Below, piece by piece: positions 1 to 64,000 of a stretch of DNA of 64,000 nt. This DNA comes from Flavobacteriia bacterium (GTDB lineage: Bacteria > Bacteroidota > Bacteroidia > Flavobacteriales_D > Crocinitomicaceae): NCBI GenBank assembly GCA_016183815.1, contig JACPDW010000008.1, positions 1 to 64,000 on the forward strand, given 5' to 3'. A program made the translations under genes and the position numbers. Every line of letters begins with the position of its first letter. The first letter of the stretch is position 1. The notes beneath the pieces are model-generated. The model did no database searches, was not told where the DNA came from, and saw only the letters and a program-made list of their open reading frames with translations.

Positions 1-2
1 TA

Positions 3-74
3 AAAATTGATTCAAAATTGGCAAAAAAAATATTGCTTCAAGTTGATGTTTTAAAAAAAGACAATAGAAAATGA
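3..74 (+). CDS. C-terminal end of a truncated upstream gene
   Basis: An open frame enters from the left edge and closes at TGA 72-74, encoding about 23 Lys-rich residues ending LKKDNRK. Two things suggest a real gene tail: it stops shortly before a strong terminator hairpin, and the next gene is convergent. The piece is too short to assign a family. Confidence 0.3.
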   Translation, partial: KIDSKLAKKILLQVDVLKKDNRK

Positions 75-130
75 GCTACAAATTCCCTAAGATAAAAAAG
101 GTGCTAACTTCAGCCAATTTCCTTGAACAC

Positions 131-236
131 CGAGTAAATCGACAAAAGCTGTAAGACCCAAACAGTAATGCAAGAAAAAAGCGATGAAGAATCATCAACT
201 TCATCGCTTTTTTTTATAGCTTTTGTCGACTACTCG
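131..236. repeat. Imperfect inverted repeat enclosing the terminator
   Basis: The left arm, 131-150 (cgagta..tcgacaaaagct), and the right arm, 218-236 (agcttttgtcga..tactcg), are reverse complements except for a one- to two-base difference in the middle. They enclose the 181-215 hairpin, so the region can fold as a nested cruciform. It may be the boundary of the metal-resistance cassette or an extended terminator. Confidence 0.5.
175..215. terminator. Bidirectional rho-independent terminator
   Basis: The stem GCGATGAAG (181-189) pairs perfectly with CTTCATCGC (199-207) around a nine-base loop. It is followed by a T run on the plus strand and preceded by an A run, which is a T run on the minus strand. 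It lies between the tail of the upstream plus-strand gene and the end of the minus-strand metal-resistance operon, so it can serve both. Confidence 0.8.
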
Positions 237-271
237 GATAAATGTTAGTGGCTGGGCTTCTTTGTCCTTTG

Positions 272-478
272 TCAGCAACATTTCTTGTCTTGTTGAATTG
301 GCGGACATTTTACACTTCCGTAACTGCAATAAACACAACAGTCGCCTTGCTGTGGCTTTAAAACGGTCTTGCAATTTTCACATTCGTAAAAATATTGGCA
401 AGCGTCTGTCGGCATTGTTTCTTCCTTTTTGTGTCCGCAGTTTGGGCAAGTGATTGTTGATTGTAATATGATTTCCAT
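272..478 (-). CDS. GDCCVxC-type small cysteine-rich metal protein
   Basis: This 68-residue protein has nine or more cysteines: a CPNC pair near residue 11, a second CENC pair, the diagnostic GDCCVYC segment, and a KKCC end. GDCCVxC-domain proteins are commonly found next to merT-type genes in Bacteroidota and are presumed to bind thiophilic metals; their exact activity is not established to my knowledge. It is the last gene of a minus-strand operon, starting 2 bases after merTP ends, and runs into the 181-215 terminator. The family call is fairly secure; the role in metal buffering or transfer is inferred from context. Confidence 0.8.
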   Translation of the reverse strand: MEIILQSTITCPNCGHKKEETMPTDACQYFYECENCKTVLKPQQGDCCVYCSYGSVKCPPIQQDKKCC

Positions 479-479
479 T

Positions 480-1079
480 TTATTTTTCCTTTTTGTCTGT
501 TACTGAATATCCTGTTCCATTAATTGCTTTTTCAATTTCGGAAATGTTTGTTTTTGAGTTATCAAATTCTACAATTGCGTTTTCATTTTCGTATGAAGCA
601 GTTGATTTGATTATTCCCGAAAGTTTATTCACTTCGTGATTTACGTGTTCTTCACAACTTGCACAGGTCATTCCGCTAATGGAAAACTCAACAGTCTGAA
701 CATTTGATTTGTCAACCACAATGACTTGTTTTTCTGTCTTGGGATAAAAAATGTGAGCATAATAGGGAAAGGCAAGCATAACTATTGCAAATGCTGTTAC
801 AATTCCTAAAAACATTTTCGATTGAATGAATTTTGGTTTTTCTTCTGTTTCGCAATTGCAGTCAATTTGCTTTTGGGGCTTTAACTTTTGATACCAAGCA
901 AAACCAAGAACTAAAATTGTCAAACCGATAAAATATGGTCTTGCAGGTTCGAGCCACGAAAAAGTAGAAGCAAGTCCGCTTGTCCCAGCAATAAGAGCCA
1001 ATACAGGTGTGATACAACAAAGTGAAGCAGCAATTGCTGTCAAAAGTCCTGCACCGATTAATTTTTTTTCTGTTTTCAT
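480..1079 (-). CDS. merTP: Mercuric/heavy-metal transport fusion MerTP
   Basis: This 199-residue inner-membrane protein fuses a MerT-like transporter to a MerP-like metal-binding domain. The MerT part has helices near 8-32, 48-66 and 88-110, with the vicinal Cys pair C21-C22 in the first helix and a cytosolic CNC (about 74-76). The C-terminal heavy-metal-associated domain carries GMTCASC (C139, C142). In MerT/MerP systems the HMA domain captures Hg(II) and passes it to the helix-1 cysteines for uptake. Its ATG overlaps the TGA of the ArsR gene (ATGA), so the two are translationally coupled. No merA or merB is visible here, so the ion carried and its fate are uncertain. Confidence 0.85.
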   Translation of the reverse strand: MKTEKKLIGAGLLTAIAASLCCITPVLALIAGTSGLASTFSWLEPARPYFIGLTILVLGFAWYQKLKPQKQIDCNCETEEKPKFIQSKMFLGIVTAFAIVMLAFPYYAHIFYPKTEKQVIVVDKSNVQTVEFSISGMTCASCEEHVNHEVNKLSGIIKSTASYENENAIVEFDNSKTNISEIEKAINGTGYSVTDKKEK

Positions 1080-1450
1080 ATTGTTTCCAAAATTTTGTTT
1101 TCGTGAAGTATTTTGAAAAACGGTTTGAGCATTTTTTCATACTCTTTTGTCAATGAGTAGAAAATGGTTTGTGCTTGTCTTTCTGTTTCAATCAATTTTC
1201 TGTCTTTGAGTTTTCGTAGGTGTTGTGAAATTGCCGAAATGGTCATTCCGAGAATGTCGCTCAGGTCGCAAACACAGAGTTGTTTCTCTTCGTAAAGCAG
1301 GAACAGGATTTTCAGTCTTACGTTATTACCCGCCAATTCAATTCCGTTCGATAAATAGTCAAACGAACCATTCAGTTCTGAAACTCGGTCTTTGCAACGG
1401 TTGATTTGCTTAATGTCCGCCTGTTGTCTAATACAAGAAATGTTGTCCAT
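1076..1450 (-). CDS. ArsR/SmtB-family metal-sensing repressor
   Basis: A winged-helix repressor of 124 residues when started at ATG 1450. A longer frame reaches 1498, but that start would lie upstream of the promoter. It contains the ELCVCDL-like motif as QLCVCDL (C59, C61), which in ArsR-type proteins binds thiophilic metals in the recognition-helix region, plus N-terminal C6 and C19 that could complete a CadC-like site. The helix-turn-helix is around 62-85 (SDILGMTISAISQHLRKL). It is the first gene of the operon with merTP and the GDCCVxC gene. An inverted-repeat operator sits over its promoter, so it most likely represses its own operon until metal binds. Confidence 0.88.
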   Translation of the reverse strand: MDNISCIRQQADIKQINRCKDRVSELNGSFDYLSNGIELAGNNVRLKILFLLYEEKQLCVCDLSDILGMTISAISQHLRKLKDRKLIETERQAQTIFYSLTKEYEKMLKPFFKILHENKILETI

Positions 1451-1454
1451 AGCA

Positions 1455-1484
1455 CAAAGGTAGTCAATTTGTTTATTTAAGCAA
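1455..1484 (-). promoter_or_regulatory. Promoter of the arsR-merTP operon
   Basis: On the minus strand a -7 box TACCTTTG (1462-1455) lies exactly 19 bases after TTG (1484-1482), matching the Bacteroidota housekeeping promoter pattern. The ATG at 1450 comes only 4 bases after the -7 box, so the transcript is probably leaderless. Confidence 0.75.
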
Positions 1485-1495
1485 CTACTTAAATA
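1474..1495. promoter_or_regulatory. ArsR-type operator (inverted repeat)
   Basis: TATTTAAG (1474-1481) and CTTAAATA (1488-1495) form a perfect 8-base inverted repeat with a 6-base spacer. It covers the -33 TTG of the arsR promoter. ArsR/SmtB repressors typically bind such imperfect AT-rich palindromes, so this is the likely autoregulatory operator. Confidence 0.7.
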
Positions 1496-1505
1496 CAAAA
1501 TGTCA

Positions 1506-1533
1506 AAAAGAACCCGATTTTGTCTGTCGGGTT
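1506..1533 (-). terminator. Possible terminator for the peptidase operon
   Basis: Read on the minus strand, AACCCGA (1533-1527) and TCGGGTT (1517-1511) form a 7-base stem with a nine-base loop, followed by CTTTTT. It would stop minus-strand transcripts from the M16 peptidase operon before they enter the arsR operon. Confidence 0.4.
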
Positions 1534-1678
1534 GTGTCGTCTTAGCCTTGCCACTAACTTACTTATAGCCGATAAAATTATAACTTTTTTTTCGTTTATA
1601 CAAATATAACTTGTTGACTAAACGATAAAGTAGTTTCGTCTTATTTTCTTTGTAAATGTTTTGCAGCATTCGTTTCTA

Positions 1679-1842
1679 TTAGTCAATTTTACCTTTATAT
1701 AAATCTCGAATTGGTAAAATCAAATCGTAGTCAGACCAGTTCAAATTTCCATCAACTATCTTAAATTTTGAAAAATTACTTTCATCTAAATATTTTTTAA
1801 TTGAAGGATTTATCCAAAAAGGCTTTGAAATTCGATTTAAAC
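1679..1842 (-). pseudogene. Remnant of a DUF2442-like protein
   Basis: A minus-strand frame ending at TAA 1681-1679 encodes about 50 residues ending in an NLNWSDYDLILPIRDLYKG-type stretch, which resembles the C-terminal W..G.DL.P..LY signature of DUF2442 proteins, often antitoxin-like. It has no credible start codon: the frame opens inside the end of the peptidase gene after a stop. The N-terminal half of the family is missing, so I call it a decayed fragment. The family match is by eye and uncertain. Confidence 0.35.
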
Positions 1843-3066
1843 ATATAACAGCTCAGACAGGTCAATTTCTTTAAAATAAAGTTGTGCTACTTTTTTAATT
1901 TTTTCAACATTTAGCGCATCTATTTCATTATAAATCTCTTGAATAGAATCAATTTGATTAAACAATAATAAACTTTTACCTAAACTTAACATTAAGCCAG
2001 AATGAGAATCCATCGATAAGGCAATATGTCCCTTAAGCTGTTCTTTGGCTGATTTTAATTGTTTTTCACTTAATCCATTATCGAATATTTTTTTGATCTC
2101 TTTATAGACAATTTGTAATGTTTTTTTTAGGTATTTAGGATCTGTTCCAAAATAGACACACCAATAACCAGTTTCTGAAAAGGGTGAATAATTGGCTTCT
2201 ATTTGGTAGGTCAAACCGTATTTTTCACGAACAGCTAAAGTTAATCGAGAATTGAGAGCAGGTCCTCCCAAAACATTAATCAATAAAGTCATTGCCATAC
2301 GATCCTCATTTTTATAACCTGGAGCAATACTTCCTACTATTCCATGTGCTTGATTTTGTGCTTCTTCTGAACTTATTTTAAATTTATTGTATTGTATAAA
2401 CTCTTCCCATTCAGATTGTTTGCTGTGGTTATTTAAAGTAGAGAAATATTTTTCTAGTTGTAAAAATACTTTTTTAAATGATATTGATCCAACAAAGGAA
2501 AGAACGATAGTATTGGTGTTTAAAAAACGTTGTACGTATTGATTTAAATCTTTTGAAGTAAATTTTTGTACACTTGATTTTTCGCCTAAAATATTATATC
2601 CAAGAGGGTGATTAGGGAAAAGATGTTTTTCAAAATCATCGAAAATTTTGTCTGAAGGAGAATCTAAATAGGAGTTTATTTCGTCGTAAATAATTTCTTT
2701 TTCTTTTTCAATTTCTTTTTTTGGAAAACTTGAATTAAACAAAATATCGGACAATAAATCGCAACTTCTTTTAAAGTAAACATTTGTGAATGAAGCATAT
2801 AAACAAAGTTCTTCTTTTGAAGTGTAGGCATTAATTTCACCTCCGACAGCATCCAATCTTGATAAAACTTGAAAATTATTTCTTTTGTGTGTTCCTTTAA
2901 ACAAACAATGTTCTAAAAAATGAGCCAATCCCATTTCGTTTTCTTTTTCAAAACGTGAACCAGCTAACAAACTTATTCCTAAATGAGAAACCATTGATTT
3001 TTGTTCCAAATAAACACATCTGATTCCGTTAGAAAGTTTGAAAATTATCGGTTCGTTATCACTCAT
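1837..3066 (-). CDS. M16 family zinc peptidase
   Basis: This 409-residue protein has the inverted zinc motif HFLEH (H49, E52, H53) in its first half and a third ligand E about 76 residues later (E129 in YDEINSY). The second half has the R/Y-type segment around LTYQIEANYSP found in non-catalytic M16 repeats. The length fits M16B processing-type peptidases (about 410 residues) that act as dimers. No signal peptide is evident, so it may be cytoplasmic or periplasm-facing by another route. It is the last gene of a minus-strand cluster with tgt, the LptG-like gene and the DUF481-like gene. The substrate is unknown. Confidence 0.88.
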   Translation of the reverse strand: MSDNEPIIFKLSNGIRCVYLEQKSMVSHLGISLLAGSRFEKENEMGLAHFLEHCLFKGTHKRNNFQVLSRLDAVGGEINAYTSKEELCLYASFTNVYFKRSCDLLSDILFNSSFPKKEIEKEKEIIYDEINSYLDSPSDKIFDDFEKHLFPNHPLGYNILGEKSSVQKFTSKDLNQYVQRFLNTNTIVLSFVGSISFKKVFLQLEKYFSTLNNHSKQSEWEEFIQYNKFKISSEEAQNQAHGIVGSIAPGYKNEDRMAMTLLINVLGGPALNSRLTLAVREKYGLTYQIEANYSPFSETGYWCVYFGTDPKYLKKTLQIVYKEIKKIFDNGLSEKQLKSAKEQLKGHIALSMDSHSGLMLSLGKSLLLFNQIDSIQEIYNEIDALNVEKIKKVAQLYFKEIDLSELLYV

Positions 3067-3138
3067 TTTTAAAAAGACAAAAATACAGTTTAATTTTACA
3101 AGTTTAAAATCGTGATTATTGTTTTTACTAAAATGAAA

Positions 3139-3900
3139 TCATTTCCCAAAATCTATTCCAAATCCAATGAGTAAAGAAGACACTACTTTTTTAACTCCAG
3201 TTGGTGGGCGACTGTCTGAAAAAACATTGTATTCCGCTTTTATTCTCCACTTTTTACTAAGTTGAGTACTTAACACATATTGTCCAGAAAAACGATAGTC
3301 CTTAAAGTCTTCAAAAAGTGGTTGGTAATAACTTGTTCCTGTTAATTGAATATTTTTAACTGAAATAAACCATGAAAAATAATTGCTCCATCTATAATTG
3401 TTTAAAAATTCGTTATTGGGTTGAATTTCTTCATATTCATACATAAACGAACTACCTAAAAAAAGTTTAATTTTATTTTTATCTATCAGTTTGTCTCTTA
3501 ACCCAGTTCCTAAAAGAAAACGCATTTTTTGATTCAAAAGTTGGTTGTACTGAATTTGAGAAAAGGTTTCCCATTTCCAAGTAGATTTATTTATTCTAAA
3601 ACTGTATCTGAAATGTAACATTCCTGAATTGGCAAAAACTATTTTTTTTCCACCTGAATAAAACAAATCACTTAACAACAAAAAATAATGTGTTTTTGAT
3701 TTTGATTTGTATTGTAACCTCGTTGTGTTTTTTAAACTGTAAAAAACGTTTTTGTTTTCAATATAGTTGAATGTTAAGTCGGAAGAACCGTTAATTCCAG
3801 TGCTGTCGTCATATATTCTTTTATTTTCAATATTAACAATTTGTGAATAGGAATAAACAAATTGAAATAAAATCCAAAAACTAAAATAAACTCTTTTCAT
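3139..3900 (-). CDS. DUF481-like outer-membrane beta-barrel protein
   Basis: A 253-residue protein with a signal peptide (residues 1 to about 19, ending YSYSQ) followed by alternating short beta segments and turns, and an aromatic-rich C-terminus ending GFGIDFGK. The middle, with WKWETFSQIQYN and RFLLGTGLRDKL, resembles the DUF481/YdiY family of outer-membrane proteins. Function unknown. It is 34 bases downstream of the LptG-like gene and 72 bases upstream of the M16 peptidase, probably in the same transcript. The family call is moderate. Confidence 0.6.
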   Translation of the reverse strand: MKRVYFSFWILFQFVYSYSQIVNIENKRIYDDSTGINGSSDLTFNYIENKNVFYSLKNTTRLQYKSKSKTHYFLLLSDLFYSGGKKIVFANSGMLHFRYSFRINKSTWKWETFSQIQYNQLLNQKMRFLLGTGLRDKLIDKNKIKLFLGSSFMYEYEEIQPNNEFLNNYRWSNYFSWFISVKNIQLTGTSYYQPLFEDFKDYRFSGQYVLSTQLSKKWRIKAEYNVFSDSRPPTGVKKVVSSLLIGFGIDFGK

Positions 3901-3934
3901 TTATTATCTAATCTCAAATAGAATTTAGCAATTT

Positions 3935-5005
3935 TTATTTAGGAGCGAAACGATACATGATGTAACCCAACAAACCAAATAAAATATTAGGAATCCAAAC
4001 AGCTAATACGGGGTGTAAACCAATTTTTTCAGCAGATACGCTGGTTACTTGCATAGTAAATATATAAATGAAAACAAAAAGTAATCCTATCGCAATATTG
4101 ATTCCAATACCTCCTCTTTTTTTTCTGGAGGAAACGGAAACGCCCATTAATGTTAAGAAATAGGTAGCAAAAGGTAAAGAGCTGCGTTCATGTAATTTAA
4201 GTTCGAATAGTGGAACTTCAGGATTACCTTTTCTTTTTTCCACTTCTATAAAATGTTTTAATTCTGAATACGTCATCGTTTCTACTTGATTGTCACGCAT
4301 AGCCATGTCGCTGACTTTAAAAGTCAAAACAGTATCTAATTTTGCCCCTGTTACAATGCTGTCATTGATTGCTCCAATTTTACGAATAAAATAATTGTTT
4401 AAAGTCCACTTTTTTGTTCCTTTTTCATTTACTGCGGTTTTTGCACTAATAAAAACTTTTGGTTTACTTTTATCCCATTGTTCTAAGCGTAAATCTACCA
4501 CAATATTTTCGTCACTGTTGTAACTTTTAAAATAAATTATTTTTTGACCTGGAAATTCTGCGTGATAATTTTCAACAAATATTCTGTCTCTATAAAACTG
4601 TTCTTCAAAATCTAAACGTGTTTTGTTGGATAAGGGTAGAATAAAATGATTCATCGTGAATGAAATAATAACCAATATGGTAGAAGCTATGAAATATGGG
4701 TAAAGCATGCGAACAAAAGACTTTCCACTAAACAATATTGGAATAATTTCAGATTCTTGAGCCATCTTTGCTGTAAACCATATAACTGATAAAAAGACGA
4801 TTAATGAGGAAAAAGTATTACCGTAATACACAATAAAATTGAGGTAATATTTAAATAAAATATCGCCCAGTTCAGCTTTGTTTTCTATAAACTCACTTAA
4901 TCGTTCGGAAATATCAAATACCATAGAAAAAAGCATAACTATCCCTAACATGAAAAAGAAGGTAGTTAAAAATTTCTTAATGATATATTTATCTATAATT
5001 TTCAT
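3935..5005 (-). CDS. lptG: LptF/LptG-family lipopolysaccharide export permease
   Basis: A 356-residue YjgP/YjgQ-family membrane protein. Three helices lie in the first 120 residues, followed by a periplasmic beta-jellyroll-like domain (about 125-265) and three C-terminal helices (about 275-350). In LptB2FG these permeases lift LPS out of the inner membrane and hand it to LptC. The opening IIDKYIIKKFLTTFF is typical of the family. It begins immediately after tgt ends, so the two are co-transcribed, an arrangement common in Bacteroidota. LptF and LptG cannot be separated with certainty from sequence alone. Confidence 0.85.
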   Translation of the reverse strand: MKIIDKYIIKKFLTTFFFMLGIVMLFSMVFDISERLSEFIENKAELGDILFKYYLNFIVYYGNTFSSLIVFLSVIWFTAKMAQESEIIPILFSGKSFVRMLYPYFIASTILVIISFTMNHFILPLSNKTRLDFEEQFYRDRIFVENYHAEFPGQKIIYFKSYNSDENIVVDLRLEQWDKSKPKVFISAKTAVNEKGTKKWTLNNYFIRKIGAINDSIVTGAKLDTVLTFKVSDMAMRDNQVETMTYSELKHFIEVEKRKGNPEVPLFELKLHERSSLPFATYFLTLMGVSVSSRKKRGGIGINIAIGLLFVFIYIFTMQVTSVSAEKIGLHPVLAVWIPNILFGLLGYIMYRFAPK

Positions 5006-6136
5006 TTACAATCTTCTATCAAGTTTTTTAAGCATTTGATTTTTCCATGACAAAAAAGTACCTTCTAAAATATTTTTTCTTGCTTCTTTCACTAATTCTA
5101 GGTAAAAATTTAGGTTATGTATCGAAGCAATTTGCATGCCTAAAAATTCATTACTTTTAATTAAGTGACGAAGATAAGCTTTGGAATATCTTTTATCTGA
5201 ATAAGCTGTACTTTTTTCATCAATTGGGCTAAAATCATGTTCCCATTTTTTATTTTTAATATTGATCGTACCTTCAGAAGTAAAAAGTAAGCCATGTCTA
5301 GCGTTTCTTGTTGGCATTACACAATCCATCATGTCAATTCCTCTGTGAATACTTTCTAAAATATTTGAGGGAGTTCCCACACCCATTAAGTATCTTGCTT
5401 TTTCTTTTGGGAGAATTTGACAAACCAAATCCGTCATTTGATACATGTCTTCTGCTGGTTCACCGACGGATAAACCACCAATTGCATAACCAATGGTATC
5501 ATGTTTTATAACTGTTTCTGCTGAGATTTTTCTTAAATCAGGATAGGTACTTCCTTGAACAATTGGAAAAAAAGCTTGTTGATAAGAGTAAAGTGGAGTA
5601 GAGGATGAAAAATATTCCATACAACGGTCTAACCATCGGTGGGTCATTTCCATAGATTTTTTCGCATAATCGTAAGTGCAAGGATAGGGAGTACATTCAT
5701 CAAAAGCCATGATAATATCTGCACCAATTATTCTTTGAATTTCGATAGATTTTTCAGGAGTAAATTCGTGATAACTTCCGTCGTGATGAGATTGAAAACG
5801 TACACCGTGTTCTTTAATTTTATTAGAAGAGGATAAAGAATAGACTTGATAACCACCACTATCTGTTAAAATTGGTCTGTCCCAGGAGATAAAGGAATGT
5901 AAACCACCTGCTTTATGTAGCGTTTCAATCCCTGGTTTTAAATAAAGATGATAGGTGTTGCCTAAGATAATTTGAGCATTAATTTCGTTTTCCAATTCCT
6001 GTTGATGCACAGCTTTTACAGTACCAGCAGTCCCGACTGGCATAAAAATTGGTGTTTCAATTTTTCCATGATCTGTATGAATAATTCCAGCTCGTGCATT
6101 GGATTGTTTATCATGGTGTAAAACTTCAAAGTGCAT
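5006..6136 (-). CDS. tgt: tRNA-guanine transglycosylase (queuine tRNA-ribosyltransferase)
   Basis: This 376-residue TIM-barrel enzyme exchanges G34 of GUN-anticodon tRNAs for a queuosine precursor. Visible motifs: LTDSGGYQVYSLS with the active-site Asp, AFDECTPYP, GGLSVGE, and MGVGTPSNILESIHRGIDMMDCVMPTRNARHG with the nucleophilic Asp. The usual zinc site CxCxxC is missing: after SPIDE the sequence is KSTAYSDKRYSKAYLRHL, with no cysteine, although the later His (ASIHN) remains. I recall other Bacteroidota Tgt proteins also lacking it. First gene of the tgt-lptG cluster, with its own promoter at 6160-6191. Confidence 0.93.
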   Translation of the reverse strand: MHFEVLHHDKQSNARAGIIHTDHGKIETPIFMPVGTAGTVKAVHQQELENEINAQIILGNTYHLYLKPGIETLHKAGGLHSFISWDRPILTDSGGYQVYSLSSSNKIKEHGVRFQSHHDGSYHEFTPEKSIEIQRIIGADIIMAFDECTPYPCTYDYAKKSMEMTHRWLDRCMEYFSSSTPLYSYQQAFFPIVQGSTYPDLRKISAETVIKHDTIGYAIGGLSVGEPAEDMYQMTDLVCQILPKEKARYLMGVGTPSNILESIHRGIDMMDCVMPTRNARHGLLFTSEGTINIKNKKWEHDFSPIDEKSTAYSDKRYSKAYLRHLIKSNEFLGMQIASIHNLNFYLELVKEARKNILEGTFLSWKNQMLKKLDRRL

Positions 6137-6159
6137 ATCTTTGTTGAAAAAAATAAATA

Positions 6160-6191
6160 CAAAGTTATTACTTATTTATAAAGCTTAGCAA
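6160..6191 (-). promoter_or_regulatory. Promoter of the tgt-lptG cluster
   Basis: On the minus strand, TTG (6191-6189), 21 bases, then TAACTTTG (6167-6160), followed by the tgt ATG 23 bases downstream. It lies within the short divergent region shared with the glycosyltransferase gene at 6205. Confidence 0.65.
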
Positions 6192-6204
6192 CTTTGCAAG
6201 ACGA

Positions 6205-7347
6205 ATGAAAGAATTATTACCTTTATTTCAGCAGAATTTAATTTTTTATGTATTCTGTTTTTTCTGTTTAGTTGTACTAATACAGTTCATTTATGTACTC
6301 TTTTTTTATACAAGATTGGCTTTTTATAAAGAGAAAGTAAAAGAAAATACTGAATTCCCTCCTGTTTCTGTAATAATTGCTGCTCGAAATGAAGAAGAAA
6401 ATTTATATCGTTATTTACCATTAATTTTAGAACAAGATTATCCTGAATTTGAAGTGTTAGTTGTTAACCATCAATCGATAGATGATTCATATCAAGTATT
6501 GAACACTTTAAAAATGACTTATCCTAATAAACTTAAAGTGATAGAGGTTGAGAGAAGTAAACATTTAGGAAGTGGAAAAAAATTTCCATTGTCTCTTGGA
6601 ATTAAAATTGCTAAATATCAACATTTAGTGTTAACTGATGCAGATTGTGAACCTTCAAGCAAAAAATGGTTGGCACTTATGTCCGGTAAATTTTCAGAAC
6701 AAAAGCAATTGATTATTGGATTTGCCCCCTACCGAAAAAAAAATGGTTGGTTAAACAGATTAATACGTTTTGATGCATTAATGATTGCAATGAATTATCT
6801 TTCATTTGCATTAGCAAGAGTTCCCTATATGGGAGTAGGAAGAAATTTAGCCTATACAAAAAAGTTATATGAATCGGTGAATGGGTTTAAATCCCATTAT
6901 TCAATTATTTCTGGCGACGATGATTTATTTATTCAAGAAGTAGCTAAAAATAAAAATTATTGTATTCAAATACACCCTGATTCTTATTGTTATTCTGAAG
7001 GAAAAGACTCATGGTCTAAATGGATGATTCAAAAAAGTCGACATTACTCTGCTAGTTCAAAATATAAAGTTATTAAAAAGTACTTGTTAGGAATATATCC
7101 ACTTTCATTAATTTTTGCTTGGATTTGTTTTGTTATTTTGCTCCTAGATATGGAGTATAGATGGTTAAGTGGCTTGATTTTTGTATTTATTATATTATTA
7201 AAATGGTGGATACAAGGCAAATGTCTAGCAAAATTAAAAAATAACAAATTCATTTGGTTTTTACCAATTTCAGATCTATTATATGCATTATTTACACCTT
7301 TTGTGTATTACTCCTTTGATAAAAATAAAATTGCAAGATGGAAATAA
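6205..7347 (+). CDS. Membrane-bound family 2 glycosyltransferase
   Basis: A 380-residue GT2-type glycosyltransferase. It has an N-terminal membrane anchor (about 12-38), a GT-A fold opening with PPVSVIIAARNEEENL (about 52), a DAD metal-binding triad (LTDADCEP, about 145), a GDDDLF acceptor/catalytic motif (about 233), and QKSRH in the position of the Q/RxxRW motif. Two to three C-terminal helices follow. Such enzymes add sugars to lipid or envelope glycans on the cytoplasmic face; the product here cannot be told. Its 3' end overlaps the sigma factor gene by 10 bases. Confidence 0.82.
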   Translation: MKELLPLFQQNLIFYVFCFFCLVVLIQFIYVLFFYTRLAFYKEKVKENTEFPPVSVIIAARNEEENLYRYLPLILEQDYPEFEVLVVNHQSIDDSYQVLNTLKMTYPNKLKVIEVERSKHLGSGKKFPLSLGIKIAKYQHLVLTDADCEPSSKKWLALMSGKFSEQKQLIIGFAPYRKKNGWLNRLIRFDALMIAMNYLSFALARVPYMGVGRNLAYTKKLYESVNGFKSHYSIISGDDDLFIQEVAKNKNYCIQIHPDSYCYSEGKDSWSKWMIQKSRHYSASSKYKVIKKYLLGIYPLSLIFAWICFVILLLDMEYRWLSGLIFVFIILLKWWIQGKCLAKLKNNKFIWFLPISDLLYALFTPFVYYSFDKNKIARWK

Positions 7348-7943
7348 ATGAAATTCTATCAGATAAAGCTAAATACGATTTAACCTTAGTTGAAGCGGCT
7401 AAAAATGGTAGCCAATCTGCTTTTGCTGAATTGATGGAAAGATACAGAGAATCTGTTTATTACACCATGTTAAAGATGGTCAAAAATCAAGACGACGCCG
7501 ATGATTTGACTATTGAGGCCTTTGGAAAAGCTTTTAAAAGAATTGAACAATATTCTCCTATTTATGCTTTTAGTACTTGGTTGTTTAAAATTGCCTCTAA
7601 CAATTGTATCGATTTCATGAGAAAAAAAAGGATACAAGTTACTTCTTTTCAAACTGGAATTGTAAATGACGATGGAGAAATTATGTACACTGAAGCCAAA
7701 TCAAATATTCAAGATCCTGAAGAACAGATTATTCAAGCACAAAAAGTCAAATTAATGCGTTCATTGGTGGATAAACTTAAACCGAGATACAAAGAATTAG
7801 TTGAATTAAGGTATTTTGATGAGTTAAGTTACGAAGAGATAGCAGAAATACTAAATCTTCCTCTTGGTACAGTGAAAGCACAACTTTTTAGAGCTAGAGA
7901 TTTTTTAGCTCAAATGATTGAAAAAACTAAAGACAATATTTAA
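7338..7943 (+). CDS. ECF-type RNA polymerase sigma factor
   Basis: A 201-residue sigma-70 family protein with region 2 at about 25-92 (YRESVYYTMLKMV..DADDLTIEAFGKAF..FSTWLFKIASNNCIDF) and region 4 at about 140-190 (LKPRYKELVELRYF..SYEEIAEILNLPLGTVKAQLFRAR). It lacks regions 1 and 3, as ECF factors do. No anti-sigma gene is adjacent: it overlaps the upstream glycosyltransferase by 10 bases and is followed after 17 bases by a peptidase gene. Sigma factors of this kind are common in Bacteroidota as constitutive or envelope-responsive regulators; the regulon is unknown. Confidence 0.9.
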   Translation: MEINEILSDKAKYDLTLVEAAKNGSQSAFAELMERYRESVYYTMLKMVKNQDDADDLTIEAFGKAFKRIEQYSPIYAFSTWLFKIASNNCIDFMRKKRIQVTSFQTGIVNDDGEIMYTEAKSNIQDPEEQIIQAQKVKLMRSLVDKLKPRYKELVELRYFDELSYEEIAEILNLPLGTVKAQLFRARDFLAQMIEKTKDNI

Positions 7944-7960
7944 AATCTATCAAACCTTAA

Positions 7961-8884
7961 ATGGATTTACTCAAACAACTTACTCAAATACCAGGAGCAT
8001 CATCTGACGAATCTAAAATCAAAGAATTTATTTTACAATACATTCAAAATAATCAGAATAATTGGAAAGTTAAACCACAAATTCATCTTTCAGAAGATTT
8101 TCAAGATGCTTTTTGTATCACTTTTGGCAAGCCAAAAACAGCGGTTTTTGCTCATATGGATACAGTCGGGTTTTCCGTTGGATACCACAACCGATTAATA
8201 AAAATTGGTAGCCCAAAAATGAATGAAAAACATTTGTTAGTAGGAAAAGATTCGATTGGTGAAATTGAATGTGAAGTATTAATTATTGAAAACGAATATG
8301 GCTTTACTTATCAAGCGGTATATGAACGTGAGATCGAACGAGGAACAATTTTAACTTATAAGCCAAATTTTAAGGAAAGTAAATCGTATATTACAAGTCC
8401 ATATTTAGACAATCGTTTAGGTGTATGTAATGTTTTAAAACTTGCAGAAAATTTAGAGAATGGGGCTATAGTTTTTTCTACTTATGAAGAACATGGAGGA
8501 AATACCGTGTCTTATATTGCAAAATATTTAAAAAAACACTTTGGAATTAATAGAGCATTAATTTCTGATATTACTTGGGTTACAGAAGGGGTTTTGCATG
8601 GAGGCGGAGTTGCTATTTCAATGAGAGATTCTGGATTGCCAAGAAAAAAATATTTAAATGAAATAATTGAATTGGCAAAAAAATCTGGTATCCCATTTCA
8701 GTTAGAAGTAGAATCATCAGGTGGTAGTGATGGCACAATGATTCAAAAATCTGAAACAATAATGGATTGGGTTTTTATTGGTGCACCAGAAGATAATGTT
8801 CATTCTCCAGAAGAAAAAGTTCATAAAAAAGACATCGAGAGCATGTTGTCGATGTATCACTATTTAATGAAGAAAATAGGTTAG
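7961..8884 (+). CDS. M42/M20-like metallo-aminopeptidase
   Basis: A 307-residue co-catalytic metallopeptidase. It shows the first metal ligand motif AHMDTVG (about 67-73), the bridging Asp in SPYLDNRLGV (about 152), the catalytic Glu pair YEEHGG (about 175), a later ISDITWV metal-ligand region and the terminal His motif NVHSPEEKVH. Glutamyl aminopeptidases and related M42 enzymes trim peptides in the cytoplasm. It is slightly shorter than typical M42 proteins (about 340-360). It lies 17 bases after the sigma factor gene and is probably co-transcribed. Confidence 0.8.
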   Translation: MDLLKQLTQIPGASSDESKIKEFILQYIQNNQNNWKVKPQIHLSEDFQDAFCITFGKPKTAVFAHMDTVGFSVGYHNRLIKIGSPKMNEKHLLVGKDSIGEIECEVLIIENEYGFTYQAVYEREIERGTILTYKPNFKESKSYITSPYLDNRLGVCNVLKLAENLENGAIVFSTYEEHGGNTVSYIAKYLKKHFGINRALISDITWVTEGVLHGGGVAISMRDSGLPRKKYLNEIIELAKKSGIPFQLEVESSGGSDGTMIQKSETIMDWVFIGAPEDNVHSPEEKVHKKDIESMLSMYHYLMKKIG

Positions 8885-9053
8885 AAATTTAATTTATTAA
8901 TCCTAATTAAATCTGTGAAAAAAGAAATTAACAGACTTTTGAAAAAATAGTATAAAAAATCATCACTTTTCTATAATGAAAGGAGATGTGTTTTAATTCA
9001 TCAAAACAAGAATTCTTTTTGACATTTTTTATTTATAATTCAGAAATGAATTG

Positions 9054-9061
9054 TATTTTTG
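9054..9061 (+). promoter_or_regulatory. -7 promoter box for the THX gene
   Basis: TATTTTTG matches TAnnTTTG and lies 32 bases before the ATG at 9093. A matching -33 TTG at normal spacing is not seen, so only the -7 element is supported. Confidence 0.45.
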
Positions 9062-9092
9062 TAATCTGATTACTTAATTAATATTGATAAAC

Positions 9093-9347
9093 ATGGGAAA
9101 AGGAGATAAAAAATCGGCTAAAGGTAAAAGAGTGATGGGCTCTTATGGAAATTCTCGTAAAAGAAAATCTACATCAAGTATTCTTGTTAAAGAAGAAAAA
9201 CCTAAAAAAGTCAAAACAGTAGAAGCTCCTGCCGAAGCAGAATCAAAACCTAAAAAAACGGTTAAAAAAGCTGAAAGCACTGAAAAAAAAGAAACTAAAA
9301 AGGTGAGTGTTGTAAAAAAAACAACTAAAAAAAGTAAAGAAGAGTAA
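9093..9347 (+). CDS. Small ribosomal subunit protein bTHX with long Lys-rich tail
   Basis: The first 26 or so residues (MGKGDKKSAKGKRVMGSYGN..RKRKS) match ribosomal protein THX, a tiny 30S protein that fits in the head of the small subunit. I start it at ATG 9093 rather than the upstream TTG at 9084 because the family begins MGKGD. The remaining 58 or so residues are a low-complexity Lys/Glu/Ala/Thr tail, probably disordered. A terminator hairpin follows 8 bases after the stop. The THX assignment is secure; the role of the tail is unknown. Confidence 0.85.
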   Translation: MGKGDKKSAKGKRVMGSYGNSRKRKSTSSILVKEEKPKKVKTVEAPAEAESKPKKTVKKAESTEKKETKKVSVVKKTTKKSKEE

Positions 9348-9354
9348 GTTTTAT

Positions 9355-9380
9355 AAAGTCACTAACGAGTGACTTTTTTT
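9355..9380 (+). terminator. Rho-independent terminator after the THX gene
   Basis: AAAGTCACT (9355-9363) pairs with AGTGACTTT (9368-9376) around AACG and continues into a T run. It separates the THX gene from serC, which starts 22 bases later. Confidence 0.8.
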
Positions 9381-9402
9381 ATTTTAAAAAATTTTATAAG
9401 TT

Positions 9403-10470
9403 ATGAAACATAATTTTGGAGCTGGTCCCTGTATTTTACCACAAAATGTTTTTAAACAAGCCGCTGAGGCAGTATTAGATTTTAATGGATTATCCATTTT
9501 AGAAGTATCACATCGTCATAAGGATTTTGTGGCTGTTATGGATGAAACACTTTCATTAGTGAAAAAAGCACTAAATGTACCAGAGAACTATTCTGTGATT
9601 TTTCTACAAGGAGGTGCTACGCTTGGATTTACAATTTCTGCATTAAATATGCTTAGAACACATAATAAAGCAGCGTATATCAATACAGGCACTTGGGCTT
9701 CTGGAGCAATAAAAGAAGCTAAAAAAGTAGGTATCGAAGTTGATGTGATTGCCAGTTCTGAAGATAAAAACTTTAATTATATACCAAAAAACTATAGTGT
9801 TCCAAATGAGGTGGATTTTTTACATTTCACTTCAAATAACACTATTTATGGTACTCAATATCATCATTTTCCTAAAACTAGTGTGCCTTTAGTTTGTGAT
9901 ATGTCTTCCGATATTTTTTCCAAAGAAATTAATGTGGAAGATTTTGATTTAATTTATGCTGGGGCTCAAAAAAATCTTGGTCCAGCTGGTGCAACTTTAT
10001 ACATTGTTAAAAACGATGCTTTAGGAAAGTCAACAGCTAAATTTTTACCAAGTTATTTTGATTTGAAAGCTCATGCAGAAAAAGAATCCATGATGAACAC
10101 TCCACCCGTTTTTTCTATTTATGTTGCCATGTTAAATCTTCGTCATTTAATTCAAAATGGGGGAGTTAAAGAAAAAGAAAAAGAAAATAATCAAAAAGCG
10201 GACTTATTGTACAATGAAATTGACAGCAATCCTTTGTTTTTTGGTACAGTTGAAAAAGAAGATCGTTCAAAAATGAATGTTTGTTTTAAACTACATAATG
10301 AACAATTAAGTGCTTCATTTGATGAAAAATGGAAAAGTGCTGGAATTGTTGGAATTCCTGGACATAGATCGGTAGGTGGCTATAGAGCTTCTCTTTATAA
10401 TGCACTTCCATTATCAAGTGTTCAAGTTTTAGTTGATGTGATGCATGATTTTGCTCAAAAAAATGCTTAA
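9403..10470 (+). CDS. serC: Phosphoserine aminotransferase
   Basis: A 355-residue class V aminotransferase that converts 3-phosphohydroxypyruvate and glutamate to phosphoserine, the second step of serine synthesis. Diagnostic stretches: the N-terminal NFGAGPCILP, SHRHKDF, the PLP-phosphate region LQGGATLGF, the PLP lysine in YAGAQKNLGPAG (K190), and the C-terminal GHRSVGGYRASLYNALP, where the Arg residues bind phosphate and carboxylate. It is directly followed by serA (18 bases), so the two enzymes of the pathway form an operon. No serB is nearby. Confidence 0.96.
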   Translation: MKHNFGAGPCILPQNVFKQAAEAVLDFNGLSILEVSHRHKDFVAVMDETLSLVKKALNVPENYSVIFLQGGATLGFTISALNMLRTHNKAAYINTGTWASGAIKEAKKVGIEVDVIASSEDKNFNYIPKNYSVPNEVDFLHFTSNNTIYGTQYHHFPKTSVPLVCDMSSDIFSKEINVEDFDLIYAGAQKNLGPAGATLYIVKNDALGKSTAKFLPSYFDLKAHAEKESMMNTPPVFSIYVAMLNLRHLIQNGGVKEKEKENNQKADLLYNEIDSNPLFFGTVEKEDRSKMNVCFKLHNEQLSASFDEKWKSAGIVGIPGHRSVGGYRASLYNALPLSSVQVLVDVMHDFAQKNA

Positions 10471-10488
10471 TCTTTAAATTTTAAAATA

Positions 10489-11457
10489 ATGAAAATTTTA
10501 GCTAACGATGGAATCTCCGATGAGGGTAAAAGAGTACTTCAAAAAGCAGGATATACAGTAATTACTGATAAAGTACCTCAAGAACAGATTATTCAATTTA
10601 TTCAAAAAGAACAGGTTGATATGTTATTGGTAAGAAGTGCAACAAACATTAGAAAAGAAGTAATTGATGCTTGTCCATCTCTTAAATTGTTAGGAAGAGG
10701 TGGCGTTGGAATGGATAATATTGATGTGAGTTATGCTAAAGAAAAAGGTTTGATGGTAATAAATACTCCTTCATCATCATCTCAATCAGTAGCTGAACTT
10801 GTGATGGCTCAACTTTATTCAGTGTCACGATTTTTAAACGATTCGTATAAAAATATTGATAAAGAAGATTTTTCTGTTTTGAAAAAAAGATATGCCAAAG
10901 GTATCGAATTGAGAGGAAAAACAATTGGAATTATCGGTTTTGGTCGAATTGGACAGTCATTGGCTTCTTATTGTTTGGCTAGTGGAATGAAAGTGTTGGC
11001 GGTAGATCATAATGAAAAAATTTGTAAAATTCCAATTGATATTGATGGTGTTTCACCTTTATTCACTGAAATTCAAACTCATAAAGACTTAAACGAAATA
11101 TTACCAAAATGTGATTTTTTATCTATTCATGTTCCTAAACAGTCAGATGGAAAAGCGGTCATTACAAACAAAGAATTTTCTTTAATGAAAAAAGGTGTGA
11201 GAATTGTAAATTCAGCTAGGGGAGGGGTGATTGATGAACAAGATTTAATCAATGCTATTGACGATGGCACTGTTTCATTTGCTGCTTTAGATGTTTTTGA
11301 AAATGAACCTAATCCAAAAAAAGAACTGCTTAATCATCCACAAATCGCATGTACTCCACATATTGGTGCTGCAACTTTAGAAGCACAAGATAGAATTGGT
11401 CTTGAATTAGCGGATATAATTATTCAACATTTTGGAAAAGTTAAGGTGATGTCATGA
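10489..11457 (+). CDS. serA: D-3-phosphoglycerate dehydrogenase (short form)
   Basis: A 322-residue D-2-hydroxyacid dehydrogenase. The NAD-binding motif is GIIGFGRIGQSLA (about 145-157), with catalytic Arg in NSARGGVID (about 243), Glu in ENEPNP (about 272) and His in CTPHIGA (about 289). It lacks the C-terminal ACT/ASB domains of long PGDH, as in many Bacteroidota. It oxidises 3-phosphoglycerate to the substrate of SerC, encoded just upstream. Its TGA overlaps the ATG of the next gene (ATGA). Substrate specificity rests mainly on the serC neighbour. Confidence 0.92.
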   Translation: MKILANDGISDEGKRVLQKAGYTVITDKVPQEQIIQFIQKEQVDMLLVRSATNIRKEVIDACPSLKLLGRGGVGMDNIDVSYAKEKGLMVINTPSSSSQSVAELVMAQLYSVSRFLNDSYKNIDKEDFSVLKKRYAKGIELRGKTIGIIGFGRIGQSLASYCLASGMKVLAVDHNEKICKIPIDIDGVSPLFTEIQTHKDLNEILPKCDFLSIHVPKQSDGKAVITNKEFSLMKKGVRIVNSARGGVIDEQDLINAIDDGTVSFAALDVFENEPNPKKELLNHPQIACTPHIGAATLEAQDRIGLELADIIIQHFGKVKVMS

Positions 11458-12098
11458 ATTTTTTAGACGAGAAATTAGAAAATTATACTCAAACTCATTC
11501 TGATATAGAACCCGAATTATTAAAAAAAATAAATAGGGAGACCAATTTACATGTTTTAAAACCACGTATGTTAAGTGGGCATTTTCAAGGAAGATTATTG
11601 TCCATGATTTCCAAAATGTGCAGCCCAAAAAATATTTTAGAAATAGGAACATATACAGGATATTCTGCCCTTTGTTTAGCAGAAGGATTGCAAAAAGAAG
11701 GCCAAATTACTACAATTGATAACAATAAAGAATTGGAATCGAGAGTAAGATCTTATTTTAATGAATCAGAATATTCTAAAAAGATAAACTATATTGTTGA
11801 AGATGCTTTAATTACCTTAAACAAAATTGATTTAAGTATATTTAACCTTGTATTTATCGATGCAGACAAAACAAATTACCTTAATTATTACCAGATATTG
11901 ATGGATCAACTTCAAACAGGAGCAATAATTTTAGCTGATAATGTGTTGTGGTCGGGAAAAGTTTTGGATAATATTAAAGAAAATGATGAAGAAACAAGAA
12001 ATTTAAGAGCATATAATGAAACCATTCAAAACGACGATAGAGTAGAGAATATCTTACTTCCAATTCGAGACGGAATTATGCTTTGTAGAGTGAAATAA
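11454..12098 (+). CDS. Class I SAM-dependent O-methyltransferase
   Basis: This 214-residue protein of the COMT/CCoAOMT-like family has SAM motif I EIGTYTGYSALCLAEGL (about 62-78), the acidic FIDADKTNY (about 137-145) that usually carries a divalent metal, and ADNVLWSGKV (about 160-169). These enzymes methylate small catechol-like or other hydroxyl acceptors; the substrate here is unknown. It is translationally coupled to serA by an ATGA overlap and followed 9 bases later by a thioesterase gene. Confidence 0.88.
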   Translation: MNFLDEKLENYTQTHSDIEPELLKKINRETNLHVLKPRMLSGHFQGRLLSMISKMCSPKNILEIGTYTGYSALCLAEGLQKEGQITTIDNNKELESRVRSYFNESEYSKKINYIVEDALITLNKIDLSIFNLVFIDADKTNYLNYYQILMDQLQTGAIILADNVLWSGKVLDNIKENDEETRNLRAYNETIQNDDRVENILLPIRDGIMLCRVK

Positions 12099-12107
12099 TT
12101 TATTATT

Positions 12108-12578
12108 ATGAGTCGAATAGAAGAAAAAGTTGTTGTTTCAGCACCACATATACTTCAAGAACATCCTATTATTCAATTGTATCAAGAGAATAATCAATTT
12201 GGAAAAAATATTGGTATTCATTTTAAAATTATAGATAGAGGTTTGGTGGAATATTATGGTCAAATAATTGAAAATAAATTAGCTACACCTATAGCAGCCC
12301 ATGGTGGATTTACAGCCAGTTTATGTGATGGAGCTTTAGGAATTGCTGCTTTAACCTTAGTTGCTGAAAATAATCAATTGGTATCTACTGTTGAAATGAA
12401 CATTAAATTCCTAAAACCAATTTTATTATGTGATAATTTAAAAGCAATTGGAAAAGTAATTTCAGCTGGAAAAAGAATAATTTTTTCAGTTTGTGATGTT
12501 TACAATCAAAAAGAGGAACTTGTGGCTCATGCTACGGGTACTTTTAATGCGTATCCTATTGATAAATCAAAATACTAA
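12108..12578 (+). CDS. PaaI-like hotdog-fold thioesterase
   Basis: A 156-residue single hotdog domain with the PaaI/YdiI-type active-site segment AAHGGFTASLCDGALGIAAL (about 63-82) on the central helix. It probably hydrolyses an acyl-CoA. It lies between the O-methyltransferase and DinB-like genes with short gaps, in the serC-serA transcript. The substrate cannot be predicted from the sequence. Confidence 0.83.
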   Translation: MSRIEEKVVVSAPHILQEHPIIQLYQENNQFGKNIGIHFKIIDRGLVEYYGQIIENKLATPIAAHGGFTASLCDGALGIAALTLVAENNQLVSTVEMNIKFLKPILLCDNLKAIGKVISAGKRIIFSVCDVYNQKEELVAHATGTFNAYPIDKSKY

Positions 12579-12595
12579 ATTAAAACTTAAAGAAT

Positions 12596-13096
12596 ATGAA
12601 ATTAAAAGAAAAATATTTAGATGAGGTAATAAGAGAAAGCAAAGCAACAAGAAATTTATTAGCTTTAGTTCCAATGGAAAAGGGAGACTTCAAACCTCAT
12701 GAAAAATCTATGAGTTTAAGTCAATTAGCACGACATGTAGCTGAAATTCCAGGATGGTGGAAAGAATGTTTGTTGCAAGATGAATTAGATTTTGCAAAAG
12801 GTGAATATGTGCCAAAAAAAGTTGAAAACTTAGAAGCATTGTTAAGTCTTCATGATGAAGTAATTGAAAATGCAAAAAAAATATTGACAGAGGTAGATGA
12901 TTCTGAGTTTTCTAAGAATTGGACAATGAGAAATGGTGAATTGATATTCTTTACCTTAACAAAAGATGAAGTTGTTAGAACATGGTGTTTAAATCATTTG
13001 TACCATCACAGAGCTCAATTATGCGTATATTTGAGAATGTTAGATATAGCTTTGCCAAGTATTTATGGGCCAACTGCTGACTTACAAAACATGTAA
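12596..13096 (+). CDS. DinB-family four-helix protein
   Basis: A 166-residue DinB/YfiT-like metal-binding bundle. The three His ligands appear in LARHVAEIPGWW (about 46) and in the paired NHLYHHRAQL motif near residue 137-141. Members include thiol transferases and uncharacterised proteins; some associate with stress responses. It is the last gene of the serC-led cluster, ending before a convergent gene. The molecular role is unknown. Confidence 0.82.
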   Translation: MKLKEKYLDEVIRESKATRNLLALVPMEKGDFKPHEKSMSLSQLARHVAEIPGWWKECLLQDELDFAKGEYVPKKVENLEALLSLHDEVIENAKKILTEVDDSEFSKNWTMRNGELIFFTLTKDEVVRTWCLNHLYHHRAQLCVYLRMLDIALPSIYGPTADLQNM

Positions 13097-13209
13097 AATA
13101 TTAATGTCAAGTTTAATTGTTGAATTTTTTTGTACTAAATATTATCCAATTATTTTAGTTATATTTGATATAATAAATTGATATTCTGCATCTTATCCTT
13201 AAAAAAATA

Positions 13210-14745
13210 TTATTCTTTAATAAATTTAGTAATCATATCTTTAGAATTATTATTTAATTTGATGAAATAAACTCCATTTTCAAAGTTTTGAACATCAATT
13301 TTTTGTTTATTCAAAGATAAATAATCATGAAGAACTTCTTCTCCTAATAAATTATAAATAGATATTTCATAATTCTGATTAGATGATGAGTTAAAATATA
13401 ATTCATTTTTAGTTGGATTTGGGTAAAACGCCAATTTATTAGCAAACAAATCATTGGTGTTAGTTAAAGAATCGATGTTGTATCTTGCCAAAGCAAAATA
13501 TTGTTTTGAACCATCATAAGTACTTCCACATACAATCAATTTTCCATCTGTTTGAAGTTTCGAACAACTTATATTATCATTACTTTGAAAATAATCTGTA
13601 CTTATAAATCCGTTTTGACCAAATGATTCATCTATAACACCATTTGGGCTATATTTTGAAATTCCAAAATCTGTATATCCATTATTAACAGTATTTCCAC
13701 AAGCAATTATTGAACCATTGTATTGAATTTCTATTTCATGAATTGCGTCATCAAATGAAGTCCCAAAGTCAGTATGAACCATTCCATTTGTCCCAAATGA
13801 TGTATCTAATTCACCATTGGAATTGTATTTAGCTAAAGCAAAATTTATATTATCAAATGTTGAATCAAAAAATCCACCAACTATAAGCGCATCATTTGTT
13901 AAAACCTTCATATCATTTAAAAAATTATTTTGTGAATTGCCCATATCAGTTGTGACTTTAAAGTTAATTCCACCAAAATCCTCATTAATAGAACCATCAG
14001 AATTAAATGAAACCAAAGCAAAATCATTGTCATTTCCATTTGTTGCATTTCCTGCGGCTATAATTTTACCATTTGAAAACAGCCCTATACTAAAAACTTC
14101 ATTATATCCTGTTACAACTTCTCGAATAACAATTCCATCATTATCAAAAGTTGTATCAAAACTTCCATCTTGGTTTAAACGAGCCACAGAAAAAGACCAA
14201 AAATTACCCGTTTTAGCTGCACCGCCTAAAATGATTTTATTATCTGGTTGGACAGCTATTGAATTAAAATGAATTCCTGAAGTGCTTGCATCATTTAAAA
14301 TAATTCCAGATCCATTAAAAGAATTATCTAAAGTTCCATCATTATTATATCTAGTGACAAAATAAAATGGTTGAAGCGAATTTGTAGTGTTGCCTGTCAA
14401 AATAATTTTACCATCATTCTGAATGTAAATATCTTTTACAAGTTCAGACTCATTTCCTAAAGATTGTATGACAACACCATTCAAACCAAATGTATTATCT
14501 AAAGTTCCATCACTATTATACCTTACAATAACAACATCTTCATAATTACTAACATAACTGTAACCTGCAGCTACAATTTTACCATCCAATTGAAGTTCAA
14601 CACAAGTTATGCCATCAATATAATTACCAATATTGGTGCTTACTTTACCATTGGTTCCAAAAGAATTGTCTAAATAGCCTACTTGTGAAAAAATTGAAGT
14701 TAATGATAAAGAAAATAATAGAAAATTAAAATAAAGTAGTTTCAT
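13210..14745 (-). CDS. Secreted delta-60 repeat protein with T9SS sorting domain
   Basis: About 511 residues from ATG 14745, chosen so that the signal peptide MKLLYFNFLLFSLSLTSIFSQ is at the N-terminus. Six to eight delta-60-type repeats of about 55-60 residues follow, each with a pattern like YNxDGTLDNTFGxNGxV and a G(K)IIxxG strand, expected to make a beta-propeller-like fold. The C-terminal 75 or so residues (FYPNPTKNELYF..ENGVYFIKL) are a type A T9SS sorting signal, so the protein is exported through the outer membrane and released or attached. It has a convergent neighbour on one side and a gap before the heme A synthase gene. Confidence 0.88.
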   Translation of the reverse strand: MKLLYFNFLLFSLSLTSIFSQVGYLDNSFGTNGKVSTNIGNYIDGITCVELQLDGKIVAAGYSYVSNYEDVVIVRYNSDGTLDNTFGLNGVVIQSLGNESELVKDIYIQNDGKIILTGNTTNSLQPFYFVTRYNNDGTLDNSFNGSGIILNDASTSGIHFNSIAVQPDNKIILGGAAKTGNFWSFSVARLNQDGSFDTTFDNDGIVIREVVTGYNEVFSIGLFSNGKIIAAGNATNGNDNDFALVSFNSDGSINEDFGGINFKVTTDMGNSQNNFLNDMKVLTNDALIVGGFFDSTFDNINFALAKYNSNGELDTSFGTNGMVHTDFGTSFDDAIHEIEIQYNGSIIACGNTVNNGYTDFGISKYSPNGVIDESFGQNGFISTDYFQSNDNISCSKLQTDGKLIVCGSTYDGSKQYFALARYNIDSLTNTNDLFANKLAFYPNPTKNELYFNSSSNQNYEISIYNLLGEEVLHDYLSLNKQKIDVQNFENGVYFIKLNNNSKDMITKFIKE

Positions 14746-14913
14746 AGAATAAAAGTTTAACAATTAATATTATATAACAAAAGTAATTAATTTTTTAATA
14801 CAATTTTTTTTTTCTGATAACTTGAATTTCTTAACTAAAATTTTTTTCTATGATCAATTAATTGGATAAAAAACTATAATTAAAAATTCGAATAAAATAT
14901 ATAATTTAATAAG

Positions 14914-15945
14914 TTAATCGTTAACTTTTTTATTTGCATAAAATAAATAAGTGGCTTGCAAAACCAGTAAAATTGCCATTGCTTGATGAACTGAAGCTAA
15001 ATGAATTGGCACACGATATATTATTGTAAAAATACCCAACAACACCTGAACTAGCAATAAAATTAGAAAAATTTGAATCTGTTTAAAAAACAAAGATTGA
15101 ATTTCCCTTTTTCTATAATAAAAATAAGAAATAAGCACAAAAGTCAAAAACAAAATTCCAATTGTTCTATGAACAAATTGAACGGCAGTGGTGTCTTCTA
15201 AAAAAGCCATTAATCCCTTTTCTTTAATTGCGAGAAAAAAACTTTCAGGTATCCAAGAGTCGCCCATTTTAGGATAGGTATTATAAAATAAACCAGCTTT
15301 TAAACCAGAAACAAATGCCCCGTAAGTAATTTGTGTAATCAATAAAATAAAAAAGACAATAAAAAATGTAGAATGTTTTGAAGCTTTGCTTATTTCATTT
15401 TTACCATTTTTGTAAAAAATACTAACATAAAATAAGAGTGAAAGCAAAAACAAAGCACTTAATAAATGTGCAGCCAGTCGATAGTGACTTACATTTGGAT
15501 TATCAACTAAACCACTTTTAACCATAAACCAACCTAAAAACCCTTGAAATAATCCAAAAGCAAAAATCCATAAAAGGGCTTTCATTAAGTTTTTACTAAT
15601 TTTCTTTTTAACAATAAAATAAATGAAAGGTAAAATAAAACAAATACCAATAAATCTAGCTATTAAACGATGAAGATATTCCCAAAAATATATTTTTTTG
15701 AAGTCTTTTAATTCGAAATGACTGTGTTTGTATTTAAATTCAGGTGAAAATTGATATTTTTCAAATTCTTTTACCCATTCTTTTTCACTAAGAGGTGGTA
15801 AAAAACCTGTAATTGGTTTCCATTCTACCATTGAAAGTCCTGAATGAGTTAAGCGTGTAATTCCACCTATAACTACCATCAAAGAAATTAGAATAAGTCC
15901 TAAAATCAACCAACGGTAAACACTTTTTGAATAATTTTCAGTCAT
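14914..15945 (-). CDS. ctaA: Heme A synthase (CtaA/COX15 family)
   Basis: A 343-residue membrane protein with about eight helices and the paired His motifs of the family: LHRLIARFIG (about 91) and VHRTIGILF (about 258), plus GGITRLTHSGLSMVEWKP near the N-terminus. COX15/CtaA oxidises heme O to heme A for cytochrome aa3 oxidases. The long form with the WKPITGFLPPL loop resembles COX15-type proteins. Its start overlaps the end of the MOT1-like transporter gene by 8 bases, indicating co-expression. No oxidase genes are in the window. Confidence 0.9.
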   Translation of the reverse strand: MTENYSKSVYRWLILGLILISLMVVIGGITRLTHSGLSMVEWKPITGFLPPLSEKEWVKEFEKYQFSPEFKYKHSHFELKDFKKIYFWEYLHRLIARFIGICFILPFIYFIVKKKISKNLMKALLWIFAFGLFQGFLGWFMVKSGLVDNPNVSHYRLAAHLLSALFLLSLLFYVSIFYKNGKNEISKASKHSTFFIVFFILLITQITYGAFVSGLKAGLFYNTYPKMGDSWIPESFFLAIKEKGLMAFLEDTTAVQFVHRTIGILFLTFVLISYFYYRKREIQSLFFKQIQIFLILLLVQVLLGIFTIIYRVPIHLASVHQAMAILLVLQATYLFYANKKVND

Positions 15946-17095
15946 TTTTAAAAAAAGTAAAATAAGAAGAAGAATAATGTAAAATTGTTCCGACTATCAT
16001 TGAAATCAAAAATCCATAAGGTATTCCAGCGGAAATTAAAGCGATGATTAAGCCGACATACAATTCTTTTTTTGAATGAGCTAGATGTTTTATCAATGCT
16101 AATAATCCTAAGGACTCAAAAAATAAGATTACACCGAGAACAGACAAAGGCATAAAATCGTAAAAATGCTCTAATCCACGACTAAAAAATAATCCTAATA
16201 AAATAAAAAACGAGCCATAAATTATTAATGAACCTCCTGTTCTTGCACCAAAATTATAATGTCCGACTAAACCACCTGAACCATGACAAACGGGAATTCC
16301 TCCAAAGAAGGGTGAAACAAGATTCATGAAAGAATAAGTGTAAGAAATTTTTTGAATACCAATTTTTTTTTCTGGAAAATAATCTTTAACAATTTGATGA
16401 CTTGCAAGAATAGAGTTCCCTAAAGACAAAGGTATTTGTGGTAATGCCAAGAGTAAAGTTGCAGGTAAAATCAATTCAATTTTTGGAATTTGGAAAATAG
16501 GTAAATGCAATTGAACATCATTAAACACAGAAAAAGCCAAGGCATAATCTTTAAATATAGAATAAATTATTCCAATTCCAAAAATAAAAAAAGCTGGTGG
16601 GTATTTTCTGTTTCCCATAAAATAAAGTGCCAAAACAAAACACATAATCAGTAAAAATATATCCAAATAATTTCCAATGTTGGGTAAAATATATTTTGTT
16701 ACCGCAATTTGTGCTAAACTGAGACCTAATCCAATTTGAATGCCTCTAACAACCACTAATGGAATTATTTTATGGATAATTTTTATTAAACCAGAAAAAC
16801 TTAAAAATAACATTATAAAACCTATGATGAATCCTGCAGTATAAATCATATCACCTTGAATATTGCCAGCAATTACAATTGTAGCCACCGCTTTTAAAGG
16901 TTGAACTGCCATTGGAACACCATAAAGAAAAGCAGTGATACACTGCATTATCCCATACAAAATACAAATTGAACCTGCATCTGCATCAGAAACGGCAATC
17001 ATTCCTAAAATTAAAGGGAAATCTGTTCCAATATCGCCAAAAGCACCAGAAAATTCATTGCGATCAAAACGTATTCTTTCCGAAATCCACGACAT
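15938..17095 (-). CDS. MOT1/SulP-like molybdate or sulfate transporter
   Basis: A 385-residue membrane protein with about 11 helices. It carries the MOT1-type signature stretches: FSGAFGDIGTDFPLILGM (about 15-32), YGVPMAVQPLKAVA (about 58), LPQIPLSLGNSI (about 218) and PVCHGSGGLVGHYNFGARTGGS (about 268-289). MOT1 proteins take up molybdate, and close relatives are annotated as sulfate transporters, so the ion is uncertain. It overlaps the heme A synthase gene by 8 bases. Confidence 0.83.
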   Translation of the reverse strand: MSWISERIRFDRNEFSGAFGDIGTDFPLILGMIAVSDADAGSICILYGIMQCITAFLYGVPMAVQPLKAVATIVIAGNIQGDMIYTAGFIIGFIMLFLSFSGLIKIIHKIIPLVVVRGIQIGLGLSLAQIAVTKYILPNIGNYLDIFLLIMCFVLALYFMGNRKYPPAFFIFGIGIIYSIFKDYALAFSVFNDVQLHLPIFQIPKIELILPATLLLALPQIPLSLGNSILASHQIVKDYFPEKKIGIQKISYTYSFMNLVSPFFGGIPVCHGSGGLVGHYNFGARTGGSLIIYGSFFILLGLFFSRGLEHFYDFMPLSVLGVILFFESLGLLALIKHLAHSKKELYVGLIIALISAGIPYGFLISMIVGTILHYSSSYFTFFKND

Positions 17096-17168
17096 AATTA
17101 AAGAAATTTTTTAAAAATCTTGTTTTATTTAGTGGACAAAATTACTCAAAAGATAGAAATGAAGTTAA

Positions 17169-18689
17169 TTATGGTTTAACTAATCTATGAGTGAAAGTAT
17201 TATTTTGATATTCAAAAGTAAAGAAATATATTCCACTTGTTACTTCCAACTCAATTGTCCTTTCATTTTCCGTTTTATCAAATTCGTTGAAATTTATATT
17301 TTTTCCATGAATATCAGTAATAGAATTTAACTTAAATTGAATCGGAATATTTACACGATTTTCAAAAGTGTTTGGATAAATTTTTTGAGAAAGCAATTCC
17401 TCATCAATTCCTGCTTGACAGGAAACACTTTGAAGATAAGTATTTCTTTCTTGTATAAAAGACTTTAAACCAAAAACTGTTTGATTTCCTCCAGGCCCTC
17501 CTGAAACAGTTACATTTTGTTCAATATTATCTAAAAAATTCTGGAAGGTGTACATTTTTTTATTGTCAGCTTCAACATGACTTTGAATTAAATTCTTAAT
17601 CTCGTCTATTCGAGGATTCATATAAGTAGAAGTGAAAAAATTGTTTTTAATTGAACAATATTCGTTTAAATAGTCTTGATAAACACTTGATACAGACATC
17701 ACTCTTTGCAAAAGAGGTCTAGAAGTTGCCACATAATTTGGAGCTAGTTGAATCAAATTTCCTGTATCTGGTCCACCTGTATATTGTCCAAAAGATTCAT
17801 TTCCATCCCATTTAATCCATTCCCAAAGATTTGTTGTTGAGTTGTGGTAAATGTAATAATTTCTTGCACTATTGATGTAGGCATCTAAGTTGGCAAACAA
17901 ATTGTCTAAAGCCATTGACTGAAGAAATTTTTGTTTATTCATATGTGTTGAAAATTGGGAAGAAAAATCTTCATCACTACTATTATTTATCCATGAAATT
18001 AATGAGATTAAATCAGACCAATCGTTTATATCTTCATTGGTTTTCAATTCATATCTTCCGTCGTAATCTGTTGAATTTGCACCATAATACTTTAAATCAG
18101 CGGGTAAATTTCCGTTTGAATTATCTCCTGCTTTAAATAAATTTCCATTGTCATCTAGAATTCCGTAATCTAAAAATTGATCGTCCACCTGCTCAACAAC
18201 GTTATAAAATCCCCAAAATTCTCCATTCATATATACATTTGCATAATTGACTCTTGGAGCAGGTATTCCTAATGATTTACATAAATCAAAAAAGATTTTT
18301 TCTCTCATAAAAGTCGGATCCTTAAAACAGTTGTTGAAATTCAACATTTTTAAACCGTCATAATCAGAACCTTTATTGTATTTATTAATGTCAATCTTAA
18401 AAGATTTTTTTGTTCCGGGGTGTCCATAACTTGAATTTCCTTTTAATTTAATTGCAATAGAATCTTTCTCATGTACCCCAAGATTATCGGTTATTGTAAG
18501 ACCAATTGCCATCATATACTCATCATTTTGATAGTTTGTAACCAAACTGTCCCAAAAGTTATTTTGATTAAAAGTAAAATCTACTCTAATGACTTGGTTT
18601 ATTCCAAAAAAATCTTCTCCTGGTATTGATTGTTGAGAAAATGCACTTATATTTATCAATAAAAATGCAATTATTAAATTATGTTTCAT
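17169..18689 (-). CDS. Secreted CotH-kinase-like protein with T9SS sorting domain
   Basis: About 506 residues from ATG 18689, where the signal peptide begins (MKHNLIIAFLLINISAFSQ); the longer frame to 18734 would put 15 extra residues before it. The middle has CotH-fold motifs: KLKGNSSYGHPGTKKSFKID, FMREKIFFDLCKSLGIPAPR and NGEFWGFYNVVEQVDDQFL (about 155-200). CotH proteins are atypical kinases that phosphorylate partner surface proteins. The C-terminus ends in a short T9SS-like domain (TSGIYFFTFEYQNNTFTHRLVKP). Its start overlaps the end of folK by 11 bases. Confidence 0.86.
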   Translation of the reverse strand: MKHNLIIAFLLINISAFSQQSIPGEDFFGINQVIRVDFTFNQNNFWDSLVTNYQNDEYMMAIGLTITDNLGVHEKDSIAIKLKGNSSYGHPGTKKSFKIDINKYNKGSDYDGLKMLNFNNCFKDPTFMREKIFFDLCKSLGIPAPRVNYANVYMNGEFWGFYNVVEQVDDQFLDYGILDDNGNLFKAGDNSNGNLPADLKYYGANSTDYDGRYELKTNEDINDWSDLISLISWINNSSDEDFSSQFSTHMNKQKFLQSMALDNLFANLDAYINSARNYYIYHNSTTNLWEWIKWDGNESFGQYTGGPDTGNLIQLAPNYVATSRPLLQRVMSVSSVYQDYLNEYCSIKNNFFTSTYMNPRIDEIKNLIQSHVEADNKKMYTFQNFLDNIEQNVTVSGGPGGNQTVFGLKSFIQERNTYLQSVSCQAGIDEELLSQKIYPNTFENRVNIPIQFKLNSITDIHGKNINFNEFDKTENERTIELEVTSGIYFFTFEYQNNTFTHRLVKP

Positions 18690-19212
18690 CGCTATATAAA
18701 AGAACAAATATACTTTTTTTTGAAAAATTAGCAAAGAAATTTTTTAATTTTATGTAAAATTCATTTAATTTTTTTTTGGTTTGTGGATCTATAAAGTCTG
18801 AACAAATTTCTTTAAGTGGTATTAATACAAAATCTCTTTGATAAATTAATGGGTGTGGAATTTGTAACTCATTGGTTTTTAATATTAAATCATCAACAAA
18901 AAGTATATCGATATCAATAATTCGATCTTCATACGTTGAACTATTGGAATAGACTCTTCCCATTTCTTTTTCAATGCATTTTATTAGTTTTATTAGTTGA
19001 TGGGGTGGATGTTCGCTATTGATAATTATACAGGAATTTACAAATTCATTTTCCGAATCAAAACCCCATGATTTGCTGGAATAAAATGAAGATTTTTTAA
19101 TGATTTTTCCTATTTTTATTTCAATAAAATCATAACTTTTTAAGATGTTCTCCTTAGGATTTCCTAAATTTGAACCAATTGATAAAACAATTTGAAAATC
19201 TTTTTTCTTCAC
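18679..19212 (-). CDS. folK: 6-hydroxymethyl-7,8-dihydropterin pyrophosphokinase
   Basis: This 177-residue enzyme transfers pyrophosphate from ATP to hydroxymethyl-dihydropterin in folate synthesis. Motifs: LSIGSNLGNPKEN at the N-terminus, the DRIIDIDILFVDD metal/ATP site (about 97-109), and the IPHPLIYQRDFVLIPL end signature (about 120-135). The length is normal for HPPK. It overlaps the CotH-type gene by 11 bases, and this coupling looks incidental rather than functional. Confidence 0.93.
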   Translation of the reverse strand: MKKKDFQIVLSIGSNLGNPKENILKSYDFIEIKIGKIIKKSSFYSSKSWGFDSENEFVNSCIIINSEHPPHQLIKLIKCIEKEMGRVYSNSSTYEDRIIDIDILFVDDLILKTNELQIPHPLIYQRDFVLIPLKEICSDFIDPQTKKKLNEFYIKLKNFFANFSKKSIFVLLYSDET

Positions 19213-19260
19213 TTTTTTAAAATTGCAACCAAAGTAACAAATAATAACTTTCTAAGTGTA

Positions 19261-19268
19261 TAATTTTG
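19261..19268 (+). promoter_or_regulatory. -7 box for the small membrane protein gene
   Basis: TAATTTTG matches TAnnTTTG, 28 bases before ATG 19297. No convincing -33 element at normal spacing is seen. Confidence 0.4.
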
Positions 19269-19296
19269 TTGATTAAATTTTAGATTTTTTTAAAAC

Positions 19297-19551
19297 ATGA
19301 GAATAAATCAAATTAAAAAACATCTGTTGTATTCTTTTATTGCAACAATTACCCTAGGATTGGCTCCAATGGGTGATCCTCATATTTTTGGAAAAATCAA
19401 ATGGGTAAAAGGTGGTGCTGTTGGAATGAAACCCATGGATTGGTTTGATTTATTTTTACATGGTACTCCTTGGCTATATTTTTGTGTTATTATTTGTCTC
19501 CTTTTGTATTATTGGTTAAACTTATTGAAAAATAATAAACTTAAAAATTGA
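19297..19551 (+). CDS. Small two-helix membrane protein, conserved in Bacteroidota
   Basis: An 84-residue protein with hydrophobic segments at about 10-25 and 53-73 and between them a conserved-looking loop, PHIFGKIKWVKGGAVGMKPMDWFDLFLHG. I recall similar short Bacteroidota proteins sometimes labelled RND transporter, but nothing here resembles an RND pump and I do not assign a function. Its stop codon overlaps the -33 region of the pheT promoter. Confidence 0.65.
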   Translation: MRINQIKKHLLYSFIATITLGLAPMGDPHIFGKIKWVKGGAVGMKPMDWFDLFLHGTPWLYFCVIICLLLYYWLNLLKNNKLKN

Positions 19552-19579
19552 CATAACTGCAAAATCATGCTTAATTTTG
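19548..19579 (+). promoter_or_regulatory. Promoter of pheT-bioD
   Basis: TTG (19548-19550), 21 bases, then TAATTTTG (19572-19579), 28 bases upstream of the pheT ATG. The -33 TTG overlaps the TGA stop of the preceding gene. Confidence 0.55.
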
Positions 19580-19607
19580 TCTGAAAATTTTAGCATAATT
19601 TAATAAA

Positions 19608-22040
19608 ATGAAAGTCTCCTATCAATGGATTAAAGAATGGATTTCGACCGACTTAGATGTTGAAAAAGTTGCAGAAATATTAACAGATACTGGTCTAGAA
19701 GTTGAATCTATTGAGAAAATTGAACAAATCAAAGGTTCTCTTGAAGGTGTTGTTGTTGCAGAAGTTGTTTCATGCGAAAAACATCCAGATGCAGATCGAC
19801 TAAAAGTAACAACAGTTAATATAGGACAAAACGATGTCTTTCAAGTGGTATGTGGAGCTCCCAATGTTGCTACTGGTCAAAAAGTATTATTAGCAACTGT
19901 TGGCACAACACTTTATCCTAATGATGGTAGTGAAATTAAAATCAAAGCAAGTAAAATCAGAGGTGTTGAATCACAAGGAATGATTTGTGCGGAAGATGAA
20001 CTAGGCATTGGAAAATCACATGAAGGAATTTTGGTTCTCGACAAAGAAACGATTGTTGGCGAAAAAGGGTCTAAAATTTTTAATTTAGAATCCGACGAAC
20101 AAATTGAGATTGGATTAACTCCAAATCGTGCCGATGCGTTAGGAATTATTGGTGTTGCAAGAGACCTTAAAGCTGTGTTAAATGTTCATTTTGATAAAAA
20201 AATCGCTTTAAAATTTCCTAAAATTGCAGAAATTGAAGTCGTTCAGGGAAATCATCCTCATTTCTCAATTGAAGTTAATGATTTAACAAAATGTCCAAGA
20301 TATGCGGGCGTTTTAATTAGAAATGTAAAAATTGGAGAATCACCTCAATGGCTTAAAAATAGAATAAAAAGTGTGGGACTTAACCCAATTTCAAATATTG
20401 TTGATGTTACTAATTTTGTAATGAGGGAGTTAGGCACTCCTTTACATGCCTTCGATTTTAACACACTCTCCTCAAAAATTGTAGTAAAAACAGCTCAAGA
20501 AGGGTCGTTATTTACAACATTAGATGGTGTTGAAAGGAAATTGTCTTCACAAGATTTAATGATAACCAACGGAAGTGATTACTTGGCCATTGCAGGTGTT
20601 TTTGGGGGTAAAAAATCAGGAATTACAGAAAAGACAACGGATATTTTTATTGAATCGGCCTATTTTGATTCAGCAAGTATAAGAAAAACAGCCAAAAATC
20701 ATTCTTTATCCACCGATGCGAGTTTTAGATATGAAAGAGGGGTAGATCCTGAATTAACAATAACAGCTTTACAAAGAGCAATTTATCTTATAACTGAAAT
20801 AGCTGGGGGGAAAGTTGACGGTCCGATTGTTGATATTTATCCTGTTAAAAAAAATCCAAAACAAGTTGTTTTCCAAAAAAATAGTTTTAAAAAATTAACT
20901 GGAATAACAATTGGTATTGAAGCTTTAAAACAAATCATTAAAGAGCTAGATATTAAAATATTAAAAGAATCTGAAATGGATTTTTTAATGGAAATTCCTC
21001 TTTACAGAGTAGATGTTTATCGTGAAGTTGACGTAATTGAAGAAATCCTTCGTATTTATGGTCTTCAAAAAATTCCGATACCTGAACAAGTGAGTATTCC
21101 TTCTGAGCTTAATTTTAATCAAAACAAGGGAAATAAAATCATGAATTCAATTTGCAACCATCTCGTTTCTTTAGGTTTTTATGAAGTGATGAATAATTCA
21201 CTTAACTCAAATGAAAATTTAAACTTTTTCACTAATAACGAAAAAGAAATGGTTGGGTTATTGAATCCTTTAAGTAAAGAACTTAATAGTTTAAGAAATT
21301 CACTTTTACCTGGAATCTTACAAAGCATTGAATTTAATCAAAACAGACAACAATCGGATATTCTGTTTTTTGAATGGGGAAATATCTACAAAAAAATCGA
21401 AGAAAAGTACATTGAAAATAAACATCTGTTCATTGCACTTTCTGGATTTTTTAATAAAGAAAATTGGAAAGATCAAAAAGAAAAAATTGATTTTTTTACA
21501 GCTAAAGGAATTGCTTTGGGAATTATTGAAAAATTAGGTCTTGATAAATATATTGTTGAAGAGAAAAATGATAATTCTTTTTCTAGTTTAAATGTTTCAA
21601 TTAAAATTAACAACTTGATTTTAATGGATATAGGCCTTGTTCATTCATCTTTAAAATCCCATTTTGATATTAAAAATGACGTTTTTTATATTGATGTTCA
21701 TTGGGATAATGTCTCTAGTGTTTTAAATAGAAACAAAACTCAATATAAAGAAATTCCAAAAACTTTTACTATGAGGCGAGATTTCTCATTATTGCTTGAT
21801 AAAAATATTCCATTTATAGAAATAGAAAAAATTGCAAAAAAAACAGATAAAAAATGGTTAAAAAATGTTTCTTTATTTGATGTGTATGAGGGAGATAAAC
21901 TGGAAAAAAACAAAAAATCTTATGCAGTTTCCTTTATTTTTCAAGACGATGAAAAAACTTTAAAAGACCATGATGTAGATCAAATCATGAATAAAATAAG
22001 AATTGGTTTAGAAACTGAATTAGCTGCTCAATTGCGATAA
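19608..22040 (+). CDS. pheT: Phenylalanyl-tRNA synthetase beta subunit
   Basis: An 810-residue beta chain of the (alpha-beta)2 enzyme that charges tRNA-Phe. Domains in order: a tRNA-binding OB fold (about 40-150, with VVCGAPNV), B3/B4 editing region (about 215-375, with NPISNIVDVTNFVMRELGTPLHAFD), B5 domain (about 405-475), the catalytic-like core (about 490-690), and the C-terminal FDX-ACB anticodon-binding domain (about 715-810, with RRDFSLLLD). Length is normal. No pheS is nearby. bioD follows after 2 bases. Confidence 0.96.
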   Translation: MKVSYQWIKEWISTDLDVEKVAEILTDTGLEVESIEKIEQIKGSLEGVVVAEVVSCEKHPDADRLKVTTVNIGQNDVFQVVCGAPNVATGQKVLLATVGTTLYPNDGSEIKIKASKIRGVESQGMICAEDELGIGKSHEGILVLDKETIVGEKGSKIFNLESDEQIEIGLTPNRADALGIIGVARDLKAVLNVHFDKKIALKFPKIAEIEVVQGNHPHFSIEVNDLTKCPRYAGVLIRNVKIGESPQWLKNRIKSVGLNPISNIVDVTNFVMRELGTPLHAFDFNTLSSKIVVKTAQEGSLFTTLDGVERKLSSQDLMITNGSDYLAIAGVFGGKKSGITEKTTDIFIESAYFDSASIRKTAKNHSLSTDASFRYERGVDPELTITALQRAIYLITEIAGGKVDGPIVDIYPVKKNPKQVVFQKNSFKKLTGITIGIEALKQIIKELDIKILKESEMDFLMEIPLYRVDVYREVDVIEEILRIYGLQKIPIPEQVSIPSELNFNQNKGNKIMNSICNHLVSLGFYEVMNNSLNSNENLNFFTNNEKEMVGLLNPLSKELNSLRNSLLPGILQSIEFNQNRQQSDILFFEWGNIYKKIEEKYIENKHLFIALSGFFNKENWKDQKEKIDFFTAKGIALGIIEKLGLDKYIVEEKNDNSFSSLNVSIKINNLILMDIGLVHSSLKSHFDIKNDVFYIDVHWDNVSSVLNRNKTQYKEIPKTFTMRRDFSLLLDKNIPFIEIEKIAKKTDKKWLKNVSLFDVYEGDKLEKNKKSYAVSFIFQDDEKTLKDHDVDQIMNKIRIGLETELAAQLR

Positions 22041-22042
22041 TA

Positions 22043-22663
22043 TTGAAATACAAACAATTTTTTATAACAGGTATAGGTACAGAGGTAGGAAAAACCATTG
22101 TTTCTGCTGTCTTTTGTAAAGCATTAGAATCTTATTATTGGAAACCTATACAAGCGGGAGATTTGGACCAAAGTGATTCAATTAAGGTAAAAAACCTTGT
22201 CAAAACTGTTAATATTATTCCAGAAATAGTTCGTTTACAAACTCCTGCTTCACCACATTTTTCTGCTGAAAAAGAGGGGATTTTTATTACAGAAAAAGAC
22301 TTCAATTTACCGAAAATAAAAGGTGCATTGATTATTGAAGGAGCTGGTGGTTTAATGGTTCCCATCAACAAAGAGGGTTTTTTGTTTATAGATTTAATCA
22401 TAAAATGGAAACTTCCTGTCATTTTAGTTGTCAAACACTATTTAGGAAGTATTAATCACTCTTTACTTAGTATTGAAGTTTTGAAATCTAAAAATATAAC
22501 TCCTAAATTAATAGTTTTTACAGGAGAAAAAAATCTTTCCTCTGAACAAATAATTCATAGACTTCACCCGAACATTCCATCTTACTCTATTCCTTTTTGT
22601 TCACAAATCGACAACTATTTTATAGAAAATGAAGGTGAAAAATTAAAGCAATTTTTAATATAG
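22043..22663 (+). CDS. bioD: Dethiobiotin synthetase
   Basis: This 206-residue ATP-dependent carboxylase closes the ureido ring of dethiobiotin in biotin synthesis. It has the P-loop TGIGTEVGKT (about 9-18), KPIQAGD with the catalytic lysine (about 35), and EGAGGLMVPI (about 99). The start is TTG 22043, 2 bases after pheT stops. Coupling to pheT is probably for translation only, as no other bio genes are present. Confidence 0.9.
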   Translation: MKYKQFFITGIGTEVGKTIVSAVFCKALESYYWKPIQAGDLDQSDSIKVKNLVKTVNIIPEIVRLQTPASPHFSAEKEGIFITEKDFNLPKIKGALIIEGAGGLMVPINKEGFLFIDLIIKWKLPVILVVKHYLGSINHSLLSIEVLKSKNITPKLIVFTGEKNLSSEQIIHRLHPNIPSYSIPFCSQIDNYFIENEGEKLKQFLI

Positions 22664-22676
22664 ATAATATCCAAGA

Positions 22677-23984
22677 TTAGAGTTTTAAAAATTTATAAGA
22701 TTGATTATTTACTCGTATAAAATAAAATCCATTTGATAATTCTGAAACATCAATTTCCTTTGAAATATCTATTGAATCATCAGTTTTAACTAAAATTCCC
22801 AATGAATTGTATATTTGTATTTGTTTTTCCATTAAATGTTCTTGTCTGAATTTTATCGTCAAGGATTGTGTCGTTGGATTGGGATAAAAATGAACATTTT
22901 CATTACTTCCATTTTTCAATAAAGAATTTTGACATTCATTAAAGGATTGGAAAACATTGTACGCAGATTTTACTATTAAAGTTGTATCCGAAATCAAAGC
23001 AGAAGTAGAATGAGCTGGATTTGATGTTCCTTCAATCAACTTAAAAAAATATGCTTCTTGAATTTGTAAACTATCTAACTTTTTAATGTATTGAAACAGT
23101 CTATTAGCTTGATATTCTTCGGTATAAGGTTCATAATTCATATTCGGACCACCAAATTCAGATACTATAATGGGTTTGGAAATTGATTCAGAAAAATTTA
23201 AATAATACTCATCCCATTGTTCCACATCATCATATAAATGCAAATCAAGCAGGTCATATTGTGCAAATTGAAGTACTGAATCAATTCTGTTTTTGATGTT
23301 TTGTATTGATGGAGTATTGCAATTGGAAATAAAAAAAATAGAATCATAATAAATCCCATCATCATCATAAAAAGAAGAAACGTATCCATTACAAGCTGCC
23401 AAAAAACGAAGAGAAATCGTTGTAAAACCACCGAGAACGACTTCTGTTGAAGGAGAATTCATCTGTACAGAATGGTATAGCACATTGTTCGCTGCGATAT
23501 AATCTTCAGCATTTCCTGCATACCAAAAATCCGATTGCCATTCGTTACCAAATTGTATTTTGGCTATTTTCCCTGAGTGTCTTTGAAGCAAAGAATCTAT
23601 GTATGTTTTAAAGTCATTGTTATCATTAAAAACACACGATTGTTCATTTTGAACAGTAGAACAAGCCCAAGTTGGTGCATTAGACTGAATGGTTAAAAGA
23701 ATTTCATAATTATTATTGTAAGCCCAATTTATTCTGTCGTCTAAAGGTGACCAATTAAATTCACCTTGTGTGGGTTCTCTAAAAGCCCAATTTTCAGCAA
23801 ATCTAATTTTGTTTACACCCAGTGTGTCTAAATGGGTTTTTGCAAACATTCTTTCTGAAACACTTTCAACTGGTGGAAATGAAATTCCAAGTTTAAGTGA
23901 TGTTAAACAAGTATCTTGAGAATGAAAAGTACCTAAACCAATCAAAATACTTATAAGTAATGAAGATATTAAAATTTTATGCAC
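22677..23984 (-). CDS. Secreted TIM-barrel glycoside hydrolase-like protein with T9SS domain
   Basis: A 435-residue protein with a signal peptide (1 to about 22). The barrel spans about 28-350 and has the clan GH-A pattern: an acid/base motif GNEW (about 146) and a nucleophile motif VSEFGG (about 272). FAENWAFREPTQGEFNWSPLDDRI is typical of beta-glycosidases of the GH5/10/39 type. The C-terminal 75 or so residues (FYPNPTTQSLTI..LSNGFYFIRV) are a T9SS sorting domain. It is likely secreted to cleave an external glycan; the exact family and substrate are open. It is convergent with bioD. Confidence 0.78.
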   Translation of the reverse strand: MHKILISSLLISILIGLGTFHSQDTCLTSLKLGISFPPVESVSERMFAKTHLDTLGVNKIRFAENWAFREPTQGEFNWSPLDDRINWAYNNNYEILLTIQSNAPTWACSTVQNEQSCVFNDNNDFKTYIDSLLQRHSGKIAKIQFGNEWQSDFWYAGNAEDYIAANNVLYHSVQMNSPSTEVVLGGFTTISLRFLAACNGYVSSFYDDDGIYYDSIFFISNCNTPSIQNIKNRIDSVLQFAQYDLLDLHLYDDVEQWDEYYLNFSESISKPIIVSEFGGPNMNYEPYTEEYQANRLFQYIKKLDSLQIQEAYFFKLIEGTSNPAHSTSALISDTTLIVKSAYNVFQSFNECQNSLLKNGSNENVHFYPNPTTQSLTIKFRQEHLMEKQIQIYNSLGILVKTDDSIDISKEIDVSELSNGFYFIRVNNQSYKFLKL

Positions 23985-24277
23985 AATTTTTTCTTTAATT
24001 GTTTAATTTATTTCTTTCTTTATCCGAAGTTTAAAACTCTGAAAAGCATTATTAATATAACCTCAAAATTATTTTTTTGGGACTTTTCAAAAGATGTAAA
24101 AATAATAATAAATGTTTGACTAATTGGCTGTTTCGTTCTTAATATTCTTTTCAATTTAAATGACTATAAAAGTTTGGCTGTAAAAAAAAAATAATTAGAT
24201 TATTCAACAGCAAAAAAGTATCCAATCAATAAGTATTATACATTAATTTTTTGGCTTTTTCTGGTATTTATACAGCT

Positions 24278-24307
24278 TTGAAAAATTCAAGTTTTTTACT
24301 AAATTTG
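24278..24307 (+). promoter_or_regulatory. Promoter of the restriction-modification gene
   Basis: TTG (24278-24280), exactly 19 bases, then TAAATTTG (24300-24307). It predicts a 5' leader of about 85-90 bases before ATG 24400, unusually long for this window. Confidence 0.7.
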
Positions 24308-24330
24308 TGCAAAAATATTGAATAAAACGC

Positions 24331-24360
24331 AAATGAGCCAGTTAATATGCTAAATGAGCC
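24331..24360 (+). repeat. Paired direct repeat in the restriction gene leader
   Basis: AAATGAGCC occurs at 24331-24339 and again at 24352-24360, 21 bases apart, which is two helical turns. It lies just after the predicted transcription start, so it could be an operator for a controlling protein. Confidence 0.45.
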
Positions 24361-24399
24361 TTGAAAAGACAATGAAACTTAAGTTTTAAAAAAGAGATT

Positions 24400-27300
24400 A
24401 TGAGTAATATAACACAAAAAATCAAAACACTACAAGCTGTTTATCCACAAGTATATTCATACATATTACCTGAACTACCTCCAAATGATGGCTCTCAAAA
24501 AATTGGATATACCGAATTACAAGATGTACACGAAAGGATTCGACCCCAAGTAAATACACCGGCATTTAAGTTAGAGTACGAATTGTTGTGGAGTGCTCCT
24601 GCTTTTTACAAGAATAAGAAAGACAGTTTTATTGACAAGACTTTTCATAAATTTCTAGTTAAAAAGGGAATTATTAAAAAAGATGATTTAGGTACAGAAT
24701 GGTTTTATTTCAATGGTGAACCAGAAAAGTCAAAAGAATTATTTGATTTATTCCGAAAAGAAGGATTTGCAGCACTACAAAACGATAATGGAAAGATAGA
24801 TTACAAATTACGAGAAGAACAAGAAGAAGCTGTAGTAAAAGCCCTAGAATACTTTCAAAACAATAATAAAGGAGAATTTCTCTGGAATGCAAAACCACGA
24901 TTTGGAAAAACACTTGCAAGTTATGACTTAGCGAAGCGATTGAATGCAACTAAAGTACTTATTTTAACAAACAGACCAGCCATTGCAAATTCATGGTTTG
25001 ATGATTATGAAATGTTTCTTGATGGATATTCTTTTATATCTACTGCTGACTCTTTAAAAAACAGAAAAGCTATAACGAGGGAGGATCACATTGCAATAAA
25101 GCCAATAAAACCTCAATTAACATTCCTTTCTTTACAAGATTTAAAAGGGTCTAAATATTTTGGAGGACCTTATGATAAATTACGTTGGGTTGCTGATTTA
25201 GAATGGGATTTATTAATTATCGATGAGGCACATGAAGGAGTAGAAACATTAATAACTAAGATAGCTTTAAAAGTAATTAAACGAAAAAACACCCTTCATT
25301 TATCAGGTACGCCATTTAGGGCTTTAGCAAATCAAAAATTTCCACAAGATGCCATTTACAATTGGACATATTTGGATGAACAAATGGCTAAGCAACAAGA
25401 ATTGGAAGAAGGAGAAGCTGGTGAGCACACGGATTTACCTGACCTTAAATTGTTTACTTATCGGATATCTCAAATGATAACTGATCAAGTAAATGAAGGG
25501 ATTGAAATTGATAATGAAACGCATGATTACGCATTTGATTTGAATGAATTTTTTAGAGTAAAGGATAAAAAATTTGTGCATGAAAATGATGTAAAAGAGT
25601 TTTTAAGAAATCTAACTACGAATAAAAAATATCCTTTTTCTACACCAGAACTTAGAAATGAATTGAAACATACTTTTTGGTTCGTAGGAAATAGAATTAC
25701 ATCTGTGCAAGCACTAGAACAACTTCTAAAAAAAAATCCTGTGTTCAAAGATTATAAGGTCATTGTCGCTGCTGGCAATGGTCAAACTTTTGAAGAAGAG
25801 GCGGATGATATTAAAGGAAACGAAAGCTCCTTAGAAAAAGTAAAAAAAGCAATTGGTGAAAATGAAAAAACTATTACACTTTCATGTGGACAATTAACTA
25901 CTGGTGTTACTATAAAAGAATGGTCTGCTGTGTTAATGTTGACAGATATTAAATCTCCTGCATTATATATGCAAGCTGCTTTCCGTGCTCAAAACGCCTA
26001 CAAGGAAATGAGACAGGATGGGTTGTACATGAAAAAATCAGCGTATCTATTTGATTTTGCACCAACTCGTGTTCTTGAAATTTATGATCAGTTTGCAAAT
26101 GGTTTGAACCCGAAAGCTGTTAAGGGAGAAATAACTGAAAAAGATAGAGAGAATAACATAAAAGAGCTTCTTAATTTCTTTCCAGTTATTTCAGAAGATG
26201 TGAATGGCGAAATGGTTGAATTGGATGCCAACAAGGTGTTAACATTTCCAAATGCTTTGGCAGCAACAGAGATTGTGCAAGCTCGTTTTATGACCAATCT
26301 TTTGTTTAATGATAGCTTAAAAGGCGTATTCAATTTCCCTAAAGAAGTTGAAGATATCTTGGACAAAATGCAGGTAGAAAAAAATAAACGTGTTCAAAAA
26401 TCAAATAACACACTTGATTTAGATGATGCCCGAACTGTAAACAATAACAAATCAAAAGAAATTAATACCAATACTGAAATCATTCTTGGCGAAAAAATAT
26501 TTAAAACGAATACCGAAAGAATAGTTGACAATTTATTGGAAGAGAAAACTGAAGAAATTTATGCAGATGAATTAGTTAAAAAGGTATCAGAGGTTGCTGA
26601 GCCTCTAATTGCTAAGTACAAAGAAGTATATAAAGCAACTCAAGCCGAGACCAACGAAGTAACAAAACAAATTCAAGAAAAAGTTAAACTCATTGCCGAG
26701 GAATACAACAGCGCTGAGATTAAAGATAGTGAAGCTCTTAAACAAAAGCTAATTGAAGCGATCGAAGTGGATTTTATCAATAAAAGTGTAACTCAAAAAG
26801 AAGAAGAGAAAGTTGAAAAAGTACAAAAAACCAAGGAAGAAGAAATTCGAGAAAGGTTGCGTTCTTTTACACGAACAATTCCAATGTTTATTATGGCAAA
26901 TTCTTCAAAAGAAGAAATTACGATTGATAATTTTGATTTAGAAATTGACGAGAATGACTTCATTGAGCTTACAAGTATCAATAAAGAAGAGTTCCACAAG
27001 CTCCGTGATGGTTTTAACTATGTAGAAAATGGGGTACGAAAGACGTTTCAAGGTGTGTTTAACAAATACCGTTTTAATGCATCAATTGCTGAATTTAGAC
27101 TAAAGAAAGAACAATTAGCAAATTATTTTACCTCTGAAGAAGATATCTTTGAGTTAATACCCAACCAAAAAACCAATCAAATTTTTACACCAAAAAAAGT
27201 GGTGCAAATGATGATTAATCAATTGGAAGAGCACGATGCTAATTTATTTAAACGCACAGATAGCACTTTTATTGATCTTTACATGAAATCAGGCATGTAC

Positions 27301-28599
27301 ATCACCGAGATTGTTAAAAAAATATTTAACAATACTCATTCACAATACAAGAGTGATAACGAGTGCTTGAAACATATTTTAGAAAATCAAGTGTATGGGC
27401 TAGCTCCAACACCCATTTTACAAGGTATAACTCAATCTTACATTTTTGGATTTGATGCTGAAAATAAGATTTCTCGGAAGAATTTTATACAACATGACAT
27501 AACTCCAGAAGCTCAGGAAGGAAAAGCAAAACAAAAATTACAAGAACTATTTAATTTAAAAGAAGATATGAAATTCGATTCAGTGGTGGGGAATCCACCT
27601 TATATGGAAATGGATGGTGGTGCTCAAGCTAGCGCTAAACCCATTTATAACTATTTTGTTGAGAGTTCAAAAAAGTTAAACCCAAATTATATTTCTTTAA
27701 TTATGCCCTCTCGTTGGTATTCTGGAGGAAAAGGTCTTGATGATTTTAGAGATGAAATGCTTAACGACAAACGAATTGCTATTTTACACGATTTTTTAAA
27801 CCCTGAAGAAGTCTTTCCAAACACCAACATTCGAGGAGGAATTTGTTATTTTCTTTGGGATAATAATTATGATAATGAGATTAACCTTACAAAAGTATTT
27901 ACACATAAAGCAGGTGAAAAGACAACAGTAGTTCTACGTTCCCTAAAATCTGGAGATTCTCAGACCTTTGTACGATACAATGATGCAGTTTCAATTATTG
28001 AAAAAGTTAATACAAAAAATAATTTTGAGTCATTTTCAAATGCAATATCACCATTAAGACCATTCGGTTTTAGAGGTTTTTTTATTAACGATGAAAAATT
28101 TAGAAGTAGCTCTAAAGATTTGAAAGAGCCTATTGTGTGTTATGGTAAAGGAAAAAAGATTGGATATCTTGAAAGAGATGAAATTAATGTCCGTGATAAT
28201 TGGATTGATAGTTATAAAGTTTTTACACCAAGAGCCAATAATATTGGTACAGAATTGAATGATGATAATTTAAATAGTTTTATTGGAGAGCCAGGTACAA
28301 TTTGTACCGAAAGTTACATTGTAGTTGGTGCTGATTTAAGTCTTGATAAAGTTTCGGCTAATCATTTAAGTAAATATTTAACTACAAGATTTGTAAGGTT
28401 TATGCATAGTTTAGCTAAAGCCAGTCAAGATGCAACTTCTAAAACCTATAAATTTGTTCCCCTCCAAGATTTCACATCAAATTCAGACATCGACTGGAAC
28501 AAAAGCATTGCAGCAATAGACCAGCAGTTGTATGCAAAATATAATTTATCTCCAGAAGAAATTGGGTTTATAGAAAGTATGATAAAACCGATGGAGTAG
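24400..28599 (+). CDS. Single-chain restriction-modification-like protein: GIY-YIG-like nuclease, SF2 helicase, Eco57I-type methyltransferase
   Basis: A 1399-residue multidomain protein. N-terminus (about 15-115): VYSYILPEL.., KIGYTELQDVHERI and GTEWF resemble a T5orf172-type GIY-YIG nuclease (Y19/Y21, K34-T38, R46, E100). Helicase: Walker A-like NAKPRFGKT (163-171), DEAH (275-278), SGTP (302-305), and TTGVTIKEW plus QAAFRAQN as the C-terminal motor motifs. A charged linker (about 650-850) looks coiled-coil. Methyltransferase: FTPKKVV (929), a degenerate SAM motif FIDLYMKSG (957-965), and NPPY (1065-1068), then a target-recognition-like C-terminus. This fits a translocating restriction enzyme of type ISP/IIG style with an unusual nuclease. 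The nuclease call is by eye. Confidence 0.8.
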   Translation: MSNITQKIKTLQAVYPQVYSYILPELPPNDGSQKIGYTELQDVHERIRPQVNTPAFKLEYELLWSAPAFYKNKKDSFIDKTFHKFLVKKGIIKKDDLGTEWFYFNGEPEKSKELFDLFRKEGFAALQNDNGKIDYKLREEQEEAVVKALEYFQNNNKGEFLWNAKPRFGKTLASYDLAKRLNATKVLILTNRPAIANSWFDDYEMFLDGYSFISTADSLKNRKAITREDHIAIKPIKPQLTFLSLQDLKGSKYFGGPYDKLRWVADLEWDLLIIDEAHEGVETLITKIALKVIKRKNTLHLSGTPFRALANQKFPQDAIYNWTYLDEQMAKQQELEEGEAGEHTDLPDLKLFTYRISQMITDQVNEGIEIDNETHDYAFDLNEFFRVKDKKFVHENDVKEFLRNLTTNKKYPFSTPELRNELKHTFWFVGNRITSVQALEQLLKKNPVFKDYKVIVAAGNGQTFEEEADDIKGNESSLEKVKKAIGENEKTITLSCGQLTTGVTIKEWSAVLMLTDIKSPALYMQAAFRAQNAYKEMRQDGLYMKKSAYLFDFAPTRVLEIYDQFANGLNPKAVKGEITEKDRENNIKELLNFFPVISEDVNGEMVELDANKVLTFPNALAATEIVQARFMTNLLFNDSLKGVFNFPKEVEDILDKMQVEKNKRVQKSNNTLDLDDARTVNNNKSKEINTNTEIILGEKIFKTNTERIVDNLLEEKTEEIYADELVKKVSEVAEPLIAKYKEVYKATQAETNEVTKQIQEKVKLIAEEYNSAEIKDSEALKQKLIEAIEVDFINKSVTQKEEEKVEKVQKTKEEEIRERLRSFTRTIPMFIMANSSKEEITIDNFDLEIDENDFIELTSINKEEFHKLRDGFNYVENGVRKTFQGVFNKYRFNASIAEFRLKKEQLANYFTSEEDIFELIPNQKTNQIFTPKKVVQMMINQLEEHDANLFKRTDSTFIDLYMKSGMYITEIVKKIFNNTHSQYKSDNECLKHILENQVYGLAPTPILQGITQSYIFGFDAENKISRKNFIQHDITPEAQEGKAKQKLQELFNLKEDMKFDSVVGNPPYMEMDGGAQASAKPIYNYFVESSKKLNPNYISLIMPSRWYSGGKGLDDFRDEMLNDKRIAILHDFLNPEEVFPNTNIRGGICYFLWDNNYDNEINLTKVFTHKAGEKTTVVLRSLKSGDSQTFVRYNDAVSIIEKVNTKNNFESFSNAISPLRPFGFRGFFINDEKFRSSSKDLKEPIVCYGKGKKIGYLERDEINVRDNWIDSYKVFTPRANNIGTELNDDNLNSFIGEPGTICTESYIVVGADLSLDKVSANHLSKYLTTRFVRFMHSLAKASQDATSKTYKFVPLQDFTSNSDIDWNKSIAAIDQQLYAKYNLSPEEIGFIESMIKPME
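28456..28599 (+). repeat. Direct repeat copy 1: 3' end of the restriction gene
   Basis: The last 144 or so bases of the restriction gene recur at 29788-29931 with roughly nine in ten bases identical by eye. Here the repeat is the functional C-terminus, encoding a conserved tail that ends NLSPEEIGFIESMIKPME. Confidence 0.85.
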
Positions 28600-28630
28600 G
28601 AAGTTCGAAGTGGGAAGTTAGAAATAAATA

Positions 28631-28891
28631 ATGATGAGCAACATAAAATTATTTGAAAGCAAACAAGTTCGTTCCGTGTTCAATGAACAAGAAGAGAAAT
28701 GGTATTTTTCTGTTCAAGATGTTGTACAGATATTAACAGATAGCAGTGATGTAAAGCAATACATAAAAAAAATGCTAACTCGTGATGAGCAGCTTAAAAG
28801 CAACTGGGGTACAATTTGTACCCTAGTAGAAATGAAAGCTGCAGATGGTAAACTTTGTAAAATTCAAATATACGATAAAATCGTACACTAA
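28631..28891 (+). pseudogene. Truncated Bro-N domain gene
   Basis: Encodes 86 residues (or 85 from the second ATG) that match the start of the next gene closely: both begin NIKLFESKQ(V/I)RS and share ADGK-type sequence near residue 75. The Bro-N domain is incomplete: the frame ends after IQIYDKIVH, without the GLLRVIQSIPSPKAEPF part that follows in the neighbour. It is best read as the broken front of a second Bro-N gene, lying 31 bases after the restriction gene. It could still be expressed as a short DNA-binding fragment. Confidence 0.6.
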
Positions 28892-28924
28892 AAAATGACT
28901 GTTTTACATTAAAAATAAATAATA

Positions 28925-29767
28925 ATGAACAACATAAAATTATTTGAAAGCAAACAAATTCGATCTGATTGGAATGAAGAAGAGCAAGAATGGTATTTTG
29001 CTGTTGTAGATGTCGTAGCGGTCTTGACGGATAGTTCTGATCCAAAAGATTATTGGTACAGAATGAAAAAGCGTGAAAAAGTTTCAGGTTTTGAGTTATC
29101 GACAATTTGTCGACAACTGAAATTAGAAGCTTCTGATGGTAAAAAGTATGCTACAGATTGTGCTACTAAAAAAGGATTGTTAAGAGTTATTCAATCCATC
29201 CCCTCGCCCAAAGCCGAACCATTCAAACAATGGTTGGCACAAGTTGGTGCAGAACGCATTGCCGAGATAGAAGATCCAGAACTAGCTCAAGCAAGAATTA
29301 GAGCCACCTACAAAGCCAAAGGATATAGTGACGCGTGGATAGAAAAAAGAATTAGAGGCATACAAGTGCGTGATGAACTCACCAACGAATGGAAAAACCG
29401 TGGTGTAAAAGAAGGGAGAGAATATTCTATTTTGACTGCCGAAATTAGCAAAGCTACCTTTGGCATAATTCCGAGTGAGTATAAAAATTTGAAAGGTTTA
29501 ACCAAAACATCCGAAAATCTTCGTGACCACATGACGGATTTGGAATTAATATTCACCATGCTTGGTGAAGCTTCCACTACCGAAATTGCAAAAAACAAAA
29601 ATGCACAAGGTTTCATAGAAAATCATAAAGCTGCCAAAGCAGGTGGAAATGTAGCGGGAAATGCAAGAAAAGAATTAGAAAAAAAATCGGGAGCAAAAAT
29701 TGTAAGCAAACAAAATTTTAAAAATTTAGACGGTACAAAAGAATTGAAAGACAATGATGAGGAATAA
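28925..29767 (+). CDS. Bro-N / DinD-like phage antirepressor-type protein
   Basis: A 280-residue protein with an N-terminal Bro-N domain (about 5-105: EWYFAVVDVVAVLTDSSDPKDYW.., GLLRVIQSIPSPKAEPFKQWLAQVG). A C-terminal half resembles the DinD/antirepressor C-terminus (about 135-260, with KNLKGLTKTSENLRDHMTDLEL and a Gly/Ala-Asn-rich stretch). Bro-N proteins bind DNA and occur in phages and next to restriction loci, where they may regulate or fine-tune expression. It sits between the restriction gene and a duplicate of that gene's tail, so it moved with or into the locus. The role here is inferred. Confidence 0.75.
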   Translation: MNNIKLFESKQIRSDWNEEEQEWYFAVVDVVAVLTDSSDPKDYWYRMKKREKVSGFELSTICRQLKLEASDGKKYATDCATKKGLLRVIQSIPSPKAEPFKQWLAQVGAERIAEIEDPELAQARIRATYKAKGYSDAWIEKRIRGIQVRDELTNEWKNRGVKEGREYSILTAEISKATFGIIPSEYKNLKGLTKTSENLRDHMTDLELIFTMLGEASTTEIAKNKNAQGFIENHKAAKAGGNVAGNARKELEKKSGAKIVSKQNFKNLDGTKELKDNDEE

Positions 29768-29781
29768 TTTATAAAAACTAA

Positions 29782-29931
29782 AAAATATTTCCCCTCCAAG
29801 ATTTCATATCAAAATCAGACATTGATTGGAGCAAAAGCATTGTTGAAATAGACCAGCAGTTGTATGCAAAATATAATTTATCGCCCGAAGAAATTGGGTT
29901 TATAGAAAGTATGATAAAACCGATGGCATAA
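29782..29931 (+). pseudogene. Orphan duplicate of the restriction gene 3' end
   Basis: The frame FPLQDF..DIDWSKS..NLSPEEIGFIESMIKPMA* duplicates the C-terminal 48 or so residues of the 1399-residue protein. A TAA at 29779-29781 blocks the frame upstream and there is no start codon, so this is a remnant. It shows that a second copy of a related restriction gene, or of its recognition-domain end, once stood here and was lost by deletion or recombination. Confidence 0.85.
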
Positions 29932-29941
29932 AAAAGAAGAA

Positions 29942-30262
29942 ATGGAAGATATAAAATCAATAAATTACCCCCCATTTTTGGAAGAAATACTTTCAAAAAT
30001 ACAGCTGGTGCGGTATGAGATGCTCAAAACTGTGAGCAAACAAACGGTAGCTTTGTATTGGGAAATAGGCAAGGTGGTAAGCCAAAAAGTACAGCAAGAA
30101 AAATGGGGTAAATCAATAGTAGAACAATTATCAAAAAATCTTCAAACGGAGTTTCTGGGCATTCGAGGCTTTTCAGCTCGGAATATTTGGAACATGAAAA
30201 GCTTTTATGAGTATTATACAGAAAATGAAAAACCGCAACCACTGGTTGCAAAAATTGGATAG
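29942..30262 (+). pseudogene. Truncated DUF1016 (YhcG) nuclease gene, N-terminal part only
   Basis: Encodes 106 residues matching the DUF1016 N-terminal domain (ILSKIQLVRYEMLKTVSKQTVALYWEIGKVV.., WGKSIVEQLSKNLQTEFLGIRGFSARNIWNMKSFYEYY). Full proteins are about 340-380 residues and carry a C-terminal PD-(D/E)xK nuclease domain. Here the frame ends LVAKIG followed by TAG where the family usually continues IGWSHN, and no nuclease part follows. It starts 10 bases after the duplicated tail. A broken defence-associated gene; the remaining domain might still bind partners. Confidence 0.72.
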
Positions 30263-30336
30263 GTGCAAAATAAATTGAAATTTAAAATGTGCAAAAAAAA
30301 TCTTAAAAAGAATAATACTTCCGAAAAATAATATAA

Positions 30337-31263
30337 ATGACAGTAGAAAAATTTCAACATAACATCGACATCAGAGAAGATTATCTTCTAAAAAAAAACC
30401 ATCTGCTCGAGATTCTTTTGCAAGATAAAACCACAGGTAATAATATTTTGTGGGCTACAGATTCTTATGAGCAAAAAGGTAAAAAGTTTGCTCCACTTGC
30501 TCCTATAACCTCTGATTTGGTAACAGGTAAAAATGGGAATTTAATTCAACCTCGTGCCGTAAAAAGTAAAGAAGAGCAACTTTTAAGAACAAGAGATAAA
30601 GCAGAGGTATTCACACCGGTTGGAATTGTAAAACAAATGAATGATGCTTGTGATACTTCGCAAATAACAAAAAATAACTGGCAAGAATACATTGCCTTAT
30701 TAAAATTAGAAATCACATGTGGTGAAGCACCTTTTATTGTCTCTCGTTATGATCCTGTTTCTGATAAGCAAGAATTATTACCATTAATTGAACGTGTTGG
30801 ATTTTTAGATAAAAAATTAAGTGTTGTGTCTAAATACTGCGATATGCAAGAAGAATGGATAAAATGGTCTAAAATTGCCTTTCAAAGTTCATACGGTTAC
30901 GAATGGCAAGGGGATAGTTTACTAATTGCTCGAGAAAATCTTCTTTATACTTTTATTGATTATTATGAAGATAAATTTAAAGAAACACCAAACCTTGAAC
31001 TTCAAAAAGAAATTGCTGAAATAATAGTTTGGAACATCTTTCAAATGGATGGTTTAAAGTATGTAATTCCTATGAGTTGTAAAACAGAGACCATCACTAT
31101 CAAAGGAGTAGAAACTTTATTTGGCAAAGAAAATGACCATGTAGAAGAAAAACCATGTAAAGGTTGCGAAAACAAAACGGCTAAAAATCATAATGGCATT
31201 TATGTGCAAATAAAGGATTGGAAAGAAGATAAAATTATAAGATTTGTAGATAATGTAAGTTGA
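30337..31263 (+). CDS. Methyltransferase-like 'restriction endonuclease subunit M' family protein
   Basis: A 308-residue protein that I recognise as the family often labelled restriction endonuclease subunit M and often found downstream of large Eco57I-type genes. It has AEVFTPVGIVKQM (about 89-101), like the FxxP motif of gamma-class adenine methylases; LEITCGEAPFIVSRYDP (about 127) in place of SAM motif I; WQGDSLLIARENLL (about 195); but no NPPY. A C-terminal CKGCENK motif could bind metal. It may be a partner of the 1399-residue protein, for example in recognition or assembly, rather than an independent methylase. Confidence 0.7.
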   Translation: MTVEKFQHNIDIREDYLLKKNHLLEILLQDKTTGNNILWATDSYEQKGKKFAPLAPITSDLVTGKNGNLIQPRAVKSKEEQLLRTRDKAEVFTPVGIVKQMNDACDTSQITKNNWQEYIALLKLEITCGEAPFIVSRYDPVSDKQELLPLIERVGFLDKKLSVVSKYCDMQEEWIKWSKIAFQSSYGYEWQGDSLLIARENLLYTFIDYYEDKFKETPNLELQKEIAEIIVWNIFQMDGLKYVIPMSCKTETITIKGVETLFGKENDHVEEKPCKGCENKTAKNHNGIYVQIKDWKEDKIIRFVDNVS

Positions 31264-31437
31264 GAAACCTATGTTTAATGGACACAAATATTTAACAATT
31301 TACAAAGTTTGACAATTACTAAATAATCGGTATTCTTATAGGATTTCTTACAGATAGTAATATATAGCTTTTTTTTCATCAACATAACAATCTTAATAAA
31401 ATTCAATAAATTTTCTGCTAAACATAATTGAAGCACT

Positions 31438-31445
31438 TATCTTTG
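31438..31445 (+). promoter_or_regulatory. -7 box of pcm, near-leaderless
   Basis: TATCTTTG matches TAnnTTTG and ends 6 bases before ATG 31452, so the transcript should start at or beside the start codon. No standard -33 TTG is visible at 17-23 bases. Confidence 0.55.
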
Positions 31446-31451
31446 TAACTT

Positions 31452-32105
31452 ATGATAGATACATACAAACATAAAGGTTTACGTAAAAATCTAATTAATG
31501 AACTTAGAGAAAAAGGAATTACCGATTACAAAATCTTAGAGGCCTTTGACGCTATTCCAAGACATTATTTTTTAGACACAGTATTTGAACAGCAAGCATA
31601 TTCAAACATTGCTTTTCAGATTGGTGCTGGTCAAACCATCTCTCATCCATTTACAGTAGCATTTCAAACTTCACTTTTAGGAATAAAAAAAAGCGATTCT
31701 GTTTTAGAAATTGGAACTGGGTCTGGTTTTCAAACTTGTATTTTGTGTGAATTGGGTGCAAAAGTTGTGTCTATCGAACGTCAACGTGAATTGTTTATCA
31801 AAGCAAAAGAGATGCTGCGTTTTTTTAAATTCACACCACGATTAATTTACGGTGATGGATATAAAGGACAAGAAAGTTTAGGGCCTTACGATAAAATTTT
31901 AGTTACCTGTGGTGCTCCATTTATTCCAGAAGATTTAAAAAAACAATTAAAAATTGGAGGAATTATGGTCATCCCCGTTGGAGATAGAGACAAACAAAAA
32001 ATGTTAAGACTAACAAAAATTAATCAAAACGAATATATAGAAGAAAGTTATGGTGATTTTAGTTTTGTGCCAATGTTAGAAAGGACTAATCATATTATTG
32101 GATAG
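31452..32105 (+). CDS. pcm: Protein-L-isoaspartate O-methyltransferase
   Basis: A 217-residue enzyme that methylates isoaspartyl residues in aged proteins so they can be repaired. Motifs: GAGQTISHPFTVAFQT (about 56-71), SAM motif I EIGTGSGFQTCIL (about 87-99), ERQRELF (about 111), and GDGYKG with PYDKILVTCGAPFIPE (about 135-160). The length is normal. It stands alone with its own promoter; the defence-like locus ends 188 bases upstream. Confidence 0.93.
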   Translation: MIDTYKHKGLRKNLINELREKGITDYKILEAFDAIPRHYFLDTVFEQQAYSNIAFQIGAGQTISHPFTVAFQTSLLGIKKSDSVLEIGTGSGFQTCILCELGAKVVSIERQRELFIKAKEMLRFFKFTPRLIYGDGYKGQESLGPYDKILVTCGAPFIPEDLKKQLKIGGIMVIPVGDRDKQKMLRLTKINQNEYIEESYGDFSFVPMLERTNHIIG

Positions 32106-32209
32106 ATCGAATAATTTTAATATAAATCAGTGCTAAAAATCTTTTAAAAATATTATTTCATTCTTCTGTTTTTTTTAATCCTACTTTATAATTGTATTAT
32201 TTTTTTTTG

Positions 32210-32217
32210 TAAATTTG
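32210..32217 (+). promoter_or_regulatory. -7 box of the FISUMP lipoprotein gene
   Basis: TAAATTTG, 16 bases before ATG 32234. The only upstream TTG is at 15 bases, shorter than usual, so only the -7 box is supported. Confidence 0.4.
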
Positions 32218-32233
32218 ATTAATTTAATACATT

Positions 32234-33004
32234 ATGAAGTGTTTGATTTTTTTCATATTAATAATTTTTTTGTTTAATTCTTGTAAAAAACTTAGAGATG
32301 AAGTTGAAACTAATAAAGTATTTTTAAGTGGAAAAGGACTCACTGACATTGATGGTAATTATTATCCTTCAGTGATAATAGGTAATCAAGAATGGATGGC
32401 AAACAACCTTAAAGTAACTAGGTTTAATACTGGTGACAGTATTTTATTTGCTAAAAATGACTCAATATGGGATAATTTAGCCTATTTACCTCCTTTTAAT
32501 ACATTAGTTGAAATTCCAGATAACCCTATATATTCATTTGCTGGTTTTGATTCGACTTCTAATCCAAATTTTGGATATTATTATAATGTAAAAGTTATAA
32601 AAAACGATTTAAATGTATGTCCAGTTGGTTGGCATATTCCAAGCTCAAACGAATGGAATAGTATGATTGATTATGTAAGTGATCCAGAAACGTTTGGTTT
32701 GTATTCAAAATCTACAGGTATTTTAAATGACAGTACAGGATATTGGGATGAAGATATAAATTATTCATCAAATGAAACTCAATTATCGATAGAACCTTCC
32801 GGTTTTTATTCTACAGTACTCGCTTATAACTTAAAAATTTATCAAAATACTTGTTTAGCAAGTTCTACTTTTGGAACTTATAACACTAAATATGGATCTT
32901 ATCCAGAAATAAAAGTATTTTTAATGGATAATAAAAGTTATAAACTTAAATTATTTGAAACGAATATGTTGGTAGGTTTACCTATCAGATGTGTAAAGGA
33001 TTAA
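32234..33004 (+). CDS. FISUMP-domain lipoprotein
   Basis: A 256-residue protein with a lipoprotein signal peptide ending LFNSC (lipid-bearing Cys17). The body carries the FISUMP signature: DIDGNYYPSVIIGNQEWMANNLKVTRFNTGD (about 38-68), NVCPVGWHIPSSNEWNSMIDYV (about 132-153) and GLPIRCVKD at the end. FISUMP domains are repeated in Fibrobacter and widespread in Bacteroidota surface proteins; their function is unknown. It stands as a single gene. Confidence 0.88.
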   Translation: MKCLIFFILIIFLFNSCKKLRDEVETNKVFLSGKGLTDIDGNYYPSVIIGNQEWMANNLKVTRFNTGDSILFAKNDSIWDNLAYLPPFNTLVEIPDNPIYSFAGFDSTSNPNFGYYYNVKVIKNDLNVCPVGWHIPSSNEWNSMIDYVSDPETFGLYSKSTGILNDSTGYWDEDINYSSNETQLSIEPSGFYSTVLAYNLKIYQNTCLASSTFGTYNTKYGSYPEIKVFLMDNKSYKLKLFETNMLVGLPIRCVKD

Positions 33005-33222
33005 AGATGAATTTTTTTATAAATAAAATAAAAAAAACATAGATACAATTGAAAGTGAAAAAAGATGACAATTAATTCCAAATGTAATTATAAAATAACC
33101 ACGAAAATTCAGGATTATTTTTAATTTTACATGGTTAATACCGATATTACTTGAAAATAGTTCAAAAAGTGATAGCTGAATTTGGACCAAATTGAAAGAA
33201 TAATCGGTATAAATTTTAAATT

Positions 33223-34650
33223 TTGCAAACTTTTACAATACAATTTGAAAAAGTATTTAGGAAATTATTTCCTTATTCTTTAAGCCAAAATCAAGAAGAT
33301 TGTCTTAATAATTGGATATATTTTTTAAACAATCCTTCTCAATACAAGGTGTTTATATTAAAAGGATATGCTGGAACTGGAAAAACAACATTTGCATCAA
33401 ATCTAGTTACCTCTTTAAAACATTTTAATAAAAAAAGTATTTTACTCGCTCCAACTGGTCGTGCTGCTAAAGTATTTTCTTCTTATTCAAAAACAAACGC
33501 CTATACTATCCATAAAAAAATCTATGTTCACACAAGAGATTTGATGGATTATTCTGTGATGTCATTAGCTAAAAATAAAGAGAATAATACTTTTTTTTTA
33601 GTAGATGAAGCGTCAATGATTATGAGTTCAACTTCAAATCATTTAAATCAAGAAACAGAAAGAAACGTGTTACTTGATCTCTTAAATTTTGTATTCTCAG
33701 GAAAAAACAACATTTTGTTATTGTTAGGAGATGAAGGTCAGTTGCCACCTGTAGGAAGTACGACTTCACCCGCATTAAATATCGAATATTTAAAACAAAA
33801 TTTTCCTAAAATTGATTTTACTGTAAGTTCTTTGAATCAAATTATTAGACAAAATAACACTTCCCAAATCGTATTGAATGCACACCAGATTAGAAATTGT
33901 CTGGCAAATCAATGGCCTAAAATTTCATTTTTAGAAAAAGATGTTCACAATATTACCTCTTTAGAATTACAAGATTACCTACAGAATTCATTTCAAGAAC
34001 AAGGCGTTGAAGAATGTATTATTTTGACTAAATCTAACCTTAGAGCTTCGATTTACAATCAAGAAATTCGAAAAAGAATACTTTTTTATGAGGAGTTTTT
34101 AGAACGAAACGAAAGAATAATGGTAATAAAAAATTCCTATTTCTGGGTTGATGAAAAAAGTGAACTCGGTTTTATAGCCAATGGAGACATTCTAACCATT
34201 AAAAAACTAATTAAAATTGAAGAACGTTATGGCTTTCATTTTGCTCATGTTATTGTTTCATTTGATGATTATCCTGAAATGGATGACTTAAAATTGATTG
34301 TACATTTAAGTACTTTGACAAATAAAGAAACTCAATTATCAAAAGAAGACAATAAAAAATTATTTCATGAAATTGAGTTAGATTATATCGACGAACCCAT
34401 CAGAAAAAAAAGAATTGAACAAGTATTTAAAGATCCCTTTTTTAATGCATTACAAGTGAAATACGCTTATTGTATCACAACACACAAAGCTCAAGGTGGA
34501 CAATGGAACCACGTTTTTATCGATCATGGAAAATTAGACGATGAATTTCTTCAATCTGGTTTTCAACGCTGGCTTTATACAGCAATAACTAGAGCAAAAA
34601 AGAAGGTTTATTTAGTAAATTTTGATGAGAAATTGTTAGATTCAAAGTAA
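33223..34650 (+). CDS. RecD/Dda-like SF1 DNA helicase
   Basis: A 475-residue helicase: Walker A GYAGTGKTTFASNL (about 47-60), LLAPTGRAAKV (about 81), Walker B FLVDEASMI (about 126), LLGDEGQLPPVGS (about 169), and the C-terminal THKAQGGQW and YTAITRAKKKVYLV motifs of UvrD_C_2. This is the short Dda/RecD2 core without a RecBCD-type N-terminus. It probably acts in repair or replication restart in the cytoplasm. The start is TTG 33223; no ATG is close, and an alternative start is not evident. It stands alone. Confidence 0.87.
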   Translation: MQTFTIQFEKVFRKLFPYSLSQNQEDCLNNWIYFLNNPSQYKVFILKGYAGTGKTTFASNLVTSLKHFNKKSILLAPTGRAAKVFSSYSKTNAYTIHKKIYVHTRDLMDYSVMSLAKNKENNTFFLVDEASMIMSSTSNHLNQETERNVLLDLLNFVFSGKNNILLLLGDEGQLPPVGSTTSPALNIEYLKQNFPKIDFTVSSLNQIIRQNNTSQIVLNAHQIRNCLANQWPKISFLEKDVHNITSLELQDYLQNSFQEQGVEECIILTKSNLRASIYNQEIRKRILFYEEFLERNERIMVIKNSYFWVDEKSELGFIANGDILTIKKLIKIEERYGFHFAHVIVSFDDYPEMDDLKLIVHLSTLTNKETQLSKEDNKKLFHEIELDYIDEPIRKKRIEQVFKDPFFNALQVKYAYCITTHKAQGGQWNHVFIDHGKLDDEFLQSGFQRWLYTAITRAKKKVYLVNFDEKLLDSK

Positions 34651-34699
34651 ATTTTCTCTTATTTTTAAAGTTTAAATCAATATTTGATTTTCAATAATT

Positions 34700-35168
34700 T
34701 TATTTAGAAATGACAATTTTAAAAGTAGATTTTTCTTTTTGATTGATGATTTCTATGAAATATATTCCATTAGAAAAATCGTTGAAGTCTAACTGGTAAT
34801 TTTCAGTTGACATTAACTCATTTGTTTTTAATCCTTAAGCCGATATGAGACAAACCTGTACCAGAAGTTCCACCACTTGTATTTGAAGGTCGAGAACCGA
34901 GTTTTATATTTTCATCAGAGTTAGATTGATAAGTATAAAATCCTCCTGTATTAGTTGGAGCAGCGGTAGTAATATTTTGAGTACCACCATAATAATGCGT
35001 TCCACCAGCAGTTAAGTACCAACCTACAAAAGTAGAATTATCAGTCCAAGTTGCTTTAGATGCAGTACCGAAATTTTGGCTGTAATTTGATGTTGTTATA
35101 GAAATTTGCCCGAAAAAATTAAAATTGAAAATTGAAATAAAAACGCAGAAAAATAAATTTTTCAACAT
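34700..35168 (-). pseudogene. Decayed T9SS-secreted protein gene (internal deletion)
   Basis: The first part (35168-34818) encodes a signal peptide and a 95-residue stretch starting SITTSNYSQNFGTA, typical of the start of large Bacteroidota surface proteins, then stops at IGLRIKNK. In another frame, immediately after, 34815-34700 encodes a T9SS sorting tail ending FSNGIYFIEIINQ..FKIVISK. The two ends belong together, but the middle, normally hundreds of residues, is missing and the frame is shifted. It is therefore a gene reduced by a large internal deletion. Confidence 0.72.
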
Positions 35169-35405
35169 GCCTTTTTTGTTATATTATGTTTTTTAATGGT
35201 TTCAGCTCTGTTGCTTCAAGGAAGTCATTAAAAAACTTAATGCAAAGTTCAGCTTAAAAAAGTACTTTTAATTTAAGTGATTATTAAGTTTTAATTAAAT
35301 AAAAAATAGGAATTTTGAGCAATAGACATTTTTAATGCTCAAATTCTCTGTAAAGCTTATTATGACAACAATAGAAGCAAAAATTACTTTGAAAAGTAAT
35401 AAATT

Positions 35406-35993
35406 TCAGATTAAAAAATGAAATCCAACTCTATAGATGATTGGTTGTGGTTTTCCTTGAGCATTTCTTGAAATATAAGCAAACTGCATTGGACTATTTG
35501 AATTATTTATGACATCATAATAAAGTCCTGCATTAATTCTAATACCAATAGAAAATTCTCTGCTAATTCCACCACCAACAAAACAAGTAGCAATCCAATT
35601 TGTAGATGAATTTACGATGTTGAAATGAAGTGGACTTTTCAAAAATTCTAATTCTACAGCTGCATAAACAATGTTTTTATATCTATAGTGCACAAAAGCA
35701 CCACCTCCATAGATATTAAAATATGTTTTATTACCATTAAGATTTGACCATATTCGTTGAAATCTTAGAGCTGGACCAAAAGTTAAATTTTGATTTTTAA
35801 CAAATCCATATTTTAAGCCAAAGCCGTATGAACCTCCTATTGTTGAAGCTTTAACAACACCATCTAAACCAATTTCATGGGATTCGTTAAGAGGATTATC
35901 GTTTTGTTCACTTTCCTCGTTTTCTTGGGTGAATATATTCCAACTCGTTGAAATAAAGAGTATTAAAGAGATAAATTTAAGATAATTTCCCAT
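35406..35993 (-). CDS. Secreted outer-membrane barrel-like protein, function unknown
   Basis: A 195-residue protein with a signal peptide (1 to about 23, ending IFTQ), an acidic linker (ENEESEQNDN), and then strands with glycine/aromatic periodicity (GGSYGFGLKYGF, GGAFVHYRYKNIVYAAVELEF) ending in an aromatic residue segment (YRVGFHFLI). It looks like a small outer-membrane beta-barrel. It is downstream of the esterase gene (34 bases) on the same strand. I do not recognise the family. Confidence 0.65.
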   Translation of the reverse strand: MGNYLKFISLILFISTSWNIFTQENEESEQNDNPLNESHEIGLDGVVKASTIGGSYGFGLKYGFVKNQNLTFGPALRFQRIWSNLNGNKTYFNIYGGGAFVHYRYKNIVYAAVELEFLKSPLHFNIVNSSTNWIATCFVGGGISREFSIGIRINAGLYYDVINNSNSPMQFAYISRNAQGKPQPIIYRVGFHFLI

Positions 35994-36027
35994 GTGTTTT
36001 TATTGAAAAAGATAACTAATTTAATAT

Positions 36028-36660
36028 TTATTTTTTAATTTGTAAAACTTGTTCTAAAATTTCATTGTCGATTTGATGATTTCCAGAATATTTTTTGACA
36101 GAAAAGCCAACAGAAAGAAATTTTTTTTCTAATTTATTTCGTTCGATTTCAGGTATATACTCATCTTTAGTGCCAACTATCCATGTCTTTTTAGAAGGAA
36201 GATTTTTTAAAGATTCTTCATTTATTTCAATGGGGATTGAACTTGCCCATATTAGTATTTTGTCAAAATGAAATTTAGAGTTCATTACCCATCTTATAGC
36301 AATGCTTCCACCTTGCGAAAACCCTAAAATATATATATGTTTGTACTCTTTGTTGAGCAAAATATTTTCTAAAAGCGATTCCAAATAATGATTGTTTTCC
36401 TTTATGTCAAATTCTCTCATTTCTTTCGTCATCCATGAACAAGCAACATTGCCTGACGTACCTTTTGAATAAAAACGATGCATCGCTTCAGGAATCAACA
36501 CATCAAAACCATGATCAGTTAAATCGTTAAATTTAGATTGAAAAGTAGTTATTGAATTGGCGTACCCATGTAGCGCAATAAATAGTTTATTGTTGCTTTC
36601 CTTGTATGAATAGTAATACCTTGCAGTTTTTGGTACAGTTAAATAATGAATTGTATCCAT
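36028..36660 (-). CDS. Alpha/beta-hydrolase (carboxylesterase/phospholipase type)
   Basis: A 210-residue serine hydrolase with the oxyanion-hole stretch IALHGYANS (about 28-36), nucleophile elbow GFSQGGS (about 112-118), an acid in VGTKDEYIP (about 163) and a His in SGNHQID (about 193). These correspond to the Ser-Asp-His triad of the YpfH/carboxylesterase family. No signal peptide, so it is cytoplasmic. The substrate is unknown. It precedes the barrel-like gene in a two-gene minus-strand unit and is divergent from the GTG-start gene at 36709. Confidence 0.83.
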   Translation of the reverse strand: MDTIHYLTVPKTARYYYSYKESNNKLFIALHGYANSITTFQSKFNDLTDHGFDVLIPEAMHRFYSKGTSGNVACSWMTKEMREFDIKENNHYLESLLENILLNKEYKHIYILGFSQGGSIAIRWVMNSKFHFDKILIWASSIPIEINEESLKNLPSKKTWIVGTKDEYIPEIERNKLEKKFLSVGFSVKKYSGNHQIDNEILEQVLQIKK

Positions 36661-36696
36661 TGAATAAATTTGAATAAAAAATTTCCATAAAATTAA

Positions 36697-36704
36697 TACA
36701 TTTG
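36697..36704 (+). promoter_or_regulatory. -7 box abutting a GTG start (leaderless)
   Basis: TACATTTG ends 4 bases before GTG 36709. A TTTG at 36669-36672 is 24 bases upstream, a little far for a -33 element. The geometry predicts a leaderless mRNA. Confidence 0.55.
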
Positions 36705-36708
36705 TAAA

Positions 36709-37245
36709 GTGAAAAGAAAAAATATACTGATTGGATTTTTTGTCTCCTTACTTCTATTCCAGTTTGTAGGATATTTCACCTATTTTAACTTTGAAAAGTC
36801 TAATATTAAAAAACAAATCAAACTTTATCTTAAAAAAGGTGTGCCAATTAATGAATTAAAAACTTTTGTTTTCTCAAAACATGAATTTAATAAACTTCAT
36901 TTTATAGAAAAAGAGAAAGAATTTAAACTCAACGGGAAATTTTACGATATTGTCAAAAAATCATATAAAAATAATGAAATTCATTTGTTTTGTATTGATG
37001 ATTTAAAAGAAAGTCAATTGTTTAATCAACTTGATTTGTTTGTCAACAATAATTTTAATCATTCAGATAAAAATAATCATAGTGTTCAAATTTTTAATTT
37101 GACCAATTCACCATATCTTATTAATAAACAAACGACAATAAAAATTATTGATAATAATTATGAGATTGAAAAAAAACAATTTGATTATTCTTTTTCTATT
37201 ATTACTTATTCTCAAAAAATAATTATCCCTCCTCCAGAAGCATAA
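36709..37245 (+). CDS. Hypothetical single-helix membrane-anchored protein
   Basis: A 178-residue protein starting at GTG, supported by the -7 box placed 4 bases upstream. It has one N-terminal hydrophobic helix (about 7-27) followed by a Lys/Asn-rich extracytoplasmic part with no recognised motif; one segment, KEKEFKLNGKFYDIVKKSYKNNEIHLFCI, looks like a small beta domain. I have seen similar two-cysteine-free orphan proteins upstream of TonB receptors, but nothing supports a function. The TonB receptor gene follows after 221 bases. Confidence 0.6.
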   Translation: MKRKNILIGFFVSLLLFQFVGYFTYFNFEKSNIKKQIKLYLKKGVPINELKTFVFSKHEFNKLHFIEKEKEFKLNGKFYDIVKKSYKNNEIHLFCIDDLKESQLFNQLDLFVNNNFNHSDKNNHSVQIFNLTNSPYLINKQTTIKIIDNNYEIEKKQFDYSFSIITYSQKIIIPPPEA

Positions 37246-37401
37246 TTTTATAATAAGTTTTTTGATTATTTGACCTTTAAAGTGCTTTATTTATGAATAT
37301 AGAAAATTCATAATATTTAGTAAGAGATTAATGTTAAAAGTCATTTAATTATCAATTATGGCTGAAATAGCAAATAAGTCAAAACAATTCTTTAATATAA
37401 T

Positions 37402-37443
37402 AAATTGAATTCAATTTTGAATTTTTGAGTTCTATGTAGAACT
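37402..37443. promoter_or_regulatory. Two palindromes upstream of the TonB receptor
   Basis: A perfect 16-base palindrome (AAATTGAATTCAATTT, 37402-37417) is followed by AGTTCTA-TG-TAGAACT (37428-37443), an inverted repeat of 7 with a 2-base spacer. The centres are 26 bases apart and the second ends 23 bases before the ATG. They are candidate operators for a metal- or nutrient-responsive repressor. Confidence 0.5.
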
Positions 37444-37466
37444 TTTAAGATTATTAATTACAATAT

Positions 37467-39866
37467 ATGAAAAAGACATTATTTTTTTTAACACTTTTAT
37501 TTTGGATAAATTTGATCCTATCTCAAGAAATCAAGGTTTATGACAGTGAAACTTTAGAAGGAATTATTGATGTAAGAATAAAAACAAAAAACCAAATATA
37601 CAGTACTGACAAAAAGGGAAAAGTTACAATTAATAAACTAGATAAAAATGAAATTCTCATTTTTTCACATCCAGAATATGAACAAATAAAACTGTCAATT
37701 GATACATTAATAATAAATCATTATAAAGTTTATTTAAGAGAAAAAATTCTCGGTTTAGACGAAGTAATTATTTCAGCTGGTAAGTTTGAAGAAAAAGCCA
37801 AAGATCTTGTTCAATCTATTCAACTACTTAAAAAAAAGGAATTGGAAAACATGAATCAAAGTTCTACAGCTGATGTCTTGTCACATTCTGGAAAAATTAT
37901 GGTTCAAAAAAGTCAATTGGGTGGTGGCTCACCAATAATTAGAGGATTTGAAACAAATAAAGTGTTAATTGTTGTTGACGGTGTGAGGATGAACAATGCA
38001 ATTTATAGAAGTGGACATGTTCAAAATGTTATCACTTTAGACAACTCAATAATGGAAAAAATTGAAATAGTTTATGGTCCAGGTTCAACAATTTATGGAA
38101 GTGATGCATTGGGAGGGGTGATGCATTTTTATACCAAAAAACCTGCATTTGCTAAAAGTGATACTTTATTAGTAAAATCAGGTACTTATTTAAGATACAT
38201 GTCAGCAGCAAATGCTTATTCAGGTCATTTGGATTTTTCGTTGGCAAAAAAAAAATTAGCTTCTTTTACCTCATTTTCATACTCAAATTTTGGAGATTTA
38301 AGACAAGGAGCCAATCGAAATAATGAATATGGAAATTTTGGTGCAAGAACTTGGTATGTGAAAAATTTTAATGGCAAAGACTCTGTTGTTCAAAATCATG
38401 ACAGCAATGTACAGCTTGGTTCAGGGTATTCTCAATACGATTTACTTCAAAAAATATTATATAAACAAAGTGAAAAAGTCTTACATCAGTTTAATATTCA
38501 ATATTCTAATTCTTCAAATATTCCGAGATACGATAGGTTAACACAAATGTTAAACGGATTACCTAAATATGGTGAATGGTATTATGGACCTCAAAAAAGA
38601 TTTTTATTTGCATATAATTTAGAGCTGAATAGAATAACAAAAATTTACGACAAAGTAAAAAGTGTTTTTTCATATCAACAGATAGAAGAAAGTAGAATAG
38701 ATAGAAAATTCAATAACCCACTAAAAAATAATAGAATAGAAAAATTAGATATATTTTCTTTCAATCTTGATCTATTAAAAAAAATCGATAAAAATGAGCT
38801 GAAATATGGTTTTGAATTTTGGTATAACAAAGTGAATTCTTCTGCATATTCTCAAAATATTTTTAGTGGAGAAAAAACTCCTTTAGACACTCGATATGCA
38901 TCAGGAGGTTCGTTGATGTATTCTGCTTCGGTTTATTTAACACATCAAATTCCGTTGGGTGAAAAATTTATCCTCAGTGAAGGATTAAGATTTACTTATG
39001 TTGGTTTAATGGCAAAATTTACAGATACTACTTTTTTTAAATTTCCATTTAAAGAAGCTATTCAAAAAAATAGTGCTTTTTCAGGTAATATTGGATTAAT
39101 TTATTCACCGACAAAAAATTCTCGATTGAATCTATTATTTTCTTCTGGTTATCGCGTTCCAAATATTGACGATTTGAGTAAGGTTTTTGAGTCAACCGCT
39201 GGTAATATTTATGTTCCTAATACGAACCTAAAACCAGAATATGTCTATAACAGTGAGTTGGGTTTTTCACAAACAATTGGTAAAAAAATACTTTTTTCGA
39301 CTACTGTCTATTATACTTGGTATATCAACGCATTAACTGTAAGTGATTATCAGTATAATAATCAGGATTCCATTTTTTATGAGGGTGTTTTGAGTAAAGT
39401 GGTTGCCACTACCAATGCAAAAAGAGCCTATCTTTATGGTGTAGAATGTAGTTTGTCAGCTCCACTCAACAATATTATTTCAATTTATGGCACTTACAAT
39501 TATACTTATGCCCGTATTGTTACTGATAGTGTTGAGTTGCCTTTGGATCACATACCACCTGCGTTTGGCAAAGTAGGATTTCAATTAACAAAAAAAAGTT
39601 TGAAAGCAGATTTTTTTGTTCAATACAGTTTTTGGAAAAGAATTGCTGATTATAACCCGAATGGTGAAGATAACCAAGCGTATGCTTTACCAGAAGGAAT
39701 GCCGGCTTGGTTTACCCTCAATGCTCGAGTTTCTTATCAATTCAACAAATTTTTGGGTTTACAAGTAGCCTGTGAGAATATTTTGGATAGAAATTACAGA
39801 GTTTTTGCCTCAAATATATCAGCCCCAGGTCGAAATTTTATAGTGACATTGAGAGGGAATTTTTAA
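37467..39866 (+). CDS. TonB-dependent outer-membrane receptor
   Basis: A 799-residue receptor: signal peptide (1 to about 20), a carboxypeptidase-regulatory-like beta domain (about 21-95), plug domain (about 105-225: SPIIRGFETNKVLIVVDGVRMNN, IEIVYGPGSTIYGSDALGGVMHFYT), and a barrel of about 22 strands to the C-terminal Phe (IVTLRGNF). The plug sequence is close to hemoglobin/heme-type receptors. TonB-ExbB-ExbD energy drives uptake. It stands alone without a SusD partner, which favours iron, heme or another small ligand over glycans. Two palindromes upstream suggest repression. Confidence 0.88.
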   Translation: MKKTLFFLTLLFWINLILSQEIKVYDSETLEGIIDVRIKTKNQIYSTDKKGKVTINKLDKNEILIFSHPEYEQIKLSIDTLIINHYKVYLREKILGLDEVIISAGKFEEKAKDLVQSIQLLKKKELENMNQSSTADVLSHSGKIMVQKSQLGGGSPIIRGFETNKVLIVVDGVRMNNAIYRSGHVQNVITLDNSIMEKIEIVYGPGSTIYGSDALGGVMHFYTKKPAFAKSDTLLVKSGTYLRYMSAANAYSGHLDFSLAKKKLASFTSFSYSNFGDLRQGANRNNEYGNFGARTWYVKNFNGKDSVVQNHDSNVQLGSGYSQYDLLQKILYKQSEKVLHQFNIQYSNSSNIPRYDRLTQMLNGLPKYGEWYYGPQKRFLFAYNLELNRITKIYDKVKSVFSYQQIEESRIDRKFNNPLKNNRIEKLDIFSFNLDLLKKIDKNELKYGFEFWYNKVNSSAYSQNIFSGEKTPLDTRYASGGSLMYSASVYLTHQIPLGEKFILSEGLRFTYVGLMAKFTDTTFFKFPFKEAIQKNSAFSGNIGLIYSPTKNSRLNLLFSSGYRVPNIDDLSKVFESTAGNIYVPNTNLKPEYVYNSELGFSQTIGKKILFSTTVYYTWYINALTVSDYQYNNQDSIFYEGVLSKVVATTNAKRAYLYGVECSLSAPLNNIISIYGTYNYTYARIVTDSVELPLDHIPPAFGKVGFQLTKKSLKADFFVQYSFWKRIADYNPNGEDNQAYALPEGMPAWFTLNARVSYQFNKFLGLQVACENILDRNYRVFASNISAPGRNFIVTLRGNF

Positions 39867-40038
39867 GGGTATAGTAAATGATAAACAAAACTAAGTAGAA
39901 CATAATACAACGTTTATTTTTATTTGTATAATTTTACTATTAAAACATAAAAAATATTTGAATAACTAAAATTTATTTGCTTCTAACTTTACATATAATA
40001 TTTTTCATTTCAAAATTCAAACGTGTTAAAATTTATTG

Positions 40039-40046
40039 TATGTTTG
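40039..40046 (+). promoter_or_regulatory. -7 box of the aspartate aminotransferase operon
   Basis: TATGTTTG matches TAnnTTTG and lies 18 bases before ATG 40065. No clear -33 TTG is found at the usual distance. Confidence 0.45.
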
Positions 40047-40064
40047 CAACACTAAAAATTGTAT

Positions 40065-41258
40065 ATGATTGATCTTTCAAAACGTCTTGAGATAATGGAA
40101 GAGTCTGCTACTTTAGCTATGTCAAGATTGTCTCGAGAATTAAAACAACAAGGAAAAGATGTAATTTCTTTAAGTTTGGGTGAGCCAGACTTCAAAACTC
40201 CTGAATTTATTAAACAAGCTGCTATTCAGGCGATTAATGACAATTACACTTCTTATACTCCTGTTCCAGGATACGATGAGTTGCGAGAAGCAATTGCCAA
40301 TAAATTTAACCGTGACAATGGTTTACCTTATTCAAAAAACAATATAGTAGTTTCTACTGGTGCAAAACAGAGTTTGGCTAATGTGGTGTTGAGTATTGTT
40401 AATCCTGGTGATGAAGTGATTGTGCCGGCTCCATATTGGGTTTCATATTTAGAAATTGTAAAATTGGCTGAAGGAAAACCTGTTGTAATCAAAGCTGGAA
40501 TAGATCAAAATTTTAAGGTTACACCTCAACAAATTGAAAATGCCATTACTGATAAAACTCGTTTAATGATGTTTTCAACACCCTGTAATCCAACTGGTTC
40601 TGTTTATTCAAAAGAAGAACTGAAAGCAATTGCAAGTGTAATCGCAAAATACCCAAGAATTATTATTATTGCTGACGAAATTTACGAACATATCAATTTT
40701 TTTGGTAAACACGAAAGCATAGCTCAATTTCCTGAAATTTTTAATCAAGTGGTAACTGTAAATGGAGTTTCTAAAGCTTGGGCAATGACTGGTTGGAGGT
40801 TAGGTTATATTGGAGCACCACAAGAAATAGCTGATGCTTGTACAAAAATTCAAGGTCAATTTACTTCTGGTACTTGTTCCATTACACAAAGAGCCACGAT
40901 AGCTGCAATGAATGCTGATGTTTCTGTAATAAATGACATGAAAAATGAGTTCAAAAATAGAAGAACTGTTTTATTAGATTGTTTAAATGATATACCAGGT
41001 GTAAAAACTAATAATCCAACAGGAGCTTTTTATATTTTTCCAGATATTTCTTCATTTTTTGGAAAAAAATATGAAAATTATACAATAAATAATGCCGACG
41101 ATTTATGTATGTATCTTCTCAATGAAGCTCAAGTTGCACTTGTTACTGGAAACGCTTTTGGCGAAGAAAATTGTATTCGAATTTCATATGCTTCCTCTCA
41201 AAATATTTTGATTGAAGCAATGAGAAGAGTGAAAATTGCTTTAGCGAAATTATCATGA
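40065..41258 (+). CDS. aspC: Class I aminotransferase, aspartate aminotransferase type
   Basis: A 397-residue PLP enzyme. The start is ATG 40065, not the TTG at 40059, because the conserved beginning is IDLSKRLEIMEESATLAMS. Motifs: SLGEPDFKTP (about 37), STGAKQSLANV, SAPYWVSY-type APYWVSYLE, FSTPCNPTGSVY, IADEIYEHI and the PLP lysine K237 in NGVSKAWAMTGWRLGY; FCIRISYA-like CIRISYA near the end binds the alpha-carboxylate. It transfers the amino group between aspartate and 2-oxoglutarate (subgroup Ib). First gene of a four-gene operon; overlaps the next by ATGA. Confidence 0.92.
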   Translation: MIDLSKRLEIMEESATLAMSRLSRELKQQGKDVISLSLGEPDFKTPEFIKQAAIQAINDNYTSYTPVPGYDELREAIANKFNRDNGLPYSKNNIVVSTGAKQSLANVVLSIVNPGDEVIVPAPYWVSYLEIVKLAEGKPVVIKAGIDQNFKVTPQQIENAITDKTRLMMFSTPCNPTGSVYSKEELKAIASVIAKYPRIIIIADEIYEHINFFGKHESIAQFPEIFNQVVTVNGVSKAWAMTGWRLGYIGAPQEIADACTKIQGQFTSGTCSITQRATIAAMNADVSVINDMKNEFKNRRTVLLDCLNDIPGVKTNNPTGAFYIFPDISSFFGKKYENYTINNADDLCMYLLNEAQVALVTGNAFGEENCIRISYASSQNILIEAMRRVKIALAKLS

Positions 41259-42250
41259 TTCAATCAGACTGGCTTCAAGTTTTTAAAAAAAAAAAAATTG
41301 TTGTACTTGGTGATGTGATGTTAGATGAATATCTGATTGGTCATGTTAACCGTATTAGTCCCGAAGCTCCTGTTCCAATTGTTTCCCTTGAAAAAGAAGA
41401 TTTAAGGTTAGGAGGTGCTGCAAATGTTGCATTGAATTTAAAAAGTTTAGGAATAGAAACATATATCTGTTCGATTATCGGTGATGACAAAGATGGGGAG
41501 AGTTTATTACAACTGTGTAAAAATCAAGGCATATATTCTTCAGGTTTACAATTAGTTAAAAATAGAAAAACAACAAAAAAAACTAGAGTTTTAGGAAATA
41601 ATCAACAATTATTAAGAATAGATTCAGAACAAATCAATCCTATTAATGCTGAAGAAGAGCAGTTTATATTGAAATATCTTAAGGAATTATTTAATAATGA
41701 AATTGATGCTTTGATTTTTGAAGACTATGACAAAGGATGTTTAACCCCATTTTTGATTAAAGAAGTAATTCAACTTTGCAAAAAATATAATGTTATTACT
41801 ACTGTTGATCCTAAAAAAAATCATTTTTTCAATTTTCAAGGGGTAGATTTATTCAAACCTAACTTAAAAGAACTGAAAGAAGGTTTAAACATGGATTTTA
41901 ATGTTATTGATAACAAAGAGTTTAATCATGCTGTTGAAGAATTAAGATTGAAATTAGAACATAAAATAACTTTAATCACATTATCTGAACAAGGAATTTA
42001 TATTAATAATGGTGTAAAACATTTTATTGTCCCTGCACATTTACGTAATATCGCAGATGTAAGTGGGGCAGGAGATACTGTGATCAGTGTAGCAACTTTA
42101 TGCCTTTTAGCTGGATTGTCAATGGAAAATATTGCTGAAGTAGCTAATTTGGCTGGTGGTCTTGTATGTGAAAAAAGTGGGGTGGTAAGTATAGTATTAG
42201 AAGAATTGATAAATGAGTTGGAAGAAAAAAATATCTCAATCAGCTATTAA
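41255..42250 (+). CDS. RfaE1-type heptose-7-phosphate kinase (PfkB family)
   Basis: A 331-residue sugar kinase with GDVMLDEYLIGHVNRISPEAPVPIV (about 18-42), the N-terminal signature of RfaE/HldE domain I, GGAANVALNLKSLG (about 54), and the PfkB catalytic ADVSGAGDTVISV (about 268-280, base Asp in GAGD). Domain I of HldE phosphorylates D-glycero-beta-D-manno-heptose 7-phosphate for LPS inner-core sugar. The adenylyltransferase domain II is absent here and no separate rfaE2 is adjacent, so the activity could also be a related sugar kinase. Coupled to aspC by ATGA overlap. Confidence 0.8.
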   Translation: MIQSDWLQVFKKKKIVVLGDVMLDEYLIGHVNRISPEAPVPIVSLEKEDLRLGGAANVALNLKSLGIETYICSIIGDDKDGESLLQLCKNQGIYSSGLQLVKNRKTTKKTRVLGNNQQLLRIDSEQINPINAEEEQFILKYLKELFNNEIDALIFEDYDKGCLTPFLIKEVIQLCKKYNVITTVDPKKNHFFNFQGVDLFKPNLKELKEGLNMDFNVIDNKEFNHAVEELRLKLEHKITLITLSEQGIYINNGVKHFIVPAHLRNIADVSGAGDTVISVATLCLLAGLSMENIAEVANLAGGLVCEKSGVVSIVLEELINELEEKNISISY

Positions 42251-42261
42251 ATAAGAAAATT

Positions 42262-44652
42262 ATGAAGAGACATATTAGAAAAGTTGCCGTCTTAGGTTCT
42301 GGTGTTATGGGTTCAAGGATTGCTTGTCATTTTGCTAATATTGCTTGCGAAGTTATATTATTGGATATTATTCCCAATCAATTAAATGATGTTGAAGTTA
42401 ATTCTAATTTGACCCTAAATGATAAAAAAGTTAGAAATAGAATTGTTAACGATGCTCTTCTATCAGCAATTCAATCAAATCCTTCTCCACTGTATTTAAA
42501 ATCATTTTCAAGCAGAATAAAAACTGGAAATTTTGAAGACGATTTAAATCAAATATCTTCCTGTGATTGGGTGATTGAAGCAGTAATTGAAAATCTTGAT
42601 ATAAAAAAGAATCTTTATGAAAAAATTGAAAAATTTAGAAAACCCGGTACTTTAATTTCAACAAATACTTCTGGTATTCCTTTACAATTATTAGTACAAA
42701 ATAGATCAGAGGATTTTAAAACTCATTTTTGTGGCACTCATTTTTTTAATCCTCCTAGATATCTTCCTCTTTTAGAAATTATTCCAAGTGAATTTACCTC
42801 AAAAGAAGTATTGGATTTTTTACACCTTTTTGGAACAAAAAATCTTGGAAAAAAAGTAGTTTTATGTAAAGACACTCCTGCTTTTATCGCAAATAGAGTT
42901 GGTGTTTTTTCTATTTTTTCTTTGTTTCATCTAACTGAAAAATATAAATTTAGTGTCGAACAAATAGATTTTTTAACAGGAAGTTTAATTGGAAGACCAA
43001 AATCAGCTACTTATAGAACCTGTGATGTGGTAGGTTTGGATACTTTAGTTCACGTAGCTAATGGATTAAGAACAGTTTTAAACTCAGAGGAAGAAAAAGT
43101 ACATTTTGAATTACCTAGTTTTATTCAAAAAATGATTGAAAACAAGTTGTTGGGTTCAAAAACTAAAAAAGGATTTTATCAAAAAACTAAAGAAGGTATT
43201 GATTTTATAGACTTAGAATCAATAGTTTATAAAAAAAGTGAAAAAAAGAAAATTCCAGAAATTGAAGAAATAAAAATCATTGAAGATATTAAGTTGAGAT
43301 TTCAACAAATTTTCCAAATGAAAGGAAATATTGGTGATTTTTATAAAGATCATTTTGGGTCACTTTTTTATTATGTTTCAAGCAAAATTCCTGAGATTAC
43401 AGATTCAATTTACGATTTAGATGAAGCGATAAAATCAGGATTTGGATGGGATTTAGGGCCTTTTGAAATTTGGGACGCTATTGGGATTAAAAAAGGTATT
43501 GAATTAATCGAAAATTCTAGAAATGAAGTTCCATTTTGGATAAGTAATTTGGCTGGACTTGAAAATCCTTGTTTTTATAAAACAGAAAATAAAGAGATCT
43601 TAATTTATGATCAAAATAATAATATTTATTTGCCATTATCAAATCCCTACAATTTTATTCTACCGAATATTATTACACTAAAACCAAACGTTTGGAATAA
43701 TAGTGAATGTACGTTAAAAGATTTAGGTGATGGTATTCTTCATTTAGATTGGAATTCAAAGATGAATACTATTGGTTCACAAGTTATTGAAGGTATTCAT
43801 CATGCTATTGATTTAGCAGAACAATCTTTTCAAGGTTTAGTAATTCATAATACTGGATCACTTTTTTCAGCAGGTGCTAATGTAGGTCTGATTTTTATGA
43901 TGGCCGCCGAGCAAGAATTAGATGAACTTAATTTTGCAGTCAAAACTTTTCAAGACACTATGATGCGAATACGATATTCCTCTATTCCTGTTGTTGTTGC
44001 TCCTTATAATCTATGTCTAGGTGGTGGCTGTGAATTATCCATGCATGCAGATAAGGTGATTGCTCATGCTGAATTATATATGGGATTGGTAGAATTTGGA
44101 GTTGGATTGATACCTGGAGGGGGTGGAACAAAAGAGTTTGCAAAACGATTGTCTGAGGAGTTGAAAGAAGGAGATGTATCAATTAATCGTTTTAGAGATC
44201 GATTTTTGACTATCGGTCAAGCAAAAGTTTCTACCTCTGCTCATGAGGCCTTTGAATTAGGGTATCTTAGAAAAGGAATAGATGAAATAGTTATGAATAA
44301 ACAACAACTATTAAAAACAGCCAAAGAGGTTTGTTTATTAATGGCTGAAAATTCCTATCAAGCTCCAATTATGGAGAAAAATATAAAAGTTTTAGGAAAT
44401 GAAGCATTAGGATTGGTTTACGTCGGTGCAAATTCTATGTTTTCAGGAAATTATATCTCTGAACATGATCAATTGATTTCTGAAAAATTAGGTTTTGTTC
44501 TAGCTGGTGGGGACTTATCTGAACCAACTTTTGTTTCTGAACAGTATTTGTTAGATTTAGAAAGAAAAACTTTTCTTGAATTATCTTCACAAAGAAAAAC
44601 TTTAGAAAGAATGCAAAGTCTTGTAAAAACAGGTAAAATTTTAAGAAACTAA
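42262..44652 (+). CDS. 3-hydroxyacyl-CoA dehydrogenase / enoyl-CoA hydratase fusion
   Basis: A 796-residue beta-oxidation enzyme in the order dehydrogenase then hydratase. The NAD-binding site is VAVLGSGVMGSRIACHFAN (about 8-26); the catalytic region is FCGTHFFNPPRYLPLLEI (about 156), with DTPAFIANRVGVF (about 208). The crotonase part has LFSAGANVGLIFMMA (about 535) and GLVEFGVGLIPGGGGTKEF (about 611-629) with the oxyanion Gly and catalytic Glu region. The order is the FadN type, not FadB. Third gene of the aspC-led operon; the acyl-CoA thiolase is not in the window. Confidence 0.88.
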   Translation: MKRHIRKVAVLGSGVMGSRIACHFANIACEVILLDIIPNQLNDVEVNSNLTLNDKKVRNRIVNDALLSAIQSNPSPLYLKSFSSRIKTGNFEDDLNQISSCDWVIEAVIENLDIKKNLYEKIEKFRKPGTLISTNTSGIPLQLLVQNRSEDFKTHFCGTHFFNPPRYLPLLEIIPSEFTSKEVLDFLHLFGTKNLGKKVVLCKDTPAFIANRVGVFSIFSLFHLTEKYKFSVEQIDFLTGSLIGRPKSATYRTCDVVGLDTLVHVANGLRTVLNSEEEKVHFELPSFIQKMIENKLLGSKTKKGFYQKTKEGIDFIDLESIVYKKSEKKKIPEIEEIKIIEDIKLRFQQIFQMKGNIGDFYKDHFGSLFYYVSSKIPEITDSIYDLDEAIKSGFGWDLGPFEIWDAIGIKKGIELIENSRNEVPFWISNLAGLENPCFYKTENKEILIYDQNNNIYLPLSNPYNFILPNIITLKPNVWNNSECTLKDLGDGILHLDWNSKMNTIGSQVIEGIHHAIDLAEQSFQGLVIHNTGSLFSAGANVGLIFMMAAEQELDELNFAVKTFQDTMMRIRYSSIPVVVAPYNLCLGGGCELSMHADKVIAHAELYMGLVEFGVGLIPGGGGTKEFAKRLSEELKEGDVSINRFRDRFLTIGQAKVSTSAHEAFELGYLRKGIDEIVMNKQQLLKTAKEVCLLMAENSYQAPIMEKNIKVLGNEALGLVYVGANSMFSGNYISEHDQLISEKLGFVLAGGDLSEPTFVSEQYLLDLERKTFLELSSQRKTLERMQSLVKTGKILRN

Positions 44653-44662
44653 TAACTATTTT

Positions 44663-46078
44663 ATGAAAAACAAATTTTCTATTCATTCATTATTAAGTTA
44701 TTCAATAGGTTTTGTTTTTATTTTGTGTTTATTTTTTCTTGAAGCACAACTTATCGCTGCGAACGGTAACAAAGTTGAAACATGGTTCTTAATTTTTCCT
44801 ATTATACGTTATGTAGCCATTGCTTTTTTATTGTGGATTTCTTATAAAAGAAAAAAATTGTCCTTGTTTATTTTCACTTCAATGCTTCTTGGAATTGAAG
44901 TAGGAATGGATTTTCCAGATGTAGCATTAGAAATGGAACGTTTTGGGAAAATATTTTTACGTTTAGTGAAATCGTTGGTTGGACCTTTGATATTTGCAAC
45001 ATTAGTCGTTGGAATAGCTGGTCATAGCAACCTAAAGCAGGTTGGTCGTATCGGATTAAAAAGCATCATTTATTTTGAAGTGGTGACAACCATAGCTTTG
45101 TTTGTCGGTTTGTTAGCAATCAATATTAGTCAAGCTGGAGTAGGAGTAGAGGTAGATGCAGGTGAAAAAGAAATCGCAAAATCAACCGAGTTACTTGAAC
45201 AAACAAAAGTCCATAAAGATCATATCGTAGAGATTTTTCCTGAAAATTTTGCCAAATCAATGGCTGAAAATCAAGTTTTACAAATAGTAGTTTTTTCAGT
45301 GATTTTTGCTATTGGACTAGGAATGGTGAAAAAACATCAACATAAAGAAACGATGCTACATTTTTGTGAAAGTCTAAGTGAAGTGATGTTTAAATTCACC
45401 GATTTGGTCATGTACCTTGCACCTTTAGCTGTTTTTGGTGCATTAGCTTGTACAGTGGCTAAAAGTGGAGTGGAAATTTTAATGAATTTGTTACAACTAA
45501 TAATTACTTTATATATCTCCTTATTAGTTTTTGTTTTTGGAGTACTATTGCCAATCGCTTACTTCTTTAAAGTGCCAATTAGAAGGTTTGTAAAAGCTGT
45601 AACTGAGCCAGTTACTTTAGCTTTTGCCACAGCAAGTAGTGAAGCAGCACTACCTAAAGCCATGGAAAATATGGAAAATATAGGTGTATCTAAAAATGTG
45701 GCTGCTTTTGTAATTCCTACTGGTTATAGTTTTAATCTTGATGGTACGACTTTGTATTTATCTTTGGCAACGGTATTTGTGGCTCAAATGTCTGGCGTAA
45801 ATCTAAGTGTGGGCGAACAAATCAGTATTTGTTTGGTATTGATGCTCACCTCAAAAGGTGTGGCAGGTGTTCGTGGAGCAAGTTTTGTAATCTTAGCAGG
45901 AACTGTTGCTTCAATGGGATTAAATCCTGAAAAGGCAAGTGTAATTTTAGCAGTTGATGCATTGATGGACATGGCAAGAACAAGTGTAAATGTTTTAGGA
46001 AATTGTTTGGCGTCAGTTGTTATTGCCAAAAGTGAAAATGAATTTCATTTAAGCCCTTTGGAGGAGGAAGTTTTTTAA
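44663..46078 (+). CDS. Dicarboxylate/amino acid:cation symporter
   Basis: A 471-residue DAACS-family transporter (glutamate/aspartate/C4-dicarboxylate with Na+ or H+). An extra pair of N-terminal helices (about 13-60) precedes the family core. Conserved stretches: VKSLVGPLIFATLVVGIAG (about 104-122), ATASSEAALPKAMENME (about 325-341) with the Ser-rich hairpin, PTGYSFNLDGTTLYLSLATVFVAQ (about 354-377) and LTSKGVAGVRGASFVIL. Last gene of the aspC-led operon (10 bases after the beta-oxidation gene); uptake of aspartate or related acids would fit aspC. Confidence 0.88.
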   Translation: MKNKFSIHSLLSYSIGFVFILCLFFLEAQLIAANGNKVETWFLIFPIIRYVAIAFLLWISYKRKKLSLFIFTSMLLGIEVGMDFPDVALEMERFGKIFLRLVKSLVGPLIFATLVVGIAGHSNLKQVGRIGLKSIIYFEVVTTIALFVGLLAINISQAGVGVEVDAGEKEIAKSTELLEQTKVHKDHIVEIFPENFAKSMAENQVLQIVVFSVIFAIGLGMVKKHQHKETMLHFCESLSEVMFKFTDLVMYLAPLAVFGALACTVAKSGVEILMNLLQLIITLYISLLVFVFGVLLPIAYFFKVPIRRFVKAVTEPVTLAFATASSEAALPKAMENMENIGVSKNVAAFVIPTGYSFNLDGTTLYLSLATVFVAQMSGVNLSVGEQISICLVLMLTSKGVAGVRGASFVILAGTVASMGLNPEKASVILAVDALMDMARTSVNVLGNCLASVVIAKSENEFHLSPLEEEVF

Positions 46079-47183
46079 CTAACTTTTGTTTATTTCTCAT
46101 AATATTTTTTTAGAAAAGATAAAATAGAGTTTGTTAATTATTCCATTATTTTGTATGAGGACTAGTTGTGCTGTGTATATAACTAGGAATTTTACAATAG
46201 ACTTTTATCAATGGATAAACTGCAACAATCAGTATTTATCAATTCCAGACGATACCTTATACCATATACAATTATTAATAACCTGAGTTCGATTATTAAA
46301 ATTGGATTCAGACCACTCAAAAACAATGAGTTATGAATGACACTTTTGAAGATTTATCGAGATAAATCGATAAAGGTTTGTGAAGTAAATCGTTGTTTAT
46401 CAGCGGAATATTTTTTCACTTTATATAAAAACCTGTTATACTTCGTTGTTTTCTCTCGATTTAGCCCGCTAAATTTTCAATCAAAATCCTTGTCTAACAG
46501 TTCTTTTTATTAATCTGAATTTCAATTAACTATCGAACTCAGGTTAATAATTAGATTATCAAAACGATACAGTTTTTACATAAATTATAAGAAATAAACC
46601 TTTCTATTGACAAAGAAAATGCAGGGAATAAATGGTTTAGATAAAATTTGATTGACTGAAATTTTAAACTTAGCCTTTAAAAGTGCGAACAATTGTAACA
46701 CTATGAGTTTTACTTTTGTTAAGAAAAATCTACAAAAACTATTTTTATCAAAGGGAAAAAGAAAATTTTACAGTAAACTCTGAAAACCAACTTTATAATC
46801 AAAATTTAAAACAATAGAATATAAATTCTAACAAATAATACAAAAATAAATAAATTAAATATTACAAAATTTTAAAAAACCTATACAATATGAATACAAC
46901 ATGTTCCTAAATCCAGTGAAAGTAAAACCAAAGATAATATAGACCAATAAAATAATCTTCCTAGGGTATGTATTCTTTATTAATTGTAATTTGAAAAAAA
47001 ATATTGTAAACATAATTTTTTTTTAGTATGAATTTTAATTAGAAATAATTATATGTTAATTCAAACCACAAATTGCGAATATAAATTTTTATAATACTAA
47101 TATATAAAATATTAATTACAATATCATATAACAATTTTAAAAGTAAAATATTGATTTAAATTTGATTTGAAAAGTTAAAGAAA
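46079..47183. other. 1.1 kb gene-free AT-rich region
   Basis: I find no credible coding frame. It contains the inverted-repeat element at about 46273-46553; the rest is AT-rich with short homopolymers and no recognisable RNA gene. Promoter elements for the orphan gene at 47184 are not obvious. Confidence 0.6.
46273..46553. mobile_element. MITE-like element with imperfect terminal inverted repeats
   Basis: The left end (46273-46312) and right end (46514-46553) are inverted copies sharing an exact 14-base core AACCTGAGTTCGAT and extending with mismatches to about 33 bases (..TTAA..ATTG.ATTCAGA). The roughly 280-base interior has no long open frame. The size and ends fit a non-autonomous element or the remnant of an insertion sequence. 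No transposase is present in the window. Confidence 0.5.
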
Positions 47184-47708
47184 ATGAATAAAATATCTTA
47201 TTTAGTTATAAAAGTCTATTTTATAATGACACTAATTACATTAAATTCTTTTTTATCATTATCACAAACACAAGAATTTGAAGAAAAAATACAACAATTA
47301 GTTAATTGGCAGGAGAGAAATTTAAATATTGAAATAATTAATCAAAAATATTTAATTGATTTTAGTGAATTTGAATTAAGTAAATTAAGTGGAAAATACA
47401 TTGTTTATAATGAAAATATTCAAATAAGAGAATTAGACAATTTTGATAAGTTAAGAATTCAAGATTATAATGATAAAATTAATAAAAGTTCAAGCAATGT
47501 ATTAATAGGTTTAGATACTGAAAAATCACTTGTTGAATCTTGGTTAAAAAAACATCCTAATATTATAATTAAAAAAATTTCGCAAAACAATGAAAACAAT
47601 AATATAGATAATTTAACATCAAATAATTGTATATATATAAAAGGAGAGAATATAAAATGGAATGATGTTGAGAAATATATGGAATTAAATAGCCATTTAA
47701 GTGAATAA
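47184..47708 (+). CDS. Orphan secreted protein, function unknown
   Basis: A 174-residue protein with an N-terminal hydrophobic stretch, probably a signal peptide (about 5-28, ending SLSQ). Then come Glu/Asn/Ile-rich regions with no recognised motif; it contains LVNWQERNLNIEIINQKYLIDF and a late NNCIYIKGENIKW. Strongly Asn/Ile/Lys-biased and AT-rich even for this window, which can mean recent acquisition or fast evolution. The large T9SS protein follows 96 bases later and could be co-expressed. No function assigned. Confidence 0.6.
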   Translation: MNKISYLVIKVYFIMTLITLNSFLSLSQTQEFEEKIQQLVNWQERNLNIEIINQKYLIDFSEFELSKLSGKYIVYNENIQIRELDNFDKLRIQDYNDKINKSSSNVLIGLDTEKSLVESWLKKHPNIIIKKISQNNENNNIDNLTSNNCIYIKGENIKWNDVEKYMELNSHLSE

Positions 47709-47804
47709 AGATATACATTCAACTTTCAAATTAATATAATAAAATTATTCAAATTATTATAGAATAATGATTTAAATGTATTTAAAAAAAAATAAAGATG
47801 TAAT

Positions 47805-50800
47805 ATGAAAACAATTACTATTTTAGTGATATTCACAGTATTAACTTTTAATAAAAAAGTTTTTAGCCAATTTGTTTATTCTTTTGGATCTAGTAATGTA
47901 GCATATGTTGCATTAGGAGCAGGATCTACAAATATAGGTACAGCATTAATTGGTGATTACTCTCAAGACATTAATTTAGGTTTTATTTTTAATTATGGAT
48001 GTAACTCATATTCACAAATTGATATTTCTGAGTATGGATATTTATCATTTGATAATACTGATGTTAGTTCAAATTTTGCGAATAATTTATCACCAATTGC
48101 AAATAATAGAATAATTGCACCATTTTGGGATCAGCAGAATTCAAACTCTAATATTATTCGATATCAAACAACTGGAGTAGCTCCAAACAGAATATTTACA
48201 GTTGAATGGGATCAGATGAAAATAAATTTTCCTGCAGCTTCTCCATGTCTAACTTATCAAGTAAAATTATATGAAACGTCAAACATTATTGAGTATAGAT
48301 ATAAACAGGAAATAGGTCTTTTTTCTGTATCAGGTGCAAGTATTGGAATATCAGGGGATGGTGGTGTTTTTTACTCATTAGATGGAACTGGTGTAAGTCC
48401 TGCTGTTTCGACCTTAATTAGTACAAATAACATTTTAACCAAACCAGCCTCGAATCAAGTTTATTCGTTTACACCTGTTATGTGTTCTGGAATGCCAAAT
48501 GCAGGTATAACCACAGCTAGTATTAATCCTACTTCATGCGATGGATCAATGTATTCGTTGTTAACTTGTTCAGGTGCCTCAACAGAGTGTGGAAATAGTT
48601 ATCAGTGGCAATCCTCAACTGATAATATAATTTGGAATAACATTATTGGTGCTACAAATACTCAATATAATACAGGAATTATGACCCAAAGTTTATATTT
48701 TAGAAGAATAATAACTTGTAGTTTTAGTGGTTTATCTAATACTTCAAATTCATTGTATGTAGAATCACAAAATGTTATTCCTTCAAATGATGAATGTGCT
48801 AATGCAACTGTTATTGTTCCAAATCCAGGTTCAGTTTGTGCTTCTTTTTCCTCTTCAACGGTAGCTTGTGCAACTGCTTCACCTGAAGCAGGGTGTCCAG
48901 CACCTGGAAATAACGATGAAGATGACGTTTGGTTTAAATTTCAAGCAACTTCAAATACTCATGGAGTAAATATTATCAATTCTATAGGAAACACTACCGA
49001 TATATATCATTCTGTATATTCGGGTGTTTGTGGTGCTTTGGGTGCCCCTATATCTTGTATGGATGATACAAGCTCTTTTGGTGGTTTAACTATCGGAAAT
49101 TGGTATTACATAAGAGTACATTCTAAAATATTTTCAACTAATCCAAATACAACTTTTGATATTTGTGTTCAAACTTTACCAACTATGACGAATGATGATT
49201 GTATTAATGCAATTCCCATAACGGTAAATCCTTCTACTACTTGTGTTACTCCAACATCTGGAACTGTTTCAGGAGCTACTCCATCATCTGAAACTAATGG
49301 TTGTGCTGGTGGACCACCAACATTTGATGATGATGATGTATGGTATAAATTTCAAGCATCTGCAACTAGTCATACTGTTTCAGTAAGTTATGTAAGTGGT
49401 ACTACTTCTAGTTTGTTTTTCTCAACCTATTCAGGAGGTTGCGGAGTTACCATTAGTGCCCCGATAAATTGTTCATCTGCAAGTCCTAATGGTTATGCTA
49501 TCATGTCTCCTTTAACAATTGGTAATTGGTATTATGTAAGAATATATTCTCAATCAACTTTAGGAGGTCAAAATTCAATATTTAATATTTGTGTCACCTC
49601 ACCTCCAGAAAATAACGATTGTTCCAATGCATTTTCATTAACTGTTAATCCTAGTTTTGATTGTATAACTGAAACATCTGGTTCATTGTACGGAGCAAGT
49701 CCATCTGGAGAAGTTAACTCATGTGGTGTGCCTCATTCATCAAATGATGATGATGATATTTGGTATAAATTTCAAGCAACAGGAAGCACTCATAGCATTT
49801 CAATAAATGATGTATCAGGTTCTTATTTAGATTTAATGCACTCAACATATTCAGGAACTTGTGGAGCTGGTATAGGTGCTGCAATTACATGTAATGATCC
49901 AAATTACAGTAACTTAACAGGATTAACTCCTGGAAATTGGTATTATGTTAGAATTTATTCTCAAATATCTTCTATTATACCTTTTACAACAAATTTTAAT
50001 GTATGTATTACTTCACCTCCTCCTAATGATGAATGTTTAAATGCAATAAATTCAATTGTAAATGTTGATAATAATTGTACAAGCATTACAGAAGGTAGTA
50101 CAGCCGGAGCAACGGCTTCTATTCAAGCGGGATGTGGTGCACCTGGGAATGGAGATGACGATGATGTTTGGTATAGATTTACTGCAACTTCGTCCACTCA
50201 TAATATTGGTCTAAATAATATTTACGGTTCTACAATTGATTTGTACCATTCAGTTTACTCTGGTACATGTGCTGCAATTGGTGCTCCATTATATTGTAGT
50301 GATTTAGGCACTTCTGCATCTGGATTAGTAATTGGAAATGTTTATTATATAAGAGTATATACAACAGTTACAACTTCTCAAGCTACTTGGTTTGAATTAT
50401 GTATTAGTATGCCACCACCACAACCACCTGTTCCTATAAACAATCAATGTTCAGGTATTATTCAGTACTGTCAACAAGTTCCTATTACCATTAATGCAAA
50501 CACTGGTACAAATGCACAAGTTGGAAATAATTATCAATGTCTTAGTAGTCAACCTAATCCATTTTGGTACTATTTACAAGCTTCAAGTGATGGAAATATT
50601 AATTTAGATTTGCAAGGACAATTTGATACAGATTTTATTTTATACGGACCTTTTAATGATTTGGCTACTTTAAATTCAAATTGCACTACAAACAATTTTG
50701 GTGTTCCAGCTGGAGAGGTTTTAGATTGTAGTTTTTCAGCTAGTAATACAGAAGATATTAATTTTGTAGCACAACAAGGAAAATTTTATGCATTATTAAT

Positions 50801-51440
50801 AACAAATTATTCAAATGTTGTACAAACAATAACTTTGAATTTCAATCCAAGTTCTACTGGATTATGCAATTGTGAAGGTTTACCAATTAATCTATCTTAT
50901 TTTGTCGGATCTAAGATTGTAAATGGAAATTTATTAGAATGGGAAACTAATACTGAATTAAATAATGATTATTTTATAGTTCAAAAATATATTGACAATT
51001 TGTGGCAGAGTATAAAATTTATTGAAGGAAAAGGTAACTCACTTGAAAAAACACATTATTCATATGCAGATAGAATAGATTTTGAAAAAGATACTTATTA
51101 TAAATTGAAACAAGTTGACTTTGATGGAAAATATGGATTTTCTAAAATTTTGTTTATTAAAGGAGATAAAGATGATTTTTTAATAGAAGAATTAACTCCA
51201 AACCCAGTAAGCGACTATGTAAAATTTAAATTGATTTTTCCATACAACACCGAAATTAATTTTGATATTATAGATTTGAATGGAAATGTTGTTTTATACA
51301 AAGAGGAATATTGCGAAAAAAATAATACTTTATTATTTGATGTAAATGTTCAAAATTTCAATAAGGGATTATATTTTATGAGATTTACTTATAATGATGG
51401 CAATAAAATTGAAATGAAAAAAATGGTTAAAATAAATTAA
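47805..51440 (+). CDS. 1211-residue T9SS surface protein with four tandem repeats
   Basis: Signal peptide (1 to about 21), then a beta-rich N-terminal domain (22-225), an Ig-like Cys-rich segment (about 226-322), then four repeats of about 130 residues (about 327-870). Each repeat begins N(D/N)(E/D)C.NA, has a ..DDD(V/I)WYKFQA core resembling pre-peptidase C-type domains, YSG.C and GNWYYVR(I/V)YS, and ends CV or CI..PP. A fifth, divergent, ligand-like domain (about 880-1030) has NFWYYLQAS-like FWYYLQASSDGNI. The C-terminus is a type A T9SS sorting domain (TPNPVSDYVKF..NKGLYFMRF). Likely an adhesin or enzyme-free surface protein. Confidence 0.82.
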   Translation: MKTITILVIFTVLTFNKKVFSQFVYSFGSSNVAYVALGAGSTNIGTALIGDYSQDINLGFIFNYGCNSYSQIDISEYGYLSFDNTDVSSNFANNLSPIANNRIIAPFWDQQNSNSNIIRYQTTGVAPNRIFTVEWDQMKINFPAASPCLTYQVKLYETSNIIEYRYKQEIGLFSVSGASIGISGDGGVFYSLDGTGVSPAVSTLISTNNILTKPASNQVYSFTPVMCSGMPNAGITTASINPTSCDGSMYSLLTCSGASTECGNSYQWQSSTDNIIWNNIIGATNTQYNTGIMTQSLYFRRIITCSFSGLSNTSNSLYVESQNVIPSNDECANATVIVPNPGSVCASFSSSTVACATASPEAGCPAPGNNDEDDVWFKFQATSNTHGVNIINSIGNTTDIYHSVYSGVCGALGAPISCMDDTSSFGGLTIGNWYYIRVHSKIFSTNPNTTFDICVQTLPTMTNDDCINAIPITVNPSTTCVTPTSGTVSGATPSSETNGCAGGPPTFDDDDVWYKFQASATSHTVSVSYVSGTTSSLFFSTYSGGCGVTISAPINCSSASPNGYAIMSPLTIGNWYYVRIYSQSTLGGQNSIFNICVTSPPENNDCSNAFSLTVNPSFDCITETSGSLYGASPSGEVNSCGVPHSSNDDDDIWYKFQATGSTHSISINDVSGSYLDLMHSTYSGTCGAGIGAAITCNDPNYSNLTGLTPGNWYYVRIYSQISSIIPFTTNFNVCITSPPPNDECLNAINSIVNVDNNCTSITEGSTAGATASIQAGCGAPGNGDDDDVWYRFTATSSTHNIGLNNIYGSTIDLYHSVYSGTCAAIGAPLYCSDLGTSASGLVIGNVYYIRVYTTVTTSQATWFELCISMPPPQPPVPINNQCSGIIQYCQQVPITINANTGTNAQVGNNYQCLSSQPNPFWYYLQASSDGNINLDLQGQFDTDFILYGPFNDLATLNSNCTTNNFGVPAGEVLDCSFSASNTEDINFVAQQGKFYALLITNYSNVVQTITLNFNPSSTGLCNCEGLPINLSYFVGSKIVNGNLLEWETNTELNNDYFIVQKYIDNLWQSIKFIEGKGNSLEKTHYSYADRIDFEKDTYYKLKQVDFDGKYGFSKILFIKGDKDDFLIEELTPNPVSDYVKFKLIFPYNTEINFDIIDLNGNVVLYKEEYCEKNNTLLFDVNVQNFNKGLYFMRFTYNDGNKIEMKKMVKIN

Positions 51441-51449
51441 ATAATAGGC

Positions 51450-51772
51450 TTACCAACATTAGTCGCAATCCATACCTCCTGCTTATATACTAATTTTTAC
51501 TTTTCTTTTTCCGTAAAAGAAAAGTAACAAAAGAAAACTCGGCACTTATTGTTAGTAAATGCACTCCACTCGTCTATTTGCGACTCTAGCGAAAATTTCT
51601 TAAAATGAAATTATTATCTGCTGAAAAAGTGATAAGTAATTTGATATGTTTAATTTGAAAGCCTATATAATTTAAAGAATAGTAAATACTTTAAAATAGA
51701 TAATTTATTGCAAAAATACCAATTTATTTTAATGGTTTAGCATCATTAGATGCAATCCCATACCTTAAACTT
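51450..51772 (+). repeat. Imperfect direct repeats in intergenic region
   Basis: Sequence around 51450-51487 (..ACATTAGTCGCAATCC.ATACCT..CTTATA) recurs around 51737-51775 (..TCATTAGATGCAATCCCATACCT..CTTATAA), about 285 bases apart. They look like fragments of a repeated element rather than a gene. Confidence 0.35.
51497..51527. terminator. Long perfect hairpin, possible bidirectional terminator
   Basis: TTACTTTTCTTTT (51497-51509) pairs perfectly with AAAAGAAAAGTAA (51515-51527) around TCCGT. It lies between the convergent T9SS gene and ABC gene. The run of As and Ts in the stem is unlike a classical GC-rich terminator. I recall the same sequence type as a recurrent intergenic motif in Bacteroidota genomes. 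Confidence 0.45.
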
Positions 51773-51999
51773 ATAAAGTTTACTTACTCAAGATGACCAA
51801 TTAAAAATTATCTTAGATGCTGCCTTTAGCGGTGTCTATTTTCAAATTGTATGGGCATGTTTTAATATTCCGATTTTTTTCGGGAATCCTTACTAATATT
51901 GGACTTTTTAATAATTGTTTATGGTATAATAAACTCGAAACAAAAATTATCATTTGTTAAAAGCAATTTTTATTGAGAAAAAACAAAAAAATATAAAAA

Positions 52000-54900
52000 T
52001 CACTCTTTACTACTTTTATCAAATAAGTCGAGGAATTTTTTCAGCCAATCGTAATATAAAGTAATAACCGTAAAAAGAGCTACTAACCATAGTACGGTCA
52101 TATTGACCCAAAAAGTATCAATTTTTTTACCAAAAACATATTTATATGGTGCATAAAAATGAGCCTGGAAAAAAAGTTTGTTTTTCGGAAGCAGATAAAT
52201 AGAATTGTCTTTTTGATGGTATTCATTTCCATCTTCAATAATAAAATCTTCCACATATTGATTTATTACCAAATTGTGTAAACTTTCATTTTCGTAGTCT
52301 TCTTTTAACTTGATGTATTCTTCTTTTTTATAATCGGCAATAATTTGATCTATTTTATCAGAGTTTTTGTTGTATGTTTTATTGCATTGTTTTTTGATAA
52401 TATCTAAAAAACTGCCTATTCTATTGCTTAATTCAGAATGATCTTGTTTGAATTTAATTTTTTCAAGGTCTGTTATACAATTTTTACAATCTAAATTATC
52501 CCAATTTTTTTCTTCTTTTTTAATTTCATTGATTAGAATACTTTTTGACTTGTTAAAACTTTTTACTTTGATTTTATTGTTGTTAATATCATCTAGTCGT
52601 TCCTTCATTTTTGGAATCCAATAATCTCTTTTCCAGGCACTTTGACTTTTCTGTTGTTCGTAATTATAAGTGATTTTTTGAAATTTATTGTCTTTAGCTT
52701 GAACAACGATTAATGCTTCGTATGCCCATCGAGAAACCATAACGTTTCCAATCACAGGAACTTCATTTGCTTTAGAGAACCATGGATGTAATTTTTCAAA
52801 TTTCACTATAACGCCTGAAAACAACAATTGTGGAATGATTAAGAGAGGAACAGTAATATAGATAACTTTTGCCGAGTTGAAAGCCGATGAAATATTTAAG
52901 CCCATTACATTGGCAACACAAGAAGTGGAAAAAAGTATAAACCAATATTCAAACCACATTCCTTTGATTTCTAAAATACTATTTCCAATTAAAATAAAAA
53001 ATAGTGTTTGAACAGCTGAAATAATAAACAAAATAGCCAATTTAGATAAAATATAACTACTTCTAGATAAATTTAAAAAGGATTCTCTTTTAAGAATTTT
53101 TTTATCTTTAATAATCTCTTCAGCAGCAACAGTAAGTCCTAAAAATAAAGCCACTACAACTGAAATAAAAATATACTGTGGAATATTTAAATTTTCATAA
53201 AAAATGTAATCAGACTGGTTGTTTTTTGTGTTAAAAAACTTAACAAAAAAAGCTAAAATTAAAGCCAATAAAGGACCTTCTAACATGTTAATCAACATGT
53301 ATTGTTTATTGGAAAGTTTACTTAAAATATCTCTAACAAAAAATACTTTAAATTGTTTCAAACGATTGGGAACTTTACTGTTTCCTTTTAATTGAGAATA
53401 GTCTTTTGTTTGATTGTGGTTGGTTTTACTATGTAAATATTCTAAAAATTTATCGTTCCATTCTTCGGGAAGTGTTTTTCTGATTTTGGTTAAATTTCCA
53501 TACTCGTCCACCACTTTGGCTTCGATAATGTTAAATATTTGTTCTGGATTTACATTGCCACAAGCATAACATTCTCGTTCATCTGAGTTGACATGATTGA
53601 CATGTTTTTTAAAATATACAATCGCATCAATTGGATTTCCATCAAAAATTGGATAACCACCTTGATCTAATAATATTAATCGATCAAACATTTTGAAAAT
53701 ATCTGACGAAGGTTGATGAATAACTACAAAAATTAACTTACCTTTCAATGCAAGTTCCTTGAGTAAGTCCATTATATTTTCCGAATCCCTTGAAGACAAT
53801 CCAGAAGTTGGCTCATCAACAAACAAAACAGAGGGTTCTCTAATCAATTCTAAAGCGATGTTTAAACGTTTTCTTTGACCACCAGATATAGTTTTTTCTA
53901 ATGGAGATCCAACTTTTAAATGCATGGCCTCGTGAAGACCAATCATAGCTAGTAAATCAATAACTTTCTTTGCAATTTCTTTGTCGCTTAAGTCATTGAA
54001 ACAAAGTTTGGCGTTGTAATATAAATTTTGGAATACACTAAGTTCTTCGATAAGTAAATCATCTTGACTGATAAAACCTATGACACCTTCTAATTTGTTT
54101 TTTTCTTTATGGGCATCTATTCCATTAATTGTAACGATACCTGATGAAGGAGTGTAGTTGCCATTTAATACATTCAATAAAGTAGATTTCCCTGCACCAG
54201 ATCCACCCATCAATCCAACTAATTTTCCTGACTCCTCAGTGAAGTTGATTTCATGTAAACCAATTTTTCCACTTTTAAAATGATATTTCATTTTATCCAC
54301 TTTGAATTCAATTTTTTCAAAGTTTAAATCATTTAAAAATCTACTGATGATGTCACTGTAATATACTGCTTGACTTTTAGAAGTTTTTACTGCAGATCCT
54401 TGGTTAAATATATGAAAACGGTCGTTAGGAATTATCTGACCATTCATATTTAACTCATCACTTCCATAATACTTAAAAAAGAGTATATGGATGCTTTCAA
54501 TTCTTAATATACAAATGGTTTTATCAAATCCTTCAGTTACAATTTGTCGTGCATGTTTAAGTTGAAGTTCTTTGGAAGTAATGTAAAGATAATTACTATC
54601 GTCAATCATCTCATCTTTCTTCTCTATTAAATCTTTTATTCTTTTGTATTCTTCATAATCGATGTTAAAAGTCTCAGCAACTGTATTGGCAAATTCTTCT
54701 TCTTGTTCGGTAATAACAGAATTTGAGTGTATAAATTCAATAATTCTCAGCAACACAATCATTTTTTGTCGTTGAGTTAATTCTTCATTAATTTGAGAAC
54801 AAATACGTAAAACTTTAACAGAGTTTAATGAGGTTCTTTTTCTTTCCCCATCTTTTTTACTACTACTGAAATGGTGAGTAATTAAAAATTCATCGAACAT

Positions 54901-55065
54901 TTTGATATATTCCCTAACTAAAGTTGCATTTAACTCAGTTTTTAGAAATGACTCAATTATTTTTCTACCAGAAGAACTTTCAATTTTCTCAGAATTATTT
55001 ACATCATCAACTTTTGCAATGATTGCAAACAATTGCATTAAAGCACGAAATATGCGTTCACTCAT
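52000..55065 (-). CDS. TerB-like / ABCG-type ABC transporter fusion
   Basis: A 1021-residue single-chain half-transporter. N-terminal 1 to about 150 resembles a TerB-like helical domain (LFAIIAKVD..VITEQEEEFANTVAETFNID). About 175-245 is a small beta domain. The ATPase has Walker A GGSGAGKST (287-295), the signature ISGGQRKR (393-400) and Walker B VLFVDEPTSGL (413-423). A CYACGNVNPEQIF motif follows at about 510. The ABC2-type membrane part (about 600-790) is split by a long soluble insert, and a last helix lies near 985-1005. Third gene of an operon with a lipoprotein and a secreted protein. The substrate is unknown. Confidence 0.8.
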   Translation of the reverse strand: MSERIFRALMQLFAIIAKVDDVNNSEKIESSSGRKIIESFLKTELNATLVREYIKMFDEFLITHHFSSSKKDGERKRTSLNSVKVLRICSQINEELTQRQKMIVLLRIIEFIHSNSVITEQEEEFANTVAETFNIDYEEYKRIKDLIEKKDEMIDDSNYLYITSKELQLKHARQIVTEGFDKTICILRIESIHILFFKYYGSDELNMNGQIIPNDRFHIFNQGSAVKTSKSQAVYYSDIISRFLNDLNFEKIEFKVDKMKYHFKSGKIGLHEINFTEESGKLVGLMGGSGAGKSTLLNVLNGNYTPSSGIVTINGIDAHKEKNKLEGVIGFISQDDLLIEELSVFQNLYYNAKLCFNDLSDKEIAKKVIDLLAMIGLHEAMHLKVGSPLEKTISGGQRKRLNIALELIREPSVLFVDEPTSGLSSRDSENIMDLLKELALKGKLIFVVIHQPSSDIFKMFDRLILLDQGGYPIFDGNPIDAIVYFKKHVNHVNSDERECYACGNVNPEQIFNIIEAKVVDEYGNLTKIRKTLPEEWNDKFLEYLHSKTNHNQTKDYSQLKGNSKVPNRLKQFKVFFVRDILSKLSNKQYMLINMLEGPLLALILAFFVKFFNTKNNQSDYIFYENLNIPQYIFISVVVALFLGLTVAAEEIIKDKKILKRESFLNLSRSSYILSKLAILFIISAVQTLFFILIGNSILEIKGMWFEYWFILFSTSCVANVMGLNISSAFNSAKVIYITVPLLIIPQLLFSGVIVKFEKLHPWFSKANEVPVIGNVMVSRWAYEALIVVQAKDNKFQKITYNYEQQKSQSAWKRDYWIPKMKERLDDINNNKIKVKSFNKSKSILINEIKKEEKNWDNLDCKNCITDLEKIKFKQDHSELSNRIGSFLDIIKKQCNKTYNKNSDKIDQIIADYKKEEYIKLKEDYENESLHNLVINQYVEDFIIEDGNEYHQKDNSIYLLPKNKLFFQAHFYAPYKYVFGKKIDTFWVNMTVLWLVALFTVITLYYDWLKKFLDLFDKSSKE

Positions 55066-55088
55066 TTGAATTTATAGTATTAGGTAAA

Positions 55089-55529
55089 TTAATTATTTTT
55101 TTTAAATCCAATTAACATCACTGCACATCCTGTAACTTTCTTGTCCATATCCAATTCGGTTTCAATAATAACTGGAATAGTACTTGGGACTTTAAAGTCC
55201 CAATAAGGTGAGTTTTTATAATTTTTATTTGTAAATAATACATTTCCTAATTCATCTCGAACTGAAAAAATGACATACATATCTTCTTTTCCAGCACTAG
55301 TTGCTATTCTATAAATAGTACCTCCAAAAAAAGTTGTTTTAAATTCTGCCTTTTCACGATCTAAAAAAGCAGTATATATCTGTCCGTCTGAAACAAATTT
55401 TGCTTTTTTGTTATTACCATCTAAATATTTTTTACAAATATCGACAATCGACTCACAATCTTGTGAAAAGATAGAATTAGTATGAATCGAAACAAAAAGT
55501 ATAAAGAAAAATATCAGTTTATAATGCAT
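55089..55529 (-). CDS. Secreted protein of the ABC operon, function unknown
   Basis: A 146-residue protein with a signal peptide (1 to about 23, ending SIFSQ) and a compact beta-rich body (FKTTFFGGTIYRIATSAGKEDMYVIFSVRDELGNVLFTN) that ends in a hydrophobic strand GCAVMLIGFKKNN. I do not recognise the family. It lies between the lipoprotein gene (11 bases upstream) and the ABC fusion (23 bases downstream), so the three very likely form one unit. Confidence 0.7.
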   Translation of the reverse strand: MHYKLIFFFILFVSIHTNSIFSQDCESIVDICKKYLDGNNKKAKFVSDGQIYTAFLDREKAEFKTTFFGGTIYRIATSAGKEDMYVIFSVRDELGNVLFTNKNYKNSPYWDFKVPSTIPVIIETELDMDKKVTGCAVMLIGFKKNN

Positions 55530-55540
55530 AGGATTAAATT

Positions 55541-56431
55541 TTATTCGACTACAAAACTTCTTAATTTGTTGATTTTAATAGTAATCATGTTTAGAATACT
55601 AGAATTAATATCTACCTCAGTTACATGATTTAAAACGGTTAATTTCTTTTCTTTATTAGTTGTTGGAGGAACGAAATCATAATTCAATTTAACTAAATTA
55701 AAGGATAGTTTTAAATCTTCAAGTAAAACTAATAATTCATCATTGATTCCATTTTTATTATACAAATCCAAAATTTCGATAATGGTATTAAGCGTTTGTT
55801 TTTGTTCACCAATTCTTTCTACCAGTTTTTTATTATATTTTTGTTTGTTTAACTCACAAGCAAGGTATAAAGATTCAATCCAACCGCCTGTTAAAATTAA
55901 TACTGAGGTATTTTTTCTGTCATTATTTTTTAGAAAAGCATCAGATTTTTGGAAAGCATCTGAAACAATTTTTATCAAGGAATCTTGATTTGTATTATTT
56001 TTTTCAAATCGCTCCATGAAATTTTTATCGAAAGCACCTTCTAAATCTAAATCGGATGTAATCTTTTCAATACATTTTAAATACTTCAAAGAAGTTGAAT
56101 TTTTATTGTAAATGTTTATATATCCCATGTCAGTGCCATAAACACCCAAATTAAGTGCTTTTTTAACTTCATTAGTGTAATTTTCTAAATTATCAGTTAA
56201 ATTCATTAGACCTTCATTAAAAGCAATTGCTTCTTCTTTTAGAAGTAAAGAGGTTTGTATTGGTGAAGGAATACTAAATATTTTACCGTCAAAATTAGTA
56301 TTTAAAGAACTATTTGGGTCTAATACCTCATCGTCAATTTCCTCTGTTTTCTCTTTATTTTCTGGGGTACATGAATAAAAAGTAAAAATACTGAAAATCA
56401 AAATAGTGTATAAAATAAAATTTATTTTCAT
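55541..56431 (-). CDS. Lipoprotein of the ABC operon, function unknown
   Basis: About 296 residues from ATG 56431, chosen because it gives a clean lipoprotein signal (MKINFILYTILIFSIFTFYSC, Cys near 21); a start at 56440 adds three residues. The body is mostly alpha-helical and rich in Glu, Lys and Leu (NEGLMNLTDNLENYTNEVKKALNLGVYGTDMGYINIYN..TGGWIESLYLACEL). It probably sits in the inner or outer membrane facing the periplasm. First gene of the operon with the secreted protein and ABC fusion. No family recognised. Confidence 0.7.
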   Translation of the reverse strand: MKINFILYTILIFSIFTFYSCTPENKEKTEEIDDEVLDPNSSLNTNFDGKIFSIPSPIQTSLLLKEEAIAFNEGLMNLTDNLENYTNEVKKALNLGVYGTDMGYINIYNKNSTSLKYLKCIEKITSDLDLEGAFDKNFMERFEKNNTNQDSLIKIVSDAFQKSDAFLKNNDRKNTSVLILTGGWIESLYLACELNKQKYNKKLVERIGEQKQTLNTIIEILDLYNKNGINDELLVLLEDLKLSFNLVKLNYDFVPPTTNKEKKLTVLNHVTEVDINSSILNMITIKINKLRSFVVE

Positions 56432-56584
56432 ATAATGCACTTTTGGTTTATTGGCTCAAAATATTCGATAAAAATAGAAAATATTTCTATAATACCAAAT
56501 TATTTTTAAAAAAAAGTAAAAATAATTTTTTTTCAGAGATTAAATTTTATAAAAATTACAATTAATTTATCAAAATTTCATTAT

Positions 56585-56592
56585 TATTTTTG
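56585..56592 (+). promoter_or_regulatory. Possible -7 box of the histidine kinase gene
   Basis: TATTTTTG matches TAnnTTTG but is 121 bases before ATG 56714 and lacks a -33 TTG, so the assignment is weak. Confidence 0.25.
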
Positions 56593-56713
56593 TATTAACT
56601 TTTAAAGTTATTTACATCTACTTCAAAATGTATATAAATTGGCTGTTAAAAAAAGTTAAGTTTAATTTAACTCATTTTAATATATGTTTCTTTGTTGTTG
56701 GGATTTTATGTAA

Positions 56714-58333
56714 ATGAAAAAATTAAGAATAAACTTTATTGTTGTTTTGGTAATCCTATCAATGTTTTCATTGTTGATTATTCAATTTTTTCAAACAATT
56801 CAGCTGTATGATCGTAAATCTAAAGAGTTTAAAAATAGTGTGCATACAGTACTTGAACGAATTGCTGTTCATCATGAAAAAGCATTAGATGTCAGAAGAT
56901 ACCTTCAAGTTATCAATAAAAACTTTAATGGAGAATACAAAGAATTAATAAAAAAAGAATTTAAAAATTTGCTTTCACCAACTGGGAGTGTTCAAATTAA
57001 AGATACAGTTTTATTTCAAAATGGTGAATTGAATAAATATCTATTAATTGAAGGAAAAACTTTTGATTCAATCTCTGGTTTGAGTACAGAACAAAAAGTA
57101 TTGGCTAGAGATGTAAGACATTTTCAACAATTATTTGATAATAATAGTAAATCTAAAATCATCCAAACCAATAAAATTGCTTATCAATTAGATCAACGAA
57201 TAATTCAACATATTTTCAAAAAAGCAAAGTATATCAATGAAATAATGGCTCAAAGTTTTAGAGAAAATATTTTTCAAAAAACGGAAGATAGAGTAGATAT
57301 TAATTTTTTAGATTCTGTAATTAGACAAGAAATGATTTGGAGTGAGTTTCCACATAAATATCACTATAAAATATGTAATGAACGTGGTCAAACACTTAAA
57401 TTCCCAATCACTCCAGATAAATATTTGAGTACAATAGATACTGTCAAGTCTGCTAAAGCTTTTTTGTTTCCACAAAATATTTTAGATGATAAATGGAGTT
57501 TGTTTTTGAAATTTGACAATGAAAATCAATACATATTCAAAGAAATGGGAAGTATGATGATTGTAAACATTTTGTTGATGGTTTTTATATTAATTTCAAT
57601 TATTTTCATGTTTAATACCATTTTATCTCAAAAGAAATTAGATGAACTTAAAAATGATTTTATTTCTAACATGACTCATGAATTTAAAACACCTATCTCA
57701 ACCATTTCATTAGCTTGTGAGGCACTTAACGACATAGATGTTGTTGGTAAAATTGAAGCAAATTACATACCATTTATTAAAATGATTTCTGATGAAAATA
57801 AACGATTAGGTAATTTAGTTGAAAATATTTTACAAAGTTCCGTTTTAGATAAAGGTGAATTAAAACTTAATAAAACGGAATTTGATTTAGTGGAATTATG
57901 TAATGAATTAATTAATTCATACAAAATGAAAATCGATGCATTAAACGGTCAATTAATTACTCGTTTACCTCATGAAAAAATTATGATATTTGCAGACCGT
58001 TTTCAAGTAAGTAATTTAATAAACAATTTGATGGATAATGCATTGAAATATAGTAAAAAAAATATTAAAATCACTTTATGTCTTGAACAAAGTTCAGCTC
58101 ATATTTGTTTGAGTATCATTGATGAAGGCATAGGAATTAGCAAAGAATATTTGAGTAAAATATTTGACAAATTATTCAGAGTTCCTACAGGGAATATTCA
58201 TAATGTAAAAGGATTTGGTTTAGGATTAAACTACGTAAAATCTATTATTGAACTGCATGCATGGAACATACAGGTTAAAAGTAAACTGAATTCAGGTTCA
58301 ACTTTTAAAATATTAATACCAATAAATAAATAG
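56714..58333 (+). CDS. Membrane sensor histidine kinase
   Basis: A 539-residue kinase: helix 1 (about 7-27), a periplasmic sensor domain (about 28-280) without a recognised fold, helix 2 (about 281-304), then the dimerisation/phosphoacceptor motif FISNMTHEFKTPIS with H322. The ATPase part has NNLMDNALKYSKK (N-box), DEGIGIS (G1) and GFGLGLNYV (G2). There is no HAMP domain between helix 2 and the kinase core. It is paired with the response regulator 4 bases downstream. Divergent from the lipoprotein-ABC operon, a possible target. Confidence 0.93.
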   Translation: MKKLRINFIVVLVILSMFSLLIIQFFQTIQLYDRKSKEFKNSVHTVLERIAVHHEKALDVRRYLQVINKNFNGEYKELIKKEFKNLLSPTGSVQIKDTVLFQNGELNKYLLIEGKTFDSISGLSTEQKVLARDVRHFQQLFDNNSKSKIIQTNKIAYQLDQRIIQHIFKKAKYINEIMAQSFRENIFQKTEDRVDINFLDSVIRQEMIWSEFPHKYHYKICNERGQTLKFPITPDKYLSTIDTVKSAKAFLFPQNILDDKWSLFLKFDNENQYIFKEMGSMMIVNILLMVFILISIIFMFNTILSQKKLDELKNDFISNMTHEFKTPISTISLACEALNDIDVVGKIEANYIPFIKMISDENKRLGNLVENILQSSVLDKGELKLNKTEFDLVELCNELINSYKMKIDALNGQLITRLPHEKIMIFADRFQVSNLINNLMDNALKYSKKNIKITLCLEQSSAHICLSIIDEGIGISKEYLSKIFDKLFRVPTGNIHNVKGFGLGLNYVKSIIELHAWNIQVKSKLNSGSTFKILIPINK

Positions 58334-58337
58334 CAAT

Positions 58338-59027
58338 ATGAAAATTAAAATCTTATTAGCAGAAGACGACGAAAATTTAGGTAATTTATTAACTACTTTT
58401 CTCAAAACAAAAAATTATGAAGTTGTTTTATGCAAAAATGGTAAAATTGCCTTTGAAACTTTTTCTTCAGATACTTTTGATTTTTGTATCTTGGATGTGA
58501 TGATGCCTGAAATGGATGGATTTACCTTAGCAAAAGAAATCAGAGAAACAGACCAAAAAATTCCAATTTTGTTTCTTACAGCAAAAGCAATGAAAGATGA
58601 TAAATTGGCAGGTTTTGCTTTAGGAGCAGATGATTATTTAACAAAACCTTTTGCTATGGAGGAATTAATTGCAAGAATTGAAGCCATCAGTCGAAGAGTA
58701 GGAGTAAATCAAAATATAGAAAGCGATATTTTTCAAATTGGTTCAATTCAATTCGATGCTTTAAAAAGAATTTTGTACACCAATAATGAAGAAGTAAAAT
58801 TGACAACAAAAGAAAGTCAATTACTTAAACTGTTGTGTAAAAATCAAAATTTGATTTTAGATAGAAACGCAACTTTAAGAGCTATTTGGGGTGACGACAA
58901 TTATTTTAATGGAAGAAGTATGGATGTCTATATTGCAAAACTTAGAAAATACTTAAAAGAAGATGAAAAAATTCACATTTTAAATATTCATGGAAAAGGT
59001 TTTCAATTAATTATCGATAGTGAGTAA
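58338..59027 (+). CDS. OmpR-family response regulator
   Basis: This 229-residue regulator has an N-terminal receiver with acidic pair EDDEN (about 9-11), phosphoacceptor D53 in CILDVMMPEMDGF, and a conserved Lys in DDYLTKPFAMEEL (about 104). The C-terminal winged helix (about 130-225) has LTTKESQLLKLLCKNQNLILDRNATLRAIWGD and NGRSMDVYIAKLRKYLK, typical of OmpR/PhoB DNA-binding domains. Encoded just after its presumed kinase. Its target genes are not known; neighbouring operons are natural candidates. Confidence 0.94.
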   Translation: MKIKILLAEDDENLGNLLTTFLKTKNYEVVLCKNGKIAFETFSSDTFDFCILDVMMPEMDGFTLAKEIRETDQKIPILFLTAKAMKDDKLAGFALGADDYLTKPFAMEELIARIEAISRRVGVNQNIESDIFQIGSIQFDALKRILYTNNEEVKLTTKESQLLKLLCKNQNLILDRNATLRAIWGDDNYFNGRSMDVYIAKLRKYLKEDEKIHILNIHGKGFQLIIDSE

Positions 59028-59122
59028 CAAATTAGTGTAATGATATCAATAAAAAATGGAATTTTACAATAAGTGAAAATGAATTGTTTTTTGAAAGTTC
59101 ATAGTTAGTCTAAAAAAGTTTT

Positions 59123-59130
59123 TAAATTTG
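59123..59130 (+). promoter_or_regulatory. -7 box abutting the lnt GTG start (leaderless)
   Basis: TAAATTTG ends 4 bases before GTG 59135, predicting a leaderless lnt transcript. A -33 TTG is not found at usual spacing (TTG at 59091-59093 is 29 bases away). Confidence 0.55.
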
Positions 59131-59134
59131 TATC

Positions 59135-60742
59135 GTGACCGAACTCAATAGATTTAAACGCTATTTATTGTCCATAATTAGTGGTTTATTAATGGTTTTT
59201 TCGTATCCTTATACGGGAAGTATTCCTTTTTTAATGTTTTTTGCTTTTATTCCTTTGTTGTTAATTGAAGATAACATTTTTAGAAAGAGAATTCGTTCGT
59301 CTAATTTATTTTTACATACTTATCTAATTTTTTTAATTTATAATGTCGGAACTACTTGGTGGATTTGGTTTGCCAGCCCTGGAGGTGCTATGTTTGCTTT
59401 TATTATCAATGCTTTGTTGATGTCCTTAGTTTTTCAAGCCATTCATATCACTAAAAAACATGTGGGGATTCGAGAAGGATATACAGCATTTGTATTGTTT
59501 TGGGTTGGTTTTGAATATGTTCATTACTATTGGGAATTGTCATGGCCATGGCTGAATTTAGGGAATGTCTTTGCTCGACATCCACAGTGGGTTCAATGGT
59601 ACTCATTTAGTGGCGTTTTAGCAGGTACGGCTTGGCTTTTAATGCTTAATTTATTTGGATTCTTCTTATTTAAAAACATTATATTAAAAAGAAAGTCTAT
59701 TAAATCCGAACTTAAACTAGTGGTGTTTTATTTATTTATAGTTTTATTCCCATTGACTTATTCAATTATTCAATATGTAACGTATAAAGAAAAAGGTATT
59801 AAAAGTGAAATCGTTATTACACAACCCAATATAGATCCTTATAACGAAAAATTTTTGGGAAAAATTAAAAATCAATTGAATAAAATTGGCGATTTAGCGG
59901 ACAGAAAAGTTACAAAAAATACCGATTTTGTTCTCGCTCCTGAAACGGCTTTACCTTTTGAATTTTTTGAAGAAGAGATACAACGTTTAATTTATTTTCA
60001 TTATTTATTAGATAGAAAAGCAAGATGGAAAAACGCTTCTTTATTAATTGGTGCTTCCACCATGAGATATTATAAACATAAAAATTCACGAGCTTCAAGA
60101 AAAATAGAAGGAGGCCCTGGATATTATGAAAGTTATAATTCTTCTTTATTAATAAACGAATACAATAGACCCCATTTTGTTCATAAATCGAAATTGGTTT
60201 TAGGTGTGGAAAAAGTGCCCTTTTCAAATATTTTTCCATTTTTAGAAGAATTATCTATCAATAATGGAGGCACAACAGGAACACTTGGGATTGAAGACGA
60301 ATCTCAAGTATTAAAGAGTAATGGTATTACTTTTGCTCCAATAGTTTGTTACGAATCCATTTATGGTGAATTTATCACCAATCAATGTAAAAAAGGAGCA
60401 GAACTTTTGTTTATTATAACTAATGATGGATGGTGGAAAGACACTCCTGGTTACAAACAACATTTGGCTTTAAGTAGATTGAGAGCTGTTGAAAACAGAA
60501 GATCGATTGCTCGTTCAGCAAACACCGGAATTAGTTGTTTTATCAATCAAAGAGGTGATGTAATTCAACAAACAAAATGGTGGAAAAAAGACGTGATTAG
60601 AGACGTGATTTACAGAAACAAAGATAAAACCTTTTACACACGTTTCGGAAACATTTTAGGAGCAACGGTGGCTTATGCAAGTTTGTTTTTATTTATATTT
60701 TCTATCCTAAAAATACTGAAAAACAAATATTTACCTAGATAG
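59135..60742 (+). CDS. lnt: Apolipoprotein N-acyltransferase
   Basis: A 535-residue inner-membrane enzyme that adds the third acyl chain to lipoproteins. About six N-terminal helices (about 10-215) precede a nitrilase-like periplasmic domain (about 225-505). Catalytic residues are in LAPETALPFEF (Glu), KSKLVLGVEKVPF (Lys) and IVCYESIYGEF (Cys), and a final helix anchors the C-terminus. SWPWLNLGN (about 135) is the usual Lnt motif in the membrane part. It begins at GTG beside a -7 box. The window's many lipoproteins would be its substrates. Confidence 0.9.
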   Translation: MTELNRFKRYLLSIISGLLMVFSYPYTGSIPFLMFFAFIPLLLIEDNIFRKRIRSSNLFLHTYLIFLIYNVGTTWWIWFASPGGAMFAFIINALLMSLVFQAIHITKKHVGIREGYTAFVLFWVGFEYVHYYWELSWPWLNLGNVFARHPQWVQWYSFSGVLAGTAWLLMLNLFGFFLFKNIILKRKSIKSELKLVVFYLFIVLFPLTYSIIQYVTYKEKGIKSEIVITQPNIDPYNEKFLGKIKNQLNKIGDLADRKVTKNTDFVLAPETALPFEFFEEEIQRLIYFHYLLDRKARWKNASLLIGASTMRYYKHKNSRASRKIEGGPGYYESYNSSLLINEYNRPHFVHKSKLVLGVEKVPFSNIFPFLEELSINNGGTTGTLGIEDESQVLKSNGITFAPIVCYESIYGEFITNQCKKGAELLFIITNDGWWKDTPGYKQHLALSRLRAVENRRSIARSANTGISCFINQRGDVIQQTKWWKKDVIRDVIYRNKDKTFYTRFGNILGATVAYASLFLFIFSILKILKNKYLPR

Positions 60743-60782
60743 TTTGACGAGAAACACTTACTTTTGGACAAATTTTGTATAG

Positions 60783-61328
60783 TTAAATTGAACGATATCT
60801 TCTAATCCAATTTTCATCTTGTACATCTTTTAGAATTTGCCAAAAATGTTCATCTAAAAAGTAATTAAAATCAATGTCGTAAATACCATAATGTTCATAA
60901 AGATATTTTTGTTGTTGACTGGAAGGTTTGTACAATTCGTTACTCCAACCTTTACCAGCAAAAGTTCTAAAAGGATAATCAGAATATCTTATTTTCCATA
61001 ATGAATCTAATGGATTACAAAATGGAATGTCTCTTTTAGTTATTGGGTCTTTTTCAATACCACAAGGTATGTTTCTCTCTTCAAATAAATTTCTTCTTTG
61101 TGGGTTATAAATGCTTGGCCAAGTACCGCTAGCATATAAAATAAATTCTTCTCGAGTAATAATCTTTTTGTGGGTCAAAGCTCTGCCATTATGAATATAG
61201 ACGACCATTGAATACAGTTTTGAATTGGCTTGCATATTAACTTGAACGCCAAAAACAGGACGAATTTCTCCTATAAATCTCACAGAAGATAGACAAAACC
61301 AACAAAGTACAAAAAATAAAATTTTCAT
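60783..61328 (-). CDS. Secreted protein of unknown function, conserved-looking
   Basis: About 181 residues from ATG 61328, chosen because it places the signal peptide MKILFFVLCWFCLSS at the N-terminus (the frame extends 15 residues upstream). The body is rich in Tyr/Trp with stretches such as REEFILYASGTWPSIYNP and PCGIEKDPITKRDIPFCNPLDSLWKIRYSDYPF; two Cys (CG.., FCNP) could pair. I have the impression of a Flavobacteriales-conserved protein but cannot name a family. Divergent from the large surface protein at 61449. Confidence 0.65.
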   Translation of the reverse strand: MKILFFVLCWFCLSSVRFIGEIRPVFGVQVNMQANSKLYSMVVYIHNGRALTHKKIITREEFILYASGTWPSIYNPQRRNLFEERNIPCGIEKDPITKRDIPFCNPLDSLWKIRYSDYPFRTFAGKGWSNELYKPSSQQQKYLYEHYGIYDIDFNYFLDEHFWQILKDVQDENWIRRYRSI

Positions 61329-61425
61329 TTCAAATACCTTATACGAAATTAATAAAAAATAGTTTAATTTCAAAAAATTTAACTTTAGTTTATTAAGATT
61401 AAGACAATTTGCGAAACTTTTTTAG

Positions 61426-61433
61426 TAAATTTG
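61426..61433 (+). promoter_or_regulatory. -7 box of the large surface protein gene
   Basis: TAAATTTG matches TAnnTTTG and ends 15 bases before the TTG start at 61449. No -33 TTG at 19-21 bases was found. Confidence 0.4.
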
Positions 61434-61448
61434 TAGTAAAATACATAT

Positions 61449-64000
61449 TTGAGAAAAGTTATTCATATACTATTTTTGCTTCATTTTTTTGGAATAAATG
61501 CCCAAAAATTATTAATAAATGAAATTTCTCAAGGTGTTTCAGGAAATAAAGAATTTGTTGAATTTATTGTAAACACTGCTTTTCCTAGTCAATGTCCCGA
61601 TATAAATGAATGTGTAGATCTTCGAGGTTGGATAATAGACGATAACAATTCTTATTTTTCAAATGGTGTTACTTCTGGTGTTGGCTTTGCTCAAGGAGCT
61701 GTTCGTTTTTCAAATAACGCATTTTGGTCATGTCTTAAACCGGGTACTTTAATTACAATTTATGACGATTCTAATCCAGATGCAGTTATTCCTCCAGATG
61801 ATGCATCTACAAATGATGGAAATTGCTCGCTTGTATTACCTATTACTTCAAATTTGTTTGAAAAGCATTTAACTTTACCTGATCCTAATGGAAATACTGG
61901 ATATTCCACAACAGGTTGGGAAGGCGGTGGTCAATGGTCATTGATTGCAATGCAAAACGACGACGATTCTTTTCAAGTAATTGATCCAAACAATACTACT
62001 TCACCTTCATTTTCAGTAAGTTATGGAAACAACACTTTTAATAATATGATTTATTTTGCTGGCGAAGCTCAAGATCTTAGTTTTCAATGTACTAATAGTA
62101 ATTCAAATAATTTTTTTTCACAAAATAATTGGATAAGTGTTGATGCTAATCTTCAAAGTCCAGGAAATTACAATTCTGCCGAAAATGAGTTGTTTGCCCA
62201 ACAAATTAATGCCGTCTGTCGCACTCCTTTTAATGCAACCGTTTCGTTTACTGATGACATTTGTGGTGGTGCTTGTGATGGAACTGCTCAGGTAGATCAA
62301 GTAACAGGCGGTGTGTTGAATTATAGTTATTTATGGTCAAACTCAGAAACAACAACTTCTATTTCTGGATTGTGTGCAGGAGACCACTCGTTAACCGTTA
62401 CAGATGCTTCTAATTGTGAATTTGTAGTTGATTTTACAATTGCTTCGAATGGTTCACCAGAAGAAATTCAGGTAAATGCTGATGTAACAATATGCGAAGG
62501 TGAATCTACTACATTGACGGCAACTGGCCCTTCTGATGTAATATGGCAAAATATAGGAGTTCAAGGTTTGTCTATAAATGTTTCTCCAACAATCACTACT
62601 ACTTATACTGCTGAAGATATTCAAGCAAATTCGTGTTTTTCTCCAAATGATGTCACGGTAACCGTTTTACCTTCTGAGACTATTGGAATATCTGCGTTTC
62701 AAAATCCAACTACATGTGGAGCAATCGATGGTTCAATAACTATATCAGGTTCATCAACTGGAGATTTGACGTGGACAGGCACTAGTTCAGGAACTTTAAG
62801 CAATATCACTTTACCATCAACTATAAATAATTTATCATCAGGAACATACAATATTTCATTTACTGGTTTAAATTTATGTGAAAGTAATGCTGTGAGTCAA
62901 TCGTTAACTGATCCTAATGCCCCAACAGTTCCAATTATTCTAGTTACAGGAAATAATCCATTTTGTGAAGGAGAAAGTATTGTTTTAACTTCAAGTTTTG
63001 CTTCTTCTTATTTGTGGTCCACAGGAGAAACTACTCAAAGTATAACGGTTTCTTCTTCTGGAGATTATTTTGTATCCGTTACGGAAAATTCTTGTACTTC
63101 GACTTCCACGGTGTTAAATGTAAACGAAAATCCACTTCCTATTCTCACCGTTGAAAATTTAATTACTTTATGTGATAATGCGGCTAACTATACTATGACA
63201 TTTTCACCATCAGGCGGGCAATGGAGTGGAGTAGATGTTTCTTCAAATGGTGTAATTAATCCAAATACTCTTGGTTCTCATACATTGACATATACCTATT
63301 CAGATGGAAATTGTTCAAACACTGCAACTTCGTCATTAGAAATTATTGCAAGTCCCATTGTTTATGCTGGATTAGATATTCAAATTTGTGATAATCAAAG
63401 TGTAACTTTAAATGCAACTGGATCAGATTCTTATCAGTGGGATAATGGAGTACAAAATAATATCCCTTTTAATGTAACACAAACCAATACCTATACTGTA
63501 ATTGGTACAAATACAAATAATTGCACTGCCACTGACCAAGTTACAGTTTTTGTTACTTCACTTCCTCCAATCAATTTAGGTCCAGATTTTGTGAGTTGCG
63601 ATGGTTCATCTTGTAATGTAAATATTAACAATACCTATGATTATTTGCAATGGAACGATGGCTCAAACGATTATAGTAGAACTTTTGATCAAAATGGAAC
63701 TTACAGTGTTACCGCTTGGAGTAATGCTGAAAACATTATCAATTTTGGTGATTTTAGTGCTGGAACAACTAACACACTCAATCAATTTTCAACCTCTTAT
63801 GCTTTAGGAACTCCTGGAGCTTATGGATTATTAACTAACGCAGGAACTTATGCAATTTCTACTTCTCCATCATTAGTACACACTAATTTTTTCAATTGTG
63901 GCGACCATACTACTGGAAATGGTAATATGTTGATTTGTAATGGGTCAAACATTCCAAATACACCCGTATGGTGTCAAACTGTTGCTGTTCAGCCCAATAC
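61449..64000 (+). CDS. Very large secreted surface protein, 3' end beyond the window
   Basis: The frame is open from TTG 61449 to the right edge (about 850 residues) with no stop. TTG is chosen because the frame encodes a signal peptide there (RKVIHILFLLHFFGINAQK, cleaved near residue 20). An N-terminal lamin-tail-like domain begins INEISQGVSGNKEFVEFIV. From about residue 255 come SprB-like (FTDDICGGACDGTAQV..) and Ig/PKD-like repeats separated by VxPxxTxTYT-type motifs, with VCDNQSVTLNA- and ICEGESTTLTA-like segments. Proteins of this layout usually end in a T9SS or gliding-motility-associated domain, not visible here. Confidence 0.78.
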   Translation, partial: MRKVIHILFLLHFFGINAQKLLINEISQGVSGNKEFVEFIVNTAFPSQCPDINECVDLRGWIIDDNNSYFSNGVTSGVGFAQGAVRFSNNAFWSCLKPGTLITIYDDSNPDAVIPPDDASTNDGNCSLVLPITSNLFEKHLTLPDPNGNTGYSTTGWEGGGQWSLIAMQNDDDSFQVIDPNNTTSPSFSVSYGNNTFNNMIYFAGEAQDLSFQCTNSNSNNFFSQNNWISVDANLQSPGNYNSAENELFAQQINAVCRTPFNATVSFTDDICGGACDGTAQVDQVTGGVLNYSYLWSNSETTTSISGLCAGDHSLTVTDASNCEFVVDFTIASNGSPEEIQVNADVTICEGESTTLTATGPSDVIWQNIGVQGLSINVSPTITTTYTAEDIQANSCFSPNDVTVTVLPSETIGISAFQNPTTCGAIDGSITISGSSTGDLTWTGTSSGTLSNITLPSTINNLSSGTYNISFTGLNLCESNAVSQSLTDPNAPTVPIILVTGNNPFCEGESIVLTSSFASSYLWSTGETTQSITVSSSGDYFVSVTENSCTSTSTVLNVNENPLPILTVENLITLCDNAANYTMTFSPSGGQWSGVDVSSNGVINPNTLGSHTLTYTYSDGNCSNTATSSLEIIASPIVYAGLDIQICDNQSVTLNATGSDSYQWDNGVQNNIPFNVTQTNTYTVIGTNTNNCTATDQVTVFVTSLPPINLGPDFVSCDGSSCNVNINNTYDYLQWNDGSNDYSRTFDQNGTYSVTAWSNAENIINFGDFSAGTTNTLNQFSTSYALGTPGAYGLLTNAGTYAISTSPSLVHTNFFNCGDHTTGNGNMLICNGSNIPNTPVWCQTVAVQPN

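Follow-up and report, generated by a model that had tools for sequence, protein, structure and literature searches.

A candidate three-module restriction-modification locus with a proposed shared methyltransferase half in a Flavobacteriia bacterium

Organization of the locus

The window analysed here is a whole stretch of 64,000 nucleotides from a Flavobacteriia bacterium, and all features described below lie on its forward strand. A large ORF (24400-28599) encodes a protein of 1399 aa in which a GIY-YIG nuclease, an SF2 motor, a linker, a degenerate SAM-binding half (PN) and a catalytic half (CH) follow one another. The nuclease domain of the T5orf172 type (24400-24777, residues 1-126) carries the conserved residues Y19, K34-I-G-x-T38, R46, H83 and E100. 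The helicase-like motor (24790-26379, residues 131-660) contains RFGKT at 167, DEAH at 275 and SGTP at 302. PN (27136-27567, residues ~913-1056) contains NQIFTP at 926, DLYMKSG at 959, in which a lysine replaces a glycine, and YGLAPTP at 999, from which the acidic residue is lost. CH, the catalytic and target-recognition half (27568-28599, residues 1057-1399, 343 aa), has NPPY at 1065; both NPPY and motif X are intact. The ATG of codon 1057 (27568-27570) is the proposed internal translation start for free CH. Downstream, a second ORF (30337-31263) encodes SM, a protein of 308 aa with AEVFTP at 89, EITCGEAP at 125 and YGYEWQGD at 186, and without NPPY.

The initial annotation had reported both ORFs with these lengths within 24400-31263, the SF2 helicase motifs, an Eco57I-like methylase region with NPPY at 1065, and a downstream methylase-like protein lacking NPPY, all of which were recovered. 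Pfam places ResIII at residues 135-307 (1.7e-14) and Eco57I at 996-1139 (7.9e-28) of the large protein. The Pfam scan of the 308-aa protein gave no match, and neither protein matched NCBIfam or, as a query, any PDB sequence.

Three ORFs separate the two genes in the window: an 86-aa BRO-N fragment (28631-28891), which is a partial copy of the following ORF and falls short of the Pfam threshold; a 280-aa BRO-N protein (28925-29767), the PADLOC candidate PDC-S13, lying between both system genes; and a 106-aa DUF1016_N fragment (29942-30262; PADLOC PDC-S02). A direct repeat of 198 nt has its first copy at the 3' end of the large gene (28434-28631) and its second, 83% identical, at 29766-29963, where it is a remnant of the C-terminal end of the large gene. 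The final ~48 codons of that gene are duplicated at ~29766-29926, with a DNA identity of 89% over 161 nt.

The N-terminal nuclease domain

The catalytic layout of GIY-YIG and T5orf172 nucleases is Y..KIGxT..R..E, and this layout is present in the family alignment of the N-terminal domain. The N-terminus of the window protein gave no Pfam match; it is assigned to the T5orf172 family because it is homologous to relatives that match PF10544, which was found above the gathering score in five of six relatives (E 1.5e-5 to 1.1e-10). Y19, K34, G36, T38, R46, H83 and E100 are invariant in 21/21 aligned sequences, and an alignment of 55 rows keeps K34, G36 and E100 invariant and Y19, T38 and R46 in at least 90%. 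The initial proposal of a nuclease of GIY-YIG type, in place of an Mrr-like one, is supported by the relatives. An AF2 model of the domain (pLDDT 86.4) retrieved nothing significant from the PDB with Foldseek. VIA returned At-HIGLE (7wme), a GIY-YIG protein, as the best match (Z 5.0, 87 residues aligned, rmsd 3.8), with the following row at Z 3.8. The domain may cut DNA after translocation.

Replacement of the nuclease was considered for ten relatives without a GIY BLAST match (L040-L043, L045, L046, L054-L057), and no swap was seen. Eight of these N-termini (excluding L045 and L055), inspected by eye, all have the same GIY layout, preceded in some by an extra segment of ~110-170 residues. Pfam scans of three gave T5orf172 matches for L040 and L042 and none for L054.

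A degenerate SAM half in PN and its counterpart SM

The degeneracy of PN extends throughout the family. Among 126 unique PN domains in the census, lysine replaces the first glycine of GxG in 122 and the acidic residue of motif II is lost in 125; the sequences behind the PN model almost all bear the lysine themselves. PN probably does not bind SAM. The initial annotation had placed nuclease, motor and methylase in one chain, a claim at odds with these losses: by its motifs, and with a separate SM protein alongside, the large protein does not contain a complete gamma-methyltransferase.

Short forms of SM keep motif I (132/137) and the motif II acid (135/137) and have no NPPY (0/137). In long forms, the type found in the window, CGE[AG]P is present in 43/47 and NPPY in 0/47; the window SM has a non-canonical motif I of its own (ITCGEAP). 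These motif counts are biased, as some loci were fetched by patterns containing the motif II acid or CGE. By hhalign, the long and short forms are homologous (99.5%), as are PN and short SM (98.1%, 7e-14), and direct comparison of long SM with PN gave only 2%. From its sequence, the 308-aa protein looks like the SAM-binding half of a methylase and less like the aid to recognition or assembly that had been suggested for it; its relatives are fused to CH in three loci (L095, L235 and L241).

The small partner was present in all 17 plasmid and phage records fetched from the 104 that match the large protein; a further count, 43/44, includes loci fetched with SM queries. The two genes stay adjacent, and their order varies. 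In most loci the small gene lies upstream of the large one; the window is among a few cases in which it lies downstream.

CH as a putatively mobile half

CH occurs in three states: fused to PN, as a separate ORF, and fused to SM. In 11 census loci it is an ORF of its own next to GIY-HEL and PN. In L095, L235 and L241 it is fused to SM, and R, the restriction protein, ends at PN. The AF2 model of the natural fusion in L235 has a pLDDT of 92.2 and a pTM of 0.90, and aligns with CamA (Z 18.7, 412 residues, rmsd 5.0) over residues 62-647, spanning both halves; alignments over both halves were also obtained with MmeI, BrxX, LlaGI and M.TaqI. As modelled, the fusion is a complete adenine methyltransferase, with the full motif set and a target domain in one fold.

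The order HEL, CH, SM is found in eight census loci. In at least one of these, L137, the CH ORF itself carries a canonical motif I, so an SM-like gene can also adjoin a complete methylase, an arrangement outside the model proposed below.

CH is strongly divergent among close relatives. In three of them PN is 81-87% identical to that of the window; in two of the three, identity is ~20-40% across residues 1058-1330 and returns to 55% at the C-terminus. Inversion of CH copies was considered in L225, where only inverted repeats of 26 and 37 nt at the NPPY codons were found, which is not evidence of a switch.

A conserved start codon at the PN-CH boundary

The boundary was analysed in PN-CH ORFs picked by domain models alone (179 ORFs, 106 unique; 103 clusters at 85% and 59 at 60%), excluding L168 and L289, which are copies of one contig with NPPY absent from the search range. 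This set avoids the bias that four rows added by hand after a motif filter missed them (L037, L038, L073 and L112) bring to the count of Val/Leu codons. Between -10 and -7 relative to NPPY, 101/103 clusters have a start codon, with ATG at -8 in 89; the two without one are L222 and L202. L037, a plasmid homologue from Lactiplantibacillus plantarum, has GTG at this position together with an SD-like site. Where valine or leucine occupies -8, 10 of 11 codons are GTG or TTG, with 2.2 expected. Other Met-rich columns served as a control that includes the four hand-added rows, all GTG or TTG; there, the two codons make up 7/33 Val/Leu codons (Met at least 50%) or 11/43 (Met at least 25%).

Selection for a Shine-Dalgarno (SD) sequence was assessed against a null in which the protein is held fixed and synonymous codons alone are shuffled. 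Outside Bacteroidota (60% clusters, n=38), the SD energy is -6.1 vs -3.9 kcal/mol in shuffles (z -6.3; 0/500 shuffles), and other offsets give a mean z of 0.4 (sd 1.2, minimum -2.5). Within Bacteroidota, the phylum of the window, no SD signal was detected (60% clusters, n=21, z 0.7); closely spaced gene starts in that phylum have little SD too (mean -1.7). The A content of the six bases at -15 to -10 is raised there at z 2.3, with 1/38 other offsets equally high, which is too weak to serve as evidence. Canonical phage methyltransferases gave z -2.2, although strong sites were not in excess (0.07 vs 0.07); these GxG enzymes were dropped as an SD control because their contigs are SD-poor. They carry methionine at the same position in 30/37 cases, so conservation of the ATG may be partly at the protein level. 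In L052, the PN frame terminates at the CH start itself (stop/ATG overlap), and an in-frame ATG likewise marks the junction of the three SM-CH fusions.

Comparison with known systems

The domain order of the large protein is like that of the Type ISP enzymes LlaGI and LlaBIII, which consist of a nuclease, an SF2 motor, a gamma-type methyltransferase and a C-terminal target-recognition domain (PMC3874165). The DNA-translocase domain is present by sequence (the ResIII match), and the modelled SM-CH fusion aligns with the structures of these enzymes (5ffj, Z 16.2; 4xqk, Z 16.1). In contrast to these enzymes, whose nuclease is Mrr-like, the nuclease here is T5orf172/GIY-YIG, and the SAM half of the large chain is degenerate, with a separate SAM-binding subunit alongside.

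PADLOC models for Type IIG and Type II methyltransferases (PDLC03626, PDLC03375 and PDLC03390) match the small protein as well as the large one and the C-terminal half of the latter; PDLC03626, a Type IIG model, matches the large protein at 6.4e-106, with its best stretch at 785-1398. Members of the family are therefore already catalogued, but the labels denote separate enzymes, and their names give no hint that a methylase is split or that one half is shared. Type IIG enzymes are restriction-modification chains that cut at a fixed distance without an ATP motor, whereas the large protein has an SF2 motor domain.

Type I systems (HsdM/HsdS/HsdR) likewise divide SAM binding, target reading and a motor-nuclease, with the target-reading part in common. 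HsdS is not known to carry the catalytic NPPY motif; the common part here, CH, contains it, and the nuclease is GIY-YIG. In CglI, nuclease and helicase are on two proteins, and the system is not known to have a PN/CH arrangement. Internal translation initiation within a restriction gene, as proposed here, has a parallel in McrBC, where it yields the C-terminal protein McrB-S (PMC12707154). McrB-S takes McrC out of the active complex, whereas the internal product here would be the catalytic half of a methylase. Among the matches listed in open-licence PubMed Central, the architecture was not found described in titles or the beginnings of abstracts, and nothing there joined an internal start codon with restriction-modification.

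A shared-subunit model and its alternatives

We propose that the locus encodes an ATP-dependent restriction-modification system of three modules, SM, CH and R, in which CH is shared and made from an internal start (probability roughly 0.7). SM would bind SAM as one half of an N6-adenine methyltransferase, whose other half, CH, would contribute the catalytic NPPY and the domain that recognizes the target; R would comprise the GIY-YIG nuclease, the SF2 motor and PN, a SAM half in degenerate form. SM and CH together would form the modification enzyme, while the GIY-motor-PN-CH chain would restrict. R would recognize the same target as SM+CH because PN holds CH at the position of SM, and CH fused to PN would also be translated alone from codon 1057. 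A single coding sequence could then supply restriction and modification of identical specificity.

The computed basis consists of the domain identities, the degeneracy of PN, the complementarity of SM and CH, the SM-CH fusions (one of them modelled), the conservation of the start codon and, outside Bacteroidota only, SD selection. The shared-subunit model is carried over to the window from its relatives, by analogy with which free CH would be produced, and SM and CH would assemble, in the window's organism. N6-adenine is the probable methylation product.

The alternative that survives best, though improbable, is a single complex without free CH, in which the CH of the full-length protein receives its SAM half in trans from SM and the start codon is left over from an ancestral border between genes. 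The complementary halves and the separate CH ORFs in several loci would fit, and exchange near NPPY could repeatedly bring a start codon back in. However, synonymous codons keep a strong SD at the offset of the start and not at the other offsets tested, ATG is replaced by GTG or TTG, and the SM-CH fusions retain their junction ATG. Still less probable is a Type ISP-style single chain, in which the large protein alone restricts and methylates and the small protein merely assists. Every domain does lie in one ORF with NPPY and motif X intact, and a Type IIG model matches it best over its C-terminal portion, but the acid of motif II, like motif I, is gone from its SAM half in nearly all members, the partner is kept in every fetched plasmid and phage record, and some relatives fuse CH to SM. 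A purely structural methionine with SD-like sequences as by-products of the protein sequence is similarly unlikely: canonical phage methyltransferases often have methionine there, but the fixed-protein shuffle and the excess of GTG and TTG over other Met-rich columns argue against it.

The initial reading of the locus as a whole was partly right. With slightly less confidence than for the shared-subunit model itself, CH is viewed as a reusable half made in two forms through the conserved internal start, which when free would protect with SM and when fused behind a SAM-dead SM decoy would guide cutting at the same target, and which would be swapped between systems as a cassette. A restriction system must shift its cutting and protection specificity together, or it harms the host. 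If an internal start makes one half-enzyme common to both activities, exchange of a single cassette would change specificity safely, in line with the divergence of CH beside the well-conserved PN in close relatives. If the model is true, the catalogued Type IIG and Type II methyltransferases of this family would be halves and not complete enzymes, and motifs found in methylomes should be assigned to SM+CH pairs.

Identification of the two proteins and their relatives

Two ORFs at 24400-28599 and 30337-31263, both on the forward strand, were confirmed at the coordinates of the initial annotation. The large protein (1399 residues) consists of a GIY-YIG domain, an SF2 motor (HEL), a degenerate SAM-binding half (PN, residues ~913-1056) and a catalytic, target-reading half (CH, 1057-1399, NPPY at 1065); the small protein (SM, 308 residues) is a separate SAM-binding half. 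Pfam detects ResIII and Eco57I domains in the large protein. Of the PADLOC models, the one for Type IIG matches it at 6.4e-106, with the best stretch at 785-1398, and one for Type II methyltransferases at 6.4e-117 (stretch 1054-1398); SM matches another Type II methyltransferase model (3.4e-93). Family members are therefore already present in the PADLOC catalogue, and novelty cannot come from the proteins being unknown.

The large protein matches 90 plasmid records, in 55 of which 80% or more of its length is covered at a single place, 14 phage records (three with such coverage), and 34 of 395 genomes from the phylum, counting the window's own. That genome harbors a second family member (G000:C16:251015-252541; locus L063, 3270-10892) in a split arrangement of SM, PN-CH, other ORFs and a HEL protein.

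The nuclease domain

Sequence bears out the GIY-YIG reading of the N-terminus. Pfam finds nothing in the window's own domain, but the corresponding domains of five out of six relatives match T5orf172 above the gathering score, and Y19, K34, G36, T38, R46, H83 and E100 are invariant in 21/21 sequences. On enlarging the alignment to 55 rows, K34, G36 and E100 are still invariant and the remaining residues are conserved in at least 90%. The AF2 model of the domain is good (pLDDT 86.4). Foldseek returned no significant match with this model, and the top re-ranked match, At-HIGLE (Z 5.0, following row 3.8), is weak. The structural check thus gave neither a confident fold of another kind, the outcome set to refute the GIY-YIG reading, nor a firm match to the GIY-YIG fold. 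In four relatives (L040, L041, L043 and L046), an additional segment of ~110-170 residues precedes the GIY-YIG domain, with a weak DUF4145 match in L040 (E 0.074).

A methylase in two halves

The methylase appears to be split in two halves, with a degenerate SAM half in the large protein and the opposite pattern in SM. In the methylase-region alignment, motif I of the large protein reads DLYMKSG, DPVSKSG or EINSKTG, with lysine at the first glycine of the SAM-loop GxG. A domain-model search found this lysine in 122/126 unique PN domains, a count to be read with the fact that members nearly all carrying the lysine were used to build the model; the acidic residue of motif II is absent in 125/126. 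In contrast, short forms of SM keep motif I in 132/137 (three of the misses are contig-end cuts and two retain GxG outside the pattern used) and the acid in 135/137, and NPPY occurs in 0/137. Long forms, the type found in the window, carry CGE[AG]P in 43/47 and NPPY in 0/47. The SM counts are partly biased, as two scans used patterns with the acid or CGE. Short SM is homologous to PN and long SM to short SM; homology was not detected in a direct comparison of long SM with PN.

An SM-type gene is present in all 17 records fetched from the 104 matching plasmid and phage records, and in 43 of the 44 widely flanked loci that have GIY-HEL (the exception is L090), many of these loci having been obtained by SM queries. 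The suggestion that the large protein is a self-sufficient single chain, for which its catalytic NPPY half speaks, is disfavoured by its degenerate PN.

Partners of the catalytic half

The catalytic half CH appears to change partners between loci. A census of 147 loci (same strand, within 9 kb) took one locus for each distinct helicase stretch; many of the loci are cut by contig ends. The most frequent order is SM / PN-CH / GIY-HEL (57 loci), followed by SM / GIY-HEL-PN-CH (18), HEL / CH / SM (8), GIY-HEL-PN-CH / SM (5; the window's order, but its census stretch ends before SM), SM / CH / GIY-HEL-PN (5), SM / GIY-HEL-PN / CH (4), SM-CH / GIY-HEL-PN (3), and SM / CH / GIY-HEL / PN and SM-SM / CH / GIY-HEL-PN (1 each); the remainder are incomplete loci or less common orders. 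A less tidy fit is seen in the eight HEL / CH / SM loci (phage loci L103, L104, L108, L132, L137, L140, L149 and L324, with a CH-type ORF and SM-like gene and without PN). The CH ORF of at least L137 has its own canonical motif I, and is thus a complete methylase beside an SM-like gene.

In L095, L235 and L241, SM is fused to CH and the restriction protein terminates at PN. The model of the L235 fusion (pLDDT 92.2, pTM 0.90) aligns over both halves with complete adenine methyltransferases, namely CamA (Z 18.7, 412 residues, rmsd 5.0, model range 62-647), MmeI, BrxX, LlaGI, LlaBIII, M.BseCI and M.TaqI. Given the confident fold and two-half alignment, this natural fusion of SM and CH is predicted to be a complete enzyme. 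SM and CH of the window are related to its two halves.

Other arrangements were observed. L100 (1192-3171) has a stop, possibly a site of frameshift or recoding, in the SM frame before the last ~60 residues, which run on in frame into CH. L101 (2616-8082) encodes a single HEL-PN-CH protein and two further tandem CH-type ORFs, both with M-P-KFD at the usual place. On the fetched stretch of L191, CH and SM occur in the absence of a GIY-HEL protein and could be a protective methylase.

A proposed internal start codon

Codon 1057 (ATG), eight codons ahead of NPPY, is a proposed internal start from which free CH would be made. The free-standing CH genes of L047 and L052 start exactly at MKFD..GNPPY; others (L039, L051 and several phage contigs) start a few codons away, with F or K, not M, at -8. 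In a first set of fused or 510-aa forms, a start codon occupies that place in 31/31 (25 ATG, 3 TTG, 3 GTG). Among single ORFs selected solely by PN then CH, 101/103 clusters (85% identity) have a start codon between -10 and -7, the exceptions being L222 and L202. Codons at exactly -8 are ATG (89), GTG (6), TTG (4), and GTC, ATA, CCA and AAA (1 each). The GTC of L222 (frame at 5961, with TNPPYD) falls outside the start-codon rule, possibly in a decaying copy.

The alternative that the conserved methionine is purely structural draws on canonical phage methyltransferases, 30/37 of which have Met at the same position, which counts against an internal start. The test with shuffled synonymous codons, given below, makes this alternative disfavoured. 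Valine or leucine at -8 is encoded by GTG or TTG in 10/11 codons vs 2.2 expected from each gene's codon use (P 3.7e-7, uncorrected for relatedness). Other Met-rich columns, a control picked to allow for single-step mutation of ATG favouring GTG and TTG, gave 7/33 (Met at least 50%) and 11/43 (Met at least 25%) in an earlier set.

Shine-Dalgarno (SD) signal was assessed as computed anti-SD pairing, compared with shuffles in which the protein stays fixed and synonymous codons are drawn according to the codon use of each gene. Outside Bacteroidota (60% clusters, n=38), the mean is -6.1 vs -3.9 kcal/mol (z -6.3; 0/500 shuffles) and sites of -6 or lower make up 0.55 vs 0.27; z at other offsets has mean 0.4, sd 1.2 and minimum -2.5. 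Clustering at 85% (n=60) gives z -9.0, and other offsets go as low as -3.7. Closely spaced gene starts on these contigs are of similar strength (mean -5.9). Canonical phage methyltransferases, whose contigs use SD little, gave z -2.2, with strong sites no commoner than in the shuffles (0.07 vs 0.07). The Bacteroidota 60% set (n=21) has no SD signal (z 0.7); the 85% set (n=43) gives z -3.3, yet other offsets reach -3.6, and closely spaced gene starts in this phylum show little SD (mean -1.7). The internal start proposed for the window consequently rests on its relatives and on ATG conservation, with 42 ATG and one GTG among 43 Bacteroidota codons.

Possible exchange of the C-terminal module

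Up to the end of PN, the large protein is 65-87% identical to three close relatives. For two of them, L032 and L035, identity falls to 38-40% over 1058-1120 and 20-25% over 1121-1330, and the final 69 residues are again 55% identical; L053 stays 60-80% identical there. In the alignment, the drop begins right past NPPY, a few codons downstream of codon 1057. A remnant of a C-terminal end (161 nt, 89% identical) lies downstream of the window's BRO genes, and L053 has a similar remnant ahead of a DUF1016-like ORF. The drop and remnants are consistent with past replacement of the C-terminal module. A direct repeat of 198 nt (83% identical, 28434-28631 and 29766-29963), one unit of which is the large gene's 3' end and the other a remnant of it, flanks two BRO-N ORFs and suggests that the module was replaced along with accessory genes.

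A second repeat (168 nt, 74% identical) lies at 28618-28785 and 28909-29076, and the 86-aa BRO-N ORF seems to duplicate, in truncated form, the beginning of the 280-aa one. The L225 (7000-12984) / L193 locus carries SM, fused GIY-HEL-PN-CH and two more CH genes, one inverted; inverted repeats of 26-37 nt are shared at their NPPY codons, and specificity switching is possible.

Proposed mode of action

Two tested features of Type ISP, its nuclease type and, by sequence, its self-contained methylase, are not found here, and the system is therefore not classed as Type ISP, although its mode of working may be similar. Among the matches listed in open-licence PubMed Central, a limited collection, no paper describes this arrangement. 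Internal initiation within a restriction gene is known for McrB, as mentioned in PMC12707154.

A possible but less likely alternative is that SM acts in trans on CH of the full-length protein, with no free CH. In the assembly that we propose instead, SM and free CH would methylate. The GIY-motor-PN-CH protein would recognize the same target via CH, translocate and use its GIY-YIG domain for cutting. Since PN would hold CH in a SAM-free state, the target reading of restriction would be uncoupled from methyl transfer.
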